The position numbers and the translations under genes are program-made. Positions 1-64,000 of a stretch of DNA of 64,000 nucleotides are shown one piece after another. Under the pieces are notes generated by a model. The model worked only from the letters and a program-made list of their open reading frames with translations, had not been told where the DNA came from and did not search any database. The DNA lies in NCBI GenBank assembly GCA_022821985.1, contig JAJECP010000035.1, positions 248,001 through 312,000 of the forward strand, written 5' to 3'. Every line of letters begins with the position of its first letter. Positions within the stretch are counted from its first letter, which is position 1. This stretch comes from Acidimicrobiia bacterium. GTDB taxonomy: Bacteria > Actinomycetota > Acidimicrobiia > Acidimicrobiales > Poriferisodalaceae.

Positions 1-561
1 GATCTCCTGAACGGTCATGCTGCTGCCGTTCTTGGGCTTGTCGTCATCGTCGCCGGCGTTCTGGTTCCCCTGTTGGTGCGGCCGACAGTTCGCCGGCCGC
101 GGGCTGACCGCGCAACGCTCTCGCTCTGCCTTCTCCCTGGCTTCGCGCTCGGCCTTCTCCCGGGCCTCTCGCTCTCTGGTCTCGCGTTCGGCCTTCTCTC
201 TGGCCTCCCGCTCAGCTTGCTCTCTGGCTGCCTTCTCCCTGGCCTCTCGCTCGGCTCGCTGTCTGGCTTCGCGTTCGGCTGCGGCTTGCTGGCGCTGACG
301 CTCGGCTTCGGCTCGCTGTTCCGGCGTTGCTGACTGGCCGCCGTTGCGCGGCCCGTCGCTGTCGCCGTTGCGGCCCGAAGGCGTGTTGTCGGAGTGAGTG
401 TGGCTCACGCTTTCGTTCCAGCATTGCTGGCCTGCGAATGGGTCATAGGCGCACAGGCGCACCGTTTGAGTGTGCGCCCCAGCGGGCGACACAGCGACGA
501 TGGCGAGCGTGGAAGCGGCCACAAGCAGCGCCATGAGCGCTGCGGGGGTTCGTTTGGTCAT
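1..561 (-). CDS. Secreted protein with long charged helical repeat (partial, 3' end outside window)
   Basis: An open frame runs from ATG at 561 to the left edge (187 codons, no stop). Residues 1 to about 28 form a signal peptide (MTKRT start, hydrophobic core, cleavage near PAGA). Next comes a motif block AHTQTVRLCAYDPF / QQCWNESVSHTH. Residues about 70-143 are almost only Glu, Ala, Arg, Lys and Gln in EAREKAERE-like units and should form a solvent-exposed single alpha helix or coiled coil. A Cys-Pro-Asn-Cys stretch and an acidic DDDDK segment follow. The N-terminal block matches the protein at 19688-21187 closely, so the two are paralogues. GGAG lies 10 bases before the ATG. Export is likely; the function is unknown, and a cell-surface or envelope role is inference. 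Confidence 0.75.
   Translation of the reverse strand, partial: MTKRTPAALMALLVAASTLAIVAVSPAGAHTQTVRLCAYDPFAGQQCWNESVSHTHSDNTPSGRNGDSDGPRNGGQSATPEQRAEAERQRQQAAAEREARQRAEREAREKAAREQAEREAREKAERETREREAREKAEREAREKAERERCAVSPRPANCRPHQQGNQNAGDDDDKPKNGSSMTVQEI
115..300. repeat. Degenerate tandem repeat encoding the EAREKAERE helix
   Basis: The plus strand shows recurring units of about 21-24 bases built from gcttcgcgctcggccttctc variants with 3-base phasing. On the minus strand they encode repeated Arg-Glu-Ala-Arg-Glu-Lys-Ala-Glu blocks of the left-edge secreted protein. The unit number could vary by slippage; that is inference. Confidence 0.7.
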
Positions 562-587
562 GGCGGGAGTACTCCGTTGTCAAGCAG

Positions 588-606
588 GTGGATATGCGTT
601 ATCCAC
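588..606. promoter_or_regulatory. Inverted repeat upstream of left-edge secreted protein
   Basis: Perfect 7-base arms GTGGATA (588-594) and TATCCAC (600-606) are separated by 5 bases, 27-45 bases upstream of the ATG at 561. The position suits an operator or a leader hairpin. No known regulator motif is recognised. Confidence 0.35.
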
Positions 607-680
607 GGCCGCGTCGCCCGATACGGAGGGACCCATGCATCTGTGCCGCCCGCGCGGCCGACGCGGCCGTGAATCGTTCG

Positions 681-698
681 TTTTGCGAGCGCGCAAAA
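681..698. other. Perfect 7-base-stem hairpin
   Basis: TTTTGCG, loop agcg, CGCAAAA. The flanking A and T runs within the stem allow a weak terminator in either direction, or a protein-binding palindrome. Confidence 0.3.
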
Positions 699-841
699 CA
701 GGCCGCAACGCATGCCTGGGGGCCGTCGGCTGTGCGCTACGGCCGGCAGGGCGTTTTGGAGCCGATGCCCAGCAGCCACACGGGCTTGGGGCCTGTCGAG
801 CCGATGGCGCCGGGTCGGCGGGCAGCGGCGGTGGGGCTGGG

Positions 842-870
842 TTGCAGGGCCTGTCGGGATCGGTTACTAT
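842..870 (+). promoter_or_regulatory. Sigma70-like promoter with no gene downstream
   Basis: TTGCAG (842-847), a spacer of exactly 17 bases, then TACTAT (865-870). The match to TTGACA/TATAAT is 4 of 6 and 4 of 6. No open frame of quality lies downstream on the plus strand before the end of selO. Confidence 0.35.
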
Positions 871-876
871 ACGAAC

Positions 877-958
877 GTTTAGCAACCGGCCAGAAACAAC
901 CTCTGACCAGCGGTTATGAATCGCCGCAGAGCGTCAGAGACGGCCTCTCGGAGGCCTT
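877..958 (+). ncRNA. Candidate small RNA of about 80 nt
   Basis: The interval begins just downstream of the promoter-like site at 842-870 and ends at the GC-rich hairpin GGCCTC-tcg-GAGGCC (942-956). Only two T follow the hairpin, so it is a weak intrinsic terminator at best. It could instead close the convergent selO transcript. No RNA family is recognised. Confidence 0.2.
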
Positions 959-1019
959 GAATTCGATATCTCGACTCTGAGGGCCGCTCGGATCGCCGGG
1001 TTTGCTTGGCAGTGACTCC

Positions 1020-2648
1020 CTAGGAGCTGCAGGAGAGCTGGCTGCAGCCGACTCGGGTGCGGGCCCAGTCGGGGCGCAGTGCCGCGTAGGACTCCCGGTC
1101 GGGCTGTTCGTCGTAAGGGCGACGCATCAGGTCGAGCAACTCACCGATGGCCTCGGGGCGGCCGCCGGTGGCGGCGTCGATGGCCAGCTGGGCCAGGTAG
1201 TTACGCAGGACGTACTTGGGATTGACCCGGTTCATCGCCTCGGCCCGTGCGGCGTCCGCGATGCCCAGCGCTCGCAACCGTGCCGCATAGCGCTCGACGA
1301 ACTCAGCGGTGGCTGAGCGCTGCTCGTCGGTGACCTCCGAAGGCTGGTAGTACGCGTCGGCGAGCGGGGCGATACGCGCAGCAGGCTCGACGCTCTCCGC
1401 GGTGTCCACGGTGGCGAGCCGTCGCCAGAAGACCGTCATGTCGGTCTCCACCAGCCGCAGCACTTCCAGCACGCCGTTCGCCAGCTCGCGGTCGGCTTCG
1501 GTCTCCAGCTCCGGCAGCCCGAGCTTGGCGGCCATCATCACCGACCATTGCGCCTCGAAGTAGGGCACGTAGCCGTCGAGGGCTGCCTGCAGCGGCTCGG
1601 CTTCGCCCACGAGCGGGTACAGCGCATTGGCGAGCTGCATGAGATTCCACTGGGCGACGGCCGGCTGGGTGCCGAAGCGGTAGCGGCGGTGCGCCGCATC
1701 GGTGGTGTTCGGGGTCCAATCGGGGTCGTAGTTGTCGAGCCAGCCGTAGGGGCCGTAATCGATCGTGAGGCCCAGGATCGACATGTTGTCGGTGTTCATG
1801 ACCCCGTGGACGAAGCCGACCCGCAGCCACTCGCACACCATGTCCGCCGTGCGCCGCACCACCTCGTCGAAGAAGCGCGCATACCGCTCCGGCGACGAGC
1901 TGCCGGACTCGGTGTGGGCAGCCAGGTCAGGAAAGTCGGCGCTGATGACGAAGTCGGTGAGCGTGCGCAACGTGTCGATGTCGCCGCGGGAAGCGAAGAT
2001 CTCGAAGTTCCCGAACCGCACGAACGAGGGCGCCACCCGGCAGACCACGGCCCCAGGTTCGAGCTCGGGATGGCCGTCGTAGAGCATGTCGCGCATCACC
2101 ATGCCGCCCGTCGCCACCAGGCTGAGCGCACGGGTTGTCGGCACGCCGAGGTGCGCCATGGCCTCGCTGCACAGGAACTCGCGCACCGAGCTGCGTAGCA
2201 CTGCCAGGCCGTCGGCGGTGCGGGAATACGGCGTGGGACCGGCGCCCTTGAGCTGCAGCGTCTGGTGCTGGCCGTTGCGGTCCACCACTTCGCCCAGCGC
2301 GATCGCCCGGCCGTCACCGAGCTGACCCGCCCAGTTGCCGAACTGGTGGCCGCCGTAGCAGTGAGCATGCGGGTCCATGCCATCGAGCAGCGTGCTGCCG
2401 CCGAACACCGCGGCGAACTCCGGATCGCTCGCCAGTTCGGCGTCGAAGCCGAGCAGGTCGAACATCTCTGCGCTGTGCGCCAGCAGGTGCGGTGCCGGCA
2501 CCGGCGTCGGCTCGACCCTCGAATAGCACGCGCCCACAACCTGTCGGCGGTTGTTACCGGCGTCGGGGTCGGCGGGGAGCGCGGCAGTGAAGCGGTTGTC
2601 GAAACTGACCTCGTCCAACGAGGAGATCGGCATCGTCGCAGTGCTCAC
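1020..2648 (-). CDS. selO: Protein adenylyltransferase SelO (YdiU/UPF0061)
   Basis: 542 residues, the usual length for SelO, a pseudokinase-fold enzyme that transfers AMP from ATP to proteins and is linked to redox stress. Visible family signatures are YGGHQFGNWAGQLGDGRA (98-115), the nucleotide-binding LQLKGAGPTPYSR (131-143), and the metal-binding and catalytic stretch HGVMNTDNMSILGLTIDYG (281-299). The chain ends in Cys-Ser-Ser; vertebrate SelO has selenocysteine-Ser-Ser there, so this is the Cys form. GTG start at 2648; the GTGA overlap with the mrp stop indicates translational coupling. Confidence 0.95.
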   Translation of the reverse strand: MSTATMPISSLDEVSFDNRFTAALPADPDAGNNRRQVVGACYSRVEPTPVPAPHLLAHSAEMFDLLGFDAELASDPEFAAVFGGSTLLDGMDPHAHCYGGHQFGNWAGQLGDGRAIALGEVVDRNGQHQTLQLKGAGPTPYSRTADGLAVLRSSVREFLCSEAMAHLGVPTTRALSLVATGGMVMRDMLYDGHPELEPGAVVCRVAPSFVRFGNFEIFASRGDIDTLRTLTDFVISADFPDLAAHTESGSSSPERYARFFDEVVRRTADMVCEWLRVGFVHGVMNTDNMSILGLTIDYGPYGWLDNYDPDWTPNTTDAAHRRYRFGTQPAVAQWNLMQLANALYPLVGEAEPLQAALDGYVPYFEAQWSVMMAAKLGLPELETEADRELANGVLEVLRLVETDMTVFWRRLATVDTAESVEPAARIAPLADAYYQPSEVTDEQRSATAEFVERYAARLRALGIADAARAEAMNRVNPKYVLRNYLAQLAIDAATGGRPEAIGELLDLMRRPYDEQPDRESYAALRPDWARTRVGCSQLSCSS

Positions 2649-3829
2649 AGCAGCTTCAACCCCTCGTTGTAGCGACGGGTGGGCAGATGTTCCTCGCAGA
2701 GCAGGCGCGCCATGTCCTGGAACACACCGGCCGTCTCGCTGCTGGGATCTGCCGCAGCGATCGGCATGCCCTCGTCGCCGCCCGCGCGCAATTGGGGCAC
2801 GAGGGGCACCTGGCCCAGCAACGGCACCTCCAGCTCGTCAGCGAGCGCCTGGCCGCCTCCGGAGCCGAACAGCTCGTAGCGCTTGCCGTCGTCGCCCGTG
2901 AACCAGCTCATGTTCTCGATCACTGCCCGCACCTGCAGGTTGACCCGCCCCGCCATCTGGGCTGCGCGCTGGGCAACCTTCTGAGCTGCTGGCTGCGGTG
3001 TGGTCACCACCAGCATCTCTGAGCGGGGCAGGAACTGCGCCAGCGACAGCGAGATGTCGCCGGTGCCGGGCGGCAGATCGATGAGCAGATGGTCTGGCTC
3101 GTCCCAGAAGACATCGGTGAGGAATTGCTCGAGCGCCTTGTGCAGCATCGGGCCACGCCAGATCACCGGCTGGTCCTCGCGTGCGAAGAAGCCCATCGAC
3201 ATGCACCGCACGCCGTGCGCCTCGGTGGGCACCACCATCTGGTCGATCACCGTGGGCGGGCGCTGCACGCCGAGCATCCGGGGAATGGAGAAGCCCCACA
3301 CATCGGCATCGATGACAGCGGTGCGCGTGCCGCGCTGGGCGAGCGCTATCGCAAGGTTGACGGTCACGCTGGACTTGCCGACGCCGCCCTTGCCGCTGGC
3401 CACGAGCAGCACGCGGGTCTTGTTGCCTGCCTGGGCGAATGGCACCTCGCGGCCTTCGGCGTGTCCGTGGCCAGCCTGGGTACCGGCGGTGGCCGCCGGG
3501 TCGCCGATGAGCTGGGCCCGCAGCGCCGACTGCTCGGCCTCGTCCATCACGGTGAACTCCACGACCACGTCGTCGATGCCGTCGAGAGCGCACCCCGCCT
3601 CGCTCACGGCGTGCGAAACGTGGCCGGCAGCCGGCCAGTCGTTCGACGGCAAGGCCACGAGCACCTGCGCAGCACGCCCGGCGACTGCGGCGGCCCGCAG
3701 CATGCCCATCTGGCCGATGGGCCGGCGCAGCTCGGGGTCGATCACGTCAGCCACCGCAGCGGCCAACTGCTGATCAGTGACGCTGACTGGGCCGCCGTTG
3801 GCGGATGACCCTCGACGCTTGCCCTTCAC
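2645..3829 (-). CDS. mrp: Mrp/NBP35-family iron-sulfur cluster carrier ATPase (ApbC-like)
   Basis: 394 residues from GTG 3829, chosen because AGGGG lies upstream and the longer frame would read through the divergent gene that starts near 4020. An N-terminal FSCA/DUF59-like domain (about 18-95) is followed by a P-loop ATPase domain with deviant Walker A GKGGVGKSS (146-154). The family binds and hands over Fe-S clusters in the cytosol. The CPxC cluster-binding pair expected after ENMSWF is absent (the sequence reads TGDDGKRYELFG), which I recall as common in actinobacterial Mrp. The gene is co-transcribed with selO. Confidence 0.92.
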   Translation of the reverse strand: MKGKRRGSSANGGPVSVTDQQLAAAVADVIDPELRRPIGQMGMLRAAAVAGRAAQVLVALPSNDWPAAGHVSHAVSEAGCALDGIDDVVVEFTVMDEAEQSALRAQLIGDPAATAGTQAGHGHAEGREVPFAQAGNKTRVLLVASGKGGVGKSSVTVNLAIALAQRGTRTAVIDADVWGFSIPRMLGVQRPPTVIDQMVVPTEAHGVRCMSMGFFAREDQPVIWRGPMLHKALEQFLTDVFWDEPDHLLIDLPPGTGDISLSLAQFLPRSEMLVVTTPQPAAQKVAQRAAQMAGRVNLQVRAVIENMSWFTGDDGKRYELFGSGGGQALADELEVPLLGQVPLVPQLRAGGDEGMPIAAADPSSETAGVFQDMARLLCEEHLPTRRYNEGLKLL

Positions 3830-4019
3830 TGGTGCCCCTGACCGGTTGCGATCGCTTGCCGCGTGGTGACTGCACCGGCATTGCAGCCGCACCTGCCGTT
3901 CGCCAAGCACGCTACTGCCGCCCTCCGTGATCCGGTGGCTGATCGGTGCCATCGGATGTGGACGAAGTACTATCGCCAAGCTTCGGCACGAGAATGGATG
4001 CATGACCCACGGAGTCCCA

Positions 4020-4931
4020 GTGAAACAACGAACGCGATATTGCGCCTTGATCACCACCCTGACCTTGGCGGGCAGCTTCTTGGTGCCAGTGCCTGCCGCA
4101 GCCGAGGTCTCGATGGGCATCGACCCCGGCAACGAACTGCACGAGGACCTATTCCGCGACCAGCCCGCTACTGGCGAAGAAACCGACCCCGGTACCGACG
4201 GCGAGGAGTCCGCGCCCGGCGACAAAGGGGACAGCTCCGGCGCCGAGATTCAGCCCGCTAACAACGAGGCGATTGGGGATCTGCTGCCCGAGACGACGAT
4301 CGGGCCCGACGACTTCACCGAGGTAGCCACATACGAGACCAACTGGGCACGCGGTGACGTGATCCCCACCGCAATCCAGCTTCTCTCCGACGGCTCCGAT
4401 GTCGAAGGCGTTGAGCTGTTCACGCACGAACCTGACGATCGAACGCTGTTCGCTGCGCTGCTCTTGATCGACAGCCACGAGGCACCCACCGAGTACCGGT
4501 TCGAGAATGCGGTACCTGACGGCCACACCGCTGAATTGCAGCCGGATGGTTCAGTGAGGTTCTTCGATTCCAATGGCAACGAATCGGGCGGTATCGCTTC
4601 GCCATGGGCCCTCGACTCCAACGGCGGTGCAGTGCCCACCCGCTACGTCCTCGACGGCACAACCCTCATCCAAATCGTCGAGCACAAGAGCGCTGCGTAC
4701 CCCGTGGTAGCTGACCCCGCGTGGTTTCTGGCCGCCGTCGTGCTGGCACGGCTCGCGGCTCCCACGGCTGCGGCCGTGCTGTCGACTTGTGGCCGATCGC
4801 AGTGCATGGCGATCGTCAGGACCACTGGCAGCGCCGTCTACAATCACGTCAGGCCCCGCGGCGGCTCATCTGGCGGTGGCCGTCCAACCAATACCCCGAC
4901 ATGCAGTGCAAGAAACCCGAGTGGATGCTGA
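4020..4931 (+). CDS. Secreted protein with YPVVADP motif
   Basis: 303 residues from GTG 4020 with GGAG five bases upstream; ATG 4002 is an in-frame alternative. A signal peptide (KQRTRYC, a hydrophobic core, cleavage after PAAA, about residue 28) is followed by an acidic, Pro/Gly-rich region and then a compact domain with the motif AYPVVADPAW at about 225-235. That motif recurs in many uncharacterised actinobacterial secreted proteins. A hydrophobic stretch (FLAAVVLARLAAPTAAAVL) and a Cys-rich Gly/Ser tail close the protein. Function unknown. The next gene, 73 bases downstream on the same strand, may be a partner. Confidence 0.7.
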   Translation: MKQRTRYCALITTLTLAGSFLVPVPAAAEVSMGIDPGNELHEDLFRDQPATGEETDPGTDGEESAPGDKGDSSGAEIQPANNEAIGDLLPETTIGPDDFTEVATYETNWARGDVIPTAIQLLSDGSDVEGVELFTHEPDDRTLFAALLLIDSHEAPTEYRFENAVPDGHTAELQPDGSVRFFDSNGNESGGIASPWALDSNGGAVPTRYVLDGTTLIQIVEHKSAAYPVVADPAWFLAAVVLARLAAPTAAAVLSTCGRSQCMAIVRTTGSAVYNHVRPRGGSSGGGRPTNTPTCSARNPSGC

Positions 4932-5004
4932 ATGGGGCGACGAGCATCGCTGTGCATCAGAGTTGTCCGTTGTGGCACCTTGAATTCGGGAGTCGGCTGA
5001 GGCG

Positions 5005-5511
5005 ATGGCATGGGTAGCGGAAACGTTCCGCAGGGTCCGCTGGTCTGACGGAGGTCTCGTCAGTTATCGGCAAGACCGTGTCGCGCTTGGCCTCCACCTG
5101 TGGTCCCAGGCATCGGGCGTCACCGTGACCATCCTGTGTATTATCTCTTCGAGTTGGGCGGCGTGGTGGGTGCTGATACCGCTGAGTATTGCGCACAGCG
5201 TCGGGTTGGAACTCGTCGCAAGGAACCGCTTGCGGCGCGTCGCGCTGCGGGTCGATGCCCTCGGCAGTGCAGGGCAAGCACTGGTCAAGATGGGTCCCGG
5301 TCACTGGATCAATCAGCAGTTCAGCCGCTTCGACGACTACGGGATTCGGCTTTGCGATCGGAAGGCAGAGGAGTTCCAGGCTCGAGGCGAGGCGGCGCTG
5401 GCCAAGGGAAACCAACGTTCTGCCGCGAGGTACCTACGACGTGCTGAGCGCGAACGCAAGTACAGCAAGTGGGCTAGGCACCTCGCCGAGCGCCATCCCC
5501 ATCCATTCTGA
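5005..5511 (+). CDS. Small membrane protein, unknown function
   Basis: 168 residues. Two closely spaced transmembrane segments (about 34-52 and 55-72) are followed by a basic, helical cytoplasmic tail (RNRLRRVALR, then a Lys/Arg/Ala-rich end). I recognise no family. The ribosome site is weak. It follows the YPVVADP secreted protein on the same strand and converges on ccmH. Confidence 0.55.
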   Translation: MAWVAETFRRVRWSDGGLVSYRQDRVALGLHLWSQASGVTVTILCIISSSWAAWWVLIPLSIAHSVGLELVARNRLRRVALRVDALGSAGQALVKMGPGHWINQQFSRFDDYGIRLCDRKAEEFQARGEAALAKGNQRSAARYLRRAERERKYSKWARHLAERHPHPF

Positions 5512-5571
5512 AGTCGTCCAATAGTCGTCAAAGCAGCTAACTGTGAGCTCTCGCAGGCGCTTCGCGGTCGG

Positions 5572-6825
5572 CTATTCGAGTTCGGCTTGCATTTCGGTGA
5601 TTGCGTTTTCGAGCGCGGCGGCCATTGCGGGGGGCGGGTTGCGTTGCAGCGCTGCGCCGTAGTAGCCGATGGCAGCTTCGAGGTCGCGCTCGATGAAGCG
5701 GGCTGTGTAGCCGCGGAATACCCACGGATCGAATTCGCCGGGGTCGAGTGCTACGGCAGCGTCGAGCGACGCAATGCCGGCGACGATGAGCTCGCGGTCG
5801 GGGATGCGCACCAGCAGCCAGCCGCGCAACGCCAGTGCCTCGGTGTCGCTTGGGTCGTCCGCGAGGACGCGGTCCAGATCCACGAGGGCCGACTGCAGAT
5901 CGCATTCGGCTGAGGGAGCATCGGTCGCCTCGCCAGCACCGGACGGCTCCTGCGAAGACACCGACTCGCAGTGACGCAGGTGCAGGCGGGCTGACAGCAC
6001 CAGAGCGCCGCGCAGGTCGGGATCGAGCCGGAAGATCTCCTCCAGCGTGGCGCGGGACTCATCGAGTTGATTTGCAGCGAACTGGCGCTGTGCATCAAGG
6101 AGCAATGAACGGGCTGATCGGTCGATGTCGCCTGTCAAGGTCTCGCCCGACAGGCGCAGCCCTGCCGAGCGCGCCACCAACACGCCCGCTACCGCCCCGA
6201 CGAGCACCAGTGCACTGACCGTGACCACCGTCGCGCTGCGCCAGCCGGTTCCGCGGCCACGCTTGCCCGGCAGATCGAGGTTGCCGGCTGCGGTGGATGC
6301 GTCCCCGACTGTGCCGCCTTCGGCCTCGGCGCCGTCGCCATCAGACCGATCCCCGTCAGCATCGGGTGCGCCGGCGCGGGCTTTCCAGCGGCGGGTCGCA
6401 GCCCACAACCCTGCTGCGGCCGCGGCGAAGGCGGCCACCGGCAGCGCCCACACGAGCGTGCCCACCCCCTCCCCCGGCGGCAGCGCGTTCACGTCGTCGC
6501 CGTAGGCGGCGGCAAGGTCGGCCCTGATCTCGGTATCGCTGCGGCCGGCATCCACCCACATGTCGATCTGCCGGCGCATGGCTGCCGCCGCTGGCGCATT
6601 CGATTCGAGCACGCTCTGGCCGTCGCAGACCGGGCAGAGCGTCGCCTTCTTCAGCTCATACGCACGCTCGGCCTCTGTCGCCGGCGGGCGCGTCGCCGTC
6701 GCGGCGAGCACCGCAGCGACGATGGCCACAGCGGTCACGGCCAGCCAGCCAATGCGCCGCATTCCTGAACCGCCTCGGCTCGGTGCAATCGGCTGCGTTT
6801 GCGATGTTGCTCCTAAGTCGCTCAT
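5572..6825 (-). CDS. ccmH: Cytochrome c maturation protein CcmH (with CcmI-like TPR tail)
   Basis: 417 residues from ATG 6825, giving an ATGA overlap with ccmG; a longer frame would overlap ccmG by more than 50 bases. After an N-terminal membrane anchor comes the CcmH heme-ligation motif LCPVCDGQS with the redox Cys pair at 64 and 67, a transmembrane helix (about 122-143), a low-complexity linker, a third hydrophobic segment and a C-terminal TPR-like region resembling CcmI. The family reduces the apocytochrome CXXCH motif and presents it to CcmF in the periplasmic-side space. Last gene of the operon. Confidence 0.9.
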   Translation of the reverse strand: MSDLGATSQTQPIAPSRGGSGMRRIGWLAVTAVAIVAAVLAATATRPPATEAERAYELKKATLCPVCDGQSVLESNAPAAAAMRRQIDMWVDAGRSDTEIRADLAAAYGDDVNALPPGEGVGTLVWALPVAAFAAAAAGLWAATRRWKARAGAPDADGDRSDGDGAEAEGGTVGDASTAAGNLDLPGKRGRGTGWRSATVVTVSALVLVGAVAGVLVARSAGLRLSGETLTGDIDRSARSLLLDAQRQFAANQLDESRATLEEIFRLDPDLRGALVLSARLHLRHCESVSSQEPSGAGEATDAPSAECDLQSALVDLDRVLADDPSDTEALALRGWLLVRIPDRELIVAGIASLDAAVALDPGEFDPWVFRGYTARFIERDLEAAIGYYGAALQRNPPPAMAAALENAITEMQAELE

Positions 6826-7625
6826 GGTGGGCCCAGAGGCTGAGCGCCGGGCCCGAGCGGCCCGTGAGCCCGTGTCCAATCAGAACTGGAGACAAGAGCG
6901 GGAGATGATGGGGCTGCTGCATCACCATTCGCGGCGCCCAGCAACAGTTCGATGACCGCGTCGGGATCGTCGGCGCTGATCTGTCCTTGCCAGCGAGCTG
7001 CCACGATGCCGTCGGGTGTGATCAGGAACGACTCGGGCGGCCGCAGCACGCCGAACTCCACCGCCCAGCGGGAATCGGGATCGTCGACGACCGACCAGTC
7101 GCCGCCGAGGCGCTTGTAGAACGCAATCGCGTCGGATGTCCGGTCGCCGAACGGCACGGACACCAAGACGCCATCGTGGGAATGGCGAGCTGCCCACGTC
7201 GCAAGCGCAGGGTGTTCGCGGTCGCACGGCACGCACCACGACGCAAAGAAGTTGACCAGCACCCACCGCGGATTCGACGACAGCGGGCCCACGGCGTCGA
7301 TGTCGAAACGCGCCACGTCATCGGGGCCGATCCGCACCCCCGGCAAGGCCTGCGCGCCGCCGGCATCGAAGAACGACTCGGGCGGCCAGATGAGCTCGCC
7401 GCGCAATGGCGGGACCAACTCGCCGATGAGCGGGCTCGCGGCACGGATGCTGCCGCCGTCAGAATCACGTGTCGCCAGCAGTGCAATCAGGCCGACGGCC
7501 ACCAGACCCACGAGCACCGCCGCAACCCGCACCCACGAGCGGCTCCGTCGCCTTCCCGAGTCGCTGCTGTTGCCGGATGGAGCCTGCGGCTCAACGCGCG
7601 ACGCATCGTTGGATGGCGGAATCAC
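6822..7625 (-). CDS. ccmG: Thiol:disulfide oxidoreductase CcmG/DsbE (ResA-like)
   Basis: 267 residues from GTG 7625, which overlaps the ccmF stop as GTGA. One transmembrane anchor (about 31-52) precedes an extracytoplasmic thioredoxin fold with active site WCVPC (130-134). The family keeps apocytochrome cysteines reduced for heme attachment. The gene is locked into the ccm operon on both sides by 4-base overlaps. The longer open frame upstream has no ribosome site and lies inside ccmF. Confidence 0.92.
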   Translation of the reverse strand: MIPPSNDASRVEPQAPSGNSSDSGRRRSRSWVRVAAVLVGLVAVGLIALLATRDSDGGSIRAASPLIGELVPPLRGELIWPPESFFDAGGAQALPGVRIGPDDVARFDIDAVGPLSSNPRWVLVNFFASWCVPCDREHPALATWAARHSHDGVLVSVPFGDRTSDAIAFYKRLGGDWSVVDDPDSRWAVEFGVLRPPESFLITPDGIVAARWQGQISADDPDAVIELLLGAANGDAAAPSSPALVSSSDWTRAHGPLGPGAQPLGPP

Positions 7626-9586
7626 GACTCGCGCGCCCCGACGGAATCCGCGGTTGAGCCAGTGCGGCGCGGGACGCGGTCGCGTGCGCCGATGCGAGTC
7701 GGCACAAGCGCAGCGGCAATGCCGAGCACGAGCACGGCACCGCCCAGCCACATCCACGCCACGAGCGGTTTGATGAGCACGCGAAGCGCTACGTCGCTGT
7801 CTCCCTCTTCGGGGATGGTGGCCAGCGACAGGTACACATCGTCGATCAGGCTCGTGGCCACAGACGGCGTCGAGATCGGCTGGCCGAATTCGGCGAATCG
7901 CGTCACGGCCGGCTCGAAGATGCCCCGGTCTTCGACGTCCACGCGCACGCGCACAACCCGGTTGCCGCTCTCGATCTCATCGGTGAGCCCCAAGTAGGTC
8001 ACCTGGTGGCCCGCGACCACGCCGGACTCCCCCGGCGACAGCGTGAACTCGCCTTCAGACCCGTACGCGCTCGACGCGATGAACCCGAAGGCGATCACGG
8101 CGACCCCGATATGGGCGATCATGCCGCCGCCGGTGCGTCCGAGCAGTCCGCGCCAGCCATTGCGCCGCACGCCCAGCCACAGCAGCCGCGCAGCGCTGCC
8201 GATGACGAAACCGCCCATGCCCAGCGCCAACACTTGCCACAGACCGTGCGCTCCGGCCCACACCGACAGCACCATGGTCAGCGCCCCTGCCGCTGAAGGC
8301 CACACGAGCCGCTTCGAGCGAAGCTCCGCCGGGGTGTCGCGCCAGTTCAGCGCCGGCGACAGCGCCATGAGGCCGAGCAACGCGATGCCGACCGGCGCAA
8401 GCATCCGGTCGAAGTACGGCCGCCCGACCGCCAGGCGCTCGGACGCGACCGCCTCGGCCAGGAGCGGGAACACCGTGCCGAGCATCACCACGAATGCTGC
8501 GACGGCGAAGAGCAGGTTGTTCCCGAGGAACGACCCTTCCCGGGACCAGATCGACCGCAGGCTGGCCGGGTTTCGCAGCGCCTCGCCGCGCCACGCCACC
8601 AGCACCACCCCGCTCACCACGATCACCGCAAAGAACGCCAGCAGGATCGGCCCCAGCGATGACTCGCTGAACTCGTGCACCGATTCGAGCACGCCCGAGC
8701 GCGTGAGGAATGTGCCGAAGATGGTCAACGCGAACGTCATGATGAGCAGCGAGAGATTCCACACCCGCAGCATCTGACGGCGCTGCTGGGTGATCAGCGA
8801 ATGCACGAAGGCAGTGGCGGTCAGCCACGGCAGCAACGAGGCGTTCTCGACGGGATCCCACGCCCAGTAGCCGCCCCAGCCCAACACCTCGTAGGACCAC
8901 CAGGCGCCCAGCATGATCCCTGCGCCCAGGCTGCCCCAGGCCACCAGCGTCCAACGGCGGGTATCGGCCAGCCAGCGGCTGTCGAACTGGCCGGTGATGA
9001 GCGCAGCCACCGCGAACCCGAACGGCACGGTGAACCCGACGTACCCCAGGTACAGCATCACGGGATGAATCGCCATCAGCGGGTGGTTGCGCAGCAGCGG
9101 ATTCAAGCCGCCGCCGTCCGCTGGCGGGTCGGCAAGCGTGCCGAACGGGTTTGCCGGACCGGCGAGCAGTGCGAAGAAGAAGATGCACACGCCCAGCATC
9201 ACCGCGAGCGCCCAGGCAACCGTCGGTTCTGATGTGCGGTCACGGAAGCGCCATGCCGCGGCCCCCACATAGCCGCACAGCACCAGCGCCCACAGCAGGA
9301 TCGACCCTTCGAGCGCTCCCCAGAGCGTGGCGATCTTGTAGATGAGCGGCGTGGCGATGGTGGAATTGCGTGCCACGTACGCGAGCGAGAAGTCGTCGGT
9401 GAGCAAGGCGATCTCCATCGCTCCCACGGCCAGCACGCAGCCGCCGGCCATGGCCGCGATCCACGCCAGCGCCTGGCGACACCGCTCGGGCTCCCGGAGC
9501 GCTCGGGCTGCAACCAGCGCCCCGGCACCGCCGAGCGCGCTGACGAGGCCGACGGCCACGCCGAGCGTGCCCAGCACGGCGATCAC
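7622..9586 (-). CDS. ccmF: Heme lyase CcmF
   Basis: 654 residues with many transmembrane helices. The tryptophan-rich WWD heme-handling motif GWGGYWAWDPVENASLLPW lies at 236-254, with the conserved His-containing stretch RNHPLMAIHPVM (166-177) before it. CcmF takes heme from holo-CcmE and attaches it to apocytochrome c. GTG start at 9586 overlaps the ccmE stop. Confidence 0.96.
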   Translation of the reverse strand: MIAVLGTLGVAVGLVSALGGAGALVAARALREPERCRQALAWIAAMAGGCVLAVGAMEIALLTDDFSLAYVARNSTIATPLIYKIATLWGALEGSILLWALVLCGYVGAAAWRFRDRTSEPTVAWALAVMLGVCIFFFALLAGPANPFGTLADPPADGGGLNPLLRNHPLMAIHPVMLYLGYVGFTVPFGFAVAALITGQFDSRWLADTRRWTLVAWGSLGAGIMLGAWWSYEVLGWGGYWAWDPVENASLLPWLTATAFVHSLITQQRRQMLRVWNLSLLIMTFALTIFGTFLTRSGVLESVHEFSESSLGPILLAFFAVIVVSGVVLVAWRGEALRNPASLRSIWSREGSFLGNNLLFAVAAFVVMLGTVFPLLAEAVASERLAVGRPYFDRMLAPVGIALLGLMALSPALNWRDTPAELRSKRLVWPSAAGALTMVLSVWAGAHGLWQVLALGMGGFVIGSAARLLWLGVRRNGWRGLLGRTGGGMIAHIGVAVIAFGFIASSAYGSEGEFTLSPGESGVVAGHQVTYLGLTDEIESGNRVVRVRVDVEDRGIFEPAVTRFAEFGQPISTPSVATSLIDDVYLSLATIPEEGDSDVALRVLIKPLVAWMWLGGAVLVLGIAAALVPTRIGARDRVPRRTGSTADSVGARES

Positions 9587-10146
9587 AGCCGGGGCACCTC
9601 GAATGGGCAGTCGTCGAGGAAGCCCTCGGGCGGCTCGTCGGGGTCACCGATGCGATCCGCGTTGGCTGCCGCGTACTCGTTGGTGTGCTTCACCAGCATG
9701 TTGTCGCTCAAGAAGAAGTGCGTATCGCGGCCGGCGACCGTCACGACGTCTCCTGGCACCCAGCGCCCTTCCAGCACCACCGGTATCCACGGCGACTCGA
9801 ACAGATCCGGAGGATCGACCGAGTGGCGCACCGCAACCGATGCGCAGTTGTGAATCACTTCGAACGTGGTCACGCCGCCGTCGACGGCCACCGACGCGGG
9901 GACTACCCGTCCCTGCAGGCGAAAACGACGGTCGCCCAGCTCGACCCGCTCTGCGATCGCCTCGTCGGCATTGCGGAAGAACAGCGTGGCGTTGCGCAGG
10001 CCGGCGATCGTGGCCGCCCCGCCAGCGATGAGCAGCAACAGCACGAATGCGCCGATCACCGCCTTGCGCCGGCGTCCCATCTGCCGGCGCACCGCCGCGC
10101 GATCACCCGGCGCCTCCAGCGGGTGCCGGGGGCTGAGGTCAGTCAT
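9583..10146 (-). CDS. ccmE: Heme chaperone CcmE
   Basis: 187 residues from ATG 10146. One N-terminal signal-anchor (about 28-49) precedes the OB-fold periplasmic domain. The covalent heme-binding motif HxxxY is present as His154-Thr-Asn-Glu-Tyr158. The start codon overlaps the end of ccmD by 8 bases. Confidence 0.94.
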   Translation of the reverse strand: MTDLSPRHPLEAPGDRAAVRRQMGRRRKAVIGAFVLLLLIAGGAATIAGLRNATLFFRNADEAIAERVELGDRRFRLQGRVVPASVAVDGGVTTFEVIHNCASVAVRHSVDPPDLFESPWIPVVLEGRWVPGDVVTVAGRDTHFFLSDNMLVKHTNEYAAANADRIGDPDEPPEGFLDDCPFEVPRL

Positions 10147-10306
10147 GGGGACGCGACTCGTCGGCGGTGTCGGGCACGGGGCCTCGCGCGCCGATTCCCA
10201 AGTCCCGACCGAGCGTGCGTCCACGGCGAATGACCCAGCCGACATAGGCGGCGGTCGCCGCGGCTGCCAGCACGTAGCCCGAGAACACGCTTGCCGCGTG
10301 GGTCAT
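10139..10306 (-). CDS. ccmD: Heme exporter protein CcmD
   Basis: A 55-residue gene between ccmC and ccmE. It starts at ATG 10306 (ATGA overlap with the ccmC stop) and ends with TGA at 10139-10141. It begins MTHAASVFSGYVLAAAATAA, has one transmembrane helix, then a basic patch (IRRGRTLGRD) and a short acidic tail. This is the size, topology and position of CcmD, which helps release holo-CcmE from the CcmABC complex. Sequence conservation of CcmD is always weak, so the call rests mainly on position and topology. Confidence 0.85.
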   Translation of the reverse strand: MTHAASVFSGYVLAAAATAAYVGWVIRRGRTLGRDLGIGARGPVPDTADESRPHD

Positions 10307-11130
10307 CGGCCCGCCGCCTGCTCATCACGGCGCTGGGCGAGGAGTTCTTCCAGCGACGCCTCCTCGGCGAGTTCCTCGAGGCGCAACACCCGGTAGCGGT
10401 GAATGCCGATCCACAGCGCCACCACCGTGAAAGTGGCCCAGGAGTACAGCAGCGTCCAGTACATCTCGCCGGTGATGTTGCGGTCGCCGCCTGGTTCGAG
10501 GTTCAGGCTGGCCTCTTGATGCAGCGTGCGCCACCAGTCCACCGAGTAGTGGACGATGGGCAGGTTGACGACCGCAATGAGCGCCATTACTGCCGACCTG
10601 CGGGCCCGGGCACGTGACTCGGCCGGGAGCCGGCGCAGCGCCAAGTACCCCAGGTAGGTCACGAACAGCAGCACGGTCGTGGTGAGCCTGGCGTCCCACT
10701 GCCAGTAGGTGCCCCAAGTCACCTTGCCCCAGAGCGAACCGGTCACCAGCGTGAGAGCCGTGAACAGCACGCCGAGCTCGGCCGCCGCGCCAGCCACGCG
10801 GTCCCACCGCCGGGCCTGCCGATCGGCGATGACACCGTAGGTGCCGCCGACGCCGCTGCGGGTTCGCCACAGCACCCTGGCGCTGGCGAAAGCGGTCAGC
10901 ACGAAGCCCCCATAGGCGACCCAGATGGAGGGCACGTGGACGTACATGAGTCGCACCGAGTCACCTTGGACCGCATCGGGGGGCGAGATCCACAGCGCCA
11001 GCAGCGCCATCACGCCGACAGCGGCGATCGCAACCACGCCGAGCACCCGTGTGGCGACGCTGCCAGTCATCGACAGCGAGCCGGCTCGCTGCGCCTGCTG
11101 GCGAAGGTCGGGCTCAGGCGTCTCGATCAT
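10303..11130 (-). CDS. ccmC: Heme exporter/handling protein CcmC
   Basis: 275 residues from ATG 11130, 8 bases after the ccmB stop. Six transmembrane helices flank the WWD motif LWGKVTWGTYWQWDARLT (133-150). Conserved His65 in YVHVPSIW and the later His in LPIVHYSVDWW are likely heme ligands. CcmC loads heme onto CcmE. The longer open frame runs backward into ccmB and was rejected. Confidence 0.95.
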   Translation of the reverse strand: MIETPEPDLRQQAQRAGSLSMTGSVATRVLGVVAIAAVGVMALLALWISPPDAVQGDSVRLMYVHVPSIWVAYGGFVLTAFASARVLWRTRSGVGGTYGVIADRQARRWDRVAGAAAELGVLFTALTLVTGSLWGKVTWGTYWQWDARLTTTVLLFVTYLGYLALRRLPAESRARARRSAVMALIAVVNLPIVHYSVDWWRTLHQEASLNLEPGGDRNITGEMYWTLLYSWATFTVVALWIGIHRYRVLRLEELAEEASLEELLAQRRDEQAAGR

Positions 11131-11138
11131 CGGGTGAC

Positions 11139-11825
11139 TCAGGCGTCTTCCAGCAGCGGACCGGCTGCCGCCCAGCCCACTGCGATGTAGGTGACGAGCA
11201 CCACTGCGAGCAGTGCTGTCCAGCTCCAGCCTTGGTCGGCGCTGGTCCCGAGCGCCACGTCGAACGCACGGGTTCCGGCCAAGAGCACCGGTGCTGCCAC
11301 CGGGATCAGCAGCAGCGGGAGCAGGGTATCCGCCGACCGCAGACCTACCGTCATCGCCCCGTACAGCGTCCCGCAGATGGCGAACGCAGCCATGCCGCAC
11401 AGACCCGCGACCACGATCAGGAGCCAGTCGTGGACGGTCACCGAGTAGAGCACCAGCAGGCCCGCGGCAGCGAAAACGCCGACGAGCACAAGCTGCAGGG
11501 CCAGCGCCGCCGCCTTGCCCCAGAGGATGGCCGCAGGCACGAGCCCTGCGAGACGCAGCGCATCGAGGTTCCCGCCTTCGGCTTCGATGTCGAAGCTTCG
11601 CTTCGCCCCGAGCACTGCCCCGAAGAGCACGGCCACCCAGAACAGACCACCCGCTCCCGCACCCAGCAACGACGGGTTCGCGTCGAGAGCGAACGCGAAG
11701 ACGACCAGCACCAGCAGCACGGTCGGGACGATCTGGATCAGGGTGACGCGAGCCCGCCGCTCGATGATCAGGTCCTTGCGGCAGATGAGCCAGATCTCAC
11801 GCCACATCGGTCGGGCCTTTGGCAT
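11139..11825 (-). CDS. ccmB: Heme exporter permease CcmB
   Basis: 228 residues, six predicted transmembrane helices. The N-terminal amphipathic segment WREIWLICRKDLIIERR is typical of CcmB. It pairs with the CcmA ATPase to drive release of holo-CcmE. The start at 11825 overlaps ccmA by 29 bases; Met7 at 11807 is an alternative with an 11-base overlap. Confidence 0.93.
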   Translation of the reverse strand: MPKARPMWREIWLICRKDLIIERRARVTLIQIVPTVLLVLVVFAFALDANPSLLGAGAGGLFWVAVLFGAVLGAKRSFDIEAEGGNLDALRLAGLVPAAILWGKAAALALQLVLVGVFAAAGLLVLYSVTVHDWLLIVVAGLCGMAAFAICGTLYGAMTVGLRSADTLLPLLLIPVAAPVLLAGTRAFDVALGTSADQGWSWTALLAVVLVTYIAVGWAAAGPLLEDA

Positions 11826-12477
11826 GTCGCTCGGGTGCAGCCGGCTCGACGCGGCCGCCGGCCAGCATCACCTGGCGAGCGGCCGCAACGCGGGAGCGAC
11901 CCGTCTCGTGCGTCGCGAACATCACGGTGGCGCCTGCGGTGACGGCCTCGGCCAGCAGCTCGTCGAGCGCATCCCGGCTCGAGGTGTCAAGCCCAGCGTG
12001 CGGCTCATCCAGCAGCCACAGCCGCGGGCGCGCAATGGTCAGGCACGCCAGAGCCACGCGCCGTTGCTGGCCTTCCGACAGCCGTCGAATGGCGACCTCA
12101 CCAAGACGGCCGCCGAGCGCAAAACGCTCGATCGCGGCGGACACTTCAGGCGTCCCGGCACGGTGGATGTCGGCGCAGTGGCGCAACTGGTCGTCGACCC
12201 GCAGATCGCCGTACAGGGGCGACCGATGCCCCAGCAGTCCCACGTGCGGCCGGACCGAGCGACGCTGCGCTCTCAGGTCAAAGCCGAGCACCTCGGCGCG
12301 CTCGCCCCGCACGGGCACGAGTCCCGCGCAGGCCCGCAGCAACGTGCTCTTGCCTGCTCCGTTGGGTCCTCTCAGACACACCATCTCGCCGGCTTGCACG
12401 CTCAGATCCACGCCCGCCAATGCGGGAAAGCGGTCCAGCAGGGCGACGACGCCCTCGAAGGCAACGGCAGCGCCCAC
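11797..12477 (-). CDS. ccmA: Heme exporter ATP-binding protein CcmA
   Basis: 226 residues. Walker A GPNGAGKST (about 37-45), signature LSEGQQRR in place of LSGGQ, Walker B LWLLDEPHAGLD and the switch His in THE are all visible. First gene of the ccm operon. The 30 bases between it and the biotin carrier gene upstream leave little room for a separate promoter, so both may share a transcript. Confidence 0.94.
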   Translation of the reverse strand: MGAAVAFEGVVALLDRFPALAGVDLSVQAGEMVCLRGPNGAGKSTLLRACAGLVPVRGERAEVLGFDLRAQRRSVRPHVGLLGHRSPLYGDLRVDDQLRHCADIHRAGTPEVSAAIERFALGGRLGEVAIRRLSEGQQRRVALACLTIARPRLWLLDEPHAGLDTSSRDALDELLAEAVTAGATVMFATHETGRSRVAAARQVMLAGGRVEPAAPERHAKGPTDVA

Positions 12478-12507
12478 GGAAGGTCAAGGCTACGGCCGCG
12501 CGTCTGT

Positions 12508-12726
12508 TCAGGACGTGGCGACCACCGCAAGCACATCGCCTTCGGCAACGGAGTCGCCTTCGGCCACATGCATCTCCGCGAGCGTGCCGCCTTCGGGAGC
12601 AGTCACCGGGATCTCCATCTTCATGGACTCGAGGATGAGCAATTCGTCGCCGGCGGCTACGGCGGAGCCCACCTCGGCGACCACCTTCCACACGGTCGCA
12701 GTCAACTCAGCTCGAACGTCCAGCAC
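12508..12726 (-). CDS. Stand-alone biotinyl (biotin carboxyl carrier) domain protein
   Basis: 72 residues from GTG 12726, preceded by GGAGGA eight bases upstream. The whole protein is one biotinyl/lipoyl hammerhead domain with the biotinylation motif ESMKMEIP; Lys36 is the modified residue. The MKM context favours biotin over lipoate. Such mini-carriers act as mobile carboxyl carriers for acyl-CoA carboxylases, but no carboxylase subunit lies in this window. A much longer open frame in the same phase has no support. Confidence 0.88.
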   Translation of the reverse strand: MLDVRAELTATVWKVVAEVGSAVAAGDELLILESMKMEIPVTAPEGGTLAEMHVAEGDSVAEGDVLAVVATS

Positions 12727-12834
12727 GTCGTCTCTCCTCCACAGGCCCGGGGCGAAGGGCCGGCGCAAAGCTACAGGGCCGCCTGCCGCCGCATCCCCGA
12801 ACGCTCGCGCGCTACTCGGTATCTTCAGAACGCG

Positions 12835-13752
12835 GTGTCCTTCATCGCGCTCCTGACCCTCATCGGACTCGGCGTCGGCTTTGCTGTCGCTCTGATCACC
12901 GGCGGCACGCCGTCCGGAATTCTCAGCAGGATCCGAGGGGTGCGAATCAACCACTGGCCCGTGCTGGTGCTCGGAGCAGTCCTGTCGCTCGCCGTCGGGC
13001 TGGACACCAACATGCTCGCCGGCCGGTTCGCCCTCGGCATCTCGCTGGCGCTGCTGCTCGCGGGGTGCCTGCTCAACCGGCACATCGCCGGCGCAACCAT
13101 CGCCGCTATCGGCATGGCTGCGAACCTCGGCGTGCTCCTGGTGAACGGTTACGTCCCGGTGAGCGAAGGTGCCGTCGTAGCCGCTGGCATCATCGATTTC
13201 GACGGGATCGACCGGGTGCTGCTCGGCGCGGCACGCCGGTGGTCGGACGGCGCGACAATCGCCGCCTGGCTGGGCGCTGCGATCCCGCTCGCCCCGCTGA
13301 AAGACGTCATCACGCTCGGCGACCTGGTGACCGCCGCCGGCTTGGCGAATGTCGGATTTCGGCTGATGTGGCCGGGTGCCCGGGATCGAGTGGCCGCAGC
13401 GGCGGTGCCGAGCGACTTCGACCTCTTTGACGACTTCGACGACACTTCGGTGGTGCTGAAGCCAGCAGCACAGCGCACCACTCTGGAGCATCCCCCGTTT
13501 GTCGGCTCAGCACCGCCAGCAGCTCCCGCAACGACCGCTCCTGCGGCTGCTCCGGCCGAACCCGGCGCGGTGCCCATACCCAGCGAGCCGGCCTGGGCCT
13601 CGAGGGTCGAACCGGCACCGTGGCCGGCCCCCGCTCCCTGGCCCCATGATCCACAGGTCACCGAACCAAGCACCCATCAGACCGGCACACCCGACCGGGT
13701 CTCGGGCGATGAGCCGACAGGGAGCCACGATCCCCAGCTCTTCGGAGCCTGA
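12835..13752 (+). CDS. DUF5317-type membrane protein with proline-rich tail
   Basis: 305 residues from GTG 12835. Residues 1 to about 190 hold roughly five hydrophobic helices with a GIRVNHWP-like turn and the conserved LLVNGYVPVSEGA segment, as I recall for DUF5317 proteins of actinobacteria. The last 110 residues are Pro/Ala-rich and probably disordered. Function unknown. The frame extends far upstream, but that extension overlaps ccmA antisense and has shadow composition. Confidence 0.75.
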   Translation: MSFIALLTLIGLGVGFAVALITGGTPSGILSRIRGVRINHWPVLVLGAVLSLAVGLDTNMLAGRFALGISLALLLAGCLLNRHIAGATIAAIGMAANLGVLLVNGYVPVSEGAVVAAGIIDFDGIDRVLLGAARRWSDGATIAAWLGAAIPLAPLKDVITLGDLVTAAGLANVGFRLMWPGARDRVAAAAVPSDFDLFDDFDDTSVVLKPAAQRTTLEHPPFVGSAPPAAPATTAPAAAPAEPGAVPIPSEPAWASRVEPAPWPAPAPWPHDPQVTEPSTHQTGTPDRVSGDEPTGSHDPQLFGA

Positions 13753-13781
13753 ACGCCACAGCGTGCCGAGATAATGGGACC

Positions 13782-14045
13782 GTGGACGATGTTCTCGCTC
13801 GGCGAGCCCGGCTGAAGCGGATCACCAGCCTGGGGCAGCGGACCGGGTACGGCCTGTACGCCGCGTCGCTGATCTGCGGGGCCATCGGCATCCGCTGGGG
13901 ATACACGCCACTGCTCAGCACGCTGATCGCCGTTGCGCTCGTGGTCGGCTCGATGCTGCTCGCGCCCACGATCATCATGAGCCACGGCATCAAAGCCGCC
14001 GAGCGCGAGGAGCGCCAAGCCGCGGCAGCCGGATCGACCGAGTAG
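13782..14045 (+). CDS. Small two-helix membrane protein
   Basis: 87 residues from GTG 13782. A basic N-terminus, two transmembrane helices (about 24-40 and 44-64), then a charged tail ending AAAAGSTE. It lies 29 bases after the DUF5317 gene and 10 bases before a CoA-transferase, so it is probably part of the same transcript. No family recognised. Confidence 0.65.
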   Translation: MDDVLARRARLKRITSLGQRTGYGLYAASLICGAIGIRWGYTPLLSTLIAVALVVGSMLLAPTIIMSHGIKAAEREERQAAAAGSTE

Positions 14046-14055
14046 CGAGGCTGTC

Positions 14056-15294
14056 ATGCCAGACACTGCAGGCATCGCCGCCGCGGCCGGCAACGAAACG
14101 GCCGGAGCCCTCGATGGCATACGCGTGGTCGATCTCACCACCGTGCTCATGGGGCCCATGGCGTGCCGCATGCTGGGAGATCACGGCGCCGATGTGATCA
14201 GGGTGGAATCGCTCGACGGAGACTCCACCCGCAACGGTCTGCCTGCCCGGTCCGCCGGCATGTCCGGCTTCAGCCTCAACATCCAGCGCAACAAGCGCTC
14301 GCTGGCGCTGGACCTCAAGTCCGATGCCGGTCGTGCAGCCATGCAGCGGCTGCTCGCGAGCGCCGACGTGCTGATCACCAACATGCGGGCCGCCGCACTC
14401 GAGCGTCTCGGCCTCGACGCCGAGTCCCTGCGAACTCAGCATCCGCAGCTCATCTGCTGCCGTGCGAACGGCTACGGCAGCGGCGGCCCGTACCGCCACA
14501 AGGCGGCCTACGACGACGCCATCCAAGCTGCGTCTGGCCTGTCGAACCTGATCGGCCGCATCGCAGGCGAACCTGGCTTCGTTCCCTCGGTGATTGCAGA
14601 CAAGGTGACCGGGCTGCACGTGGTCGAGGCCGTGCTCGCGGCCCTGTTCCATCGAGAACGGACCGGCGCAGCCCAGGCCATCGAAGTTCCCATGTTCGAA
14701 ACGATGGTGGCCTTCAACTTGGTGGAGCATTACCGCGGCGCCGTGTTCGAGCCACCCGAGGGGCCGTTCGGTTATGACCGGCTGCTCACGCCGCACCGGC
14801 GGCCCTATCCCACGGCCGACGGCTGGGTGTGCCTGCTGCCCTACAACGACGCGCAGTACCGAGCCTTCTTCGCGTTCGTGGAACAACCCGAGCTGGCCGA
14901 CGATCCGCGCTTTGCCGACCACAACTCGCGGATCGCGCACATTGACGAGCTGTACGCACTGTTCGGGGAGCTCTCGGTGCGCCGCACCACCGACGAGTGG
15001 ATCGCCTACTGCGACACCCACTCGATCCCGGCCGCGAGAGTCATGGACTTGGCAGACCTCGACGCAGATCCTCAGCTCGCCGCCGTGGGCCTCGTGAGCA
15101 TCTCGGAGCACCCCACCGAAGGGGCGTACCGCTATGTAGCCGATCCAGTGGTCTACTCAGCGACGCCCACGCGGCTGCGGCGCCACGCCCCGCTGCTGGG
15201 CCAGCACGCGGTCGAGATCCTCAGCGAGCTGGGCTACAGCGACGACGAGATTGACGCGCTGCACGACCAGGGTGTCATCGTGCTGCCGGATTGA
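14056..15294 (+). CDS. CaiB/BaiF-type (family III) CoA-transferase
   Basis: 412 residues. The family moves CoA between carboxylic acids through an aspartyl-CoA anhydride. Visible marks are the N-terminal GIRVVDLTTVLMGPMACRML, the GADVIRVE strand, the glycine-rich GYGSGGPYRHKAAYDDAIQA carrying the probable catalytic Asp, and the C-terminal GQHAVEILSELGYSDDEI end. The substrate cannot be told from sequence. Its stop directly abuts the stop of the convergent small membrane gene. Confidence 0.9.
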   Translation: MPDTAGIAAAAGNETAGALDGIRVVDLTTVLMGPMACRMLGDHGADVIRVESLDGDSTRNGLPARSAGMSGFSLNIQRNKRSLALDLKSDAGRAAMQRLLASADVLITNMRAAALERLGLDAESLRTQHPQLICCRANGYGSGGPYRHKAAYDDAIQAASGLSNLIGRIAGEPGFVPSVIADKVTGLHVVEAVLAALFHRERTGAAQAIEVPMFETMVAFNLVEHYRGAVFEPPEGPFGYDRLLTPHRRPYPTADGWVCLLPYNDAQYRAFFAFVEQPELADDPRFADHNSRIAHIDELYALFGELSVRRTTDEWIAYCDTHSIPAARVMDLADLDADPQLAAVGLVSISEHPTEGAYRYVADPVVYSATPTRLRRHAPLLGQHAVEILSELGYSDDEIDALHDQGVIVLPD

Positions 15295-15642
15295 TCAGTC
15301 GCCCCGACCGCCGATGCCCTTCTTCAAGGCGCTGATTGCCGCATCTCGAACCGGGATGAATGCAACGAGAACGATGGCCGTCGCTACGTCCATGCCAAAG
15401 CGGCCCAGCGACAGCAGTTCCATGTTCGTTCCGAATCCCAGATTGAGCACATCGTTCGCGCCGTTGATCTGAGAAATCAGCACGAACAGGTACGCCCAGA
15501 TCAGGTACAGATTGCTGCCGATCATCGGAATGGACTTCAGCGTGTCATTCACTTTGATCGTGTCAAGGACGCTGTCTACGACCACCATCGCACCCTGGAA
15601 CACCATTCCCAGGATGATCAGCGTCAGAATTGTCGCCATCAT
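15295..15642 (-). CDS. Small membrane protein, unknown function
   Basis: 115 residues from ATG 15642 with AGGGGG nine bases upstream. Three hydrophobic segments: MATILTLIILGMVFQGAMVV, LYLIWAYLFVLISQI and VATAIVLVAFIPV. A longer frame starting at 15732 adds a Cys/Arg-rich stretch without a ribosome site. No family recognised. Confidence 0.55.
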   Translation of the reverse strand: MMATILTLIILGMVFQGAMVVVDSVLDTIKVNDTLKSIPMIGSNLYLIWAYLFVLISQINGANDVLNLGFGTNMELLSLGRFGMDVATAIVLVAFIPVRDAAISALKKGIGGRGD

Positions 15643-15844
15643 GCCAATCGACCCCCTTTTGGTCGGCAATACGGCTGAAGTTGCCGACTGCCCCCGCAGG
15701 CGGCAACCAACGCACACACTAGTCAGTCTCATTGCTTTTTTGTGACAATTTCATGACAGCTTTTGACGCATCTGCGAAACATCGCGCAACTGGCTGGTGC
15801 CCTAGAGCGGCCTGCGGTGGGGCGCGCCGGTAGCTTTGCGGCGC

Positions 15845-18535
15845 ATGACGCAGGTGCCCGACAGGCCCACCGTCGACGGGCTCGAAGCGAAGTGGTCGCA
15901 GCGCTGGGAAGCCGACGGCGTGTACCGCTTTGATCGCACCGCCACCCGCGATCAGGTATTCAGCATCGACACCCCGCCGCCGACCGTGAGCGGCTCGCTG
16001 CACATGGGGCACGTGTTCAGCTACACCCACACCGACAACATCGCCCGCTACCGGCGCATGGCGGGTTACAAGGTCTTCTATCCGATGGGCTGGGACGACA
16101 ACGGCCTGCCCACCGAACGGCGCGTCCAGAACTACTTCGGGGTGCGGTGCGACCCCTCGCTGCCCTACGACGAGAACTTCGAGCCGCCTGCTGACGGCGG
16201 CGACGCCAAGGCGGTGGAAGCCCGCGGCGAGCTGGCGATCTCGCGGCGGAACTTCATCGAGCTGTGCCACGTGCTCACCGCCGAAGACGAGCACGCCTTC
16301 GAGGCCTTGTGGCGCCAGCTCGGACTGAGCGTGGACTGGTCGATGACCTACGCCACCATCGACGAGCGCTGCCAACGGATCGCGCAGCGCTCATTTCTCG
16401 GAAACCTCGAACGCGGCGAGGCGTACCAGATCGAAGCGCCCTCGCTGTGGGATGTCACCTTCGGCACTGCTGTGGCCCAGGCTGAGCTCGAAGACCGCGA
16501 GCGGCCCGGCGCCTACCACCGCATTGCGTTCGGGCGCACCGGCCCGCCCGGGTCGCGCAACGGCACCGTCGAGATCGAGACCACCCGGCCGGAATTGCTG
16601 GCCGCATGCGTGGCGCTCGTGGCCCACCCCGACGACGAGCGCTACCAGCCGTTGTTCGGCTCCACCGTGCTGACCCCGCTGTTCGGCGTGGAAGTGCCGG
16701 TGGTGGCACACAAACTGGCCGAGCCCGACAAGGGCACCGGCATCGCCATGATCTGCACATTCGGCGACACCACCGACGTGACGTGGTGGCGCGAGCTGGA
16801 CTTGCCTGTGCGGGCGATCGTGGACCGCCGGGGCCGCATCACCCCCGATCCGCCGCACGGCATCGACGGTGCCGCGGGCCGCGAGGCGTATGAGCACCTG
16901 GCCGGCCGGACGGTGGGAGGCGCTCGCACCGCAACAGTCGAGCTGCTGCGAAGCTCGGGCGATCTCATCGGCGAGCCCCGCCCGATCACCCATGCCGTGA
17001 AGTTCTTCGAGAAGGGCGACCGGCCGCTGGAGATCGTGTCGAGCCGCCAGTGGTACATCCGCAACGGCGGGCGCGACGCCGAGCTGCGCGACGCGCTGAT
17101 CGCACGCGGCTCGGAGATGACCTGGCACCCGCCGTACATGCAGGGCCGCTACACGAATTGGATCGAGGGCCTGAGCGGCGACTGGCTGATCAGCCGTCAG
17201 CGCTACTTCGGGGTGCCGATCCCGCTGTGGTACCCGCTCGACGGCGCCGGCGAGCCGATCTGGGAACAGCCGCTGGTGCCGGACGGCAGCGTGCTGCCGG
17301 TCGACCCGAGCAGCGACGTGCCGGCCGGTTACGACGAATCACAACGGGGCCAGCCGGGCGGTTTCATCGGCGATCACGACGTGATGGACACCTGGGCCAC
17401 GTCATCGCTGACGCCGCAGATCGCCTGCGGCTGGAGCGAGGACCCGGACCTGTGGGAGCGCACCTACCCGATGGACATGCGCCCCCAAGGGCACGACATC
17501 ATCCGCACCTGGCTGTTCTCGACGGCGGTGCGCAGCCATTTCGGGCATGACTGTGCCCCCTGGCACCACTGCGCCCTGTCGGGCTGGATCCTCGACCCGG
17601 ACCGCAAGAAGATGTCCAAGTCCAAGGGCAACGTGGTGACGCCGGTCGACCTGCTCGACACCTACGGCGCCGACGCCGTGCGCTACTGGGCCGCCAACGG
17701 CCGCCCCGGCACCGACACGGCCTTCGACGAAGGACAGATGAAGATCGGCCGCCGGCTGGCGATCAAGCTGCTGAACGCAGCGAAGTTCGCTCTGAGCATG
17801 GCCGCTTCGGCGCCCGCCGACGACGAAGCCGCACGGTTGACCGCAACGGTGCTCACGATGCTCAACGGTCGCGACGAGCCCGACTCCGGTGCGGTGTTGT
17901 TGGTGGCTCAGTTGCACAACAGTTTGGACGCGGCACTGTTGGGCGAGCTCGCCGAGTTGGTGCGTGTGGCGACTGACGCTTTCGAAGACTTCGACTATGC
18001 ACGCGCTCTCGAACGCGCCGAGCAGTTCTTCTGGCAGTTCACCGACGACTACATCGAACTGGCGAAGGGTCGGGCCTACGGCGGGCAGGGCGCAGAGGCA
18101 GCGGCTGATGCTCACCGCACGTTGCTCGTCACGCTCGACGTGCTGCTGCGGTTGTTCGCGCCGTTCCTGCCCTTCGTCACCGAGGAAATCTGGTCGTGGT
18201 GGCGGGACGGTTCAGTGCACCGGGCGAAATGGCCAGTTGCCGGGGAGATCGCTTCGTTGGCGGGCAAGGCACCGAGCGAAACGCCAGGTGAGGCATTCGA
18301 GCTCACTGCATCGGTGCTCAGCGAGGTTCGCCGGGCCAAGACCGAGGCCAGGCGCAGCCTTCGCGTGCCCGCAGAGCAGGTGACGGTGGGTGCTGCGGAT
18401 GCCCACATCGCCACACTGGAGCAGACACGGGCCGACTTGATCGATGCCGGGCGCATTGAGAGCCTGACGTTCGTGGCGGATGAGTCGCTCGCACATCCCG
18501 AGGTCAGCGTGACGCTCGCGCCACCAGACGCCTAG
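15845..18535 (+). CDS. valS: Valyl-tRNA synthetase
   Basis: 896 residues from ATG 15845; a TTG at 15836 is possible but less likely. Class I synthetase signatures: HMGH at 53-56 within PPTVSGSLHMGHVFSYTHTD and KMSKS at 589-593, with the editing domain between them. The protein charges tRNA-Val. The segment FYPMGWDDNGLPTERRVQN belongs to the ValS type with close relatives in high-GC Gram-positives and some archaea-like forms. Its 3' end converges on the recombinase gene. Confidence 0.97.
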   Translation: MTQVPDRPTVDGLEAKWSQRWEADGVYRFDRTATRDQVFSIDTPPPTVSGSLHMGHVFSYTHTDNIARYRRMAGYKVFYPMGWDDNGLPTERRVQNYFGVRCDPSLPYDENFEPPADGGDAKAVEARGELAISRRNFIELCHVLTAEDEHAFEALWRQLGLSVDWSMTYATIDERCQRIAQRSFLGNLERGEAYQIEAPSLWDVTFGTAVAQAELEDRERPGAYHRIAFGRTGPPGSRNGTVEIETTRPELLAACVALVAHPDDERYQPLFGSTVLTPLFGVEVPVVAHKLAEPDKGTGIAMICTFGDTTDVTWWRELDLPVRAIVDRRGRITPDPPHGIDGAAGREAYEHLAGRTVGGARTATVELLRSSGDLIGEPRPITHAVKFFEKGDRPLEIVSSRQWYIRNGGRDAELRDALIARGSEMTWHPPYMQGRYTNWIEGLSGDWLISRQRYFGVPIPLWYPLDGAGEPIWEQPLVPDGSVLPVDPSSDVPAGYDESQRGQPGGFIGDHDVMDTWATSSLTPQIACGWSEDPDLWERTYPMDMRPQGHDIIRTWLFSTAVRSHFGHDCAPWHHCALSGWILDPDRKKMSKSKGNVVTPVDLLDTYGADAVRYWAANGRPGTDTAFDEGQMKIGRRLAIKLLNAAKFALSMAASAPADDEAARLTATVLTMLNGRDEPDSGAVLLVAQLHNSLDAALLGELAELVRVATDAFEDFDYARALERAEQFFWQFTDDYIELAKGRAYGGQGAEAAADAHRTLLVTLDVLLRLFAPFLPFVTEEIWSWWRDGSVHRAKWPVAGEIASLAGKAPSETPGEAFELTASVLSEVRRAKTEARRSLRVPAEQVTVGAADAHIATLEQTRADLIDAGRIESLTFVADESLAHPEVSVTLAPPDA

Positions 18536-18599
18536 ATCGTTCTCACGCTTGGTTGGAGCCCGGGCCCGCCGACCACAGCCGAGGCTGCGCTGCCGGTTG

Positions 18600-19532
18600 T
18601 CATGGTGTGGGGCGGTCGGGTCGGAGTCGTGAGACGGCGCTGTGATGTGCGAGTTCGGATTTGGCGTAGCGGTGAACCATGGTGGGGCTGGTCCAGCGGC
18701 CGGCGAGCATGGCTTCGGGCATTTGGGCGCCGGCTCGGATGAGGGACTGGGCCGATCCGATGCGCAGGGAGTGGCCTGAGGCGCCGTCGATGCCGATCTG
18801 GGCTGCGGCGGCGGTGATGATGGCGCGGATGGCGCGCACTGACAGCCGCTCGTCGGTGACGCGGTTGCCTTTGCGGACGCGTCGGAACAGCGGCCCGCCG
18901 TCGATGGCGGCTGCGGTGAGCCAAGCGTCGATGCGCATGATGGCTGCGCGGCGCAAGAACAGCGACGCGCCGTCGCCGTTCTGGTCGGTCTTGGATCGAC
19001 GGACGTGAACATGGCCGGTTCCGTCGTCGGCTCGGCCGATGTCGGCCGCGTCGAGCGCTGCGGTCTCGCCGACGCGCAGCAGAGCGTCGCTCATCACCGC
19101 GATGACGGCTGCATCGCGCAGTCCGATGGCGTCGCCGCGCGCGGCGGCTGTGTCGGCTGCGGCGTCGGCCGCGGCCCAGTCGACCGCCGCGACTTGACGT
19201 GCTGGCGGGGCCGCTCTGCGGTGGGTGCGCAGCGCGATCTCGCATAAGGGTCCGACGGGGTCGGGCTCTCCGAGACGGCGGGCGGCGGTTCGCACTGCTG
19301 CGACGGTCAGCGACAGCGTCGACGGCGACTGTCCTTGGGCTGCCATACCGGAAAGCACCCTGCTGAGCGCAGAGTCGGTGAGCAGCTCGCTGCCGAGCAC
19401 GGCTTGCACCGCGCGCAGCCGCCCGGTGTAAGCGCGTCGCGTCGCGGGGGCGAAGTCCGCTGACGCGGCGCTGAACGCGTCGGCGGTGATGCGGCAGGCC
19501 TGATGGGAGTGCTGTGACGGCTGCGGCGCCAT
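18600..19532 (-). CDS. Tyrosine recombinase/integrase
   Basis: 310 residues. The N-terminal SAM-like DNA-binding domain (about 20-110) is followed by a catalytic domain with Arg153 (LLRVGE), Lys181 (RRSKTDQNG), His254 and Arg257 (GHSLRIG), Trp280 in place of the second His, and nucleophile Tyr289 (MVHRYAKSEL). All needed residues are present, so it should be active. Such orphan integrases move small elements or act on local sites. No tRNA gene, excisionase or clear attachment repeat is seen nearby. The neighbour across the divergent intergenic region is a His/Cys-rich secreted protein. Confidence 0.9.
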   Translation of the reverse strand: MAPQPSQHSHQACRITADAFSAASADFAPATRRAYTGRLRAVQAVLGSELLTDSALSRVLSGMAAQGQSPSTLSLTVAAVRTAARRLGEPDPVGPLCEIALRTHRRAAPPARQVAAVDWAAADAAADTAAARGDAIGLRDAAVIAVMSDALLRVGETAALDAADIGRADDGTGHVHVRRSKTDQNGDGASLFLRRAAIMRIDAWLTAAAIDGGPLFRRVRKGNRVTDERLSVRAIRAIITAAAAQIGIDGASGHSLRIGSAQSLIRAGAQMPEAMLAGRWTSPTMVHRYAKSELAHHSAVSRLRPDRPTP

Positions 19533-19585
19533 AGGACACCGAATCTACCGCCGCTAATGCCACTAGCCGGACAGATTCGAGCGGA

Positions 19586-19636
19586 GCCGGCCGCGCAGGC
19601 GGCAACAAATCGCATGGATTCCCCCGCGCGGCCGGC
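19586..19636. repeat. 11-base perfect inverted repeat with 29-base spacer
   Basis: Arms GCCGGCCGCGC (19586-19596) and GCGCGGCCGGC (19626-19636) lie between the divergent integrase and secreted-protein starts. It may be a recombinase site, a leader hairpin or a cis-regulatory element. The spacer is longer than the 6-8 bases typical of a tyrosine recombinase core site. Confidence 0.4.
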
Positions 19637-19687
19637 ACCGCTCTTGGCCCCTTACGCGGCCTGCCACGCCAAGGAGACACACGCCCA

Positions 19688-21187
19688 ATGACCAAGCGAA
19701 CCCTCGCCGCGCTCGTCGCGCTGCTCGCGTTCATGGCCGTGCTCGTCGCGGTTCCGCTCGCCACCAGCGAGACAGCCGAGGCGCACACCAAGACTGTCAA
19801 GCGCTGCTCCTATGACCCGTTCACGAACGTTCAGCAGTGCTGGACCGAGACGGTCGCCCACACGCACCGGGTGATTCCCGACAACCCGCCGCCGGACACG
19901 TCGCCCACCACCACGACAGCGCCGCCGCCGAAGTCATGCCCGCCCGGCCAGCACTCCAACGGCGGCGCAGGCAAGAACTGCCACAGCCACAGCTTCACAC
20001 CGCCATGCGGAACCGGAACATGGTCTCCCGGCCACGGCCACACGCCCATTCAGAAACCGCCCTGCCCCACCACCCCGCCGATCACCACGACCACGACCGA
20101 GCCTCCCAAGTGCCCTGTCGGGCAGGTCGGCACGCCGCCCAACTGTCAGCCGGAGAAATGCCCCGCAGGCCAGACCGGCACTCCGCCGAACTGCCAGACC
20201 CCGCCGCCTCCGCAGTGCTCGGCGGGCGAACATCGCCACGGCAACGGCGGCTGCGACCCCGACCACGAGCCGCCGTGCGGGGTAGGCAAATGGAACCCCG
20301 GCCACGGCCACGCGCTCGTCGAACGGCCGGCGTGCACCTATGTCGATGCGAGCCACGCAACAGGGCCGATCACCTACTGCGGAACCCAATCGCACACGCA
20401 CAAGACGCGCCACTTCCACTACGGCGGCAACGGCTGCCACCCCACAGCGGACGCGCACCCCACGGGCACAACCAGCACCGACCCTTGCGAGTCGTGGGTC
20501 AGCAGCACAAGCGCCGCGCTCAAAACGGCCAACTCGGACGGCAGCTACAACATCCCCAACGCGCCGACCGGGTGCAAGACCTCGACGCGCCAGATGCTCG
20601 GCAGGCTGAGAGTCAGCGGCGTCAACATCACAAAGGCCATCACGGAGCACGTCGAGAAAGCGCTGAACCAACAATGGGAGGCGATAGAAGCCAACCACGA
20701 ACGAGACGAGCTTCTCGCGGGCTATATCGAGGATGGCTGGAACGCCACGCCGAAGCCCATACAAGACACCATCAAGGCGGGAGTGTGCATCGGCCTGGTC
20801 GCCACCGTCGTGGTGGCTGTCATCAAGAGCAAAGGCAAGATCGCCAAGGCTGGCCCGTTCGCCGAGAAAGCGTACGTAGTGGCGGATGCGGCCGGGTGCA
20901 CGGCTTTGGTCTTGATTCTGAACGCCATCACGGTGACCGAAGTGCCCGATGACGACAGCGGCGACTCGGGCGATGGCCATCCCGGCGGCACCGACGACGA
21001 CAGCGGCGATGACGGCTCGAGCACCGACAGCGACGATGGCGGCAGTTCCGAAGAGGACGCGGACCCTGAGCCGACGCCGGGTATCTGCGACCGCAACTCG
21101 GCTCCGACGAACCCCTACAAGATCGGCCCCAGCAACACGACGCCCCAGCAGTGGGCCGACTGGTACGCATGGTTCGACTGCCCCTAA
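19688..21187 (+). CDS. His/Cys-rich secreted protein with HGH repeats
   Basis: 499 residues. Signal peptide 1 to about 32, then the block AHTKTVKRCSYDPF / QQCWTETVAHTH shared with the left-edge protein. Residues 83-250 are Cys-, His- and Pro-rich: PPCGTGTWSPGHGH near 105-118 recurs as PPCGVGKWNPGHGH near 196-209, and CPVGQVGTPPNCQ recurs as CPAGQTGTPPNCQ. A middle alpha-helical region precedes two hydrophobic segments (about 365-379 and 395-415), then a Ser/Asp-rich acidic linker and a short Cys-containing end. Disulfide or metal binding outside the membrane is inference. AAGGAG lies 11 bases before the ATG. Function unknown. Confidence 0.8.
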   Translation: MTKRTLAALVALLAFMAVLVAVPLATSETAEAHTKTVKRCSYDPFTNVQQCWTETVAHTHRVIPDNPPPDTSPTTTTAPPPKSCPPGQHSNGGAGKNCHSHSFTPPCGTGTWSPGHGHTPIQKPPCPTTPPITTTTTEPPKCPVGQVGTPPNCQPEKCPAGQTGTPPNCQTPPPPQCSAGEHRHGNGGCDPDHEPPCGVGKWNPGHGHALVERPACTYVDASHATGPITYCGTQSHTHKTRHFHYGGNGCHPTADAHPTGTTSTDPCESWVSSTSAALKTANSDGSYNIPNAPTGCKTSTRQMLGRLRVSGVNITKAITEHVEKALNQQWEAIEANHERDELLAGYIEDGWNATPKPIQDTIKAGVCIGLVATVVVAVIKSKGKIAKAGPFAEKAYVVADAAGCTALVLILNAITVTEVPDDDSGDSGDGHPGGTDDDSGDDGSSTDSDDGGSSEEDADPEPTPGICDRNSAPTNPYKIGPSNTTPQQWADWYAWFDCP

Positions 21188-21213
21188 CCGACACAGCGAC
21201 AGCGCGAACGACG

Positions 21214-21714
21214 ATGAACGCCCCGAACTACCCTGACCCCATGAGCGCCGACGACGAAGCATCAGCCGAGCCTCAACCGCAGAAATCGTCGCGGCGCTAT
21301 CTGTTTTGGTATCTGCCGACGTTATTCGTGGTGTTCACCATCGTGAACTACGCGCTTCCCTCCGACTACTTGGCCGCAGCGTTTTGGCTGAGCGTGCTGG
21401 GCCTGATCGTGCTGGGGCACCTTGCCATATTGGTGTATCGCCGCAAAAGGTCACGCCGCGAGACGTCGGCGGCTGTTGGGGTTTTGTCGAACAGCGACGC
21501 CCCAGCGCCGCGGATGTCGGAGTTGAGCGACCTGCTTAGGTACCTGCCGGTGATGGTCCTGGTTCTGTGGGCGGTAGCCGTCAGCTTTTGGATTTCGCCC
21601 GGCAGTGAAGCGATGTTTTGGCTGGGCGCTCCAGTTCTTCTAGCGATGCTCGGGCTCTGCGTGAACGTGATTAGTCGGAGAAATACCAACCACATCGATC
21701 AGCCGCAAGGCTGA
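21214..21714 (+). CDS. Four-helix membrane protein, unknown function
   Basis: 166 residues from ATG 21214; ATG 21241 is also possible, and neither has a strong ribosome site. Four transmembrane helices occur as two pairs separated by a basic loop (YRRKRSRRET) and a Ser/Ala/Pro linker, so the protein may be an internal duplication of a two-helix unit. It follows the His/Cys-rich secreted protein by 26 bases and is probably co-transcribed. Confidence 0.6.
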   Translation: MNAPNYPDPMSADDEASAEPQPQKSSRRYLFWYLPTLFVVFTIVNYALPSDYLAAAFWLSVLGLIVLGHLAILVYRRKRSRRETSAAVGVLSNSDAPAPRMSELSDLLRYLPVMVLVLWAVAVSFWISPGSEAMFWLGAPVLLAMLGLCVNVISRRNTNHIDQPQG

Positions 21715-22089
21715 GGCGGCTGTTGGGTTTCGCCTGGCTGACATTCGGCGCCGCTCGATGGCGTCGCCGGGGCAGGACTGTCAGACGTTCACTTGTCGAG
21801 AGATGTGCTCAGGCGGCCTGACGCGGGCGCAGGCTGGCGTCGCCCACCAGTGCGAAGCTTCGTTACCTTGACGCCGAATTTTTAACTCTGACAAGTGGCA
21901 TTGTCAGAATCATATAGCCCCGGATACGCGTTCGCAAGCGGCAGCGCTTCGCCGTAATGACAATCGGGCAGCCGCCACGCGACTCCTCGCCGGGCGAGCT
22001 GCCGATCGATGCACATCTGCGGCTCACGAGCGACTCGCTGGCGGCTGCGGCGACCGCTTGCTTCAGGACGCGTCGGGAGGCCGCTGCAG
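21715..22089. other. 375-base intergenic region between convergent genes
   Basis: No frame here looks coding. It contains a perfect palindrome CGAAGCTTCG (21853-21862), the inverted repeat at 21888-21907, and an AT-rich patch (aatttttaac, aatcatatag) unusual for this window. Confidence 0.55.
21888..21907. terminator. Inverted repeat CTGACAA...TTGTCAG
   Basis: Perfect 7-base arms with a 6-base spacer in AT-rich surroundings, between a plus-strand gene ending at 21714 and mscS ending at 22090. There is no clean T run, so a terminator, an operator or a chance repeat are all possible. Confidence 0.3.
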
Positions 22090-23256
22090 CTACAGGTCGC
22101 TGTCGGCGCCGTCGGTGTCGGGGTCTTCGGCCTCCATCGGCGACGCCGAGGTCTCGAAAGCGCCGACACGCCGCTCGCCGCTTTCGCCATCGGGCTCGCC
22201 GCTGCGCACCCAGACCGTCCGCTGCGGGAACGGGATCTCGATGCCGGCCTCGTCGAATGCGACCTTGATGCGCCTGCGCATCAAGCGTGCCGTCGCCCAC
22301 TGCTCCGACGGCTCGGTCTTGAGCATGACCCGGATGGTGACGGCATCGGCACCGAAGGCTTGCACTCCCGAGAGGGTGGGTTCTTCAAGCACCGTGGTGC
22401 TCTCACCTTGCTCCTGCCATACCTCGTCCGCGACTCGCTTGATGATCGCCATGGCCTCGTCGAGGTCGGTGTCGTAGGCCACGTCGAGGTCAAGCGGCAC
22501 CCGGGCCCACAGCTGCGACATGTTGCCCACCCGGGCGATGGCGCCGTTGGGCACATGCCAGACCGTGCCGGCGATGTCGCGCAGGCGTGTGGTGCGCAGC
22601 CCGACCGACTCGACTGTGCCGACGGCATCGCCGAGGTCGACCACATCGCCGACGCCGTACTGATCCTCGATCAGCATGAACACGCCGGTCAGCAAGTCGC
22701 GCACGATCGACTGCGCGCCGAAGCCGACGGCTACGCCGATGATGCCGGCGCCTGCGATGAGCGGCCCCAGATTCACGTCGAACTCGCCGAGCAGCATCAT
22801 GAGCGCGACCGCCCAGATGATGGTGGTGGCGATGCTCTTGAACAGCGTGCCCAGCGTCTGGGCCCGCTGGCTGGCGCGCTCGGTGCGCTCGCGCAGCTGC
22901 TTCATTTTCTCGGCGAGTCGCTCGGGATCCCAGGTTCGGCCCTCTTCGGCGGTGCGGGCGGCCTCGTCCTCCTCGGCGTGCTGCTTGTCCGACGCAATGC
23001 GCTCCACCATGTGATCGATGGCGCGGCGCACGACCCGGCGAGCGATGACGGCCAGCAGCAGGATGATCAGCACCGTGAGCGGCTTGTCCACGATCCACAC
23101 CGAGGCCGACGCGAAGCCCTCGCTGCCGGTCCAGTCGTAGATGCGCTCGCAGACCCAGCTCGGCTCGGGGCCGCACACTTCGTTGACGCGGCTGACCTCC
23201 AGCAGCGCGTTGACCGCGTCGGTCGCCGATTCGGCCTGTGCAAGAAGTCCGGTCAT
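22090..23256 (-). CDS. MscS-family mechanosensitive channel
   Basis: 388 residues from ATG 23256. Transmembrane helices near 57-75 and 145-160 and the pore helix GAGIIGVAVGFGAQSIVRDLLTG are followed by the beta domain (YGVGDVVDLGDAVGTVESVGLRTT) and a C-terminal alpha/beta domain. A charged coiled segment (EEDEAARTAEEGR...LRERTERASQRAQ) sits between the first helices and the pore. The channel releases solutes on hypo-osmotic shock. The tail after 365 is Glu/Asp-rich and disordered. Confidence 0.92.
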   Translation of the reverse strand: MTGLLAQAESATDAVNALLEVSRVNEVCGPEPSWVCERIYDWTGSEGFASASVWIVDKPLTVLIILLLAVIARRVVRRAIDHMVERIASDKQHAEEDEAARTAEEGRTWDPERLAEKMKQLRERTERASQRAQTLGTLFKSIATTIIWAVALMMLLGEFDVNLGPLIAGAGIIGVAVGFGAQSIVRDLLTGVFMLIEDQYGVGDVVDLGDAVGTVESVGLRTTRLRDIAGTVWHVPNGAIARVGNMSQLWARVPLDLDVAYDTDLDEAMAIIKRVADEVWQEQGESTTVLEEPTLSGVQAFGADAVTIRVMLKTEPSEQWATARLMRRRIKVAFDEAGIEIPFPQRTVWVRSGEPDGESGERRVGAFETSASPMEAEDPDTDGADSDL

Positions 23257-23473
23257 CCGCGGGAGCCTAAACCCGGAGGTGCCGACACGACTGTCAGAAT
23301 CTGGCAGTTCAGACTTCACGCACCGATGTGGCGGCTACGGAACTTACAATCCAAGCTGTCAATGATCTCTAATTCGATACATAAATAACTTGCAAAACGC
23401 TATATTTTGATATTCCTGTCCCAGTGCGATTCCGCATGAGTCACGGGCAGCGACGAAAGCGGGAGCGCCTGCG
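23257..23473. other. AT-rich divergent promoter region
   Basis: The stretch 23340-23425 is markedly AT-rich for this genome (cgatacataaataacttgc, tatattttgatatt). It lies between the divergent mscS and AAA/DUF4143 starts and probably holds promoters for both. TTGCAA at 23390-23395 could be a -35 element for the plus-strand gene. Confidence 0.4.
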
Positions 23474-24802
23474 ATGAATGACGCTGAGTCCCTCGCCACC
23501 AACGGTCCACCGTCTGATCGGCTGACCATGCCCGGCTATCGGCCGCGGGTCGTCGAGACGCAGATTGCCGAAGCGCTGGCGCGGGTGGGCGCCGTGCTCA
23601 TCGACGGGGCGCGAGCATGCGGCAAGACGTGGACCGCCCGCCACTTTGCGCGCAGCGAAGCCCGTATCGACGACCCGGCGTCACAGCTGCTTATCGAGAC
23701 TGCGCCCGAGTCGCTGCTGGCGGGCGCCTCGCCTCGCCTGCTTGACGAATGGCAGATGGCGCCGTCGCTGTGGAACCGGGTGCGCCGGGCCTGCGACGAC
23801 CGCAGCCAGCCCGGCCAGTTCATCCTGACAGGATCGGCATCGCCGAGCGACGAGATCACCCGCCACTCGGGCATGGGTCGCATTGCCCGCATCCGCATGC
23901 GCCCGATGTCGCTGTACGAATCGGGACTCTCCGACGGCAGCGCATCGCTGCGGTCGATGTTCGACGGCGACGCTGCTGCAGCGGTGCCCCGAGATGATGT
24001 CTCGCTCGTCGATGTCGTTGAAGCCATCTGCCTCGGAGGCTGGCCCGCCAACGTGGACGACAGCGCTGATGCCCCAGGCGAAGCATCTGGCGCCAGCGGC
24101 GCAATCGGCGAGTACATCAACGAGGCAGCGCGGGTGGAGGTCGCCGAAGCTGTCGGCGTGCGGCATCAGCCCGAGGCGCTGCTGCGACTGATGCGTTCGG
24201 TGGCTCGCAATGTGGCAACCGAAGCGAGGCTCACCGGCTTGGCCGCAGACGCTGGCGGCGACTCGGCACTGGCGAGCGCCACGGTGCGCTCGTACCTGGC
24301 TGCCTTGGAGCGCATCTTCGTCGTCGAGCGGCAGCCGGCATGGTCCGTGGAACTGCGCTCCCGGGCCTCGTTGCGCAAATCGCCCAAACTGCACTTCGTC
24401 GATCCTTCGCTGGCGGCATCGTTGCTGCGGGCCACGCCGACGCGCCTCATGGCCGATACGGCTGCGCTGGGATCGCTGTTCGAGTCGCTGGTAGTGCGAG
24501 ACCTGCGGATACTGAGCCAGGGCATCGGTGCCGACGTGTACCACTACCGCGACAACGTCGGCCTCGAAGCAGATGCGGTGATCGAACGGCGCGACGGAGC
24601 ATGGATCGGTATGCAGGCAAAGTTGAGCCCGGTCCGCTCTGCGGTGGATGCGGCGGCTGCATCGCTGCTTCGTCTGCGAGACAAGGTGGCTCGCCGACGC
24701 GACGCCGACCTGGCAGCACTGCTGGTGGTGACCTCGACCGGCGCGGCCTACCGCCGCACCGACGGCGTCATCGTCACGCCCGTGACCTCGCTCGGCCCCT
24801 GA
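23474..24802 (+). CDS. AAA ATPase with DUF4143 domain
   Basis: 442 residues; Met19 (MPGYRPRVVE) is a plausible alternative start because the family usually begins there. Walker A GARACGKTWT (45-54), Walker B RLLDEWQ (88-94), sensor-like FILTGSAS, then a C-terminal DUF4143 region with an ExD...QxK nuclease-fold signature (GLEADAVIERR...WIGMQAKLS). This widespread family (AAA_14 plus DUF4143) has no agreed function; links to toxin-antitoxin or mobile DNA have been proposed. The base composition matches its neighbours. Confidence 0.85.
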   Translation: MNDAESLATNGPPSDRLTMPGYRPRVVETQIAEALARVGAVLIDGARACGKTWTARHFARSEARIDDPASQLLIETAPESLLAGASPRLLDEWQMAPSLWNRVRRACDDRSQPGQFILTGSASPSDEITRHSGMGRIARIRMRPMSLYESGLSDGSASLRSMFDGDAAAAVPRDDVSLVDVVEAICLGGWPANVDDSADAPGEASGASGAIGEYINEAARVEVAEAVGVRHQPEALLRLMRSVARNVATEARLTGLAADAGGDSALASATVRSYLAALERIFVVERQPAWSVELRSRASLRKSPKLHFVDPSLAASLLRATPTRLMADTAALGSLFESLVVRDLRILSQGIGADVYHYRDNVGLEADAVIERRDGAWIGMQAKLSPVRSAVDAAAASLLRLRDKVARRRDADLAALLVVTSTGAAYRRTDGVIVTPVTSLGP

Positions 24803-24889
24803 CCGACAGGCGCGCGTTCACTTCGATGTCCTTGTCTCAGGGCAATGCCGGATGAGGCGAGAGCAGCGGCAGTGCCATTCAGCGACTGC

Positions 24890-27034
24890 TCATGGCATGG
24901 GGAGTACCGCAGCGCCAGCCGCCTCGGCGAGTTCGGCGGTGTTGCGGTGGCAGGTCAGCAAGATGGTCTGATGCTGCTTGGAGAAGACCCTCAGCAGGCC
25001 AATGCATCGCTCGGCACGATCATCGTCGAGGCCGACGAGCACATCGTCGAGAATCACCGGCAACCGCACGCCCGTGGCCTCGCCCTGTTCGATCACCGTC
25101 GCCAGTCGCAGCATGAGATACAACAGCGAGCGCGCTCCGAAGGACTGTCGCCGCGCCGGATGATCGCCGTGGGGGCCGGTCACTCGGAGCAGCTCGTCGA
25201 TACCAGGCTGCCTTTTGGCCTGCTTCTTATCGTCCGGGCGCGGTAAGACAATGTGAAGGTCTGTCCAGTCGGCCACATCCGAGGCCCACAGCCGGGACCG
25301 CCTCAACAACTCTGGTTGCCGTTCCGTCTGATACGACTCCGCAGTGTTGAGCAGCAGCTCCGCTGCGAAGCCATGCCCAAGGCCTTGCACCAGCTGGGCG
25401 CGAATCCTCGTGATCAGCTGGCCGCGTTGCAGCCGGTTAGCTGCGGCCTCGTTCGATGACCGCTTCAGGTCTTCTGCGTTCTGTTCCAGTTCCTCGATCT
25501 TGTCGTCAACGCTGGGGGCCCCTTCGGCGAGTTCATCCAGCCCCTCCTCCAAGACAAGAATCTGTTGGCGCAACGAGCCGGGATCGTCCTCGGCGACGTG
25601 TTCAAGGGCAGCACCATCGTCGTCTAGCGCCTTGCGCAGGCGAGTACGTGCCTCGCTTACCTCCCGCACAGCCTCGCCGTAACCATCGACTATGTCCTTG
25701 ATCGCTTGAAGCGCTCCGCGAGCGTCATCGGCGTCGTTGATCTCGGGTGGTGTCGGGACGTCATTGCACGCAGACAGCGTCGATGCTGGTACCTCCGCTC
25801 CCGACGGGGCTGGACCGTCACCCCGAACTGTGGGCGATAGGCGTATGTGTTCGGTACCCGCGAAGCGTCGACGCACCGTCTCAAGCAGCTCCTGTCGGTG
25901 TTCTTCGGCATTCTCGAATTCCCGGACGCCATTCCGATGTCGCTGCAGCGGCATCGCAGCGGCCAAGTAGGCACCCGCAACCAAGAGCGCACCCGCAACC
26001 AAGAGCCATGATGATCGCCGGTCGACGAACGACGCCAACACGACAACCAGCAGCGCAGCGAAGCCGACGGCGATGCGGGCCCGCACCGGTCGGCGGCCGC
26101 TCGGTAATCTGTCAGACGGCTGTTTTGCCGCATCACTCAGTGACTGGCAGGATGCCTCGGCAGCTATGAGGTTGCCAATCGACTCACCTACGCTCTCGCG
26201 CTCGTCATACAGTTTCCGTTCGACACGCGACGGCGAAGGCAGTTGCTCAAGTTTGCTCGTCCAACACTTCACGTTGTCAACGTGTCCATCGTGGAACGCC
26301 GCCTGGGCAAGCCGTAGGGACCTCAATTGCCCCTTGATGCTGTCGCGGCGAAGGCGCTTCTCCCGCAAGATGCCATTTGTGCAGTCCCACGCGGCCCGGG
26401 CGCTGGCAATCGTCTCAAATCGCTTGTCGAGCGCAACGACTTCGTCGCACATCTCACGCGCCGAGCCCGCCTTCGGCTGATGACCGCTCTTCATACCTAA
26501 CGCGGTCTCTGCGACGGCCTTGAGTTTGCTGCGTTGCTTGTAAGGATCGATCCCTCCAAACACGGCCTTTGCTGAGAGCCGGTCGGTGAGATCTGGTCCA
26601 TCGGCGACTTCGAGCGATTCGACCCAGTAGAAGCTCCGGTAGCTGTCGAATTCACCCACCTTCAGCCGATCCGTGAGGTCGGAGAGCGTGTGTTCCTTAT
26701 CCCCGACGGCTGCGCTAAAGCGCTTGTGACCTGCTTGACCGCTTGCCCTGGCCTTCGGCACTCGTGCCGCTGCGCTGATGCTGAGTCGTTCGGTGCCACA
26801 TCTGCCGGTCAGGCTCGCCTCCAGTTCCTCATCCTCCTCGCCGAATCGACGCAAGAGCTGCTGGGGTCCGGGTCCGGCGAGCAACCACGCCAGCGCAGTT
26901 GCGAAGCTCGTCTTGCCGGATTCGTTCGCACCGAACAGCAGCACGAAGTTGTTGTCGGCGAATAGCGGCTCGAAGCCCGAAAGTGGACCCCAGCGCTTGA
27001 TCTTGGCCGATTCAACCCGGAGAAGTTCGCTCAC
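24890..27034 (-). CDS. YhaN/SbcC-like AAA ATPase with internal membrane helices
   Basis: 714 residues from GTG 27034, overlapping the phosphoesterase stop. Walker A FGANESGKTSFA (34-45); C-terminal signature QSFGARSLLYLMLRLA; Walker B LPVILDDVLVGLD; switch LLTCHRN. Coiled coils fill the middle. Between them, at about 320-336 and 342-362, sit two hydrophobic helices flanked by Arg, which would tether the coiled coil to the membrane. The family partners with an SbcD-like nuclease in DNA end processing. It is shorter than SbcC (about 1000 residues). Confidence 0.9.
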   Translation of the reverse strand: MSELLRVESAKIKRWGPLSGFEPLFADNNFVLLFGANESGKTSFATALAWLLAGPGPQQLLRRFGEEDEELEASLTGRCGTERLSISAAARVPKARASGQAGHKRFSAAVGDKEHTLSDLTDRLKVGEFDSYRSFYWVESLEVADGPDLTDRLSAKAVFGGIDPYKQRSKLKAVAETALGMKSGHQPKAGSAREMCDEVVALDKRFETIASARAAWDCTNGILREKRLRRDSIKGQLRSLRLAQAAFHDGHVDNVKCWTSKLEQLPSPSRVERKLYDERESVGESIGNLIAAEASCQSLSDAAKQPSDRLPSGRRPVRARIAVGFAALLVVVLASFVDRRSSWLLVAGALLVAGAYLAAAMPLQRHRNGVREFENAEEHRQELLETVRRRFAGTEHIRLSPTVRGDGPAPSGAEVPASTLSACNDVPTPPEINDADDARGALQAIKDIVDGYGEAVREVSEARTRLRKALDDDGAALEHVAEDDPGSLRQQILVLEEGLDELAEGAPSVDDKIEELEQNAEDLKRSSNEAAANRLQRGQLITRIRAQLVQGLGHGFAAELLLNTAESYQTERQPELLRRSRLWASDVADWTDLHIVLPRPDDKKQAKRQPGIDELLRVTGPHGDHPARRQSFGARSLLYLMLRLATVIEQGEATGVRLPVILDDVLVGLDDDRAERCIGLLRVFSKQHQTILLTCHRNTAELAEAAGAAVLPMP

Positions 27035-28347
27035 GGCACATCAGACGATCTGCCGTCAAGGGCTTCCAGCAGCAGTTGCTCGGCCAAGTAGACGACCTCG
27101 TCCAATACCTCGGGACGCTCTTCGAGCGCTCGCCGCCACTCTCGCTTGACGGCATCCGTCGGGAGCAGGTTGAGCAGAGTCTCACCTACGTCAAGCGTGG
27201 CTGTGTCGCCCGAGTCAGATGTAGCCCGAAGCCTGTCGAGTTTTGTCAGTACCTCGGCGCGCAGGTCGCCAGCAGTCCGAATTGCCTCTCGGGGGACGGG
27301 CGAACGCACCGAGGACTTGATGTCACACAGGCCGCCGTTGTTGAGGCTGGTGGACAGCTCACTCTCCAGATGACCGATCAGTGCCCTGTTCAAGGTCGCC
27401 TCACGCAACCGCGCTGCCCTTCCATTAGTTCCGGTCAGCTGTAACTCCCAGGCCACCGGCCGCGGAGCGTGCTCCATTCCCAGCGTGCGCGCGGCTTCCT
27501 TGATCTTGGCTCGAATTTCCTCGAAGGTGTCGTCGGAACGCACCGCAAGATCGCTGCGCTCGAACCTGACTTGATCGCATGCCACGAATCGTGGCTCGCC
27601 AATGCGCCTGTTCTCGATCGGCACGACAAGGGCACCCTTCGGTTCACATTCGGAGCGCTTGAAGCTGCGACCCTGCAGATTGCCGCAGAACGCAGCCCGC
27701 GCACCGCCCGGCAATGGCTCAACGGCGCGCTTGTGAATGTGCCCCAGTGCCCAGTAATCGACAGGTGCCCCGGCGAGATCGTCGTACGAGCACGGCGAGT
27801 AGAGGCCGTGTCCCGAGTCGCGCCCAACGTTCGCATGCAGAACCGCAATGTGCAGGGCGGTTTCCGGCAGTCGTTCGATCTTGTGAAAGCGCAGCGCCAG
27901 ATTCTCGCGTTCGTGTCGCTCTCCGAAGCTGACTCCACTGACTTGCACCGAATCACCGCTGTTGCGCAATTCGACTGGGTGCGATTGCGGCTCGCCGGGC
28001 TCAAAGCGCACGACGCGGCGTGGCAACTCGTCGACCGGTTGGAAGTCACTGCTCAGAGGATCGTGGTTGCCGTGACAGATGAACACGTGCACGCCTGCCT
28101 CGTCGAGCCGGCGGAGCCCTTCTTGAAAGTGCTGTTCCGCAGCGACGCCAGCTACCTCACGGTGGAAGATGTCGCCTGCCAGCACGAGGAACGAAGCGTT
28201 CTCGTCGATGCAGAGTTGCACGAGCGAATCCCATGCCTGTTCGGCACGGTCGGACAGTTCCTTTCGACGCTCCTCGTCCAGCAATCCCAAGTTGCCGAGC
28301 GGCGCATCCAAGTGGAGGTCGGACGCGTGTACGAAGCAATCCGCCAT
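27031..28347 (-). CDS. YhaO/SbcD-like metallophosphoesterase (DNA repair exonuclease)
   Basis: 438 residues from ATG 28347; the longer frame runs into the divergent crotonase. Calcineurin-type metal ligands: SDLHLDAP (near the start), LAGDIFH, CHGNHDPL and GHIHK. The C-terminal half resembles YhaO. It forms a translationally coupled pair with the YhaN-like ATPase (4-base overlap). The expected activity is Mn-dependent nuclease on DNA ends or hairpins, by analogy with SbcD. Confidence 0.92.
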   Translation of the reverse strand: MADCFVHASDLHLDAPLGNLGLLDEERRKELSDRAEQAWDSLVQLCIDENASFLVLAGDIFHREVAGVAAEQHFQEGLRRLDEAGVHVFICHGNHDPLSSDFQPVDELPRRVVRFEPGEPQSHPVELRNSGDSVQVSGVSFGERHERENLALRFHKIERLPETALHIAVLHANVGRDSGHGLYSPCSYDDLAGAPVDYWALGHIHKRAVEPLPGGARAAFCGNLQGRSFKRSECEPKGALVVPIENRRIGEPRFVACDQVRFERSDLAVRSDDTFEEIRAKIKEAARTLGMEHAPRPVAWELQLTGTNGRAARLREATLNRALIGHLESELSTSLNNGGLCDIKSSVRSPVPREAIRTAGDLRAEVLTKLDRLRATSDSGDTATLDVGETLLNLLPTDAVKREWRRALEERPEVLDEVVYLAEQLLLEALDGRSSDVP

Positions 28348-28435
28348 GAGCGGGATGCTATGCGGCGCGCTGCTGGGCAGCGGCCGGATGGCGGTTCCTG
28401 CCCAGACTCGAGGCTGGTTGCCTAGCATCGCTGCG

Positions 28436-29263
28436 ATGTCAACCGATCTTGCTGGCGACGGCACCGACAATCGCACGCCGATAGACGACCCCGATGCGGC
28501 CGTGCTCTATGAGGTCGCGGGCGGCGTGGCAACGATCACGTTGAACCGGCCCGACTACCGCAACGCGCTCAGCGTCGAGATCGTGAACGGCGTCGGCGAT
28601 CACTTCGAAGCGGCACTGGCCGACCCAGGGGTGCGAGCGATCCTGTTCACGCACGTCGGCAACACGTTCTGCGCTGGCGCGGACCTGCGCGCCGCCCAAC
28701 CCGGTGTGCCCCAGCCGACGCTCCGCCACAACTTCGTGGAGATCCTCGAGAAGATCATGACCTGCGACAAGCCCGTAGTGGGCCGGCTGGCAGGTCATGT
28801 CACTGCCGGCGGTGTGGGACTGGCTGCAGCGATGGACATCTCGATCGCCGCCGACGACGCCATCATCGGCTTCACCGAGGTTCGCATCGGTGTGGCACCC
28901 GCCGTGATCTCGGTGGTCTGCCTGCCGAAGCTGCGCCGTGCCGATGCCAGCGAGCTGTTCCTCGAGGGCGAGCGGGTGCCTGCACCCCGAGCAGCAGCGG
29001 CCGGGCTGATCAATCGAGCAGTGCCGCGCGACGAGCTCGACGACGAGGTGGCAACGACACTGCGTCGCCTGGTGCGGGGCGGCCCCAACGCGCTGGCCAA
29101 CACCAAGCAGCTCGTCACGAGGGTGCCGCAGATGCCCCGGCACGAGGCATGGGAGTGGACGGCCGAATTGAGCCAGCGGCTGTTCCAGAGCGACGAGGCG
29201 GCCGAGGGCATCGCCGCATTCCGCGAGCGCCGTGACGCCAGCTGGGTCCCGCCCGAATCCTGA
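28436..29263 (+). CDS. Enoyl-CoA hydratase/isomerase (crotonase family)
   Basis: 275 residues from ATG 28436. Crotonase marks: ATITLNRPDYRNALS, the oxyanion-hole strand GNTFCAGADLRA, and VAGHVTAGGVGLAAAMDISIA-type second oxyanion loop (read GHVTAGGVGLAAAMD). The usual catalytic Glu at the EVRIG position is present (FTEVRIGVAPA). Substrate unknown. The gene lies head-to-head with the SbcD-like gene. Confidence 0.9.
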   Translation: MSTDLAGDGTDNRTPIDDPDAAVLYEVAGGVATITLNRPDYRNALSVEIVNGVGDHFEAALADPGVRAILFTHVGNTFCAGADLRAAQPGVPQPTLRHNFVEILEKIMTCDKPVVGRLAGHVTAGGVGLAAAMDISIAADDAIIGFTEVRIGVAPAVISVVCLPKLRRADASELFLEGERVPAPRAAAAGLINRAVPRDELDDEVATTLRRLVRGGPNALANTKQLVTRVPQMPRHEAWEWTAELSQRLFQSDEAAEGIAAFRERRDASWVPPES

Positions 29264-29312
29264 GTTCGGCTGATCCGCGCCGGATCGACTCCGGGCGGTA
29301 ACGTCGGCCGGC

Positions 29313-30098
29313 GTGAGCGGGCAGGTGCATCTCGAACGCGACGGCCACGTGGGCCGCATCATCCTGGACCATCCGGAGCGGCACAACGCCATCAGCGCGC
29401 AGATGTGGAACGGCATCACCGATGCCGCGACCGAGCTGGAGAACGACCACGAGATTTGGGTGGTGGTGATCCGCGGCGCCGGCGAGCGCGCCTTCGCGGC
29501 CGGGGCCGATATCAGCCAATTCGGCGAGCAGCGGTCTGACGCGAGCGGCAACCGTGACTACGACGACACGACGTCGAGAGCCCATGCCTCGCTGCTGGGA
29601 CTGTCCAAACCGCTCATTGCTGCCATCCACGGCTACTGCATCGGCGGCGGCCTGGCGGTGGCACTGACGGCTGATTTGCGCGTCGCGGCGGAGGATGCGC
29701 AGTTCACAATCCCCGCTGCTCGCTTGGGGCTTGGCTACGGCGCCGCAGGGATCGGAACGCTGATGCGGCTGGTGGGACCCTCAGCCGCGAAGCGCATCTT
29801 CTTCTTGGCCGATCGCTTCGGAGCGCAGGAGGCCCTGCAGATGGGTCTCGTCAACCGGGTGGTGCCCAAGGCGCACCTCGAAGCGTCGGTCACCGAGTGG
29901 ACCGACCTCATCGGCCAGAACGCCCCGCTGACCATCGCTGCCGCCAAGGCGGCGCTGACCCAATGGCAGAAGCCGGAGTCCCAGCGTGACTTCACCGATG
30001 TGGAGGCAATGATCCGGGCGTGCTTCGACAGCGAGGATTATCAAGAGGGCGTCGACGCGTTCATGAACAAGCGCCGCCCCGAGTTCAAGGGCCGCTGA
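29313..30098 (+). CDS. Enoyl-CoA hydratase (crotonase family)
   Basis: 261 residues from GTG 29313, 49 bases after the first crotonase. Signatures GRIILDHPERHNAIS, ERAFAAGADISQF, IHGYCIGGGLAVALTADLRVA and the AARLGLGY stretch. The catalytic Glu positions read Ala in part (TIPAARLGLG), so the activity may be hydratase-like, isomerase-like or a related crotonase reaction. Tandem crotonases suggest acyl-CoA degradation. Confidence 0.88.
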   Translation: MSGQVHLERDGHVGRIILDHPERHNAISAQMWNGITDAATELENDHEIWVVVIRGAGERAFAAGADISQFGEQRSDASGNRDYDDTTSRAHASLLGLSKPLIAAIHGYCIGGGLAVALTADLRVAAEDAQFTIPAARLGLGYGAAGIGTLMRLVGPSAAKRIFFLADRFGAQEALQMGLVNRVVPKAHLEASVTEWTDLIGQNAPLTIAAAKAALTQWQKPESQRDFTDVEAMIRACFDSEDYQEGVDAFMNKRRPEFKGR

Positions 30099-30131
30099 GC
30101 CCGGAGCTCGGCGCCGCGTAGGGGTCGCACC

Positions 30132-31271
30132 TCAGCGCGGGCTGCTCCGTTCGCCGAATCGATCACCCGCCATGTCTGAGACGAGTTCGAGATACGTGCT
30201 CAGACGCTGCGCTGCCAGCTCCCCGGCCGCCACTGCAGCAGTCACGGCACAATCCGGCTCGACCGTGTGCGTGCAGTCGGCAAAACGGCAATGACGGGCT
30301 CGTTCGGTAATTTCCGGAAATGCCTGGGCGAGCCCACTGGCTGCACCTAGTCGCCCAGCCTGGTTGCCCACTCCCGGATCGCCGCTCCAAGGGATCAGAT
30401 CCTGCAAGCCCGGGGTGTCGACGAATGTCCCCCCGTCGGGCCCGCCGACCGGTACAAGCTGGCGCCGCACCGTCGTGTGCCGTCCGCGGCCGTCAGTACT
30501 CAGCGGGGCGACAGGCATCACCTCGGCTCCGGCGAGCCGGTTGACCAGCGACGACTTGCCGACCCCGGACGGGCCGCTGAGCGCGACCGTTGCGCCGTCG
30601 CCGGCCAAGGCGCCGAGGCTGTCGAGCCCGCGGCCGTCGAGCGCACTGGTAGCCAGGATCGGCACGTCGGCCGCGGCAGAGCCGAGTCGACGTCGCAGGG
30701 CATCGACGGTCGCCTCGTGCTCGACATTCGACACCGTGTCGATCTTGTTCACGACGATCACGGGTCGAGCGCCACCGCTGAATGCCGCCGTGAGGTACCA
30801 CTCGATCCGGTGGCCTGCGGGGTCTGACGCCGCCGAGTCCGCAGCAGATCCACTGCCGGCGGGTGTGGGGGTGGTGACGACGGCGAGCGTGTCGGCATTG
30901 GCTGCCACCAGTTGAGGTCGTGTCCGCGGGCCGGCTGCGCGACGGCACAGCAACGATGTTCGGTCGAGCACTTCGGTGATTGCCACGCGACGATCGCTTC
31001 GGGGTTCGGTTGAGCGGACGACCCAGTCGCCCACGGTCGGATAGTCGATCGGCGAGCGGGCTGCGCGACGCCCGGCGGCATCGAGCGCTCCGGTGACGTC
31101 GCCGGTGACGTCGACGAGTTCGTAGGCGCCGCGATGCTCGACGGCGACACGGCTCACGCAGTGACCCGCCGGGACCTGGGGCGCCGGGCCTGGGCGCCGG
31201 AGCCAGCCGAGCTGCCCGCGCGTTGGCGGGACCGGTGATTTACCTGCTTGCGGATCGGTGCTGTCACTCAC
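30132..31271 (-). CDS. rsgA: Ribosome small-subunit biogenesis GTPase RsgA
   Basis: 379 residues from GTG 31271. Circularly permuted GTPase: G4 VNKID comes first, then G1 GPSGVGKSSLVNRL, G2-like RHTTVRR and G3 VDTPGL. The C-terminal zinc knuckle is CRFADCTHTVEPDCAV. An OB-like N-terminal domain precedes it. The protein checks 30S maturation. Its start overlaps the stop of the upstream lipoprotein gene by 8 bases. Confidence 0.94.
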   Translation of the reverse strand: MSDSTDPQAGKSPVPPTRGQLGWLRRPGPAPQVPAGHCVSRVAVEHRGAYELVDVTGDVTGALDAAGRRAARSPIDYPTVGDWVVRSTEPRSDRRVAITEVLDRTSLLCRRAAGPRTRPQLVAANADTLAVVTTPTPAGSGSAADSAASDPAGHRIEWYLTAAFSGGARPVIVVNKIDTVSNVEHEATVDALRRRLGSAAADVPILATSALDGRGLDSLGALAGDGATVALSGPSGVGKSSLVNRLAGAEVMPVAPLSTDGRGRHTTVRRQLVPVGGPDGGTFVDTPGLQDLIPWSGDPGVGNQAGRLGAASGLAQAFPEITERARHCRFADCTHTVEPDCAVTAAVAAGELAAQRLSTYLELVSDMAGDRFGERSSPR

Positions 31272-33099
31272 GGCGCAGCCACACCTCGTCGTAGCGACCG
31301 ACGCCGAGTCGTTGCCCTTCGATCACCCTGCCGTCGGGAAGCGACATCCGCCCCAGCCCTTCGACATCCGCCGTCGCCGCCACCGCGCTCGACGAGTAGG
31401 CCAGGAACACGTAGGGGGCTTCGTTGGCGAGTTCGGCCATGAACTGTGCAACGGCGTCGCGCCGGTCATCTCCGGCGTCGGTCGACTTGATCAGGCTCAC
31501 CAAGGCGCTCAAGTGCTCACCGCTGAGATTGGACGCGTTCAGCGGCGTGGTTCGCACCGGGCCGACTGCGGCCGATGCCAGCACCGCCGGATCGGACTCG
31601 CCGCCGACACGCCAGCACGTTGCGCCGAAGTCGCCGGCAAAGGAGGGGCTCTGGACCACCGAGCCCATGACCCGGCTGATGAGTCCCGTGCGCGCCAGCG
31701 TCTCGACGTCGACATCGACGAGACCGGTGCTCTCCCACTGGCGCTCCAGTTCGGCGGTCATCCGGCCGAGGACGAGGTCGTTGGTGCACAACACTCTGAT
31801 GCGCACAGGTTCGCCGGGATCCCGGTCGTCGGATCGTTCGGGATCCTCCGTGTACTCACGCAGCAGCGAATGGGCGCGCTCGGCGTCATGTGTCGGCCAG
31901 GCCGCCGCGACCTCCTCCGAATACCAGATGCTTGCGGGCGACCACCACTGCGTCGCGGCCAGCCAGTTGACATCTGGGCCGAGTGCAGAAACAAGTCGGG
32001 ACTGGTCGGCAGCAGCCACCAGCGCTCGCCGTACCCGAATGTCGTCGAGCGGGGCGCGCAGCAGGTTGAACAGCACCACTCCGGCGTTGTCGTCATATCG
32101 CTGGACGGCGGTGAGCTGGCGGCCGGCGCCGTCGGTCGCCGCAGCCACCGCCGTGGACAGCTCGGCCGATCTCGACATCAGGATGTCGCCGCGGCCGTCG
32201 AGCAGTGCTTCGAGCCGCTGGCGCTCGTCGGGAATCTCGGCGAAGACGATGTCGTCGGCCCATGGCAGCGCCGCGCCGTCTGCCGCGGTGCGCCAGTAGT
32301 CGGGGTTTGCCTCCAAGACCGCCGGCTCCCCGACAGACCAGCGCCGGAACACGAAGGGCCCCGTGCCCACCGGTGCTCTGGCGAAGGTCTCCGGCTCGGC
32401 CTCGGCGGCGACGATCGAGAAGACCCGCCCGACGGGGCCTGCCAGTGCAGCGGGAAGACCCGCGTTGGGCTCGCCCACTTCGATGACCAGCGTGAGCTCG
32501 TCGACGACGATGACCGAGGTGATGCGAGCGTCGCGCAGGTGGCTGCTGCTGGCTCGACCTGAGCGCAAGTAGTCGTCGATGCCGGTCTTGACCGTGAGCG
32601 CATCCAGCGGCTCGCCGTCGGTGAAGGTGATGCCCGGCCGCAGCGTGACCGTCCATCGCTGCAACGAAGGGTCCGCGGACACCGACTCCGCCAGCCAGGG
32701 TTCCACCGATCCGTCGGGCGCCACGACGGTGAGCGTCTCGAGCACATGGTCGAGCACATTGCGGCATGACCATGCGCAGACGTCATCCCACGGTGTCCAG
32801 CCGGTGATGGGCGTGGGATCGGCAGCCAGCAGCACGCGCAGCGTGCCCCCCCGGCGTGGGGACGCGTCGGTACCTGACGGATCCTCCGGTGCGGTTCTGC
32901 GGATTGACTGCGTGGTAGCTGGCGGAGTCTCTCCCGTCGCGTCGGATGCGCCGCCGATCGTCGCGGGAGCAGCAGGGACTTCAGGTGCCTCGTCGACTGC
33001 CGGATTGCACGAGGTCACCAGCAGCAGAGCCGTCGCAAGGGCGGCCGCGCCGGATCGCCAGCGTCTCAGGAGCCCGGGCCCTTGCCGCTGGAGGCCCAT
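31264..33099 (-). CDS. Family 5 (peptide/nickel-type) ABC substrate-binding lipoprotein
   Basis: 611 residues from ATG 33099; a much longer open frame overlaps rmuC antisense and was cut. Signal peptide with lipobox LVTSC near residue 31, then a disordered Pro/Thr/Ala linker to about 85. The SBP_bac_5 fold begins at RRGGTLRVLLAADP and contains PWLAESVSADPSLQRWTVTLRPGI and TDGEPLDA. No permease or ATPase lies nearby, so it either serves a distant transporter or has become a sensor. It is translationally coupled to rsgA, an unusual pairing. Confidence 0.88.
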   Translation of the reverse strand: MGLQRQGPGLLRRWRSGAAALATALLLVTSCNPAVDEAPEVPAAPATIGGASDATGETPPATTQSIRRTAPEDPSGTDASPRRGGTLRVLLAADPTPITGWTPWDDVCAWSCRNVLDHVLETLTVVAPDGSVEPWLAESVSADPSLQRWTVTLRPGITFTDGEPLDALTVKTGIDDYLRSGRASSSHLRDARITSVIVVDELTLVIEVGEPNAGLPAALAGPVGRVFSIVAAEAEPETFARAPVGTGPFVFRRWSVGEPAVLEANPDYWRTAADGAALPWADDIVFAEIPDERQRLEALLDGRGDILMSRSAELSTAVAAATDGAGRQLTAVQRYDDNAGVVLFNLLRAPLDDIRVRRALVAAADQSRLVSALGPDVNWLAATQWWSPASIWYSEEVAAAWPTHDAERAHSLLREYTEDPERSDDRDPGEPVRIRVLCTNDLVLGRMTAELERQWESTGLVDVDVETLARTGLISRVMGSVVQSPSFAGDFGATCWRVGGESDPAVLASAAVGPVRTTPLNASNLSGEHLSALVSLIKSTDAGDDRRDAVAQFMAELANEAPYVFLAYSSSAVAATADVEGLGRMSLPDGRVIEGQRLGVGRYDEVWLRRE

Positions 33100-33283
33100 G
33101 AACGCGTCCTGGCGTTTGTGCCGTGCACCGTTGCTGACGCTAGTGGCGCGATGATCACGGTCTATTGCGGCCGGCTGCAGTGGCGCCGTCGTGTTGCAGC
33201 CCCTCGCTAGACATTGAGCAGCGCAACCTGGTTCGGCGCGATTACAGGATGCTCTCGCCAGCCACCTTCGAGGAGTGAGCCCT

Positions 33284-34567
33284 ATGTCCACCGGTCTTGC
33301 CGTCGTACTCGGTCTCCTGGCAGGTCTCGCCATCGGGGCGGTCATCGTGTGGGCCGCGCTCTCCCGTCGGCTGGCACAGGTTGTGCTCGAACGCGACACG
33401 GCTCGCGACGAGTCGGCGGGGCAACGCGACGCTGTCGCTGAGTTGCGGGCCGAACTGGCCTCGGTGGAGGCCGACCGCACTGCCCGCGTCGAAGAAATGC
33501 AACGGCAACAGGCAGAACTCGAAACAAGGTTCAAGCAGATTGCTGCTGACATTAGCGAGACAACCCGGGCGACTTTCATGAAGGAGTTCCGCGACCTCAC
33601 CAATGTGCAAACGTCCAACGCCGGCAAGACGGTGCAGGCACTGGTCGATCCAATGCGCGAGCGGCTTGCCGAGCTGCATGAATTCGTGAGCAAGGCAGAC
33701 ACTGCCCGTGCCGAGGACTCCGCCAAGGTGTCGGACAGCGTGAACAAGCTGATGTCAGAGACGAGCGGTTTGCGACAGATACTGAGCGACTCGAAAGCCA
33801 GGGGCGACTGGGGCGAGCAGCATCTACGCAATGTGCTCGAGCATGTCGGCATGAGCGCACACATCGACTTCGTCGAGCAGCCTTCGGTTGGCGCTGATAG
33901 TGCCAGCAGTCGTCAGCGGCCCGACGTGATTGTCAATATCCCGGGCGGAGCAAAAGTGGTCATCGACGCCAAGACGCCGTTCGAGTCATACCTCAGCGCA
34001 ATGAACACCGACGATCCCGAGCAGAAGAGGGCGCTGCTGAAGAAGCACTCCCAGAGTCTTCGTGATCACGCGAAGGTGCTCGCGCGGCGCAACTACCAAG
34101 AGTTCGTCGACGGATCTCCAGACGCGGTTGTGATGTATCTCCCGAGCGAGCCCATGGTCGACGCAGCGCTCGATGACGACCCGGCGATTTTCGACAGTCT
34201 CCTTAGGGAGCACAACGTGTTGCTGGCCACGCCAGGGCTCTTAGTGATGTACCTCCGAACCGTGGCGTTGGCTTGGCAGCGCCAGATGGTTGAGGAGAAT
34301 GCAGAGAGGGTTGCCGAACTCGGCAACGAGATCTATTCCCGGTTGAGCAGATTTGCCGCACTCTTCGCCAGGTCTGGTCGGGGCCTCAGCCAGGCCGTCG
34401 ATGCCTACAACGCCGCGGTCGGATCGTTTGAGGGTCGCGTGATGGTGACGGGTCGCCGCTTCAAAGAACTGGGTGTCGTCGAGTCTCAAACTGATGCCGA
34501 GCTTCCCGAGGCTGTCGAAACTTCTGTCAGGCCGATCGACATTCAAGAGCTAGACGCAGGTAGTTGA
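33284..34567 (+). CDS. rmuC: DNA recombination protein RmuC
   Basis: 427 residues from ATG 33284; GAGGAG eight bases upstream decides against GTG 33275. An N-terminal transmembrane helix (about 4-27), coiled coil to about 160, then the RmuC nuclease-like core with SKARGDWGEQHLRNVLEHVGM and VIDAKTPFESYLSA, whose Asp-x-Lys resembles a PD-(D/E)xK site. RmuC suppresses inversions at short inverted repeats. Confidence 0.95.
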   Translation: MSTGLAVVLGLLAGLAIGAVIVWAALSRRLAQVVLERDTARDESAGQRDAVAELRAELASVEADRTARVEEMQRQQAELETRFKQIAADISETTRATFMKEFRDLTNVQTSNAGKTVQALVDPMRERLAELHEFVSKADTARAEDSAKVSDSVNKLMSETSGLRQILSDSKARGDWGEQHLRNVLEHVGMSAHIDFVEQPSVGADSASSRQRPDVIVNIPGGAKVVIDAKTPFESYLSAMNTDDPEQKRALLKKHSQSLRDHAKVLARRNYQEFVDGSPDAVVMYLPSEPMVDAALDDDPAIFDSLLREHNVLLATPGLLVMYLRTVALAWQRQMVEENAERVAELGNEIYSRLSRFAALFARSGRGLSQAVDAYNAAVGSFEGRVMVTGRRFKELGVVESQTDAELPEAVETSVRPIDIQELDAGS

Positions 34568-34570
34568 GCA

Positions 34571-34608
34571 GCGTCCCTTCGTGCCGGAGCGCATCGGCAC
34601 CGGGACGC
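34571..34608. terminator. Bidirectional hairpin between rmuC and the CoxL-like gene
   Basis: Outer arms GCGTCCC/GGGACGC (34571-34577 with 34602-34608) and inner arms GTGCCG/CGGCAC (34581-34586 with 34595-34600) with an 8-base loop, giving 13 paired bases. It starts four bases after the rmuC stop and lies between convergent genes. There is no U tract. Confidence 0.6.
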
Positions 34609-34685
34609 GATCCTAAGCAACGACTGGATTGACGAGCCCAAGGCCGTCACAGCCGAACTCCGCGGAGTCTCCGCCCTGAGTGGCG

Positions 34686-37019
34686 TCAGGAGACTGCAGT
34701 GGCGTCGTTGATGGCTTGCCAGACGCGCTGGGGGGTGAGCGGCATGTCGATGTGGCGGATCCCCAGGTGGGCGACGGCGTCGACGACGGCGTTCTGGACT
34801 GCGGGAGTGGCGCCGACGGTGCCCGACTCGCCGATGCCCTTGGCGCCGAGCGGGTTGATGTGCGTGGGCGTCTCGAGCACTACGCGATCGAAGAACGGCA
34901 GCTCTGCCGCAGAGATGATCGGGTAGTCGGCGAAGTTCCCGGTGAGCGGGTTGCCGTCGGGGTCGTAGACGAACTCCTCGTACAGCGCCTGGGCCGCACC
35001 TTGTGCGAGTCCCCCGTGCACCTGCCCGGCTGCGAGCAGCGGGTTGAGGATGGTGCCGGCATCGTCGCAGGCCACGAGCCGGCGAAGCTCCACCTCGCCG
35101 GTGTGGCGGTCGACCTCCACCACGGCGACATGGGTGCCGAAGGGGAACGTGGGTGCTTCGGAGTCGAACACCTCCTCGGCATGCAGCAGGCGCGGCCCCG
35201 CAGCCCTGTCGCCGTCCGAAGTGCCGTCGCTCTCTGACGCCTCGGCGGCCGACGCGAGGTGTTCGGCGATCGCCGTCCAGCCCACCGACACCGCCGGCGT
35301 GCCCACGACGTGGAAAGCGCCGGCCCCGGTGTCGAGCGTGATATCCGCCGGGTCGGCTTCCAGCAGGGTCGCCGCCACCGAGCGGGCCTGATCGACCAGC
35401 GTGCCGGAGGCTTCCCAGATGGCCGTACCTGCCAGCTGCACCGAACGTGAGCCGCCGGTCACCTCGCCGCGGGGTACCTCGTCGGTGTCGCCATGGACGA
35501 TGTCGATGCTCTCCATCGGCACGCCGGTGCGGTCGGAGATGAGCATGGCCCACGAGGTGTGGTGGCCCTGCCCGTACGGCGATGAGCCGGTGCGAGCCAC
35601 GATGCGACCTCCCGCAAGCAGTTCGACTGCCCCGTACTCCGAGCGTCCGATGCCTGCGGTGCGCTCGACGTAGGTCGCCAATCCGATGCCGAGCAGCTTG
35701 TCGTCGCCGTCCGCACGGCGGCGGGCCTGCTCTGCACGCAACTCGCCGTACCCGGCCGCGTCGAGCGCAGCATCCAGGCTGGCTTCGTAGGCGCCGGTGT
35801 CGTATGGCATGCCGGTGCGGGTCGTGAGCGGGAAGACCTCCGGCTGCAAGAAGTTCTTCCGGCGCACCTCGGCAGGGTCCATGCCGATCTCGGCGGCGAA
35901 GACGTCGACGGCACGTTCGATGGCCGCCGCCGCTTCGGGCCGGCCGGCGCCGCGGTAGGGACCGGTCGGCGTGGTGTTGGTGAGCACCGAGACCGAGGTG
36001 AAGCCCAGCGTGGCGATGTCGTAGCAGCCCGCGAGCATCGCCCGACCGTTGTTCGGCAATGCCGCGCCCATGTTCCCGTAGGCACCGGCCTGCTGGACTA
36101 CGTGCACCGCAAATGCCGTGATGCGCCCCTCGCGGGTGCCGCCGATGCGGCAGTACTGGATCTGCCCGCGGCCGTGCACGAGACCGACCATGTCGTCTGT
36201 GCGCGAGGGCACCCACATGACTGGCCTGCCGGTGCGTGCTGCCAGCCAACCCAGCAGCGCTTCCTCGGGATGCGGCCGGGCCTTGGCCCCGAAGCTCCCT
36301 CCCACGTCGCGCGAGAGCACACGCATCTGGGACCGGTCGAGTTCGAGCATCTTGGCGAGACCGGCGCGTACCGGGTGGGGTCCCTGGCCGGCGTTGACAT
36401 GGTGCAGGCGTCCGTCGTCGGCCCAGCGGCTCGCCGCAACGCGCGGTTCCAGCGGGCACGGTGCGATGCGGTTGTTGATCGTGCGCACCTCGGCGACCGC
36501 CTCGCATGAGTCGAAATCGGCCTGCTCGTCATCGAGCGACATGCGGATCACGACGTTCGGTTCCGCCATGCCGTCGAACAGTGCCGGGCCCTCCAGCGCT
36601 TCTTCGGGATCGACGAGCGCCGGCAGCGGCTCGTAGTCGACGATGACCAGCTCCGCTGCGTCGATCGCCGCAGACGGGCTGTCCGCCACCACGACGGCGA
36701 CGGGCTCGCCTACGAACCTCACCCGGCCCGCAGCCAGCATCGGGCGCACGATGGCGGCGTCGAACGCCGGGTTCGGCGACGGGTAGGGCTCCAGATTGAC
36801 ATCGGCTGCCGTGACGACATCGACCACGCCGGGCGCGTTGCGTGCCGCGCCCACATCGATGCTGCTGATCTCGGCGTGGGGAACCGTCGATGTCACGTAG
36901 CAGGCGTGCGCCATGGGTTCCCAGTCGGCATCGACTGCGAGGTTGGCGACGAACTGTCCCTGGCCGCGCAATAGCGACTCGTCCTCGCGCCGGACGACAG
37001 ATGTTCCTCGCAATGACAT
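34686..37019 (-). CDS. Molybdenum hydroxylase large subunit (CoxL form II-like, xanthine dehydrogenase family)
   Basis: 777 residues, full length. N-terminal a/b-hammerhead domain with [14 protein letters not shown]. The loop that separates CO dehydrogenase forms reads [10 protein letters not shown], so this is a form II-like protein and not a true form I CO dehydrogenase (AYxCSFR). The Mo-site glutamate lies in [13 protein letters not shown]. Such subunits bind the MCD-molybdopterin cofactor. No FAD-binding (CoxM) or 2Fe-2S (CoxS) subunit gene is adjacent, so the partners must be elsewhere. Substrate unknown; oxidation of an aromatic or N-heterocyclic compound is possible. Confidence 0.9.
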
Positions 37020-37076
37020 GAATCAGCTCCGATTGCCCGTCTGAGATCCCAAACCCCGGCGATTGTGGCAGAGGAG

Positions 37077-37850
37077 CTACCAGCGCGCCGTCGGATCCAG
37101 CGAGAGCACTTCGACCATTTCGGCGTGCAGAGCCGCAAAGTGCGCTGAGCGCTGACCTGCGCGGCCGCTCGCCGATGCTGTGGTGGCGCCGTCAGCGGGC
37201 CACTGCGGTTGGTACCCCGCGCTCGCCACAGCATCGTCGACCGCTGACTGCCATTCGGCGCGCTGATCGCTCAGGCTGCGGTCCATCACGCCGTCGGCGA
37301 GGAGTGCCTCGTGCGAGCAACCAGGCGGGAGCTCGAACAGCTCACACGCCAACGGCGTGAATTGATCGAAGAGCGGGAGCAGCTGCGAACGACCTGCCTC
37401 GGTGCGCAGCAGCCGTGACAGCAAACCCGACGCGTGGCGCAGGTGCGACCGTTCCTCGGCCAGGGCTCGGCGCGCAACGGCACCGAGCGCTTCCCACGAC
37501 GAGTCCGCGAGCGCCGCCCAGCGGACAGTCTCCGCGGTGTCGTACAGGAAGTGCCGGACCAGGGTTTCGCCCCAGTCGCGGCACGGCAACTCGGTGAGGT
37601 GCGCGCTGCGGTACTCGTGCGCCTGGCGTCCATAGGCCAGCGCGTCGACGTCGTCGCCAAGCAGCCCGTACAGCGCCCGAGCATGACCCAACTCGTCCTG
37701 GCTGATCGACGTGAGGGCAAGGTCCTCCTCGAGGAACGGGCCGACAGCGATCCACCACGCCAGGTTCTGGCCGATGCACAGCTCGTCATCGGCGAGCGCC
37801 AGCACCATCTCGCGCGCGCCTTCCATGACTTCCGGAACCGAGTCGGTCAT
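37077..37850 (-). CDS. paaC: 1,2-phenylacetyl-CoA epoxidase subunit PaaC
   Basis: 257 residues. Ferritin-like non-catalytic partner of PaaA; LALADDELCIGQNLAWW and SISQDELGHARALYGLLG match PaaC. It helps form the multicomponent monooxygenase that epoxidises the phenylacetyl-CoA ring. It is coupled to paaB by a 4-base overlap and is the last gene of the cluster. Confidence 0.93.
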   Translation of the reverse strand: MTDSVPEVMEGAREMVLALADDELCIGQNLAWWIAVGPFLEEDLALTSISQDELGHARALYGLLGDDVDALAYGRQAHEYRSAHLTELPCRDWGETLVRHFLYDTAETVRWAALADSSWEALGAVARRALAEERSHLRHASGLLSRLLRTEAGRSQLLPLFDQFTPLACELFELPPGCSHEALLADGVMDRSLSDQRAEWQSAVDDAVASAGYQPQWPADGATTASASGRAGQRSAHFAALHAEMVEVLSLDPTARW

Positions 37851-38119
37851 GAGGCTGACTGGTCTCCGGCCTGCCGCAGATCTCGCAACAGCGCTCCGTC
37901 ATTGTGGCGGTGAGGGCGGTCTGCCATCTCGAGCTCGACAGGGTCGGCGACCAGCAGGTCCTCGCGGGCCACCACCCACATCTGGTCTCCCTCAGAGCGC
38001 CGGGTGTAGCAGTCGCGGGCAAAGCTGAGGGCCAGATCGTCGTCGGGCGCTTCGAGCGCGCCGACATGGATGAACGGATCCTTGCCAGGACGCTTGAGGA
38101 ACACCTCGTAGGTCTTCAT
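37847..38119 (-). CDS. paaB: 1,2-phenylacetyl-CoA epoxidase subunit PaaB
   Basis: 90 residues. It begins MKTYEVFLKRPGKDPFIHVG and contains ARDCYTRRSEGDQMWVV, both typical of PaaB, which bridges PaaAC dimers. Four-base overlaps link it to paaD and paaC. Confidence 0.93.
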   Translation of the reverse strand: MKTYEVFLKRPGKDPFIHVGALEAPDDDLALSFARDCYTRRSEGDQMWVVAREDLLVADPVELEMADRPHRHNDGALLRDLRQAGDQSAS

Positions 38120-38682
38120 GCCAAAGCCGGGCTAGCTTGCGCCGCCCCCATGGCGGCCGGGCTAGCTGGCGCCGCCCCCATGGCGGCCGGAAGGTCAACC
38201 CTGCCGACGACCTCGATCGGGTTGCGGCAGCTCGGGCACCATTCCACGCTGCGGCAGGGCGTCGGCCCAAAGTCCGATCGGTGCTCCAGGGCATCGTTGC
38301 CACAGATAGGGCAGCTCGCAGCCGCGGACCGGCTTCGCACTGCCACTGAATACTCTCGAGCCAGGAAACCCACTGCGGAAGGCGCGATCCGATCCGGCGT
38401 CCACACGGGGTCGTCGACGAAGGTCACTTCGATCGAGACGTCGGCACCTGCACACGCCCTTCGCGCGGCATCGGTGACATCCCGGGCGATGACATCAAGC
38501 GCAGGGCAGCCGAGCATGGTCGGCACGAGCTCGATCCGCACGGTCGAACCGCAGTCACTGCTGCTGACACCTTCGAGGATCCCCAACTCCGCGATGGTCA
38601 CCTCTGGATATTCCGGGTCGCACACCTGCGACACGGATCGGCGGACAGCCGCGACGACGCCAGCGGGAACCGCTCGGCTCAT
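38116..38682 (-). CDS. paaD: PaaD-like metal-sulfur assembly protein of the epoxidase
   Basis: 188 residues from ATG 38682 (ATGA overlap with paaA); the longer frame lies inside paaA. A MIP18/DUF59-like domain (DPEYPEVTIAELGIL...VPTMLGCPALDVI) is followed by a zinc-ribbon end with CPICG and CPSC pairs. PaaD is thought to mature the Fe or Fe-S centres of the complex. The last 23 residues hold a 10-residue tandem repeat AAMGAAPASP/AAMGAAQASP made by a 30-base DNA duplication; this tail is not part of the family. Confidence 0.92.
   Translation of the reverse strand: MSRAVPAGVVAAVRRSVSQVCDPEYPEVTIAELGILEGVSSSDCGSTVRIELVPTMLGCPALDVIARDVTDAARRACAGADVSIEVTFVDDPVWTPDRIAPSAVGFLAREYSVAVRSRSAAASCPICGNDALEHRSDFGPTPCRSVEWCPSCRNPIEVVGRVDLPAAMGAAPASPAAMGAAQASPALA
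38129..38188. repeat. 30-base tandem duplication at the paaD 3' end
   Basis: Two copies of a 30-base unit (38129-38158 and 38159-38188), starting gggctagct, differ at a single base. The repeat keeps the reading frame and extends the PaaD C-terminus by ten residues. Near-identity suggests a recent event. Confidence 0.85.
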
Positions 38683-39599
38683 GCAGGCACCGCCGCGGCC
38701 TCGTCCAGCGCGGAACGCACCCACGCTGCCCCGTCCCAAGCAAGGCGCGCGTCGTTCAAGCGGCGAGCGCTGTCGGGACCACGTCCCGCAATGGCCGCTT
38801 TCAGCGCATCCCAGTCGATCTCCCCACTGACCCAACGGCCAGTCTCCGGGTCCTGGTGCAAGTCCGGGTCGGGAATGGTGAAGCCGGCGGCGGTCAGCTG
38901 CGGCACCATCTTCTGCACGAACCGATCCCGCAGATCCTCGTTGCGCTCAGACTTGATGTGCCAGCGCAGCAGCACGTCGTCGGGCCTCGTGTCGGGGCCG
39001 AATAGCTGCACCGACGGCCACCACCACCGGTCGATGCCTTCCTGCATCAGCTCGTGCTGCTGGGTGGTGCCCTTGGCCATCTTCAGCAACAGCTCCTCGC
39101 CGTTGCGCATGTGGAAGCCCTCCTCGGCGATGATCCGCCGCAGGATGCGCTTGTAGGGCCCATAGCTGCAGTTCTTGAAGACGGCCTGCTGGCTGGCGAG
39201 CGCCGCCGCATCGACCAGGTACGCAATGGCGATCTGATCGCCCCACGAGTACGCCCGGTAATGGAAGACGTTGTGAAACGTGGTGCGCCCCGCCAGCAGG
39301 TCGGCGGTCATCTCGTCACGGGTCTTCACGCCCATGTCGGCCGCCACCATGTACAGCAGGTGCGCGTGGCCGATCTCGTCCTGAGTCTTGGCCAACGCGG
39401 TCAGCTTGTTCGTCAGTCCCGGTGCCTTGGCGATCCAGTCCCGCTCGGTCAGCCCGCCCATGTACTCGCTGTTGGCGTGCAGCTCGATGAACCGGAACAC
39501 CGCCTCGCGGTACGCGTCTGGCATGTCGTCGTCGGGCTCCACCAGCCCGCCGTCATCCAGAAAGGCCTCGAAGTCCTCCATCGAATCCCAGCTGCGCAT
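38679..39599 (-). CDS. paaA: 1,2-phenylacetyl-CoA epoxidase catalytic subunit PaaA
   Basis: 306 residues from ATG 39599, preceded by GGGAGG. Di-iron ferritin-like fold: ALAKTQDEIGHAHLLYMVA carries an ExxH pair and RIIAEEGFHMRNGEEL the second. Catalytic subunit of the phenylacetate aerobic degradation monooxygenase. It heads the order paaA-paaD-paaB-paaC. The reductase subunit PaaE is not in the window. Confidence 0.95.
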   Translation of the reverse strand: MRSWDSMEDFEAFLDDGGLVEPDDDMPDAYREAVFRFIELHANSEYMGGLTERDWIAKAPGLTNKLTALAKTQDEIGHAHLLYMVAADMGVKTRDEMTADLLAGRTTFHNVFHYRAYSWGDQIAIAYLVDAAALASQQAVFKNCSYGPYKRILRRIIAEEGFHMRNGEELLLKMAKGTTQQHELMQEGIDRWWWPSVQLFGPDTRPDDVLLRWHIKSERNEDLRDRFVQKMVPQLTAAGFTIPDPDLHQDPETGRWVSGEIDWDALKAAIAGRGPDSARRLNDARLAWDGAAWVRSALDEAAAVPA

Positions 39600-39689
39600 G
39601 CACGCCTCCCTGCCGAGGTGAACAACCCGAATGCTACGCCCGCGCTGTGCGGGGCTGACCGCGCCATGACACCGCGTCACACCTAGCGC

Positions 39690-39702
39690 GCTGTGTCACA
39701 GC
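39690..39702. promoter_or_regulatory. Palindrome upstream of paaA
   Basis: GCTGTG-T-CACAGC, a perfect 6-base-arm palindrome about 90 bases upstream of the paaA start and overlapping the end of the amidase gene. It could be an operator for the paa cluster or part of an amidase terminator. Confidence 0.3.
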
Positions 39703-41060
39703 GACGGCGCGTGCGTGTGATGATCGGTGACCCGCTGGAAGGCCTCGCCCACCGCGGCAAGAGTCCGCTCGGCGAACGGACGGCCGATGAGCTGGAACCC
39801 GATGGGCAGGCCGTCGGGAGCGAAACCGCCCGGCAGGGCGATGGCGGGCAGCCCGGCCCCGTTGACCGGGAAGGTGAACTGGGTCGTCGCGGGAATGAGC
39901 GGCACCCCGTTGAGCTCGACCGCGCCGTGGGGCAGTACCTGATTGGGGTTGACCGGGGCGATGATCAGGTCGACGCCCTGATCGTCGAACACGTCCACAC
40001 ACGACCGCTCGAACGCCACCCGCTGCGCCTGGGCCGACGCAAACTCGGTCCCGGAAATCGCAGCACCCGCCTCGAGAATGCCCCTGACCTCCTCGCCGAG
40101 CAGGTCGGGGTGGTCGGTGCGCAGCTCCTCAAGCAGCGCCGCCGACTCGGCGAACACGATCGTGACACCCGCCGGGGTGTGCTCGGCGCTGTTGGGCACC
40201 TGCACTGGGCTGGTGTCGGCCACGATCGTGCGCAGCACATCGACGGCTGCGTCCATCACCGCAATCACGTGCGAGTCGACATCGATCCCCTCGAAGAAGC
40301 TGTCGCCTGGCACGCCGAGGGTGAGTTCGCCCGGGTCCGCGGCCTCGCTCAGCGGGGTCCGAGACGAGAACGGGTCGTCGGGCGAATAGCCCGCGATGAC
40401 CTCCAGCAGGATCCGGCAATCCTCGGCCGTGCGCGCCATGGGCCCGACCGTGTCGTAGGTCCACGAGAGCAGGTGCACACCGTGCCGGGGCACCGCGCCG
40501 CGCGTCGTCTTGATCCCGGTCGTGCCGCAGCAATTGGACGGGATGCGAACCGAACCGCCCGTATCGGTGCCGAGCGCTCCGAACACCTGCCGGGCGGCCA
40601 AGCTCGCCGCACTGCCGCCCGATGAACCTCCGGTCGAGCGCTCCGGGTTCCACGGATTATGCGACGCCGGGCAGGAAACGCCGAACGCCAACTCGTGCGT
40701 GTTCGTCTTGCCGACGATTACGGCACCGGCCTGGCGCAACCGGTGCACGACCGTTGCGTCGTAATCGGGCACAAATCCCCGCAGCGCCTCGCAATTGGCT
40801 TCGGTCGGGACGCCCTGGGTGAAGAAGAGGTCCTTGAGGGCGATGGGCACGCCGTGCAGCGGTCCGGCGATCCCTCCGCCGTCGAGCTGTTGAGCTACCG
40901 CACGCGCAGCATCAGCCCCGATCGAGGCGAATGCGTTGACCGCGGGTTCTGTCTGAGAAATGCTCGCGAGGCAGGCGTCGAGTAACTCGACCGCGCTGAG
41001 ATCTCGGGCTCTGATGGCTTGAGCTGCCGCGGCGAGGCTCATCTGCGTCGGTTCGGTCAT
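39696..41060 (-). CDS. Amidase signature family hydrolase
   Basis: 454 residues from ATG 41060, with AAAGGA eight bases upstream; the longer frame lies inside livF. The Ser-cisSer-Lys triad is visible: Lys76 (ALKDLFF), cis-Ser146 (TGGSSGGSA) and nucleophile Ser170 (GTDTGGSVRIP). The family hydrolyses amides or, in GatA, glutaminyl donors. No gatB or gatC lies nearby. Its place directly after a Liv/Urt/Ami-type transporter suggests it hydrolyses the imported amide. It is 88 bases from livF on the same strand. Confidence 0.9.
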   Translation of the reverse strand: MTEPTQMSLAAAAQAIRARDLSAVELLDACLASISQTEPAVNAFASIGADAARAVAQQLDGGGIAGPLHGVPIALKDLFFTQGVPTEANCEALRGFVPDYDATVVHRLRQAGAVIVGKTNTHELAFGVSCPASHNPWNPERSTGGSSGGSAASLAARQVFGALGTDTGGSVRIPSNCCGTTGIKTTRGAVPRHGVHLLSWTYDTVGPMARTAEDCRILLEVIAGYSPDDPFSSRTPLSEAADPGELTLGVPGDSFFEGIDVDSHVIAVMDAAVDVLRTIVADTSPVQVPNSAEHTPAGVTIVFAESAALLEELRTDHPDLLGEEVRGILEAGAAISGTEFASAQAQRVAFERSCVDVFDDQGVDLIIAPVNPNQVLPHGAVELNGVPLIPATTQFTFPVNGAGLPAIALPGGFAPDGLPIGFQLIGRPFAERTLAAVGEAFQRVTDHHTHAPSL

Positions 41061-41148
41061 GGTTGCCGTCCTTTGTACTTGCTCGTCTGCTGTTGCCTGA
41101 CTGGTGCGGCTGGGCTGATCTGGCTGGGCTGACCTCGCTGGGTTGACA

Positions 41149-41835
41149 TCACAAGGCGAGGCGCCCCGACAGCCGGTTCGCGAGGCCCGTCTCGCCGGCG
41201 GCGCCCGCGTCGACGATCTCGCCCTTCTCGAGCACGATGAACCTGTCGGCCAGCCGCAGCGCCAGCGCCAGGTGCTGCTCCACCAGCAGCACGCCGCGGC
41301 CCTCCTGTCTCGCCGCCGCAAGGGCGTCCCCGAGCAGCTCGACATTCGAAGGCTGCAAGCCCTCCGTCGGCTCGTCCATCAGCAGGATGGGCGCGGTCGA
41401 CGCAAGCGCCGATGCAGCAGCGAGCATCTTCTGCTCACCGCCCGAAAGCGTGCCCGCTCGCTGAGCTTCGCGCCCCGCCAACGACTCGCCGAACGTGGCC
41501 AGCACGCGGCCGTGCTCGGCCACCGTGTGCCCGCTCAGGCGCAGGTTGTCGCCCACCGAGAGCTGGCTGAACAGCGAGCGCTCCTGGAAGGCTGCTCGCA
41601 TCCCGGCCCGCACACGGCGAGACGGCGGTACCCGCGTGATGTCGGCGCCGTCGAGCCGGAGCTGCCCACCTGTGGCCCTGAGCAGACCGATCATCGTCTT
41701 GACCAATGTGGTTTTGCCGGCGCCGTTGCGCCCGACCAATGCCACGATCTCGCCTTCGGAGACGCAGAAGCTAACGCCGTGCAGCACCGGCACGCTGCCG
41801 TATCCCGAGCGCAGCCCGTGCGCTTCGAACCGCAT
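41149..41835 (-). CDS. Branched-chain amino acid/amide-type ABC ATPase (LivF-like)
   Basis: 228 residues. Walker A GRNGAGKTTL, signature LSGGEQKM, Walker B ILLMDEPTEGL and the switch VEQH fit LivF/UrtE. Its start overlaps the stop of the LivM-LivG fusion by a single base (41835). It forms the second ATPase of the transporter. Confidence 0.93.
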   Translation of the reverse strand: MRFEAHGLRSGYGSVPVLHGVSFCVSEGEIVALVGRNGAGKTTLVKTMIGLLRATGGQLRLDGADITRVPPSRRVRAGMRAAFQERSLFSQLSVGDNLRLSGHTVAEHGRVLATFGESLAGREAQRAGTLSGGEQKMLAAASALASTAPILLMDEPTEGLQPSNVELLGDALAAARQEGRGVLLVEQHLALALRLADRFIVLEKGEIVDAGAAGETGLANRLSGRLAL

Positions 41836-43610
41836 CAGCTGTCGACCCCGGCATAGATCGCCCGCACATCGGGGTCGTTCTCGACCTCCGCGACGGTGCC
41901 GTCCGCAAGGACCTCACCGCGCGCAAGCACCGTGACGCGATCGGCCACAGCCCGGATGAACGCCATGTCGTGCTCGACGATCACGATCGGCAACCGATGA
42001 GAACGGTGAAGCTCACGCAGCAGCGCGGCCGCTTCGAGGCTTTCCGCGACCGTCATGCCCGCGGTCGGCTCGTCGAGCAGCAGCAGCCGGCAGTCGCCGG
42101 CCACCGCCATCGCAATCTCGAGCCACTGCTCGTCGCCGTGGGAGAGGTCCCCCGCCCGCATGCCGAGCCGCTCGCTGAGCTGCGTGCGCTCGAGGATCTC
42201 CAGCGCCGGCCGCGGCACCGCCGTGTTCCAGGGACGTCGGATGAGGGCCCACGGCGACGAACGAGTTCCCCAAGCTGCGATGGCCACGTTCGTAGCCACC
42301 GACAGGTCGTCGATGAGCTGCGGCGACTGGAACTTGCGACTCACGCCATGTCTCGCGAATTCCCAGGCTTGGCGGCCCGTGTGCTCGGTGCCGAGCACCA
42401 GCACTCGCCCAGACTGGCAGCCCTGCTGACCCGACAGGATGTCGAGCAGCGTGGACTTGCCAGCGCCGTTCGGCCCGATGAGGCACCGAAGCTCAGCGTC
42501 ATCCATGGTGAGCGTGACGCCGTCGAGCAACCGGAAGAAGCCGAAGCTCTTGTGCACGTCTTGGGCTTCGAAGATCGCCGCAGTGGCGGCCGATGATGCG
42601 CCGTCGCCCGCGCCTGGACCCGAAGTCGCGTCAGCGCCGGTGGCGGCGGGCCGCAGCACCGGCTGCTGGCGTCGCCGTGCGGGCCGGCCTGCCAACCGCT
42701 GGGCGCTGGGGACCAGCCCGTGGGGCATCACCACTACGACGGCCACGAAGATCAGGCCAGTGGCAAGCGTCCAGTACTGCAGCCAGACGTCGGCCAGCGT
42801 CGCGGAAGCGAAGTTGATGGCCATCGCACCGATGACCGGGCCCACGATGGTTCCGCGCCCGCCAACCAGGGTCCACAGCACCACGCTGGTGGCCAGCGAG
42901 AACCCGAAGATCTGCGGCGACACGAAGCTCGTGCGATGCACGTACAGCGCACCGGCGAAGCCAGCGAGCGCGCCGCCCACGGTGAACGCCCAGACCTTGA
43001 TCTGCACGGTCTTGTAGCCCAGCGCCTCCATGCGGCGCTCGTTGGAGCGGATGCCGATCAGCACCGCGCCGATCGGGCGCGTGACCAGGGTGCCGACCAC
43101 GGTGATCGCGGCGATGGCCAGCACGCTGACGGCGACATCCTGCGCGGTATCGGAGAGCTGCGCGCCGAATGTCCCGAGGCGCGGGACGCCGGTCAGCCCG
43201 TTGAAGCCTCCCGTGACGTCGCGCCACTGCTCGGCGAGCTGTTCGAGCGTGAGCGACAGCACCAGCGTCAGCAGCCCCACCACGACTGCGGACGGCCGGC
43301 GTCGCAACATCGCTGCGCCGAGGGCCGCAGCGACGCCGGCGCCCACCGCGGCGGAGCCGACAAGCATCGGCACGCTCAACGACGGCGCCGCAATGGCGAT
43401 CTTGGCCGAGGCGTAGGCAGCGATGCCGAAAGGCAGCAGCTGGCCCAGCGAGAGGATGCCGGAATATCCCCACACGAAATCGAGGCTGACGGCAAGCGCG
43501 GCGAACACTAGGAACAGCGAGAGCTGTCCCGAGCGATAGCCGCCGAACGCGCCGCTGAACACCGCCGCCGCGACTGCGCAGGCCGCACCGGTGGCGAGGG
43601 CGCGCCTCAT
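41835..43610 (-). CDS. LivM-LivG fusion: permease joined to ATPase
   Basis: 591 residues from ATG 43610 (ATGA overlap with livH). Residues 1 to about 320 are a LivM-type permease (YSGILSLGQLLPFGIAAY, GVPRLGTF, GGRGTIVGPVIGA). A Pro/Ala linker (about 325-355) leads to a LivG-type ATPase: Walker A GPNGAGKST at 379-387, a degenerate signature DLSHGDEQW, Walker B LLLLDEPTAGM, switch VEHDM. The fusion ties the second permease and first ATPase in 1:1 ratio. Confidence 0.94.
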   Translation of the reverse strand: MRRALATGAACAVAAAVFSGAFGGYRSGQLSLFLVFAALAVSLDFVWGYSGILSLGQLLPFGIAAYASAKIAIAAPSLSVPMLVGSAAVGAGVAAALGAAMLRRRPSAVVVGLLTLVLSLTLEQLAEQWRDVTGGFNGLTGVPRLGTFGAQLSDTAQDVAVSVLAIAAITVVGTLVTRPIGAVLIGIRSNERRMEALGYKTVQIKVWAFTVGGALAGFAGALYVHRTSFVSPQIFGFSLATSVVLWTLVGGRGTIVGPVIGAMAINFASATLADVWLQYWTLATGLIFVAVVVVMPHGLVPSAQRLAGRPARRRQQPVLRPAATGADATSGPGAGDGASSAATAAIFEAQDVHKSFGFFRLLDGVTLTMDDAELRCLIGPNGAGKSTLLDILSGQQGCQSGRVLVLGTEHTGRQAWEFARHGVSRKFQSPQLIDDLSVATNVAIAAWGTRSSPWALIRRPWNTAVPRPALEILERTQLSERLGMRAGDLSHGDEQWLEIAMAVAGDCRLLLLDEPTAGMTVAESLEAAALLRELHRSHRLPIVIVEHDMAFIRAVADRVTVLARGEVLADGTVAEVENDPDVRAIYAGVDS

Positions 43611-44461
43611 GCCGTGGCTCCCTCGACGGGCACCCGACGCAGTTGCAGCATCAGCACCGCAAGCGCCAGCGCTGCGATCTGCGCCCAGACAGCGTCGTAG
43701 AAGTGGATGACGCCGGTCTGCACTGCCGCCACCACCAACGCTCCTGCGATCACGCCCCACAGCCGGTTGAAGCCGCCGACGATCACCACCAGGAACGCCC
43801 CGGGCAGGTACGCGAGCCCGGCTTGGGGTTCGATCGCTCCGAGCGGCGCGACGAGCGCACCCGCGATACCGGCGGTGGCCGCGCCGATACCGAACGCACA
43901 GAAGTAGGCGATGCCGGTCCGCACGCCGCTCGCGTCTGCGAGGTCACGGTCGGCAACGATCGCCCGGACGGTCAACCCGAAGCGTGAACGGGTGAAAGCG
44001 AGCAATGTCACCACCACCACCACGACGGCGATGCCGATCAGCACATAGCGATACGTGGGGAACAAGACGCCGAATGCCCGCGTCGCACCCGGCACTGGGT
44101 TGGGAACGCCGCGGAAGTCCTTGGTGAAGATCAGCTCGACGGCCTGCCGCAGGCAGATCGACAGGCCGAAGGTGGCCAGGATCGTCACCTCCGGCCGGCG
44201 ATGGATGCGACGGATCAACCCAACCTCGATGCAGGCGCCCAGCACGAACAGCACGACTGCGGCCAGCGGCAGCGACAGCCAGTGGCTGAGCCCGTTGGCG
44301 TGAGTGACGTAGGCGACGTACGCCCCGATCATCACGAACTCGCCGTGGGCGAGGTTGATGATCCCCATCAGCCCGAACACGATGCCGAGGCCGAGCGCGA
44401 CGATCGCAAGCGTCGCGAACAGACTCAGCCCGTTGAGCAGTTCGAGCGTCAGCGCATCCAA
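43607..44461 (-). CDS. Branched-chain amino acid/amide-type ABC permease (LivH-like)
   Basis: 284 residues, about eight transmembrane helices. Family marks GLGIVFGLMGIINLAHGEFVMIGAY and ATFGLSICLRQAVELIF. It starts 26 bases after the binding-protein stop and overlaps the fusion gene by four bases. Confidence 0.94.
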   Translation of the reverse strand: MDALTLELLNGLSLFATLAIVALGLGIVFGLMGIINLAHGEFVMIGAYVAYVTHANGLSHWLSLPLAAVVLFVLGACIEVGLIRRIHRRPEVTILATFGLSICLRQAVELIFTKDFRGVPNPVPGATRAFGVLFPTYRYVLIGIAVVVVVVTLLAFTRSRFGLTVRAIVADRDLADASGVRTGIAYFCAFGIGAATAGIAGALVAPLGAIEPQAGLAYLPGAFLVVIVGGFNRLWGVIAGALVVAAVQTGVIHFYDAVWAQIAALALAVLMLQLRRVPVEGATA

Positions 44462-44486
44462 GGGACTGGGCTACGAGACTGAGTCG

Positions 44487-45827
44487 TTAGGGACTGCAGG
44501 TCTCGTCGGGCTCCACTGCTGGGAACGACTGGACGATGAGCTGTGAGCCGTCGGACTGGATCTCCGCCACGTAGATCGGCTGCGCCAGGTGACGGCTGCC
44601 GGTGATGGAGATGTCCCCGGTCGGCGTCGAGAGCGACAGGCCTTCGAGAGCCGCTGCCACAGCCGCCGTGTCGGTAGTGCCGGCTGCGTTCGCCGCTGCG
44701 GCGTAGAGCAACGCGGCGTCGTAGATGTGCGAGCTGAACGTCATGTGCGGCGGCGCGTCAGCCCCGAACTGCTCGAAGTAGCGAGCCACGAACGCGTTGT
44801 TGGCGGGGTTGTCGACTTCCTTGAAGTAGCCCAGCGTGACCCGCATGCCGGCGGTGACAGCGGGTCCCATCACGCCGAGCACGTTCTCCTCATAGATGTT
44901 CGCCAGCCTCGGGATGGCGTCCTGACCGATGCCGAAGTCCACCGCCTGGGTCTCGAATGCGATGGCGTCGCCGCCGACGAGCGCCGGGAAGATCAGATCG
45001 GCCCCCGAGCCCGCGATCTGCTGGGCGACAGAGGAGAAGTCCTGGGTGCCGAGGGGGACGTATTCCTCGCCCACCACTTCGCCCCCTGCGGCCTCGATGT
45101 ACTGCCGAGCGAGCTCGAAGCTCCGCCGCGGCCACACGTAGTCGTTGCCGAGCAAGAACCACTTGCTGCCGCCGGTCTCGTCCATCATCCACGGGATGAC
45201 CGGTGCGAGCTGCTGGCTGGGCACCTCTCCCGTGTTGAACATCACCGGCGAGCACTCGCCGCCCTCATAGAGGGCCGCGTAGATGTACAGCACGCCGGCA
45301 TCCTCGGCGAGCGGCTTGGCGGCTTCACGAGTCGCGCTGGAATGGGTGCCGAGCACCACGTCGACCCCGTCCGATTCGATGAGCTGCTCCATGGCCTGGC
45401 GCCCGACGGCGGGATCGGTGGCGTCGTCGGCGAGGAACGTCTCGACCGGTCGGCCGTTGATGCCGCCAGCGGCATTGATGTCCTCTTCGATGAACTCTGC
45501 GATGTTGGCCGTGGGCTGGCCGAAGATGCCGGCGGGACCGCTGTTGGAGAACAGGATCCCGATGCGCACCGGCTCCCCCGACGGCTCGGCGGGCTCGTCC
45601 GGCGCGGTGGTCGCAGGTGCTTCGGTGGGTTCGGGCGCTGCGTCGCTGTCGTCGGCTGGCTCGTCGGCAGGGGCAGGCGCCGCCTCGGCCTCGGTCGCCG
45701 CCGGTTCAGCGACTGCGGGCTCATCGTCGCTCGTCGCGCACGCCGCTGCCATCCCCAGCAGCAGCGCCATCATGATTGCTGCGGTTCGAAAACGGGACCG
45801 CGTCCGTGGTTTCAGTGTGCTCCCCAC
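44487..45827 (-). CDS. Amide/urea-type ABC substrate-binding lipoprotein (UrtA/AmiC-like)
   Basis: 446 residues from GTG 45827, chosen because GGGGGAGG stands eight bases upstream; an ATG at 45866 lies inside the operator. Lipobox MAAAC puts the lipidated Cys at residue 30. An acidic Pro/Ala/Glu linker runs to about 80. The type I binding fold starts at VRIGILFSNSGPAGIFG and contains KWFLLGNDYVWPRRS and EYVPLGTQDF, as in UrtA and AmiC and less like LivK. The likely ligand is a short amide, urea or an analogue. Confidence 0.92.
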   Translation of the reverse strand: MGSTLKPRTRSRFRTAAIMMALLLGMAAACATSDDEPAVAEPAATEAEAAPAPADEPADDSDAAPEPTEAPATTAPDEPAEPSGEPVRIGILFSNSGPAGIFGQPTANIAEFIEEDINAAGGINGRPVETFLADDATDPAVGRQAMEQLIESDGVDVVLGTHSSATREAAKPLAEDAGVLYIYAALYEGGECSPVMFNTGEVPSQQLAPVIPWMMDETGGSKWFLLGNDYVWPRRSFELARQYIEAAGGEVVGEEYVPLGTQDFSSVAQQIAGSGADLIFPALVGGDAIAFETQAVDFGIGQDAIPRLANIYEENVLGVMGPAVTAGMRVTLGYFKEVDNPANNAFVARYFEQFGADAPPHMTFSSHIYDAALLYAAAANAAGTTDTAAVAAALEGLSLSTPTGDISITGSRHLAQPIYVAEIQSDGSQLIVQSFPAVEPDETCSP

Positions 45828-45842
45828 GGCGTCAACCTCCCC

Positions 45843-45870
45843 CAATATGTGAGTAGATATTGACATATTG
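45843..45870. promoter_or_regulatory. Operator and promoter of the amide transporter operon
   Basis: Perfect 8-base arms CAATATGT (45843-45850) and ACATATTG (45863-45870), 12-base spacer. On the minus strand a TTGACC -35 (45888-45893) sits 17 bases before CAATAT, which would be a weak -10 inside the right arm, so a bound repressor would block transcription. The inner part matches the site upstream of the arsR gene: TGTCAA-n6-CTCACATAT here and TGTCAA-n6-TTCACATAT there. Confidence 0.65.
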
Positions 45871-45958
45871 TCCCGTCAAACGGCCCGGGTCAAGCGCGGA
45901 GATACACGAGCGGACGGCCCCGGCGCCGACGCGGCGGGTTCAGCCAGAAGCCTGAGAA

Positions 45959-47395
45959 TCAGGCGGGTGCTGCGACGGGAAGCTCGTCGATTACCTGGAC
46001 ACCGGCCGGTGTAGCTTCCCCCAGCAGCAGCGACTCCAGCGATCCGCCCCTGCCGCAACGGCGCGGCCCGCGATACGTGCTCGTTCGCAAGCCCCTCAGC
46101 AGCGACGGCGGATCGGTTCCCCCGCCCGACCTGCAGGCTGTCGCCCAGGTGTGCACTGCTTCGTACACCCCTTCCGCGGCGGCCGACACCGGAGGGGCGC
46201 ACTCGCCGAACCGGTCGGCATAGCGCCGCAGGAATTCACGGTTCTCTGCGGAATCCATGCCGACGAAGTAGCCGAGCGCGTTCCAGATGCCCGCAGCCGA
46301 ATCGCCGAGATGCTCCACCACGGCGTCATCCATGAGCGGCGCGAACGTACGGGTGGTCGAGCGGAGGCCCGACGACGAGAACTCGCTCTCGAAGCGGACG
46401 TGATCCTGCCCGACGAAGCTCGACACGACGTGGTCGGTGCCGTGTTCGCCAATGGCCGAGATCACCGGCGTGAAGTCCTCGGTTCCCAGCGGTACGTAAC
46501 CCTCGCCGCTGACCGTGCCGCCCATGCGCTCGATGACCTCCCGCGCGGCCATGCCGATCGCCCGGGGCCACGAGTAGTCGTTGCCGGCCAGAAACCAGCG
46601 GCTCCCGCCGGTCGCCTCGGCCAGCAGCGGGAGGGCTCGGTGCAACTGGTCCAGCGGCCGCTCGCCGAAATGGATCAGCAGCGGATGCGTGGGGACTACC
46701 TCGCTGGTCGGCGTGTAGAGGTACGGGATGCCCAAGGCAACAGCGATCGGCGAAGTGGCGGAGTAGGTGGCCGAGGAGTGCATGCCCACCACCGCGGCGA
46801 TTCCCGACACCCCGCAGAGACGGCGCATCGCGACGACTCCCGTGCCGGGATCGGTGGCGTCATCGGCAACCATCAGGCGAACGTCGCGACCTGCCACGCC
46901 GCCGTCGGCATTGATCTCCTCGACGGCGAGCTGCGCACAGTTGACCGTCGAGCGTCCGAGGATCCCCGCACTCCCCGACAGCGACGTGAGCAGTCCGAGC
47001 GGAACCTCCCAGCCCTCGGCGTCGCTGCCGCAGAGCAGCCCCAGGTCGGCCCCGAGGCGCGTGAACTCGCGATCGTCGATGCTGACGCGGATGCGCAGCC
47101 GGGTGCCGCCGCTGCGCAGCGGATCGAGGTGGCATGCCACATGGCCGAACCAGGGCGACTCGTGCACCAAGTCGATCCGCCGGACCGGTTTGCAGCTCAG
47201 CACCCGTGCCGTTCCGTGCACCCGTGACCCCTCGCCGATGGGAAGGGCCAGCCGCACCAGCGCGCCGGGCGCCAGCGCCTCGGCCTCGGAGCCGAACAGC
47301 CAACCCAGCGATGGGTCGCCGGATCCGAACAGCGCGAACAACTCGCTCGGGTCTGCTGCCAGCCGCACCTCGCTGCTCAGAACGAGTTCAGCCAT
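45959..47395 (-). CDS. SRPBCC domain fused to AmiC-like ligand-binding domain (cytoplasmic sensor)
   Basis: 478 residues without a signal peptide. Residues 1 to about 112 are an SRPBCC/AHSA1-type domain (SSEVRLAADPSELFALF, PGALVRLALP, DLVHESPWFGHVACHL, GGTRLRIRV). From 130 to the end lies a type I binding fold closely related to the transporter lipoprotein downstream: shared DDATDP, HSSAT, TGGS-WFL-GNDY-WPR and YVPLGT-DF. AmiC of Pseudomonas is a precedent for a cytoplasmic binding protein acting as a regulator. It lies 9 bases after arsR. I infer that it senses the amide and modulates ArsR or an effector. Confidence 0.85.
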   Translation of the reverse strand: MAELVLSSEVRLAADPSELFALFGSGDPSLGWLFGSEAEALAPGALVRLALPIGEGSRVHGTARVLSCKPVRRIDLVHESPWFGHVACHLDPLRSGGTRLRIRVSIDDREFTRLGADLGLLCGSDAEGWEVPLGLLTSLSGSAGILGRSTVNCAQLAVEEINADGGVAGRDVRLMVADDATDPGTGVVAMRRLCGVSGIAAVVGMHSSATYSATSPIAVALGIPYLYTPTSEVVPTHPLLIHFGERPLDQLHRALPLLAEATGGSRWFLAGNDYSWPRAIGMAAREVIERMGGTVSGEGYVPLGTEDFTPVISAIGEHGTDHVVSSFVGQDHVRFESEFSSSGLRSTTRTFAPLMDDAVVEHLGDSAAGIWNALGYFVGMDSAENREFLRRYADRFGECAPPVSAAAEGVYEAVHTWATACRSGGGTDPPSLLRGLRTSTYRGPRRCGRGGSLESLLLGEATPAGVQVIDELPVAAPA

Positions 47396-47404
47396 CGCAA
47401 GCCC

Positions 47405-47773
47405 CTAGGCGCTCAGCCCGTCGTCCCGCTGGCCGGCGTCGCCGCTTGCGGCGCCGGCGACCGCTTCGTTCATCGCGTCCGCGAGCTGCTCGAGAGAGTT
47501 CTGGTACACGGAGGCGAGAAAGGCAACCACCGTGTCAGCGGGCGTCGAGGTCAGCGAGTAGTGCCGATAACGGCCGTCCCGCCGCTCGGTGATCAGCCCT
47601 GCAAGACGCAGGATCCGCAGATGCGACGACACCGCCGTGCGGCCGACGCCGTCGAACCGGGAGGCGATCTCCCCCACCGTCAGCTCGCCGTGCTCGCCGA
47701 TCAAGCCCAAGATGGCCCGGCGCGTCTGGTCCGCCAGGGCGGAGAACGTGGCATCGCTAGTGGGATCGGTCAT
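47405..47773 (-). CDS. ArsR-family transcriptional repressor
   Basis: 122 residues. Winged helix: LADQTRRAILGLIGEHGELTVGEIAS, recognition helix RTAVSSHLRILRLAGLI, wing TERRDGRYRHYSLT. There is no Cys metal site, so it belongs to the non-metal ArsR group often found with AHSA1/SRPBCC partners. It forms a two-gene unit with the sensor fusion, and operator-like sequence lies just upstream of its start. Confidence 0.92.
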   Translation of the reverse strand: MTDPTSDATFSALADQTRRAILGLIGEHGELTVGEIASRFDGVGRTAVSSHLRILRLAGLITERRDGRYRHYSLTSTPADTVVAFLASVYQNSLEQLADAMNEAVAGAASGDAGQRDDGLSA

Positions 47774-47792
47774 GCGCGCTCTTGCATCGGCT

Positions 47793-47813
47793 TGTCAACA
47801 CTTGTTCACATAT
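47793..47813. promoter_or_regulatory. Operator-like site upstream of arsR
   Basis: Plus strand TGTCAA, six bases, TTCACATAT; imperfect inverted repeat TGTCAA/TTCACA with the N6 spacing usual for ArsR sites. It matches the transporter-operon site at 16 of 21 positions. It lies 20-40 bases before the arsR start codon and suggests autoregulation. Confidence 0.6.
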
Positions 47814-47854
47814 CCTGCCACATTGAGGGCACACAGCCGTCGGCCGCCGAGCAG

Positions 47855-48643
47855 TTAGATCGCCGACACCGTCCGGCCGAGCAGGGCGAACAGCGGTTCC
47901 TTGGTGGCTTCGAGCGCTGCCGAGACTTCTTCATGCGAGATCTCGCCGTCGAACATGCCTGCCGCCATGTTCGCCACAATGGCGATGCCGGCGTAAGGAA
48001 TGCCGGCCTCGCGGGCCAGTGCCACCTCCGGATAGCCGGTCATGCCGACGACGCTGCCGCCCATCTGCGCATACATGCGGATCTCTGCGGGCGTCTCGAA
48101 GCGGGGCCCGTTCGTGCAGACGTAGGTGGCTGTGGGGGCCACGTCGATGCCCTCGGTCTCTGCCGCTGCGGCCAGCGCAGCGCGCAGCGACGGGTCGTAG
48201 GGCGTCGTCATGTCGGTGTGGGTGACCTGACCCGGCTGATCGAAGAAGGTGGCAGCGCGGCCGGTGGTGAATTCCAAGTAGTCGTCGAGCAGCAGGAACG
48301 AGCCCGTCCCCCGCTCAGGCACCATCGAGCCCACGACGCTCACGGCCAGGATGGCGGTGGCTCCTAGATCCCCGATGGCCGCGATGTTGGCCCGGTAGTT
48401 GATGGCCGACGGCGGGATCGAGTGGTCGCCTCCGTGGCGCGGCACGAAGACGATCCGGCGCTCGTGCCAGCGGCCGGTCATGGCATGGGCCTCGCCCCAG
48501 TCGGTCTGCACCTCATGGTGCTCTGCCTCGCTCAGGCCCGGCAGTTCATAGAAGCCCGTTCCGGCGATGATCCCCACCGGGGGGCGCTCGTGGCCCGCGC
48601 CGCCGTTCCCGCCGGTCTCGTTCGCATCGCTCATCTCACTCAC
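47855..48643 (-). CDS. mtnP: S-methyl-5'-thioadenosine phosphorylase (MtnP/PNP family)
   Basis: 262 residues from GTG 48643; Met4 at 48634 is an alternative. Motifs: VGIIAGTGFYELPG near residue 24, PRHGGDHSIPPSAINYRANI for phosphate and purine binding, TYVCTNGPRFETPAEI, and GMTGYPEVALAREAGI. It cleaves MTA (or another 6-purine nucleoside) to adenine and methylthioribose phosphate. The GTGA overlap with the deaminase gene marks a salvage operon. Confidence 0.88.
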   Translation of the reverse strand: MSEMSDANETGGNGGAGHERPPVGIIAGTGFYELPGLSEAEHHEVQTDWGEAHAMTGRWHERRIVFVPRHGGDHSIPPSAINYRANIAAIGDLGATAILAVSVVGSMVPERGTGSFLLLDDYLEFTTGRAATFFDQPGQVTHTDMTTPYDPSLRAALAAAAETEGIDVAPTATYVCTNGPRFETPAEIRMYAQMGGSVVGMTGYPEVALAREAGIPYAGIAIVANMAAGMFDGEISHEEVSAALEATKEPLFALLGRTVSAI

Positions 48644-49986
48644 GTCCCAGATTCCTGCGCCAGTCGCTGCGCTCGATGCTGCACTTCATAGCGAGCCCGT
48701 GACTCGTCGACCGTGAGGCACACGCGGTCGGCAATCACTCGCTCGCCGCCTACCCAGACATCGGTGACGTGCCGGCTTCCCCCGGCCCAGGCCACATGCG
48801 CGATCAGCTCCTGGGGCGAGGTGACCGGCACGAACGCAGGGTCGTCGAGGTCGAGCCGGATCATGTCGGCCCAGCGGCCGGGCTCCAGCACGCCGGTGTG
48901 CAGGTCCAGCGCCTCCGCACCGCCGCGGGTCGCCATGGAGATCACCTGCTGAGCGCTCATCACGGTGGGATCGAGCGAGGTCACCCGTGCCAGCAGCGAG
49001 GCGATCTTGATCTCCTCCCACAGATCCAGGTCGTCGTTGGACGCAGGTCCGTCGGTAGCGAGCGACACCGTGATGCCCCGCTCGATCATCTCGGGCACCC
49101 GGGCCACACCCGAGCCCAGCTTCATATTGCTGACGGGGCAGTGAGCCACGGCAACGCCGGACGAGGCGTAGATGTCGAGGTCGGCATCATCCAGCCAGAC
49201 ACTGTGTGCTGCGAGCACGCGCCCGTCGAGCGCGCCGGCGTCGGCCAGCAAGCGCGGCACGCTGGCCCCGCCGTGTTGCTTGGCGAGCGCATCACCCTCA
49301 TCGGCGGTCTCCGCCACATGGATGTGCAGCAGGGCGTCCCGCTCGCGGGCCGCGGCCGCGATCTCCGCGCAGGCTCCGACGCCGAGGTCGTACGCCGAAT
49401 GCGGAGCGAACCCGATCGTGACGAGTCCCGATGAGTCGTCCACCGCGTCGTGCACGGCAGCGATCTCGCCGACTCGATCGGCGACGCTTCCGGTGTCGTC
49501 CAAGTGCGCCACCGACAGCACCCCCGGGCACATGACCAGCCGGATGCCGGCCTCACTGCCCGCATCGATCACGTCGTGTTCGAAGGCGTACATCTCGCAG
49601 GTGGTGGTGACGCCCGAGCGCAGCATCTCGACCGAGCCCAGCGTCATCCCCCACCACACGTCGGTGGGGTGCAGGCGGCCCTCCCGTGGCCACATCACCT
49701 CCTCGAGCCAGGCCATCAACGGCAGGCCGTCGCCCGCACCGCGCACCAAGGTCATCGGCGTATGCGCATGGGTGTTGACGAGACCCGGCATCAGCAGCCC
49801 GCCCAGGTTGATCACCGGTGCATCAGTGGCCGATGCGTCGGCGGCGGCGCCGACCCATGCGATGCGCCCGTCCGCACGAACGTCCACCGCCCCCCGCTCG
49901 ATCATCGCGAAGTGCTCGTCGCAGGTCAGCACGACATCGGCGAGATAGCGGATGTCGATCGAGGGGGCGTCTGATCCGTTCGGCAC
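48640..49986 (-). CDS. mtaD: MTA/SAH deaminase-type amidohydrolase
   Basis: 448 residues. Amidohydrolase metal site: NTHAHTP (HxH), HIHVAE, AHSVWL and the Asp in TDGPASND. The composite fold and length fit 5-methylthioadenosine/S-adenosylhomocysteine deaminase and the related TrzN/AtzA group. The neighbouring mtnP supports an MTA role. It is divergent from a Liv permease with only 66 bases between. Confidence 0.85.
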   Translation of the reverse strand: MPNGSDAPSIDIRYLADVVLTCDEHFAMIERGAVDVRADGRIAWVGAAADASATDAPVINLGGLLMPGLVNTHAHTPMTLVRGAGDGLPLMAWLEEVMWPREGRLHPTDVWWGMTLGSVEMLRSGVTTTCEMYAFEHDVIDAGSEAGIRLVMCPGVLSVAHLDDTGSVADRVGEIAAVHDAVDDSSGLVTIGFAPHSAYDLGVGACAEIAAAARERDALLHIHVAETADEGDALAKQHGGASVPRLLADAGALDGRVLAAHSVWLDDADLDIYASSGVAVAHCPVSNMKLGSGVARVPEMIERGITVSLATDGPASNDDLDLWEEIKIASLLARVTSLDPTVMSAQQVISMATRGGAEALDLHTGVLEPGRWADMIRLDLDDPAFVPVTSPQELIAHVAWAGGSRHVTDVWVGGERVIADRVCLTVDESRARYEVQHRAQRLAQESGT

Positions 49987-50052
49987 GGCCTCATCTTCGC
50001 ACCGGCGGGCGGCGAGGGGTCAACGCGCCCGCCCGTGACACAATCTGCGGCC

Positions 50053-50997
50053 GTGACCCTGTTCCTGCAGCGGGTCTTCGACTCGTTTGCCAACGGCTCC
50101 GCGTACGCAGCCTTGGCGGTGGCGATCTCGATGGTGTTCCGCTCGACCGGGGTGCTGAACCTGGCGCAGGGCCAGATGGCGATGCTCTCCGCGTACATCG
50201 CCGTGGTGTTCGCTGCGGGCGCCGACCCTGGCGTGGCGTTCTCGGGCTGGCTGACGCCGTTCGCCACGCCGTGGCCGATCTGGGCGGCGGTTGCCGGCGC
50301 GGTCGTCGTGTCTGCCGCGGTGGGCGCCTTGCTGGAATACACGGTCATCCGGCCGATGCGCGGCGATCCCGTGCCGACCATCGGGGCGACGCTCGGGCTG
50401 TACCTGCTCATCGGCACCTTCGTGGTGAAGCACTTCAGCGGTCGCCAGAGGTTCCTGGGCTCTCCATTCCCGCAGGAGCACACCGACCGGTTCATCATCG
50501 GCGGTGCTCGGCTGTGGTTCGACACCATCGGGCTGACACTCACGATGCTGGCGGCCATCGGCCTGCTCGCGCTGATACAGCGCACGACCAAGGTCGGGCT
50601 CGCCTTCCGGGCCATCACCTCCAATCGCGACAGCTCTGCGCTCGTGGGCATCAGGGTGGAGTGGGTGGTGATGGGCGGATGGGCGGTCGCAGCAGCCTTG
50701 GGAGGGCTGGCCGGCGGTCTCATTGCAGGCGAGTTGAACGTGCGCCCCGACATGATGGAGCGTCTCCTGATCTTCGGCCTTGCAGCCGCCACGCTCGGCG
50801 GCCTGCGCAGCCCCGCCCTGGCACTCGCCGGGGGCTATCTGTTCGCCTTCGCCGAGACGATGATGGCTGGCTACGTCGGCTTCATCGACAGCCAAGTGAC
50901 GCTGGTGTGGGCGCTCGGCGTGCTCATCGTGGTGCTGTCGGTGCGGCCGTCCGGACTGCTGTCGCGCAAGGCAGCGCGCCAGGGGCTGCGGACGTGA
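50053..50997 (+). CDS. LivH-type ABC permease (second set)
   Basis: 314 residues from GTG 50053; GTG 50035 is an alternative start. About eight transmembrane helices with VAISMVFRSTGVLNLAQGQMAMLSAY and IGATLGLYLLIGTFVV. It is a different branch from the LivH of the amide operon. No binding protein or ATPase is adjacent. It is coupled to a LivM-type gene. Confidence 0.9.
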   Translation: MTLFLQRVFDSFANGSAYAALAVAISMVFRSTGVLNLAQGQMAMLSAYIAVVFAAGADPGVAFSGWLTPFATPWPIWAAVAGAVVVSAAVGALLEYTVIRPMRGDPVPTIGATLGLYLLIGTFVVKHFSGRQRFLGSPFPQEHTDRFIIGGARLWFDTIGLTLTMLAAIGLLALIQRTTKVGLAFRAITSNRDSSALVGIRVEWVVMGGWAVAAALGGLAGGLIAGELNVRPDMMERLLIFGLAAATLGGLRSPALALAGGYLFAFAETMMAGYVGFIDSQVTLVWALGVLIVVLSVRPSGLLSRKAARQGLRT

Positions 50998-52211
50998 CCG
51001 ATTCGCACGAGCCGCCGACTCCCGGATCCGAATCACCGGTGTTCCGCCTGGGTCTTCGCGAAGCCCCCGTCCCGCACGGCAGTCCCGCTGTGAGCGTTCC
51101 CATCCCCCGGGCCGGCGCAGCACGCGAAGTCGCTGAATCGGACACGCCGGCCACGCCCGCTCGCGATCAAGCACCCGACGGCCCAGCGCCACTCGCCGTC
51201 ATACCGTCCGACTCGACCCAGCCGGCCGCGGCGCGGTGGCCATCCCGGCTGACCGTTGCGGCACTGGTCGCGATCGCTGCGTTGGTGGTCGTGGTACCGC
51301 TGCGAGCCTCGTCCACCTTCCTCACCGATGTCACCCAGCTCGCAGCGTTCTGCCTCGTCTTCGCCGGGCTCTGGCTGCTGACGCACCGGATGGGCCTGCT
51401 GTCGGTCGGCCACGGAGCACTGACTGGCGTCGGCGCTTATGCCGCCCTGCACGCCGTGAACGACTTCGGCTTGCCGCCGATGCTGATGCCGCTGGCCGGC
51501 TTTGCCGCGGGCTGCGCGGTCGGTGCGCTGCTCGGCATCCCGGCGCTGCGCTTGCCGAAGGCGTACCTGGCGCTGCTGACCCTGTCGGCGGCAGTGGCGT
51601 TCCCGATCGTGCTGCGCCAGCTCGACGGCCCGCTGCCGGTCACCCTCGACAGCGAGTTCATCGCGCCGACCTGGACCGGCATCGCACCCAACGACGAGCA
51701 CATCTGGGAGTTCTGGATTGTGGTGGCGTGGGTGGCGGTTGCCTTCTGGCTGCTGCATGGCCTGCTGACGGGGCCGATCGGGCGCGCACTGGTCGCTACC
51801 AGGGATGAGCCCACCGCGGCCGCGACCTTCGGCGTGTCGGTGTACCGGCTGCGCTTGGCTGGGGTGAGCCTCAGCAGCGGTCTCGCTGGCCTGGCCGGCG
51901 GCCTCATGCTGATCCCGGTGAACTTCAACGACCAGTTTCAGTATCCCGAGGAACTGTCGATCAAGCTGTTCGCCCTGACGATCGCCTTCGGCAGCACGGC
52001 GATCGGGGGCAGCCGGCTCATCATGACCGTTCCGGCGGCAACCGTTCTGGTGCTCTTGCCGGTCTGGCTCGTCGACCGGCCCGGTTGGGTCAACCAAGGC
52101 GGCTGGATCGGCTTCTTGAAGTCTGAGTTCTTCCTGTATGCGGCGCTGCTGCTGGTGGCCGCCTACGCACGCAGCCGCCGGGCGCGCGCCGTGCGGCTGT
52201 ACGACGCATGA
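50994..52211 (+). CDS. LivM-type ABC permease (second set)
   Basis: 405 residues from GTG 50994 (GTGA overlap); the longer frame antisense to mtaD was rejected. The first 80 residues are a Pro/Ser-rich disordered N-terminus, unusual for LivM. Then about ten transmembrane helices with HRMGLLSVGHGALTGVGAYA and FGSTAIGGSRLI. Since ATPases are missing here, it may use those encoded elsewhere. Confidence 0.9.
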   Translation: MTDSHEPPTPGSESPVFRLGLREAPVPHGSPAVSVPIPRAGAAREVAESDTPATPARDQAPDGPAPLAVIPSDSTQPAAARWPSRLTVAALVAIAALVVVVPLRASSTFLTDVTQLAAFCLVFAGLWLLTHRMGLLSVGHGALTGVGAYAALHAVNDFGLPPMLMPLAGFAAGCAVGALLGIPALRLPKAYLALLTLSAAVAFPIVLRQLDGPLPVTLDSEFIAPTWTGIAPNDEHIWEFWIVVAWVAVAFWLLHGLLTGPIGRALVATRDEPTAAATFGVSVYRLRLAGVSLSSGLAGLAGGLMLIPVNFNDQFQYPEELSIKLFALTIAFGSTAIGGSRLIMTVPAATVLVLLPVWLVDRPGWVNQGGWIGFLKSEFFLYAALLLVAAYARSRRARAVRLYDA

Positions 52212-52804
52212 GCGCCGCCGAGCGCTGGAACGCGAAGTACGCCGACTGGCATGAGCCAGGCCTGCCGTCAGGATTCGTGATGGACCAGGCCGGGCTGCTG
52301 GCCGACTGCCCGACGGCGGTTGATCTGGCGGGCGGCGCAGGCGGCACAGCACTTTGGCTCGCCGAGCAGGGCATCGAGACCACGCTCGTCGATGTCTCCG
52401 AGCGCGCGCTGCAGGTTGCCGAGAACACTGCTGCCGAGCGGGGTGTGCCGCTGCAAACGATCTGCACCGACCTAGAAGCCGATCCCGTGCCGACCCCGGG
52501 GCAGTTGAGTCGGCTTGCAGGCGCGGCGGTCCCAGATGGCGGCTGGCACGCGGCGGTGTGCACCAACTTCCTGCACCGACCTCTGCTGGGCGCGCTTCGC
52601 GAATTCCTCGTGCCCGGCGGTATCGCCCTGGTGCTGATCGCTACCGTCGAGAACCTGCTCGTCAACGCGCGCCCGAGCCGCCCGTTCCTGGTGGAGCTGG
52701 GCGAGCTGCCCGAGCTGTGCTGGGGCCTCGAGACGATCAGCTTCGACGAGGAGTGGTTCGGTCAGCGCCACGAGGCGCGCCTCGTCGCTAGGTACCCGAG
52801 CTGA
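52208..52804 (+). CDS. Class I SAM-dependent methyltransferase (TehB-like)
   Basis: 198 residues, ATGA overlap with the LivM gene. Motif I AVDLAGGAGGTALWLAEQG, then TLVDVSERAL and the later FLVPGGIALVLI. Acceptor unknown. Close relatives are thiopurine or tellurite methyltransferase-like proteins. The coupling to a transporter is unexplained. Confidence 0.85.
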   Translation: MSAAERWNAKYADWHEPGLPSGFVMDQAGLLADCPTAVDLAGGAGGTALWLAEQGIETTLVDVSERALQVAENTAAERGVPLQTICTDLEADPVPTPGQLSRLAGAAVPDGGWHAAVCTNFLHRPLLGALREFLVPGGIALVLIATVENLLVNARPSRPFLVELGELPELCWGLETISFDEEWFGQRHEARLVARYPS

Positions 52805-52853
52805 AGCGTGCCCTTGCGCGTGCTGGGCAGACAGAAATCTGGCCCGGCAGCGC

Positions 52854-53690
52854 TCAGCCGAGCAGCCAATCCGCAGGGGTGATGTCCGCGTCGGCGTAGA
52901 GCCGCGACTGGAAGCGACGCATGCCCGACAGCCAGCGGTCGATGTCGGACGCTTTGCGCTCGCGGTAGGTCTGCACCTCGGGGTGGGGCAGCACCAGGAA
53001 GCGCTCCTCGGCCATGGCCTCGATGACCGTGTCGGCCAGTTGGGCGGGCTGCAGGATGCCGTCGCCCGCAGCGGCGCCCGGCGTGCCTCGCTCCTGGTCG
53101 CCATCGCCGGTGCGGTCAGGGCTGTTGGCCAAAATGTTGGTCTCGACCGCCTGCGGGCACAGCATCGACACCACGATGCCCTTATCGCCGTAGGTGATCG
53201 CGAGGAATTCGCCCAGCGACACCGCGGCGGCCTTGGTGACCGCATATTGCATTGAGCCGAGCTGGGTCAGCAGGCCTGCCGCTGAGGCCGTATTGAGCAG
53301 GTAGCCGCCGCCGCGTTCGACCATGACGGGAACCGCCGCGCGTGCCGCATACACGTGGGACATCACGTGCACTTCCCACATGCGCTGGATCTCGTCGTTC
53401 GCCGCTTCCAAGCCGCCCTGGGTCACATAGCCGGCGTTGGAGACGAACACGTCGAGCGCACCGTGCGCTGCGACGGTGTCGGCGACTACCGCCTTGATGG
53501 CGTCCTCGTCGGTGACGTCGAGCCCGACGGCTGTGCCGCCCACCCGATCAGCCACCGCCTGCGCGCCGGCCTCGTCACGGTCGACGACCACCAGTGCCCG
53601 CGCCCCTTCTGCCTTGAATCGCTCGATGAGCGCTTCCCCGATTCCGCTCGCACCGCCGGTGACGACAGCGACCTTTCCAGCAAGTTCCAT
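52854..53690 (-). CDS. Short-chain dehydrogenase/reductase
   Basis: 278 residues from ATG 53690. Cofactor motif TGGASGIG, NAG at VSNAGYV, catalytic Ser in NTASAAG and YAVTK for Tyr-x3-Lys. Asp at VVVDRDEAG after strand 2 favours NAD over NADP. Substrate unknown. It is divergent from a CoA-transferase gene. Confidence 0.9.
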   Translation of the reverse strand: MELAGKVAVVTGGASGIGEALIERFKAEGARALVVVDRDEAGAQAVADRVGGTAVGLDVTDEDAIKAVVADTVAAHGALDVFVSNAGYVTQGGLEAANDEIQRMWEVHVMSHVYAARAAVPVMVERGGGYLLNTASAAGLLTQLGSMQYAVTKAAAVSLGEFLAITYGDKGIVVSMLCPQAVETNILANSPDRTGDGDQERGTPGAAAGDGILQPAQLADTVIEAMAEERFLVLPHPEVQTYRERKASDIDRWLSGMRRFQSRLYADADITPADWLLG

Positions 53691-53742
53691 GGCCCGGCAG
53701 CGTAATCTCGCGGCTCGGACTCGACGCTGGCTTGGAGGTCCG

Positions 53743-54975
53743 ATGGCGGCACCGTTGGACGATGTGAAGGTGATCGAGGTGGACAGCTGGATGGCCACCC
53801 CCTCGGCTGGCGCGATCCTCGCCGACCTCGGCGCCGATGTCATCAAGGTGGAACCGCTCGACGGCGACCCGATGCGGGGTTACAGCCGTCCGGCGAAGCT
53901 GCCGCCGGAGATCAAGGACTACGACTTCCAGTTCGACGTCGACAACCGCGGCAAGCGCTCGATCGCGGTGGACTTGGGCTCGCCGCAGGGTCAGCAGGTG
54001 GTCCACCGGCTCATCGCCGGCGCAGACGTGTTCATGTGCAACCTGCTCGTCCACCGCCAGGAGCGATTCGGCCTCGACTCGGCCACGGTGACGGCGGTCA
54101 ACCCGCGCATCGTGCACGCCACGCTGACGGGCTACGGCACCTCCGGTCCCGAGGCATGGCGCCCTGGCTACGACGTCACCGCATTCTTCGGCCGATCGGG
54201 CATCTACGACGCCATGAGGGAAGGACCCGACGGCGCAGTGCCGATGGCGCGCCCCGCACAAGGCGACCACACCACGGGCCTGGCGCTGGTGGGTGCTGTG
54301 CTGGCGGCCCTGCGGCTGGCCGAACGCACCGGCGAGGCTCAGGTCGTCGAGACATCGCTCTACGAGACCGCGGTGTGGACCCAGGCGTCCGACTACGCCA
54401 TCACCGCCGTCGACAGGGCGCCGCTGCGCCAGCGTGCCCGGGAGAACATGATCGTCCCCACCGCCAACCGCTACCCCTGCGGCGACGGCAAGTGGGTGGT
54501 GCTCAATATGCCCGCCGAGAGCGCCTGGCCATTGCTGTGCCGGGTCATCGAGCGACTCGACTGGATCGACGACGAGCGCTTTGCCGATATCCGCGGCCGG
54601 TTCGCCCACATGCCCGAGATCGTGGCCGGCATCGACGAGGCGCTCGCGCACCGCACCCGCGACGAGTGGGGCGAGATCTTCGATGCCGAGGGAATCATCT
54701 GGGGCCCGGTGCTGGGCTTGCACGAGGTAGCCGACGATCCCCAAGCCGAGGCGCTCGGCCTCTTCCCCACGCTGGACAGTCCCGACATCGGCCCCTACCG
54801 CAGCGTCGGCATCCCGATGCGATTCGCCAACGCCGACGTCGGTCCGCGCGGCCCCTCACCAAGACTGGGCGAGGGCACCCGCGACATCTTGGCTGCCGCC
54901 GGCATGTCCGATGACGAGATCGACGGACTGATCGCCGATGATGCCGTGCGCGAGGCACAAGAGCGCCGCGTCTAA
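53743..54975 (+). CDS. CaiB/BaiF-type (family III) CoA-transferase
   Basis: 410 residues from ATG 53743, with TTGGAGG upstream; the longer frame overlaps the SDR antisense. Marks: GAILADLGADVIKVEPLDGD, GYGTSGPEAWRPGYDVTAFF with the probable catalytic Asp, and SLYETAVW. It is a paralogue of the gene at 14056-15294 but with low identity in the middle. Substrate unknown. Confidence 0.9.
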   Translation: MAAPLDDVKVIEVDSWMATPSAGAILADLGADVIKVEPLDGDPMRGYSRPAKLPPEIKDYDFQFDVDNRGKRSIAVDLGSPQGQQVVHRLIAGADVFMCNLLVHRQERFGLDSATVTAVNPRIVHATLTGYGTSGPEAWRPGYDVTAFFGRSGIYDAMREGPDGAVPMARPAQGDHTTGLALVGAVLAALRLAERTGEAQVVETSLYETAVWTQASDYAITAVDRAPLRQRARENMIVPTANRYPCGDGKWVVLNMPAESAWPLLCRVIERLDWIDDERFADIRGRFAHMPEIVAGIDEALAHRTRDEWGEIFDAEGIIWGPVLGLHEVADDPQAEALGLFPTLDSPDIGPYRSVGIPMRFANADVGPRGPSPRLGEGTRDILAAAGMSDDEIDGLIADDAVREAQERRV

Positions 54976-55014
54976 GTTCGCTTCCATAGACCCACCACCG
55001 AGGAGGTGCCCGGA

Positions 55015-55860
55015 ATGCGACACGTCTTGATCGTGGCCAACCAAACCCTCGTCGGCGGCCACCTGCACGAGCGCGTGGAGCACATCCTCGCCGTCGATCC
55101 CGAGACCCGGTTTCACATCGTCGTGCCCGCGACAGGTGCGAACGGTCCTGATCCCGCGCGGGCGCTCGCCGGTGCACGCCGCAGGCTCAGCCAAGCGTTC
55201 GAGGCACTCGACGACATTGGTGCCCGGGTCACCGGCGAGGTCGGCCCCGCACATCCCGTCGTGGCGGTCAACTTGGCCATTGACCGGCTGAATCCCGACC
55301 TCATCATCTTGAGCACATTGCCCGCCGGCGCCAGCAGGTGGCTGCATCTCGACCTGCCCCATCGGCTGCAGCGGCGCTTCGGCGTTCCCGTCGAGCACGT
55401 CTCGGCGGAGACGCAGACCGTCGATCGCGCAGGCACGTTCGAGCCGCCGGTCATCCACGCTCCTGACGACACGGTTCATGTGCTGCTGGCCGAGGAGAAC
55501 CAGCACGACGTCGACGTGATCACCATGGCCCTCGCCGAGGCCGGCACCCGCAACCAGCTCCGTGTGGCCCATGACGGTGCGAATGCCCTGGCGTTCATGC
55601 GTGCAGTAGGTCCGTCAGAGATCGATCTCGTCCTGTTCGACCTGAAACTGCCGGTGGTCAGCGGGTTCGATCTGCTCGCCGAGACACGCGCCGCCGACGA
55701 ATTCAACAAGGTGATGATGGTTGCGCTCACCACCGACGAGGCCGCCGACGACCGTGCCCGCGCGTATGACCTCGGCGCGGATGCGTTCGTGATGAAGCGG
55801 CCCGACTACAGCCAGATGGCCCACGTCATCGACGACCTGCTGGCCGAGGTCGCCGGCTAA
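55015..55860 (+). CDS. UspA-like domain fused to response-regulator receiver
   Basis: 281 residues from ATG 55015, with GAGGAGG eight bases upstream. Residues 1-135 look like a universal stress/UspA-type domain (RHVLIVANQTLVGGHLHERV, NPDLIILSTLPAGASRWL). Residues 152-280 form a receiver: acidic pair Glu160-Glu161, phospho-acceptor Asp209 (LVLFDLKLPVVSG), Thr239/240, Lys261 (AFVMKRP). There is no DNA-binding output domain. The receiver resembles the Rcp/cyanobacterial-phytochrome-associated type. Its stop overlaps the convergent thioesterase stop by four bases. Confidence 0.82.
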   Translation: MRHVLIVANQTLVGGHLHERVEHILAVDPETRFHIVVPATGANGPDPARALAGARRRLSQAFEALDDIGARVTGEVGPAHPVVAVNLAIDRLNPDLIILSTLPAGASRWLHLDLPHRLQRRFGVPVEHVSAETQTVDRAGTFEPPVIHAPDDTVHVLLAEENQHDVDVITMALAEAGTRNQLRVAHDGANALAFMRAVGPSEIDLVLFDLKLPVVSGFDLLAETRAADEFNKVMMVALTTDEAADDRARAYDLGADAFVMKRPDYSQMAHVIDDLLAEVAG

Positions 55861-56786
55861 CCGGCGGCACGGGCGGCGTTCATGCCGCCTGGGAAGCCGA
55901 TCTCGGCGGGGGCCTCGACCTGGCTCTGCAACACCCAGCCGAGCAGGCCGTGCCGGTCGCAGATGGCCGTGTGCGTGCCGGCCAGCCCCTGGGGTGCCAC
56001 CACCGTGGCCGCGTCGAAGTAGAACCACTCCCCCGCTGGCACGCGCAGCAGCTGCAACGTCACGTCGGTGTTGATGTAGGCGCCACCGGACGGGGAGAAA
56101 TCCCACCCCACAGCCGCGCCGAGATCGGCCAGTGTGGCAACCCGCACCAGCGAAGACGTCTCCTCGCCGGCCATGAGCGGATGGTCCAATCGCAGCCACG
56201 TGCGGCCGGGGCCCGGCTCCTCCGTCGAGCCGCCGACGAAGCGAAAATCCACCGCGTCGGCGTTGAAGCCGGGACGCGGGTAGTCGATGTCGGGATTGGC
56301 TCCGGGGTCGGCGCGCTCGGCCGGGATCGGCGGCAGCGACTGCCCGTCACCCCCAGGCTCGCCGTCCGAGAGCGCAGTGGGCGTCAGCCATTGTGAAGCT
56401 GCCCGCGCCACCAAGCGCCCGCCTCCACCAGCACCCGATGCCTCGCGCACTTCGGCGTCAACGAGCGCCGTCCGCTTGCCGCCCTTCACGATGGTCGCAG
56501 CGACCTCATAGGTCGCCATCGGCATGCCGGAGAGGATCTCCACGGTCAACCGGCTGCACACCTGCGAGATGCCGAGCCGCCGCTGCTCGCGCTCGACTGC
56601 CCAGCCCAGCAGGCCGCCGATCGCGCCGCCGTGCATCACCTGGTGCGCCCACGGACCGCGCGTCAACTCGGTCGCGCGCACGCCGCCGGCCCCCAGCACG
56701 AAGAGCGCAGGCGGCATACACCCCGGGGGCGATGTTTGAGCGGGGTAGGAGTTCGCGCTACTCGGCTCAGATCCGATGTTCTCCAC
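55857..56786 (-). CDS. Acyl-CoA thioesterase-like protein (double hotdog)
   Basis: 309 residues. Two hotdog halves: GPWAHQVMHGGAIGGLLGWAVE with SRLTVEILSGMP in the first and the SLVRVATLADLGAAVGWDFS...YINTDVTLQLLRVPAGEWFYFDA in the second. It fits the thioesterase (4HBT_3) family of mycobacteria and relatives. It probably hydrolyses a CoA ester. A near-N-terminal alternative start cannot be excluded. Confidence 0.85.
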   Translation of the reverse strand: MENIGSEPSSANSYPAQTSPPGCMPPALFVLGAGGVRATELTRGPWAHQVMHGGAIGGLLGWAVEREQRRLGISQVCSRLTVEILSGMPMATYEVAATIVKGGKRTALVDAEVREASGAGGGGRLVARAASQWLTPTALSDGEPGGDGQSLPPIPAERADPGANPDIDYPRPGFNADAVDFRFVGGSTEEPGPGRTWLRLDHPLMAGEETSSLVRVATLADLGAAVGWDFSPSGGAYINTDVTLQLLRVPAGEWFYFDAATVVAPQGLAGTHTAICDRHGLLGWVLQSQVEAPAEIGFPGGMNAARAAG

Positions 56787-56868
56787 GGCGACAAGCTAGG
56801 TGGCAGGATGTTGGATCGCCTGTTTTCGTGTTCAAGCGATGCAGGCGAGCAACAGGGGAAGGGGCGCC

Positions 56869-57693
56869 GTGACAGACACCGCTGCGGTGGCTCGGGATGC
56901 GCCGCCGGTCGCCACGGCGAGGCCATGGTGGGCGCGCCTGCACCCGATCGGCTGGATGGCGGGGTCCACGATTGTCCTCGCATTCGCGGCCCGGCTGTTC
57001 TGGGACACCGAGTACTGGATCGGCAACCTGGTGTGGTGGAACTGGTTGGTCCTCGCGGGAGCGCTCGCGATGGGGCTGTGGCACGACGGGCTGGACCGGA
57101 TTCGCCGGGGCGTGGAGTCGATCGCCACGTTCGGCCTGACCGCGGCGTGGATCCTGGCGTGGGTGGTTTTCCTGCTGCAGTTGTTCAACGTCATCACCCG
57201 CTACGGCAATGACCTCGTCGAGACCGACATCCTCTTCGGCGAAACCACCAGCCTGGCGTGGCAGTCGTTCGCGCTGATGTTCCTGCTCGCCATCAACTTC
57301 GGCGTGCGCGAAGGCGTGAACCCGCGCATCGATTTCTGGTGGGCCAACTTCAGCGCCAAGCGCAAGGCCTGGCTCGACTTCGTCATTCACTCGGCCCTGC
57401 TGCTGCCCTTCATCGTCATGGCCATTCGGATCCTCAGGGGTTACGCGGCCACCTCGCTGGGCCGCCGGCACAACGGCGAATGGCCCAGCAGCTGGCGGGT
57501 CTGGGAGACGTGGGAAGAGGGCGTTGATGCAGGCAGCCTCCCGGTAGGACCGATCAAGGTGATGCTCCTCGTTGCGTTCATCCTGTTCGGCCTGCAGATC
57601 CTTGCGGAGATGATCAAGACCGGCTTCGTGATGATCGGCGACGACGAGAAGGGCGACCTCGTCGAACACGAGTCGCCGCTGCGCGTCGAGTAA
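56869..57693 (+). CDS. TRAP transporter small permease DctQ
   Basis: 274 residues from GTG 56869 (AAGGGG upstream); ATG 56839 is an alternative. Four core helices with IDFWWANFSAKRKAWLDFVIHSALLLPF, typical of the DctQ group that works with alpha-keto acid-type binding proteins. Extra N- and C-terminal segments make it longer than the usual 160-200 residues. Confidence 0.9.
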   Translation: MTDTAAVARDAPPVATARPWWARLHPIGWMAGSTIVLAFAARLFWDTEYWIGNLVWWNWLVLAGALAMGLWHDGLDRIRRGVESIATFGLTAAWILAWVVFLLQLFNVITRYGNDLVETDILFGETTSLAWQSFALMFLLAINFGVREGVNPRIDFWWANFSAKRKAWLDFVIHSALLLPFIVMAIRILRGYAATSLGRRHNGEWPSSWRVWETWEEGVDAGSLPVGPIKVMLLVAFILFGLQILAEMIKTGFVMIGDDEKGDLVEHESPLRVE

Positions 57694-57699
57694 TCCCTC

Positions 57700-59268
57700 A
57701 TGAGCGACCTCCTGGCCATCTTCGGCATGGATACGGGCGTGTTCTTGGCCCTGACGATGTTCGTCGTCTTCATGGGCATGATCCTCACCGGCTACAACGT
57801 CGCGTTCTCGTTCGCCGCGACAGCCTTGGCGTTCGCATTCATCGGCGATCTCACCGGGTCGTTCAACACCGCCACGCTGAACACGCTGCCGGCGCGCTGG
57901 TTCGTGAACATCAGCGACCCAGTGCTGCTGGCGGTGCCGCTGTTCGTGCTGATGGGCGCCATCCTGGAGCGATCCGGCATGGCCGAGCGGCTGCTGAACG
58001 CCGTCGGCATGCTGATGGGCGCGCTGCGCGGCGGCGTGGCCGCTGCGGTGGTGCTGGTGGGCACCTTGCTGGCTGCCGCGACCGGCGTGGTGGCGGCCAC
58101 CGTCATCGTGATGGGCCTGCTGTCGCTGCCGGCAATGGTGCGGCTCGGCTACGACAACAAGCTCTCGACAGGTGCCATCACCGCCTCGGGCACGCTCGCG
58201 CAGTTGCTGCCGCCCAGCATCGTGCTGATCCTGCTGGCCCAGCAGATGGGCGTGGGCATCCTGGGCCTGTTCGCCGGTGCCCTGCTGCCCGGCCTGATGC
58301 TCAGCGGCCTCTACGTGGCCTACGTGCTGATCGTGTCGTGGTGGAAGCCCGACATGGGCCCGGCCATGCCGCTTGAAGAGCGCAAGCTGGAAGGCAACCC
58401 GTCGATCCAGACCAAACTGCTCATCGCAGCCCTGCTGGGCTTCATGGTCGGGTGCGTGATGCTGCTCGCGAATCTGCGGGTGGCAGCCATGGCGGCGGTG
58501 CTGGTGCTCATCGTCAGCTTCGCGATCATGGCGTTCACCCGGATGCTGGCGTGCGAGGTGCTCATCGCGATCGTGCCGATCGTGGTGCTCATCCTCGGCG
58601 TGCTGGTGTCGATCTTCCAGGGGATCGCCACGCCTTCCGAATCGGGCGCAGTCGGCGTGTTCGGAGCGCTGGCGCTGACGGGCTTGAACTGGCTGTTCGA
58701 CCGCCTGCTCATGCGCGAGGGCGCCACCCACATCACGCCCCAGTGGCGGCTCAGCCGTGCTGCTGCCGTGCAGGCGGGCAAGTCGACCGCCAGCGTCGTG
58801 GTGCTGGTGATGACGCTGCTGTTCAGCTCCACCTTCTTCAGCGCCATGTTCTTCCAGCTCGGCGGCTCCGATCAGACCTCCGAATGGCTCACCTCGATCG
58901 GCGGCGGGAAGCTGGGCTTCGTCATCGTCGCGATGATCGCTGTGTTCCTGCTGGGCATCAACCTGGAGTTCCTCGAGATCACCTTCATCGTGGTGCCCAT
59001 CTTCGTTCCGGCCATGGAAATTCTGGGTTTCACCCAGGACGAGAAGATCTGGTTCGCCGTGATGATGGCGGTGAACCTGAACATGGCGTTCATCTCGCCG
59101 CCGGTGGGATTCTCGCTGTTCTACTTGCAGAGCGTGGCGCCGCCCGAAGTGCGCACCGCCGACATCCACAAGGGCGCCATCCCGTTCATGGGATTGCAAT
59201 CCATCGCCCTGATCATCCTCGGCGTGTTTCCGGGAATCGTGTACACGTCGCTCGAACTGTTCAGTTAG
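57700..59268 (+). CDS. TRAP transporter large permease DctM
   Basis: 522 residues, about 12-14 transmembrane helices. Family features: VPLFVLMGAILERSGMAERLL, the QLLPPSIVLILLAQQMGV turn, TPSESGAVGVFGAL, and FISPPVGFSLFYLQSVAPPEV near the end. It starts six bases after dctQ. It carries Na+-driven transport of organic acids. Confidence 0.94.
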   Translation: MSDLLAIFGMDTGVFLALTMFVVFMGMILTGYNVAFSFAATALAFAFIGDLTGSFNTATLNTLPARWFVNISDPVLLAVPLFVLMGAILERSGMAERLLNAVGMLMGALRGGVAAAVVLVGTLLAAATGVVAATVIVMGLLSLPAMVRLGYDNKLSTGAITASGTLAQLLPPSIVLILLAQQMGVGILGLFAGALLPGLMLSGLYVAYVLIVSWWKPDMGPAMPLEERKLEGNPSIQTKLLIAALLGFMVGCVMLLANLRVAAMAAVLVLIVSFAIMAFTRMLACEVLIAIVPIVVLILGVLVSIFQGIATPSESGAVGVFGALALTGLNWLFDRLLMREGATHITPQWRLSRAAAVQAGKSTASVVVLVMTLLFSSTFFSAMFFQLGGSDQTSEWLTSIGGGKLGFVIVAMIAVFLLGINLEFLEITFIVVPIFVPAMEILGFTQDEKIWFAVMMAVNLNMAFISPPVGFSLFYLQSVAPPEVRTADIHKGAIPFMGLQSIALIILGVFPGIVYTSLELFS

Positions 59269-59358
59269 CTGCGCAGCCTGTCCGGCGCAATTTCGGTGCG
59301 TGCTAATTTCGCGCGACGTAGTTGGCGCGACTTGCGCGCCTGCGGGGAGGCACTACCT

Positions 59359-60588
59359 ATGACTATGCACGACGAGGCCAGTCCGGAGACTGCTCTCGAT
59401 GAAGGCATCGAAGACGCTGGCTTCGACCGGCGATCGTTCCTCAAGGCCGGTCTCGGCGTAGCAGGATTCGCGGCGGCCGCAACGGTGCTCAACGCCTGCA
59501 CCTCCGACGACGGAGACACCGCAGCAACGACCGAAGGTCCCGCCGCCACCGACGCCCCAGCCACATCGGTGGCGCTCACCCAGGACGGCCCCGAGATCGA
59601 ATGGGAAATGGCGACGAGCTGGCCGGCGGCGCTGGTGACCCTGTTCGGCTCGGCGAACTTCTTCGCCGAGCAGGTGAGCCGGCTCACCGGCGGCAGGTTC
59701 AAGATCAATCCTCGACCCGCTGGCGAGATCGTGGGCGGCCTCGAGGTGCTGCCTACCGTGCGTGACGTCGGCGTGCAGGCGGGCCACACGGCGTCGTACT
59801 ACTACGTCGGGCTCAGCCCCGTGCAGCAGTTCGGCACCGCTGTGCCGTTCGGGCTGACGCAGCGCCAGCAGAACGCCTGGCTGTACAAGGGCGGCGGCCT
59901 CGACATGCTCAACGAGTTCTACGCCGAAGAGCATGGCGTCATCGCCTTCCCGGCCGGCGGCACTGGCTGCCAGATGGGCGGCTGGTTCACCAAGGAGCTC
60001 AATTCGGTCAGCGACCTGCAGGGCCTGAAGATGCGCATCCCCGGTCTTGCGGGGCGTGTGCTCGAGAGCCTCGGCGGCGAGCAGGTCACCCTGGCGGGCG
60101 GCGAGATCCTGCCCGCGATCCAGCAGGGTGCGATCGACGGTGCCGAGTTCGTGGGACCCACCGACGACTTGATCCTCGGCCTCGACCAGTTCGCCGGCGA
60201 TCTGTTCTACTACCACCCCGGCTGGTGGGAGCCCGGCACGGCGGTGGAGGTGCAATTCCCGCTGTCGCTGTGGAACGACCTGCCGGCGGAATACCAGGCA
60301 GCCATCGAGATTGCGGCGGCATCGGCGAACATCAACACGATCGCCGACTACGACGTGCGCAACCAGGCCGACCTGCAGCGGGTGAAGGAGTTCGCCAGCA
60401 TCCGCCAGTTCCCCGACGAGCTGATGGCGGCGTTCAAGGAAGAGACCGAGAACGTGCTGGACGCGGTGGCGGCCGACGATGCGCGCTTTGCCGCCATCTT
60501 GGCGCCGTGGCGGGAGTTCCGTGACGGCATCGCCGAGTGGCACGGCCTGGCAGAGCGTTCCTTCCTCGACCAGCAGACGCAGATCTAG
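59359..60588 (+). CDS. TRAP substrate-binding protein DctP, Tat-exported lipoprotein
   Basis: 409 residues from ATG 59359 with GGGGAGG eight bases upstream. Tat motif DRRSFLKA (23-30) and lipobox LNAC with Cys47, then a Thr/Ala linker. The binding fold has VQAGHTASYYYVGLSP, FGLTQRQQNAWLYKGGG, QMGGWFTKE, LKMRIPGLAGRVLE and FYYHPGWWEPG, as in TakP-like proteins that bind 2-oxo or 2-hydroxy acids, some with Ca2+. The gene follows dctM instead of leading the cluster. Confidence 0.93.
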   Translation: MTMHDEASPETALDEGIEDAGFDRRSFLKAGLGVAGFAAAATVLNACTSDDGDTAATTEGPAATDAPATSVALTQDGPEIEWEMATSWPAALVTLFGSANFFAEQVSRLTGGRFKINPRPAGEIVGGLEVLPTVRDVGVQAGHTASYYYVGLSPVQQFGTAVPFGLTQRQQNAWLYKGGGLDMLNEFYAEEHGVIAFPAGGTGCQMGGWFTKELNSVSDLQGLKMRIPGLAGRVLESLGGEQVTLAGGEILPAIQQGAIDGAEFVGPTDDLILGLDQFAGDLFYYHPGWWEPGTAVEVQFPLSLWNDLPAEYQAAIEIAAASANINTIADYDVRNQADLQRVKEFASIRQFPDELMAAFKEETENVLDAVAADDARFAAILAPWREFRDGIAEWHGLAERSFLDQQTQI

Positions 60589-60635
60589 CGCCCAAACCCG
60601 CTCTGCCGGCCGACGGCGGCGCGTAGGGTGCCGCC

Positions 60636-61565
60636 GTGCATCCGTTCAGATTTGGTGTCCAGTACGGCAAGCCAGAGAGTCCAGCGGCGTTCCGCGAGAT
60701 GGCACGCAAGGTGGAGGATCTCGGCTACTCGACCTTGTTCTGCCACGACCATTTCTGGGACAGCTGGTCGCCCATCGTGCATCCCGCTGTTGCGGCGGAG
60801 ATCACCACGACGCTGCGCGTCGGGACGCTGGTGTACGCAGCCGATTACCGGCACCCCGCAGTGCTGGCGAAGGACTTCGCCACGCTCGACCTGCTGGCAG
60901 AAGGCCGCACCGAGTTCGGCATCGGCGCCGGCTGGCTGACCGAGGACTATGAGCAGTCGGGCATTGCGCTCGACCGGCCCGGAGTGCGCATCGACCGCAT
61001 GATCGAGGCGTTGGAGGTCATCAAGGGGCTGTGGACCGGCGAGCCCTTCGACTACGACGGCGAGCACTACCAGATCTCCGGCATGGTGGGTCGCCCGCTG
61101 CCCCACACGCCGGGCGGGCCGCCCGTCATCATCGGCGGCGGCGGCAAGCGGGTGCTGAGCGCAGCTGCCCGCCTTGCCGACATCATCAGCCTGAATCCCA
61201 ATCTGCGGTCTGGCACCGTGGGCCCCGATGCTGCCCGCAGCTCGGTAGCGGACAAGTTCGTCGAGCGCCGCCAGTGGATTGCCGATGCCGCCGGCGACCG
61301 ATTCGCCGACATCGAGATCCAGCTCAACACGTTCATGGCGTTGGTGTCCGACGACGCCGACAGCGTGCTCGCGCAGTTCGCGCCCGGCTTCGGGCTGACG
61401 TTGGAGGAAGCCCGCGAGGTTCCGTTGGTGCTGGCCGGCACGGTCGACGACATCTGCGGGCAGCTGCATCACCATCGCGAGACCTACGGCGCCAGCTACA
61501 TCATCATTCACGACCCCGAGGTCGACGCGATGGCCCCAGTGGTGGCCCGGCTCGCCGGCACCTGA
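60636..61565 (+). CDS. LLM-class F420-dependent oxidoreductase
   Basis: 309 residues from GTG 60636. Luciferase-like TIM barrel: FRFGVQYGKPESPAAFREMARKVEDLGYSTL, HDHFWD, VGTLVYAADYRHPAVLAKDFATLDLLAEGR, GIGAGWLTEDYEQSG, and PPVIIGGGGKRVLSLAA-like phosphate loop. The pattern matches the TIGR03621-type family I recall from actinobacteria. It would use F420 (less likely FMN). Substrate unknown; it lies 47 bases after the TRAP binding protein. Confidence 0.9.
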   Translation: MHPFRFGVQYGKPESPAAFREMARKVEDLGYSTLFCHDHFWDSWSPIVHPAVAAEITTTLRVGTLVYAADYRHPAVLAKDFATLDLLAEGRTEFGIGAGWLTEDYEQSGIALDRPGVRIDRMIEALEVIKGLWTGEPFDYDGEHYQISGMVGRPLPHTPGGPPVIIGGGGKRVLSAAARLADIISLNPNLRSGTVGPDAARSSVADKFVERRQWIADAAGDRFADIEIQLNTFMALVSDDADSVLAQFAPGFGLTLEEAREVPLVLAGTVDDICGQLHHHRETYGASYIIIHDPEVDAMAPVVARLAGT

Positions 61566-61733
61566 GCCCTGTCGCCCGCCGTGTCGCGAATGACGCGGTT
61601 GCACTGCGACAATGAATCCATGACATCAACGCAGGAAGACTCAACGCCCGAAAATGATGGTGACGCGTCTCACGGCGCGCGCGAGGCTCAGCGACGCAGC
61701 CGTCGGCTGCCGTCTATCCGCCCTGTTCGACAG

Positions 61734-61745
61734 AGGAGGCCTCCT
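61734..61745 (+). promoter_or_regulatory. Shine-Dalgarno inside a palindrome
   Basis: AGGAGGCCTCCT directly precedes GTG 61746. The first half is a perfect ribosome-binding sequence and the second its complement, so the site could pair with itself between transcripts or bind a protein. A 12-base perfect palindrome cannot form a loop on its own. Confidence 0.4.
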
Positions 61746-62123
61746 GTGGGCACCACGCACGTCACCGTCACCGTCAAGAACCCAGCAGCACGCGATCGCG
61801 CCTGGCAAGGCGAGTTCCTGGTGGACACCGGCGCCATCGAGTCGCTGGTACCGCGTCAACACCTCGAAGCCATCGGCATCGAGCCGTTCGGATCTCGCAC
61901 ATACGAGATGGCCGACGGCCGTCGGCTGCAATTCGACATCGGAGGTGCCGAGCTCGAGTTCATGGACGAGATGGTCATGGGCACCGTGGTGTTCGTCGAC
62001 GACGACGTCGAGCCGTTGCTCGGCCTCACCGCGCTGGAGTCAGCCGGCATCGAGGTCGACCCGCGCAACCAGCAGCTCAAACGCCTGTCCGCCGTGAGAC
62101 TCAAGGCGCTCGCTGCCCACTGA
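61746..62123 (+). CDS. Retropepsin-like clan AA aspartic protease family protein
   Basis: 125 residues from GTG 61746, chosen because AGGAGG stands six bases upstream and the family usually begins at this GTTHVTVTV block; ATG 61620 would add 42 basic residues. The catalytic-type Asp27-Thr-Gly is in FLVDTGAIESLVPRQHL, and LLGLTALESAGIEVDPRNQQLKRL is a family hallmark. Whether it is a protease in vivo is unknown. Homologues are short and stand alone. Confidence 0.82.
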   Translation: MGTTHVTVTVKNPAARDRAWQGEFLVDTGAIESLVPRQHLEAIGIEPFGSRTYEMADGRRLQFDIGGAELEFMDEMVMGTVVFVDDDVEPLLGLTALESAGIEVDPRNQQLKRLSAVRLKALAAH

Positions 62124-62167
62124 CCTCAACAACATGACTGTCACACCGCTGACGTAAGTTCGCCGGG

Positions 62168-64000
62168 GTGCAGCAGCTCTCGATTCGACGTGTCGGCTAT
62201 GGACGCCCGGCCTGCGATGAGCTTGAGGCGTTCGTGCGGGCCGCCAAGGCCGATGATCCGTTCGCGCCGGTCACGGTGGTGGTGCGCAGCAACTACGAGG
62301 GCGTTGCACTTCGCCGGCAGCTCACGCGACAGCGTGCCGAATCGGCAGGTCCCGAGCAGGCTCACCGCGGGCTTGTCGCCATCGAGTTCTGGACCTTGCA
62401 GCGAGTGGCCGACGAGCTGGGATCTGCCGACTTGCGCTCCCAGGGGCGTCAGCCGGTCAACGACCTCGTCATCGCGGCGGCGATTCGCCAGGAGCTGGCC
62501 GAAGCCCCCGGCATGTTCGCCGACATCGCCGATCATGCAGCCACCGAGGTCTCACTGGCGCGGGCATTCGCCGAAGTGCGCTCGCTGCGCGGCGACCAGC
62601 GAGAACGGCTCGGCACATCCGACTCCGCACGGGTACGCGAGGTGGCCCGCTTCATCCAGCGGGTCTGGGGGCGACTGGAAGCACAGAACTACTACGACCC
62701 GAACGGCCTGCTCGAACACGTCGTCGGCCTCCTGAGCGGTCTCACGGAAAGCGAAGCGGAGCGCCGGCGGCAGCGGCTCGGTCGCATCGTGCTGCACCTG
62801 CCGCGAGATCTCTCACCGAACGAGTTCCGACTGGTGCAAGCGCTGGCAGACACCACCGACATCGTCGTGCACCTCGGCGTCACCGGCAATCCAGTGGCGG
62901 ATCGCCCGGCGCACGATCTTCACGCGGCCTTGAGCGCGACCGGCAGCGATTCGGCGGCCTCGCAGCTCGTCGCCGAGGCCGGACTCGACGAGGTCACCGC
63001 CGACCGCATCATCAGCGTCACCGATCCCGACGAGGAAGTGCGTACCGCTGTGCGATCGGTGCTCGAAGATCTGGGCGACGGCGTACCGGCCAACGAGATC
63101 GCCGTCCTCATTCCTGCCCGTGACCCGTATGCGCGTTCGCTCGCCGATCAACTCGAGGCGGCGGGAATCGCGTGGAACGGCGACGCTGCCCAATCGCTGT
63201 CGGAGTCTGTCGTCGGGCGCTTCGTACTGAGCCTGATGCGGCTGGTCGTCGATCAACGGCTGCGACGTGTCGATGTCATGGCGATGCTGGCCGAAGCTCC
63301 CGTGTGGAGGCCCATGCTCACGGCGGACGGCACGCGCAGCCGTGCACCCGTTCCGGCAGCCGCCTGGGAACGGCTGGCACGAGCCGCCAACGTCGTCGAG
63401 GGATCCGACTGGATCCCCTCCGAGAGCCAGAGCGCTCGATCCGGCGACCCGGCCACCCGGCTCGGCCGCTACACGCGCTTGCTCGATGCCCAGATCGCCA
63501 CCGAGGAATCCGACCCCGAAGCCAGCGATGCCCGGCTGGCCCGCCTCCGGGCGGACCGGGAGCGCTGCGGCGACCTGGCCGAGTTCATCTCCGACTTGTC
63601 CCAGCACATCAGCCGGGCCGTATCGCTGCGCAGCTGGAACGACCTCTCCGCGTGGTTGCGCAGGCAGGTGACCGCCTTACTTGGTCGCACGACCGACGAC
63701 GACTGGGCGCCAGGCCTGCCCGCTGGCACGACCGGTGCCCACCGTCCCGACGACATCAGCGATGGAGGCCCCTCCCAGCCCAGGGGCGCCGGACTCAGCG
63801 ACGCCCAAACGCGCTGGGATGTCGAACGGGCCGCTGCTCAGCGAATCGATCACATCGTCGAAGGGCTCAGCACCCTCGGCACCATCGAGCCAGCTGCCGA
63901 TGCATCGCTGCTCCTGCGCACGCTGCAGTCGCAGTTGGCCAGTCCGCATGGGCTGAGCGGCCGGGTCGGCGCCGGTGTCTTCGTCGGCAGGATCGGCAGC
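62168..64000 (+). CDS. AddB/AdnA-like recombination nuclease-helicase subunit (partial)
   Basis: The frame opens at GTG 62168 and stays open to the right edge (611 codons). It reads as the N-terminal helicase-like part of AddB-type or related double-strand-break repair proteins: VTVVVRSNYEGVALRRQL replaces the P loop of active helicases, then VAIEFWTLQRVADELG, a later DPDEEVRTAVRSVLEDLGDG and EIAVLIPARDPYARSLADQL with LEAAGIAWNG. The PD-(D/E)xK nuclease domain expected at the C-terminus lies outside the window, as would a UvrD/AddA partner. The lack of a GxGKT motif supports AddB over AddA. Confidence 0.8.
   Translation, partial: MQQLSIRRVGYGRPACDELEAFVRAAKADDPFAPVTVVVRSNYEGVALRRQLTRQRAESAGPEQAHRGLVAIEFWTLQRVADELGSADLRSQGRQPVNDLVIAAAIRQELAEAPGMFADIADHAATEVSLARAFAEVRSLRGDQRERLGTSDSARVREVARFIQRVWGRLEAQNYYDPNGLLEHVVGLLSGLTESEAERRRQRLGRIVLHLPRDLSPNEFRLVQALADTTDIVVHLGVTGNPVADRPAHDLHAALSATGSDSAASQLVAEAGLDEVTADRIISVTDPDEEVRTAVRSVLEDLGDGVPANEIAVLIPARDPYARSLADQLEAAGIAWNGDAAQSLSESVVGRFVLSLMRLVVDQRLRRVDVMAMLAEAPVWRPMLTADGTRSRAPVPAAAWERLARAANVVEGSDWIPSESQSARSGDPATRLGRYTRLLDAQIATEESDPEASDARLARLRADRERCGDLAEFISDLSQHISRAVSLRSWNDLSAWLRRQVTALLGRTTDDDWAPGLPAGTTGAHRPDDISDGGPSQPRGAGLSDAQTRWDVERAAAQRIDHIVEGLSTLGTIEPAADASLLLRTLQSQLASPHGLSGRVGAGVFVGRIGS

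Follow-up and report, generated by a model that had tools for sequence, protein, structure and literature searches.

What is the function of a secreted protein crowded with histidine and cysteine repeats? The question is raised by a gene for 499 amino acids (19688..21187, forward strand) in the window, the whole 64,000-nucleotide stretch analysed here, which belongs to a 3.3 Mb genome of the Acidimicrobiia. The initial annotation described a secreted, Cys-rich protein of no known family with two motifs that each occur twice, many histidine pairs, and two hydrophobic helices with an acidic linker behind the repeats, and it considered metal chelation. The descriptive part of this account holds. 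PPCGxGxWxPGHGH is found at residues 105 and 195 and CPxGQxGTPPNCQ at residues 142 and 158, and neither long motif appeared when residues 83-250 were shuffled 20,000 times at constant composition. This segment contains 14 Cys and 15 His, out of 22 and 23 in the protein, and HxH, which is present seven times in all, occurs in it six times, against a mean of 1.2 and a maximum of 6 in 20,000 shuffles. Searched as a whole, the protein matched no PDB sequence, and with an E limit of 1 neither Pfam nor NCBIfam gave a match. The reading frame is coding because, in comparison with the ortholog L080, 19, 15 and 47 changes fall on codon positions 1, 2 and 3 over 443 codons.

From the N-terminus, the protein consists of a signal peptide recognised by eye (residues 1-32, ending in A-E-A and followed by His33; 19688..19783, immediately before 19784), a constant N-domain delimited by alignment A2 and the family census (residues 33-60, HTKTVKRCSYDPFTNVQQCWTETVAHTH; 19784..19871), exchangeable Cys/His modules recognised from the sequence and from paralogs (residues 84-264; 19937..20479), a variable C-terminal core delimited by alignment A3, which is the proposed toxin domain (residues 265-420; 20480..20947), an acidic Asp/Ser/Gly linker (residues 421-465; 20948..21082) and a C-terminal tail of a type also found behind another core, that of L081 (residues 466-499; 21083..21184), all on the forward strand. 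The exchangeable part is made up of two PGHGH modules, two GTPPNC units and one HTHKTRHFH module, and the core contains four Cys, predicted helices and the two hydrophobic segments, at about residues 361-379 and 397-415.

An N-terminal profile identified 36 gene starts in 10 of the 11 genomes of the genus (36 of 50 profile rows were kept, the others being nine occurrences of a related motif inside large proteins and five weak or second matches); in 243 other genomes of the order, none of the best candidates, at most 22 per genome, reached E 1e-6. With an E limit of 1e-5, the core profile gave nothing beyond the genus in 198 genomes, five of them in the genus, and the viral contigs searched held no relative. 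As far as these searches reach, the gene belongs to a multigene family confined to one Acidimicrobiia genus. Another search gave a single match beyond the genus (G030, E 5.7e-4), which by eye resembled a solute-binding protein carrying an acidic stretch and was discarded. The copy numbers of the family are rough because contig ends cut many members, or the leaders described below, in G001, G002, G003, G005, G007 and G008; such breaks are as expected if near-identical copies disrupt the assembly. A second member leaves the window at its left end, with its N-terminal part at 1..561 on the reverse strand (G000:C31:248364-248561, E 4.6e-30) and its core end and partner gene beyond the window.

The named relatives are Acidimicrobiia genomes from metagenomes (isolates jk18x..., p16x..., SB0675_bin_4 and APA_bin_4). 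Since excerpts of a paper on Ircinia sponges use the genome name form jk18x7bins.61 (PMC9531527), the relatives with jk18x-type names very probably come from sponges, and we infer the same for the window's own species. Sponge symbionts live densely packed, and little was found on protein weapons among them: the open-licence papers listed, judged by title and opening of the abstract, described no polymorphic toxin system in a sponge symbiont, and the one that joins polymorphic toxins with Acidimicrobiia concerns another superfamily.

The members share one order, namely signal peptide, small N-domain, exchangeable spacers, diverged core, acidic linker and short tail. Ala-His is invariant in all nine rows of alignment A2, with A-x-A in seven, so that the mature protein would begin with histidine if cleaved at the site predicted by eye. 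The N-domain is short and has two Cys (RC.YDPF..QCW..HTH), and the spacers that separate it from the core differ in make-up, being either Cys/His-rich or coiled-coil. When modules were counted in 30 of the 36 members, the PGHGH type was present in 6 of the 20 complete ones and the GT[PYF]P[ND]C unit in all 20; the repeats seen in the window protein differ or are absent among the other members, and the His/Cys repeats that first drew attention to the gene are thus an optional spacer module of a larger arrangement. The cores, of 138-166 residues, have strongly diverged, 12 of the other 13 in alignment A3 being 20-34% identical to that of the window, with Cys3, Cys32, Trp87 and Cys140 invariant among the 14 and C103 conserved in at least 90% of rows. 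The last two core cysteines sit within the two hydrophobic segments. The tails are short and of several unlike types.

Two further observations concern the N-terminal part. Nine long open frames, with lengths of 748-2193 aa, also contain an N-domain motif of the C.FDPFAG.QCWNE type (G000:C18:88819, G008:C62:147535, G004:C25:7800, G004:C26:7142, two in G002:C72, and one each in G005:C26, G007:C10 and G001:C232), and those inspected resemble large secreted proteins. On the minus strand of L085, at about 14532-15258, a member seems to have lost its core, its N-terminus and coiled-coil being followed by a linker and tail in another frame and by a partner that resembles that of L076.

Database searches provided few clues to the core. 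When 14 cores were compared with Pfam, just sub-significant matches were obtained, for instance to RTX N-terminal (0.0027) and Holin-X (0.005), in one core each; a match to Colicin S4 at E 0.84 is noise, and the core profile matched solved structures only at E 0.09 or worse. AlphaFold2 models from two core alignments were poor (mean pLDDT 53.1 and 51.5), so that a colicin-type pore-former fold, helices around a hydrophobic hairpin, is at most a candidate; the hairpin itself is present in the sequence. As to EF-hand or SHOCT domains in the tail, SHOCT matched two relatives' tails below its cut-off (E 0.07 and 0.09) and the window tail not at all. Altogether, neither the cores nor the four downstream partners scanned against Pfam and NCBIfam convincingly matched any toxin or immunity domain described so far, the best Pfam match of the partners being a LapA domain at 0.001, below its cut-off. 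Such a match is not required of polymorphic toxins, among which new domains are common.

An indication of function comes from the gene that follows. At 21214..21714 on the forward strand lies a gene for a small membrane protein of 166 aa with four hydrophobic segments, the proposed immunity protein, which may represent two partner units in tandem. Across the family, partner genes encode one to four hydrophobic segments and mostly lie 5-60 bases downstream of the family gene; that a membrane protein follows is partly true by construction because the partner was chosen as a downstream ORF with a hydrophobic segment. Further partner-like small genes with no core ahead of them occur downstream of the family gene in L078 and L088, an arrangement that recalls loci with spare immunity genes.

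The similarity of cores was compared with that of partners in 26 cassettes, corresponding to 25 of 46 candidate rows and L068 (the 21 rows left out comprised 10 chance ORFs, 4 orthologs or duplicates and 7 without a core). The two co-vary, with a Mantel r of 0.542 (p=2e-4 with 5,000 permutations and p=5e-5 with 20,000), which rises to 0.715 without one truncated cassette and to 0.714 when also made partial on the tail. The tail hardly tracks the partner despite lying between it and the core (r 0.113, p=0.036; 0.047, p=0.20 without the one truncated cassette), and the N-terminus does not (r 0.061, p=0.23, 19 cassettes). By ranks the association loses much of its strength (r 0.185 to 0.231, p 0.017 to 0.005), and the signal therefore rests on a few clearly similar pairs, one of which sits at orthologous loci (L082 and L088). 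With the truncated cassette left out, eight core pairs score at least 0.45, and six of them have partner scores of 0.25-0.63; the other two, L082-L090 and L084-L132, have partners at 0.11 and 0.10, close to the mean of 0.08 for the other pairs. Tails are unlike (0.06 to 0.20) in five of the eight, of which four have similar partners (0.25 to 0.63), the exception being L082-L090; the remaining three, including L084-L132, have more similar tails. A departure in the opposite direction is the second truncated cassette of L085, which has a partner of the L131 type (0.80) behind a core scoring 0.09.

The same pattern is visible in the DNA, at E up to 1e-8. Comparison of the window with G000:C40, a headless cassette from another place in this genome, shows matches only in the core (20737-20963, 77%) and the partner (21207-21460, 71%). 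Between G007:C126 and G003:C98, the core (83%), the partner (77%) and one 67-base piece downstream match and the intervening tail does not; likewise, between the left member of G000:C31 and G007:C16, the core (81%) and the partner (77%) match around an unmatched tail, with extra matching pieces downstream and in the repeats. Seven truncated cassettes (L079, L084, L085, L088, L090, L092 and L060) keep a partner of their own.

The family thus presents a constant N-terminal part with an export signal (by eye), a variable C-terminal domain exchanged among members, a downstream partner that co-varies with it, if more weakly by ranks and with two of the eight similar pairs unlike, and seven standalone C-terminal cassettes with partner genes. 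We consider that the arrangement is probably a polymorphic toxin-immunity system that bacteria use against one another, with a putative activity that would probably be directed at membranes, and that the larger system is most likely a new, genus-limited form of such systems with an unclassified leader RNA. The co-variation and the truncated cassettes with partners place this reading first, since the combination is known from MafB/MafI and others. The signal peptide would export the protein, and the constant N-domain with its Cys/His or coiled-coil spacers may form a swappable stalk, or a part for targeting, that is braced by disulfides. The helices and hydrophobic hairpin of the core might then enter the membrane of a competitor and depolarise it, an action suggested by the hairpin itself and by the membrane-bound partner. 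The downstream membrane protein would in turn shield the producer and its kin from their own core type, as the statistical pairing suggests. Toxins of this kind do not usually have a tail behind their hydrophobic core, which counts against this reading. Dozens of gene pairs, their core and partner domains unclassified, make up a concrete, testable set.

A serious, if somewhat unlikely, alternative is that these are variable surface proteins for life in the sponge, with the hairpin as a membrane anchor, the modules displayed toward the host or matrix, the small membrane protein as a specific partner in assembly or stability, and variation serving the evasion of host or phage. The signal peptide, the variable extracellular modules, the acidic linker and the relatives from sponge metagenomes agree with this possibility, as does a lysine-rich loop between the hydrophobic segments of the window core, which fits an anchor with the loop inside; moreover, a partner that specifically binds the hairpin would likewise produce co-variation of core and partner. 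What speaks for a toxin with its immunity protein instead is that cassettes in which a core or a tail is joined to a partner without an N-terminus are expected of such systems and less of an anchor, and that the membrane part is itself strongly diverged in sequence.

The family can be compared with known systems. The MafB domain DUF1020 (PF06255), searched with Pfam at E up to 1, is absent from the window protein, and the ALF repeats carried by umbrella toxins have no Pfam match in it. The immunity protein of the Staphylococcus aureus toxin TspA, TsaI, is a membrane protein. According to excerpts of Zhang et al. 2012 (PMC3482391), polymorphic toxins include pore formers of one class, Tox-WTIP, that have two membrane-spanning helices, and the systems described there share with the present family a constant N-terminal export part, a variable C-terminus, a downstream partner and standalone cassettes; unlike them, the family has an exchangeable tail behind the variable core and a structured leader, and its N-domain, cores and scanned partners are without a convincing Pfam or NCBIfam match. 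MafB/MafI of Neisseria, in the portion of the source consulted (PMC4287609), resemble the family in their signal peptide, genus-limited N-domain, variable C-terminus, adjacent downstream immunity gene, and startless C-terminal cassettes each followed by a partner gene. They differ in that the MafB studied in that work is an EndoU ribonuclease, whereas here a hydrophobic core is joined by a membrane partner, in another phylum. TspA, by its description in excerpts of PMC7456083, is a membrane-depolarising toxin exported by type VII secretion, and is comparable in that a membrane-depolarising toxin with a membrane immunity protein is proposed here. Finally, the umbrella toxins of Streptomyces are secreted polymorphic toxins of actinomycetes as well, but form multi-protein particles with lectins, as outlined in excerpts of PMC11062931.

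How new types might arise is suggested by the mosaic structure of the loci. In the orthologous locus of G009, both flanks are 94-95% identical to the window and an inner stretch of about 0.2 kb is largely swapped, window positions 19907-20110 being mostly replaced by other Cys units. In the otherwise dissimilar paralogs L076, L087, L089 and L090, the stretch that carries the second PGHGH module and the HTHKTRHFH module keeps 87-93% identity, and in L092 82%. New types would thus be generated by the exchange of core-plus-partner, tail and spacer modules among paralogs and truncated cassettes.

A structured leader with a long stem and a conserved loop (GCGGCANCARNTGCATGGGTYCCTCC type) precedes the window gene at 19575..19653 on the forward strand, where a covariance model built from 21 sequences, this one among them, matches with an E of 4.7e-14 (G000:C31:267575-267653); the leader of the second member is at 596..673 on the reverse strand (G000:C31:248596-248673, E 7.3e-14). 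Within the genus the model has at least 47 places after the removal of nine antisense shadows (from the best 56 rows, with up to 150 candidates scored per genome), and outside it the best match in 14 genomes had an E of 0.22. The leader stands ahead of 35 of the 36 family starts, 26-39 nt away, with the sole exception in G006. Of 12 other places, six are before other ORFs with signal-peptide-like starts, five are at contig ends and one is uncertain. The six, L133-L138 (G000:C1:262, G009:C9:2510, G002:C90:78154, G002:C86:48982, G005:C59:25705 and G001:C302:11319), are other predicted secreted proteins, some apparently followed by a small membrane gene and one showing, by eye, RCC1-like repeats, and may be further members of one regulon.

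The leader looks like a regulatory RNA. In the 21 members, 17 of 20 pairs have changed on both sides, and four of five covariation measures exceeded all 500 shuffles, the fifth being reached once, and all exceeded slid controls, although the structure was drawn from the same 21 sequences and the shuffles leave their relatedness in. On the gene strand, G-U pairs outnumber A-C mispairs by 34 to 13, which favours a function as RNA. A conserved coding frame was ruled out, as the frame differs between members. No Rfam family matched in the window at gathering cut-offs, and in 20 loci Rfam gave three matches, all below threshold, to families of eukaryotes or archaea and none of them at a leader.

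Many of the genes have a ribosome-binding site with which the loop can pair. In 29 of 32 genes (three were dropped for lack of a motif or start), the loop paired with its own initiation region at -16.0 kcal/mol compared with -13.8 when swapped (0 of 20,000 permutations) and -10.0 for shuffled loops, with unbroken runs of at least 10 pairs in several members; the result is weakened by the retention of five genes with a doubtful start codon (L078, L092, L060, L133 and L138). In the window gene the pairing is weak (-7.2 kcal/mol), which makes a regulatory reading less certain for it, and the other recombinase-linked leaders in the test range from -8.5 to -12.0, two of them with doubtful starts. 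The leader would probably keep the set under shared translational control, to judge from its structure and complementarity. A stem-loop that lacks an Rfam match and marks a set of secreted proteins raises a question of its own.

The recombinase in question is encoded divergently upstream of the window gene, at 18600..19532 on the reverse strand. It is a tyrosine recombinase of 310 aa (PF00589, E 1.4e-12) of a genus-limited subfamily, with XerC as its best NCBIfam match at 32 bits against a cut-off of 335. R, K and HxxR are present in all 11 aligned copies and W and Y in all 10 uncut ones; together they form the catalytic set of tyrosine recombinases. Near the end of the partner gene, at 21727..21751 on the forward strand, lies a conserved element with three mismatches to GTTTCGTCGGGCTGACGTTCGGCGC, which is found at 16 places in 7 of the 11 genomes (reversed control 0); in two cases, with surroundings inspected at a subset of loci, truncated cassettes start directly after it. 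After the end element or partner, L078, L083, L084, L081 and L060 have a recurring short frame (SRIEGLLGDP.AGH type) or its DNA.

In integrons and shufflons, a tyrosine recombinase adjoins modular genes. The intact catalytic residues, the end element and the position of 10 of the 14 copies in the genus with 54% identity or more, divergently beside a member, would accord with a similar system, in which the recombinase shuffles cassettes at the leader stem-loop and the end element, the former being a folded recombination site and not an RNA. We regard this as improbable. Of the other four copies, three stand alone and one is at a contig end, and with 36 members most leaders have no neighbouring recombinase, unlike in integrons and shufflons. 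The leader, moreover, also precedes other secreted genes and stands at a near-fixed distance from the start codon, and its preference for G-U over A-C and its pairing with the ribosome-binding site count against a recombination site. The toxin-immunity reading can be extended to an arsenal, specific to the genus, of secreted and disulfide-braced toxins that pierce membranes and are matched by membrane immunity proteins, in which core, tail and spacer diversify independently and are reshuffled with the aid of the divergent recombinase as a dedicated enzyme, and in which a new class of leader RNA, its loop mimicking the anti-Shine-Dalgarno sequence, switches the set on jointly; in this full form the proposal is unlikely.

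That the family serves to bind or scavenge metals, with His pairs and Cys holding Zn, Cu or Ni and the N-terminal histidine possibly binding copper, is most improbable: the abundance of His and Cys, the enrichment of HxH and the invariant Ala-His at the predicted cleavage site are compatible with it, but the PGHGH-type module is missing in 14 of the 20 complete members and so unlikely to reflect a shared function, an even count of Cys is in keeping with disulfides in a protein that is exported, and seven other window proteins scanned had no match to a metal transport or metallochaperone family. The metal reading of the repeats, which the initial annotation had put forward, is weakly supported. 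Further downstream in the window, at 23474-24802 on the forward strand, lies a gene for an ATPase with AAA_14 and DUF4143 domains.
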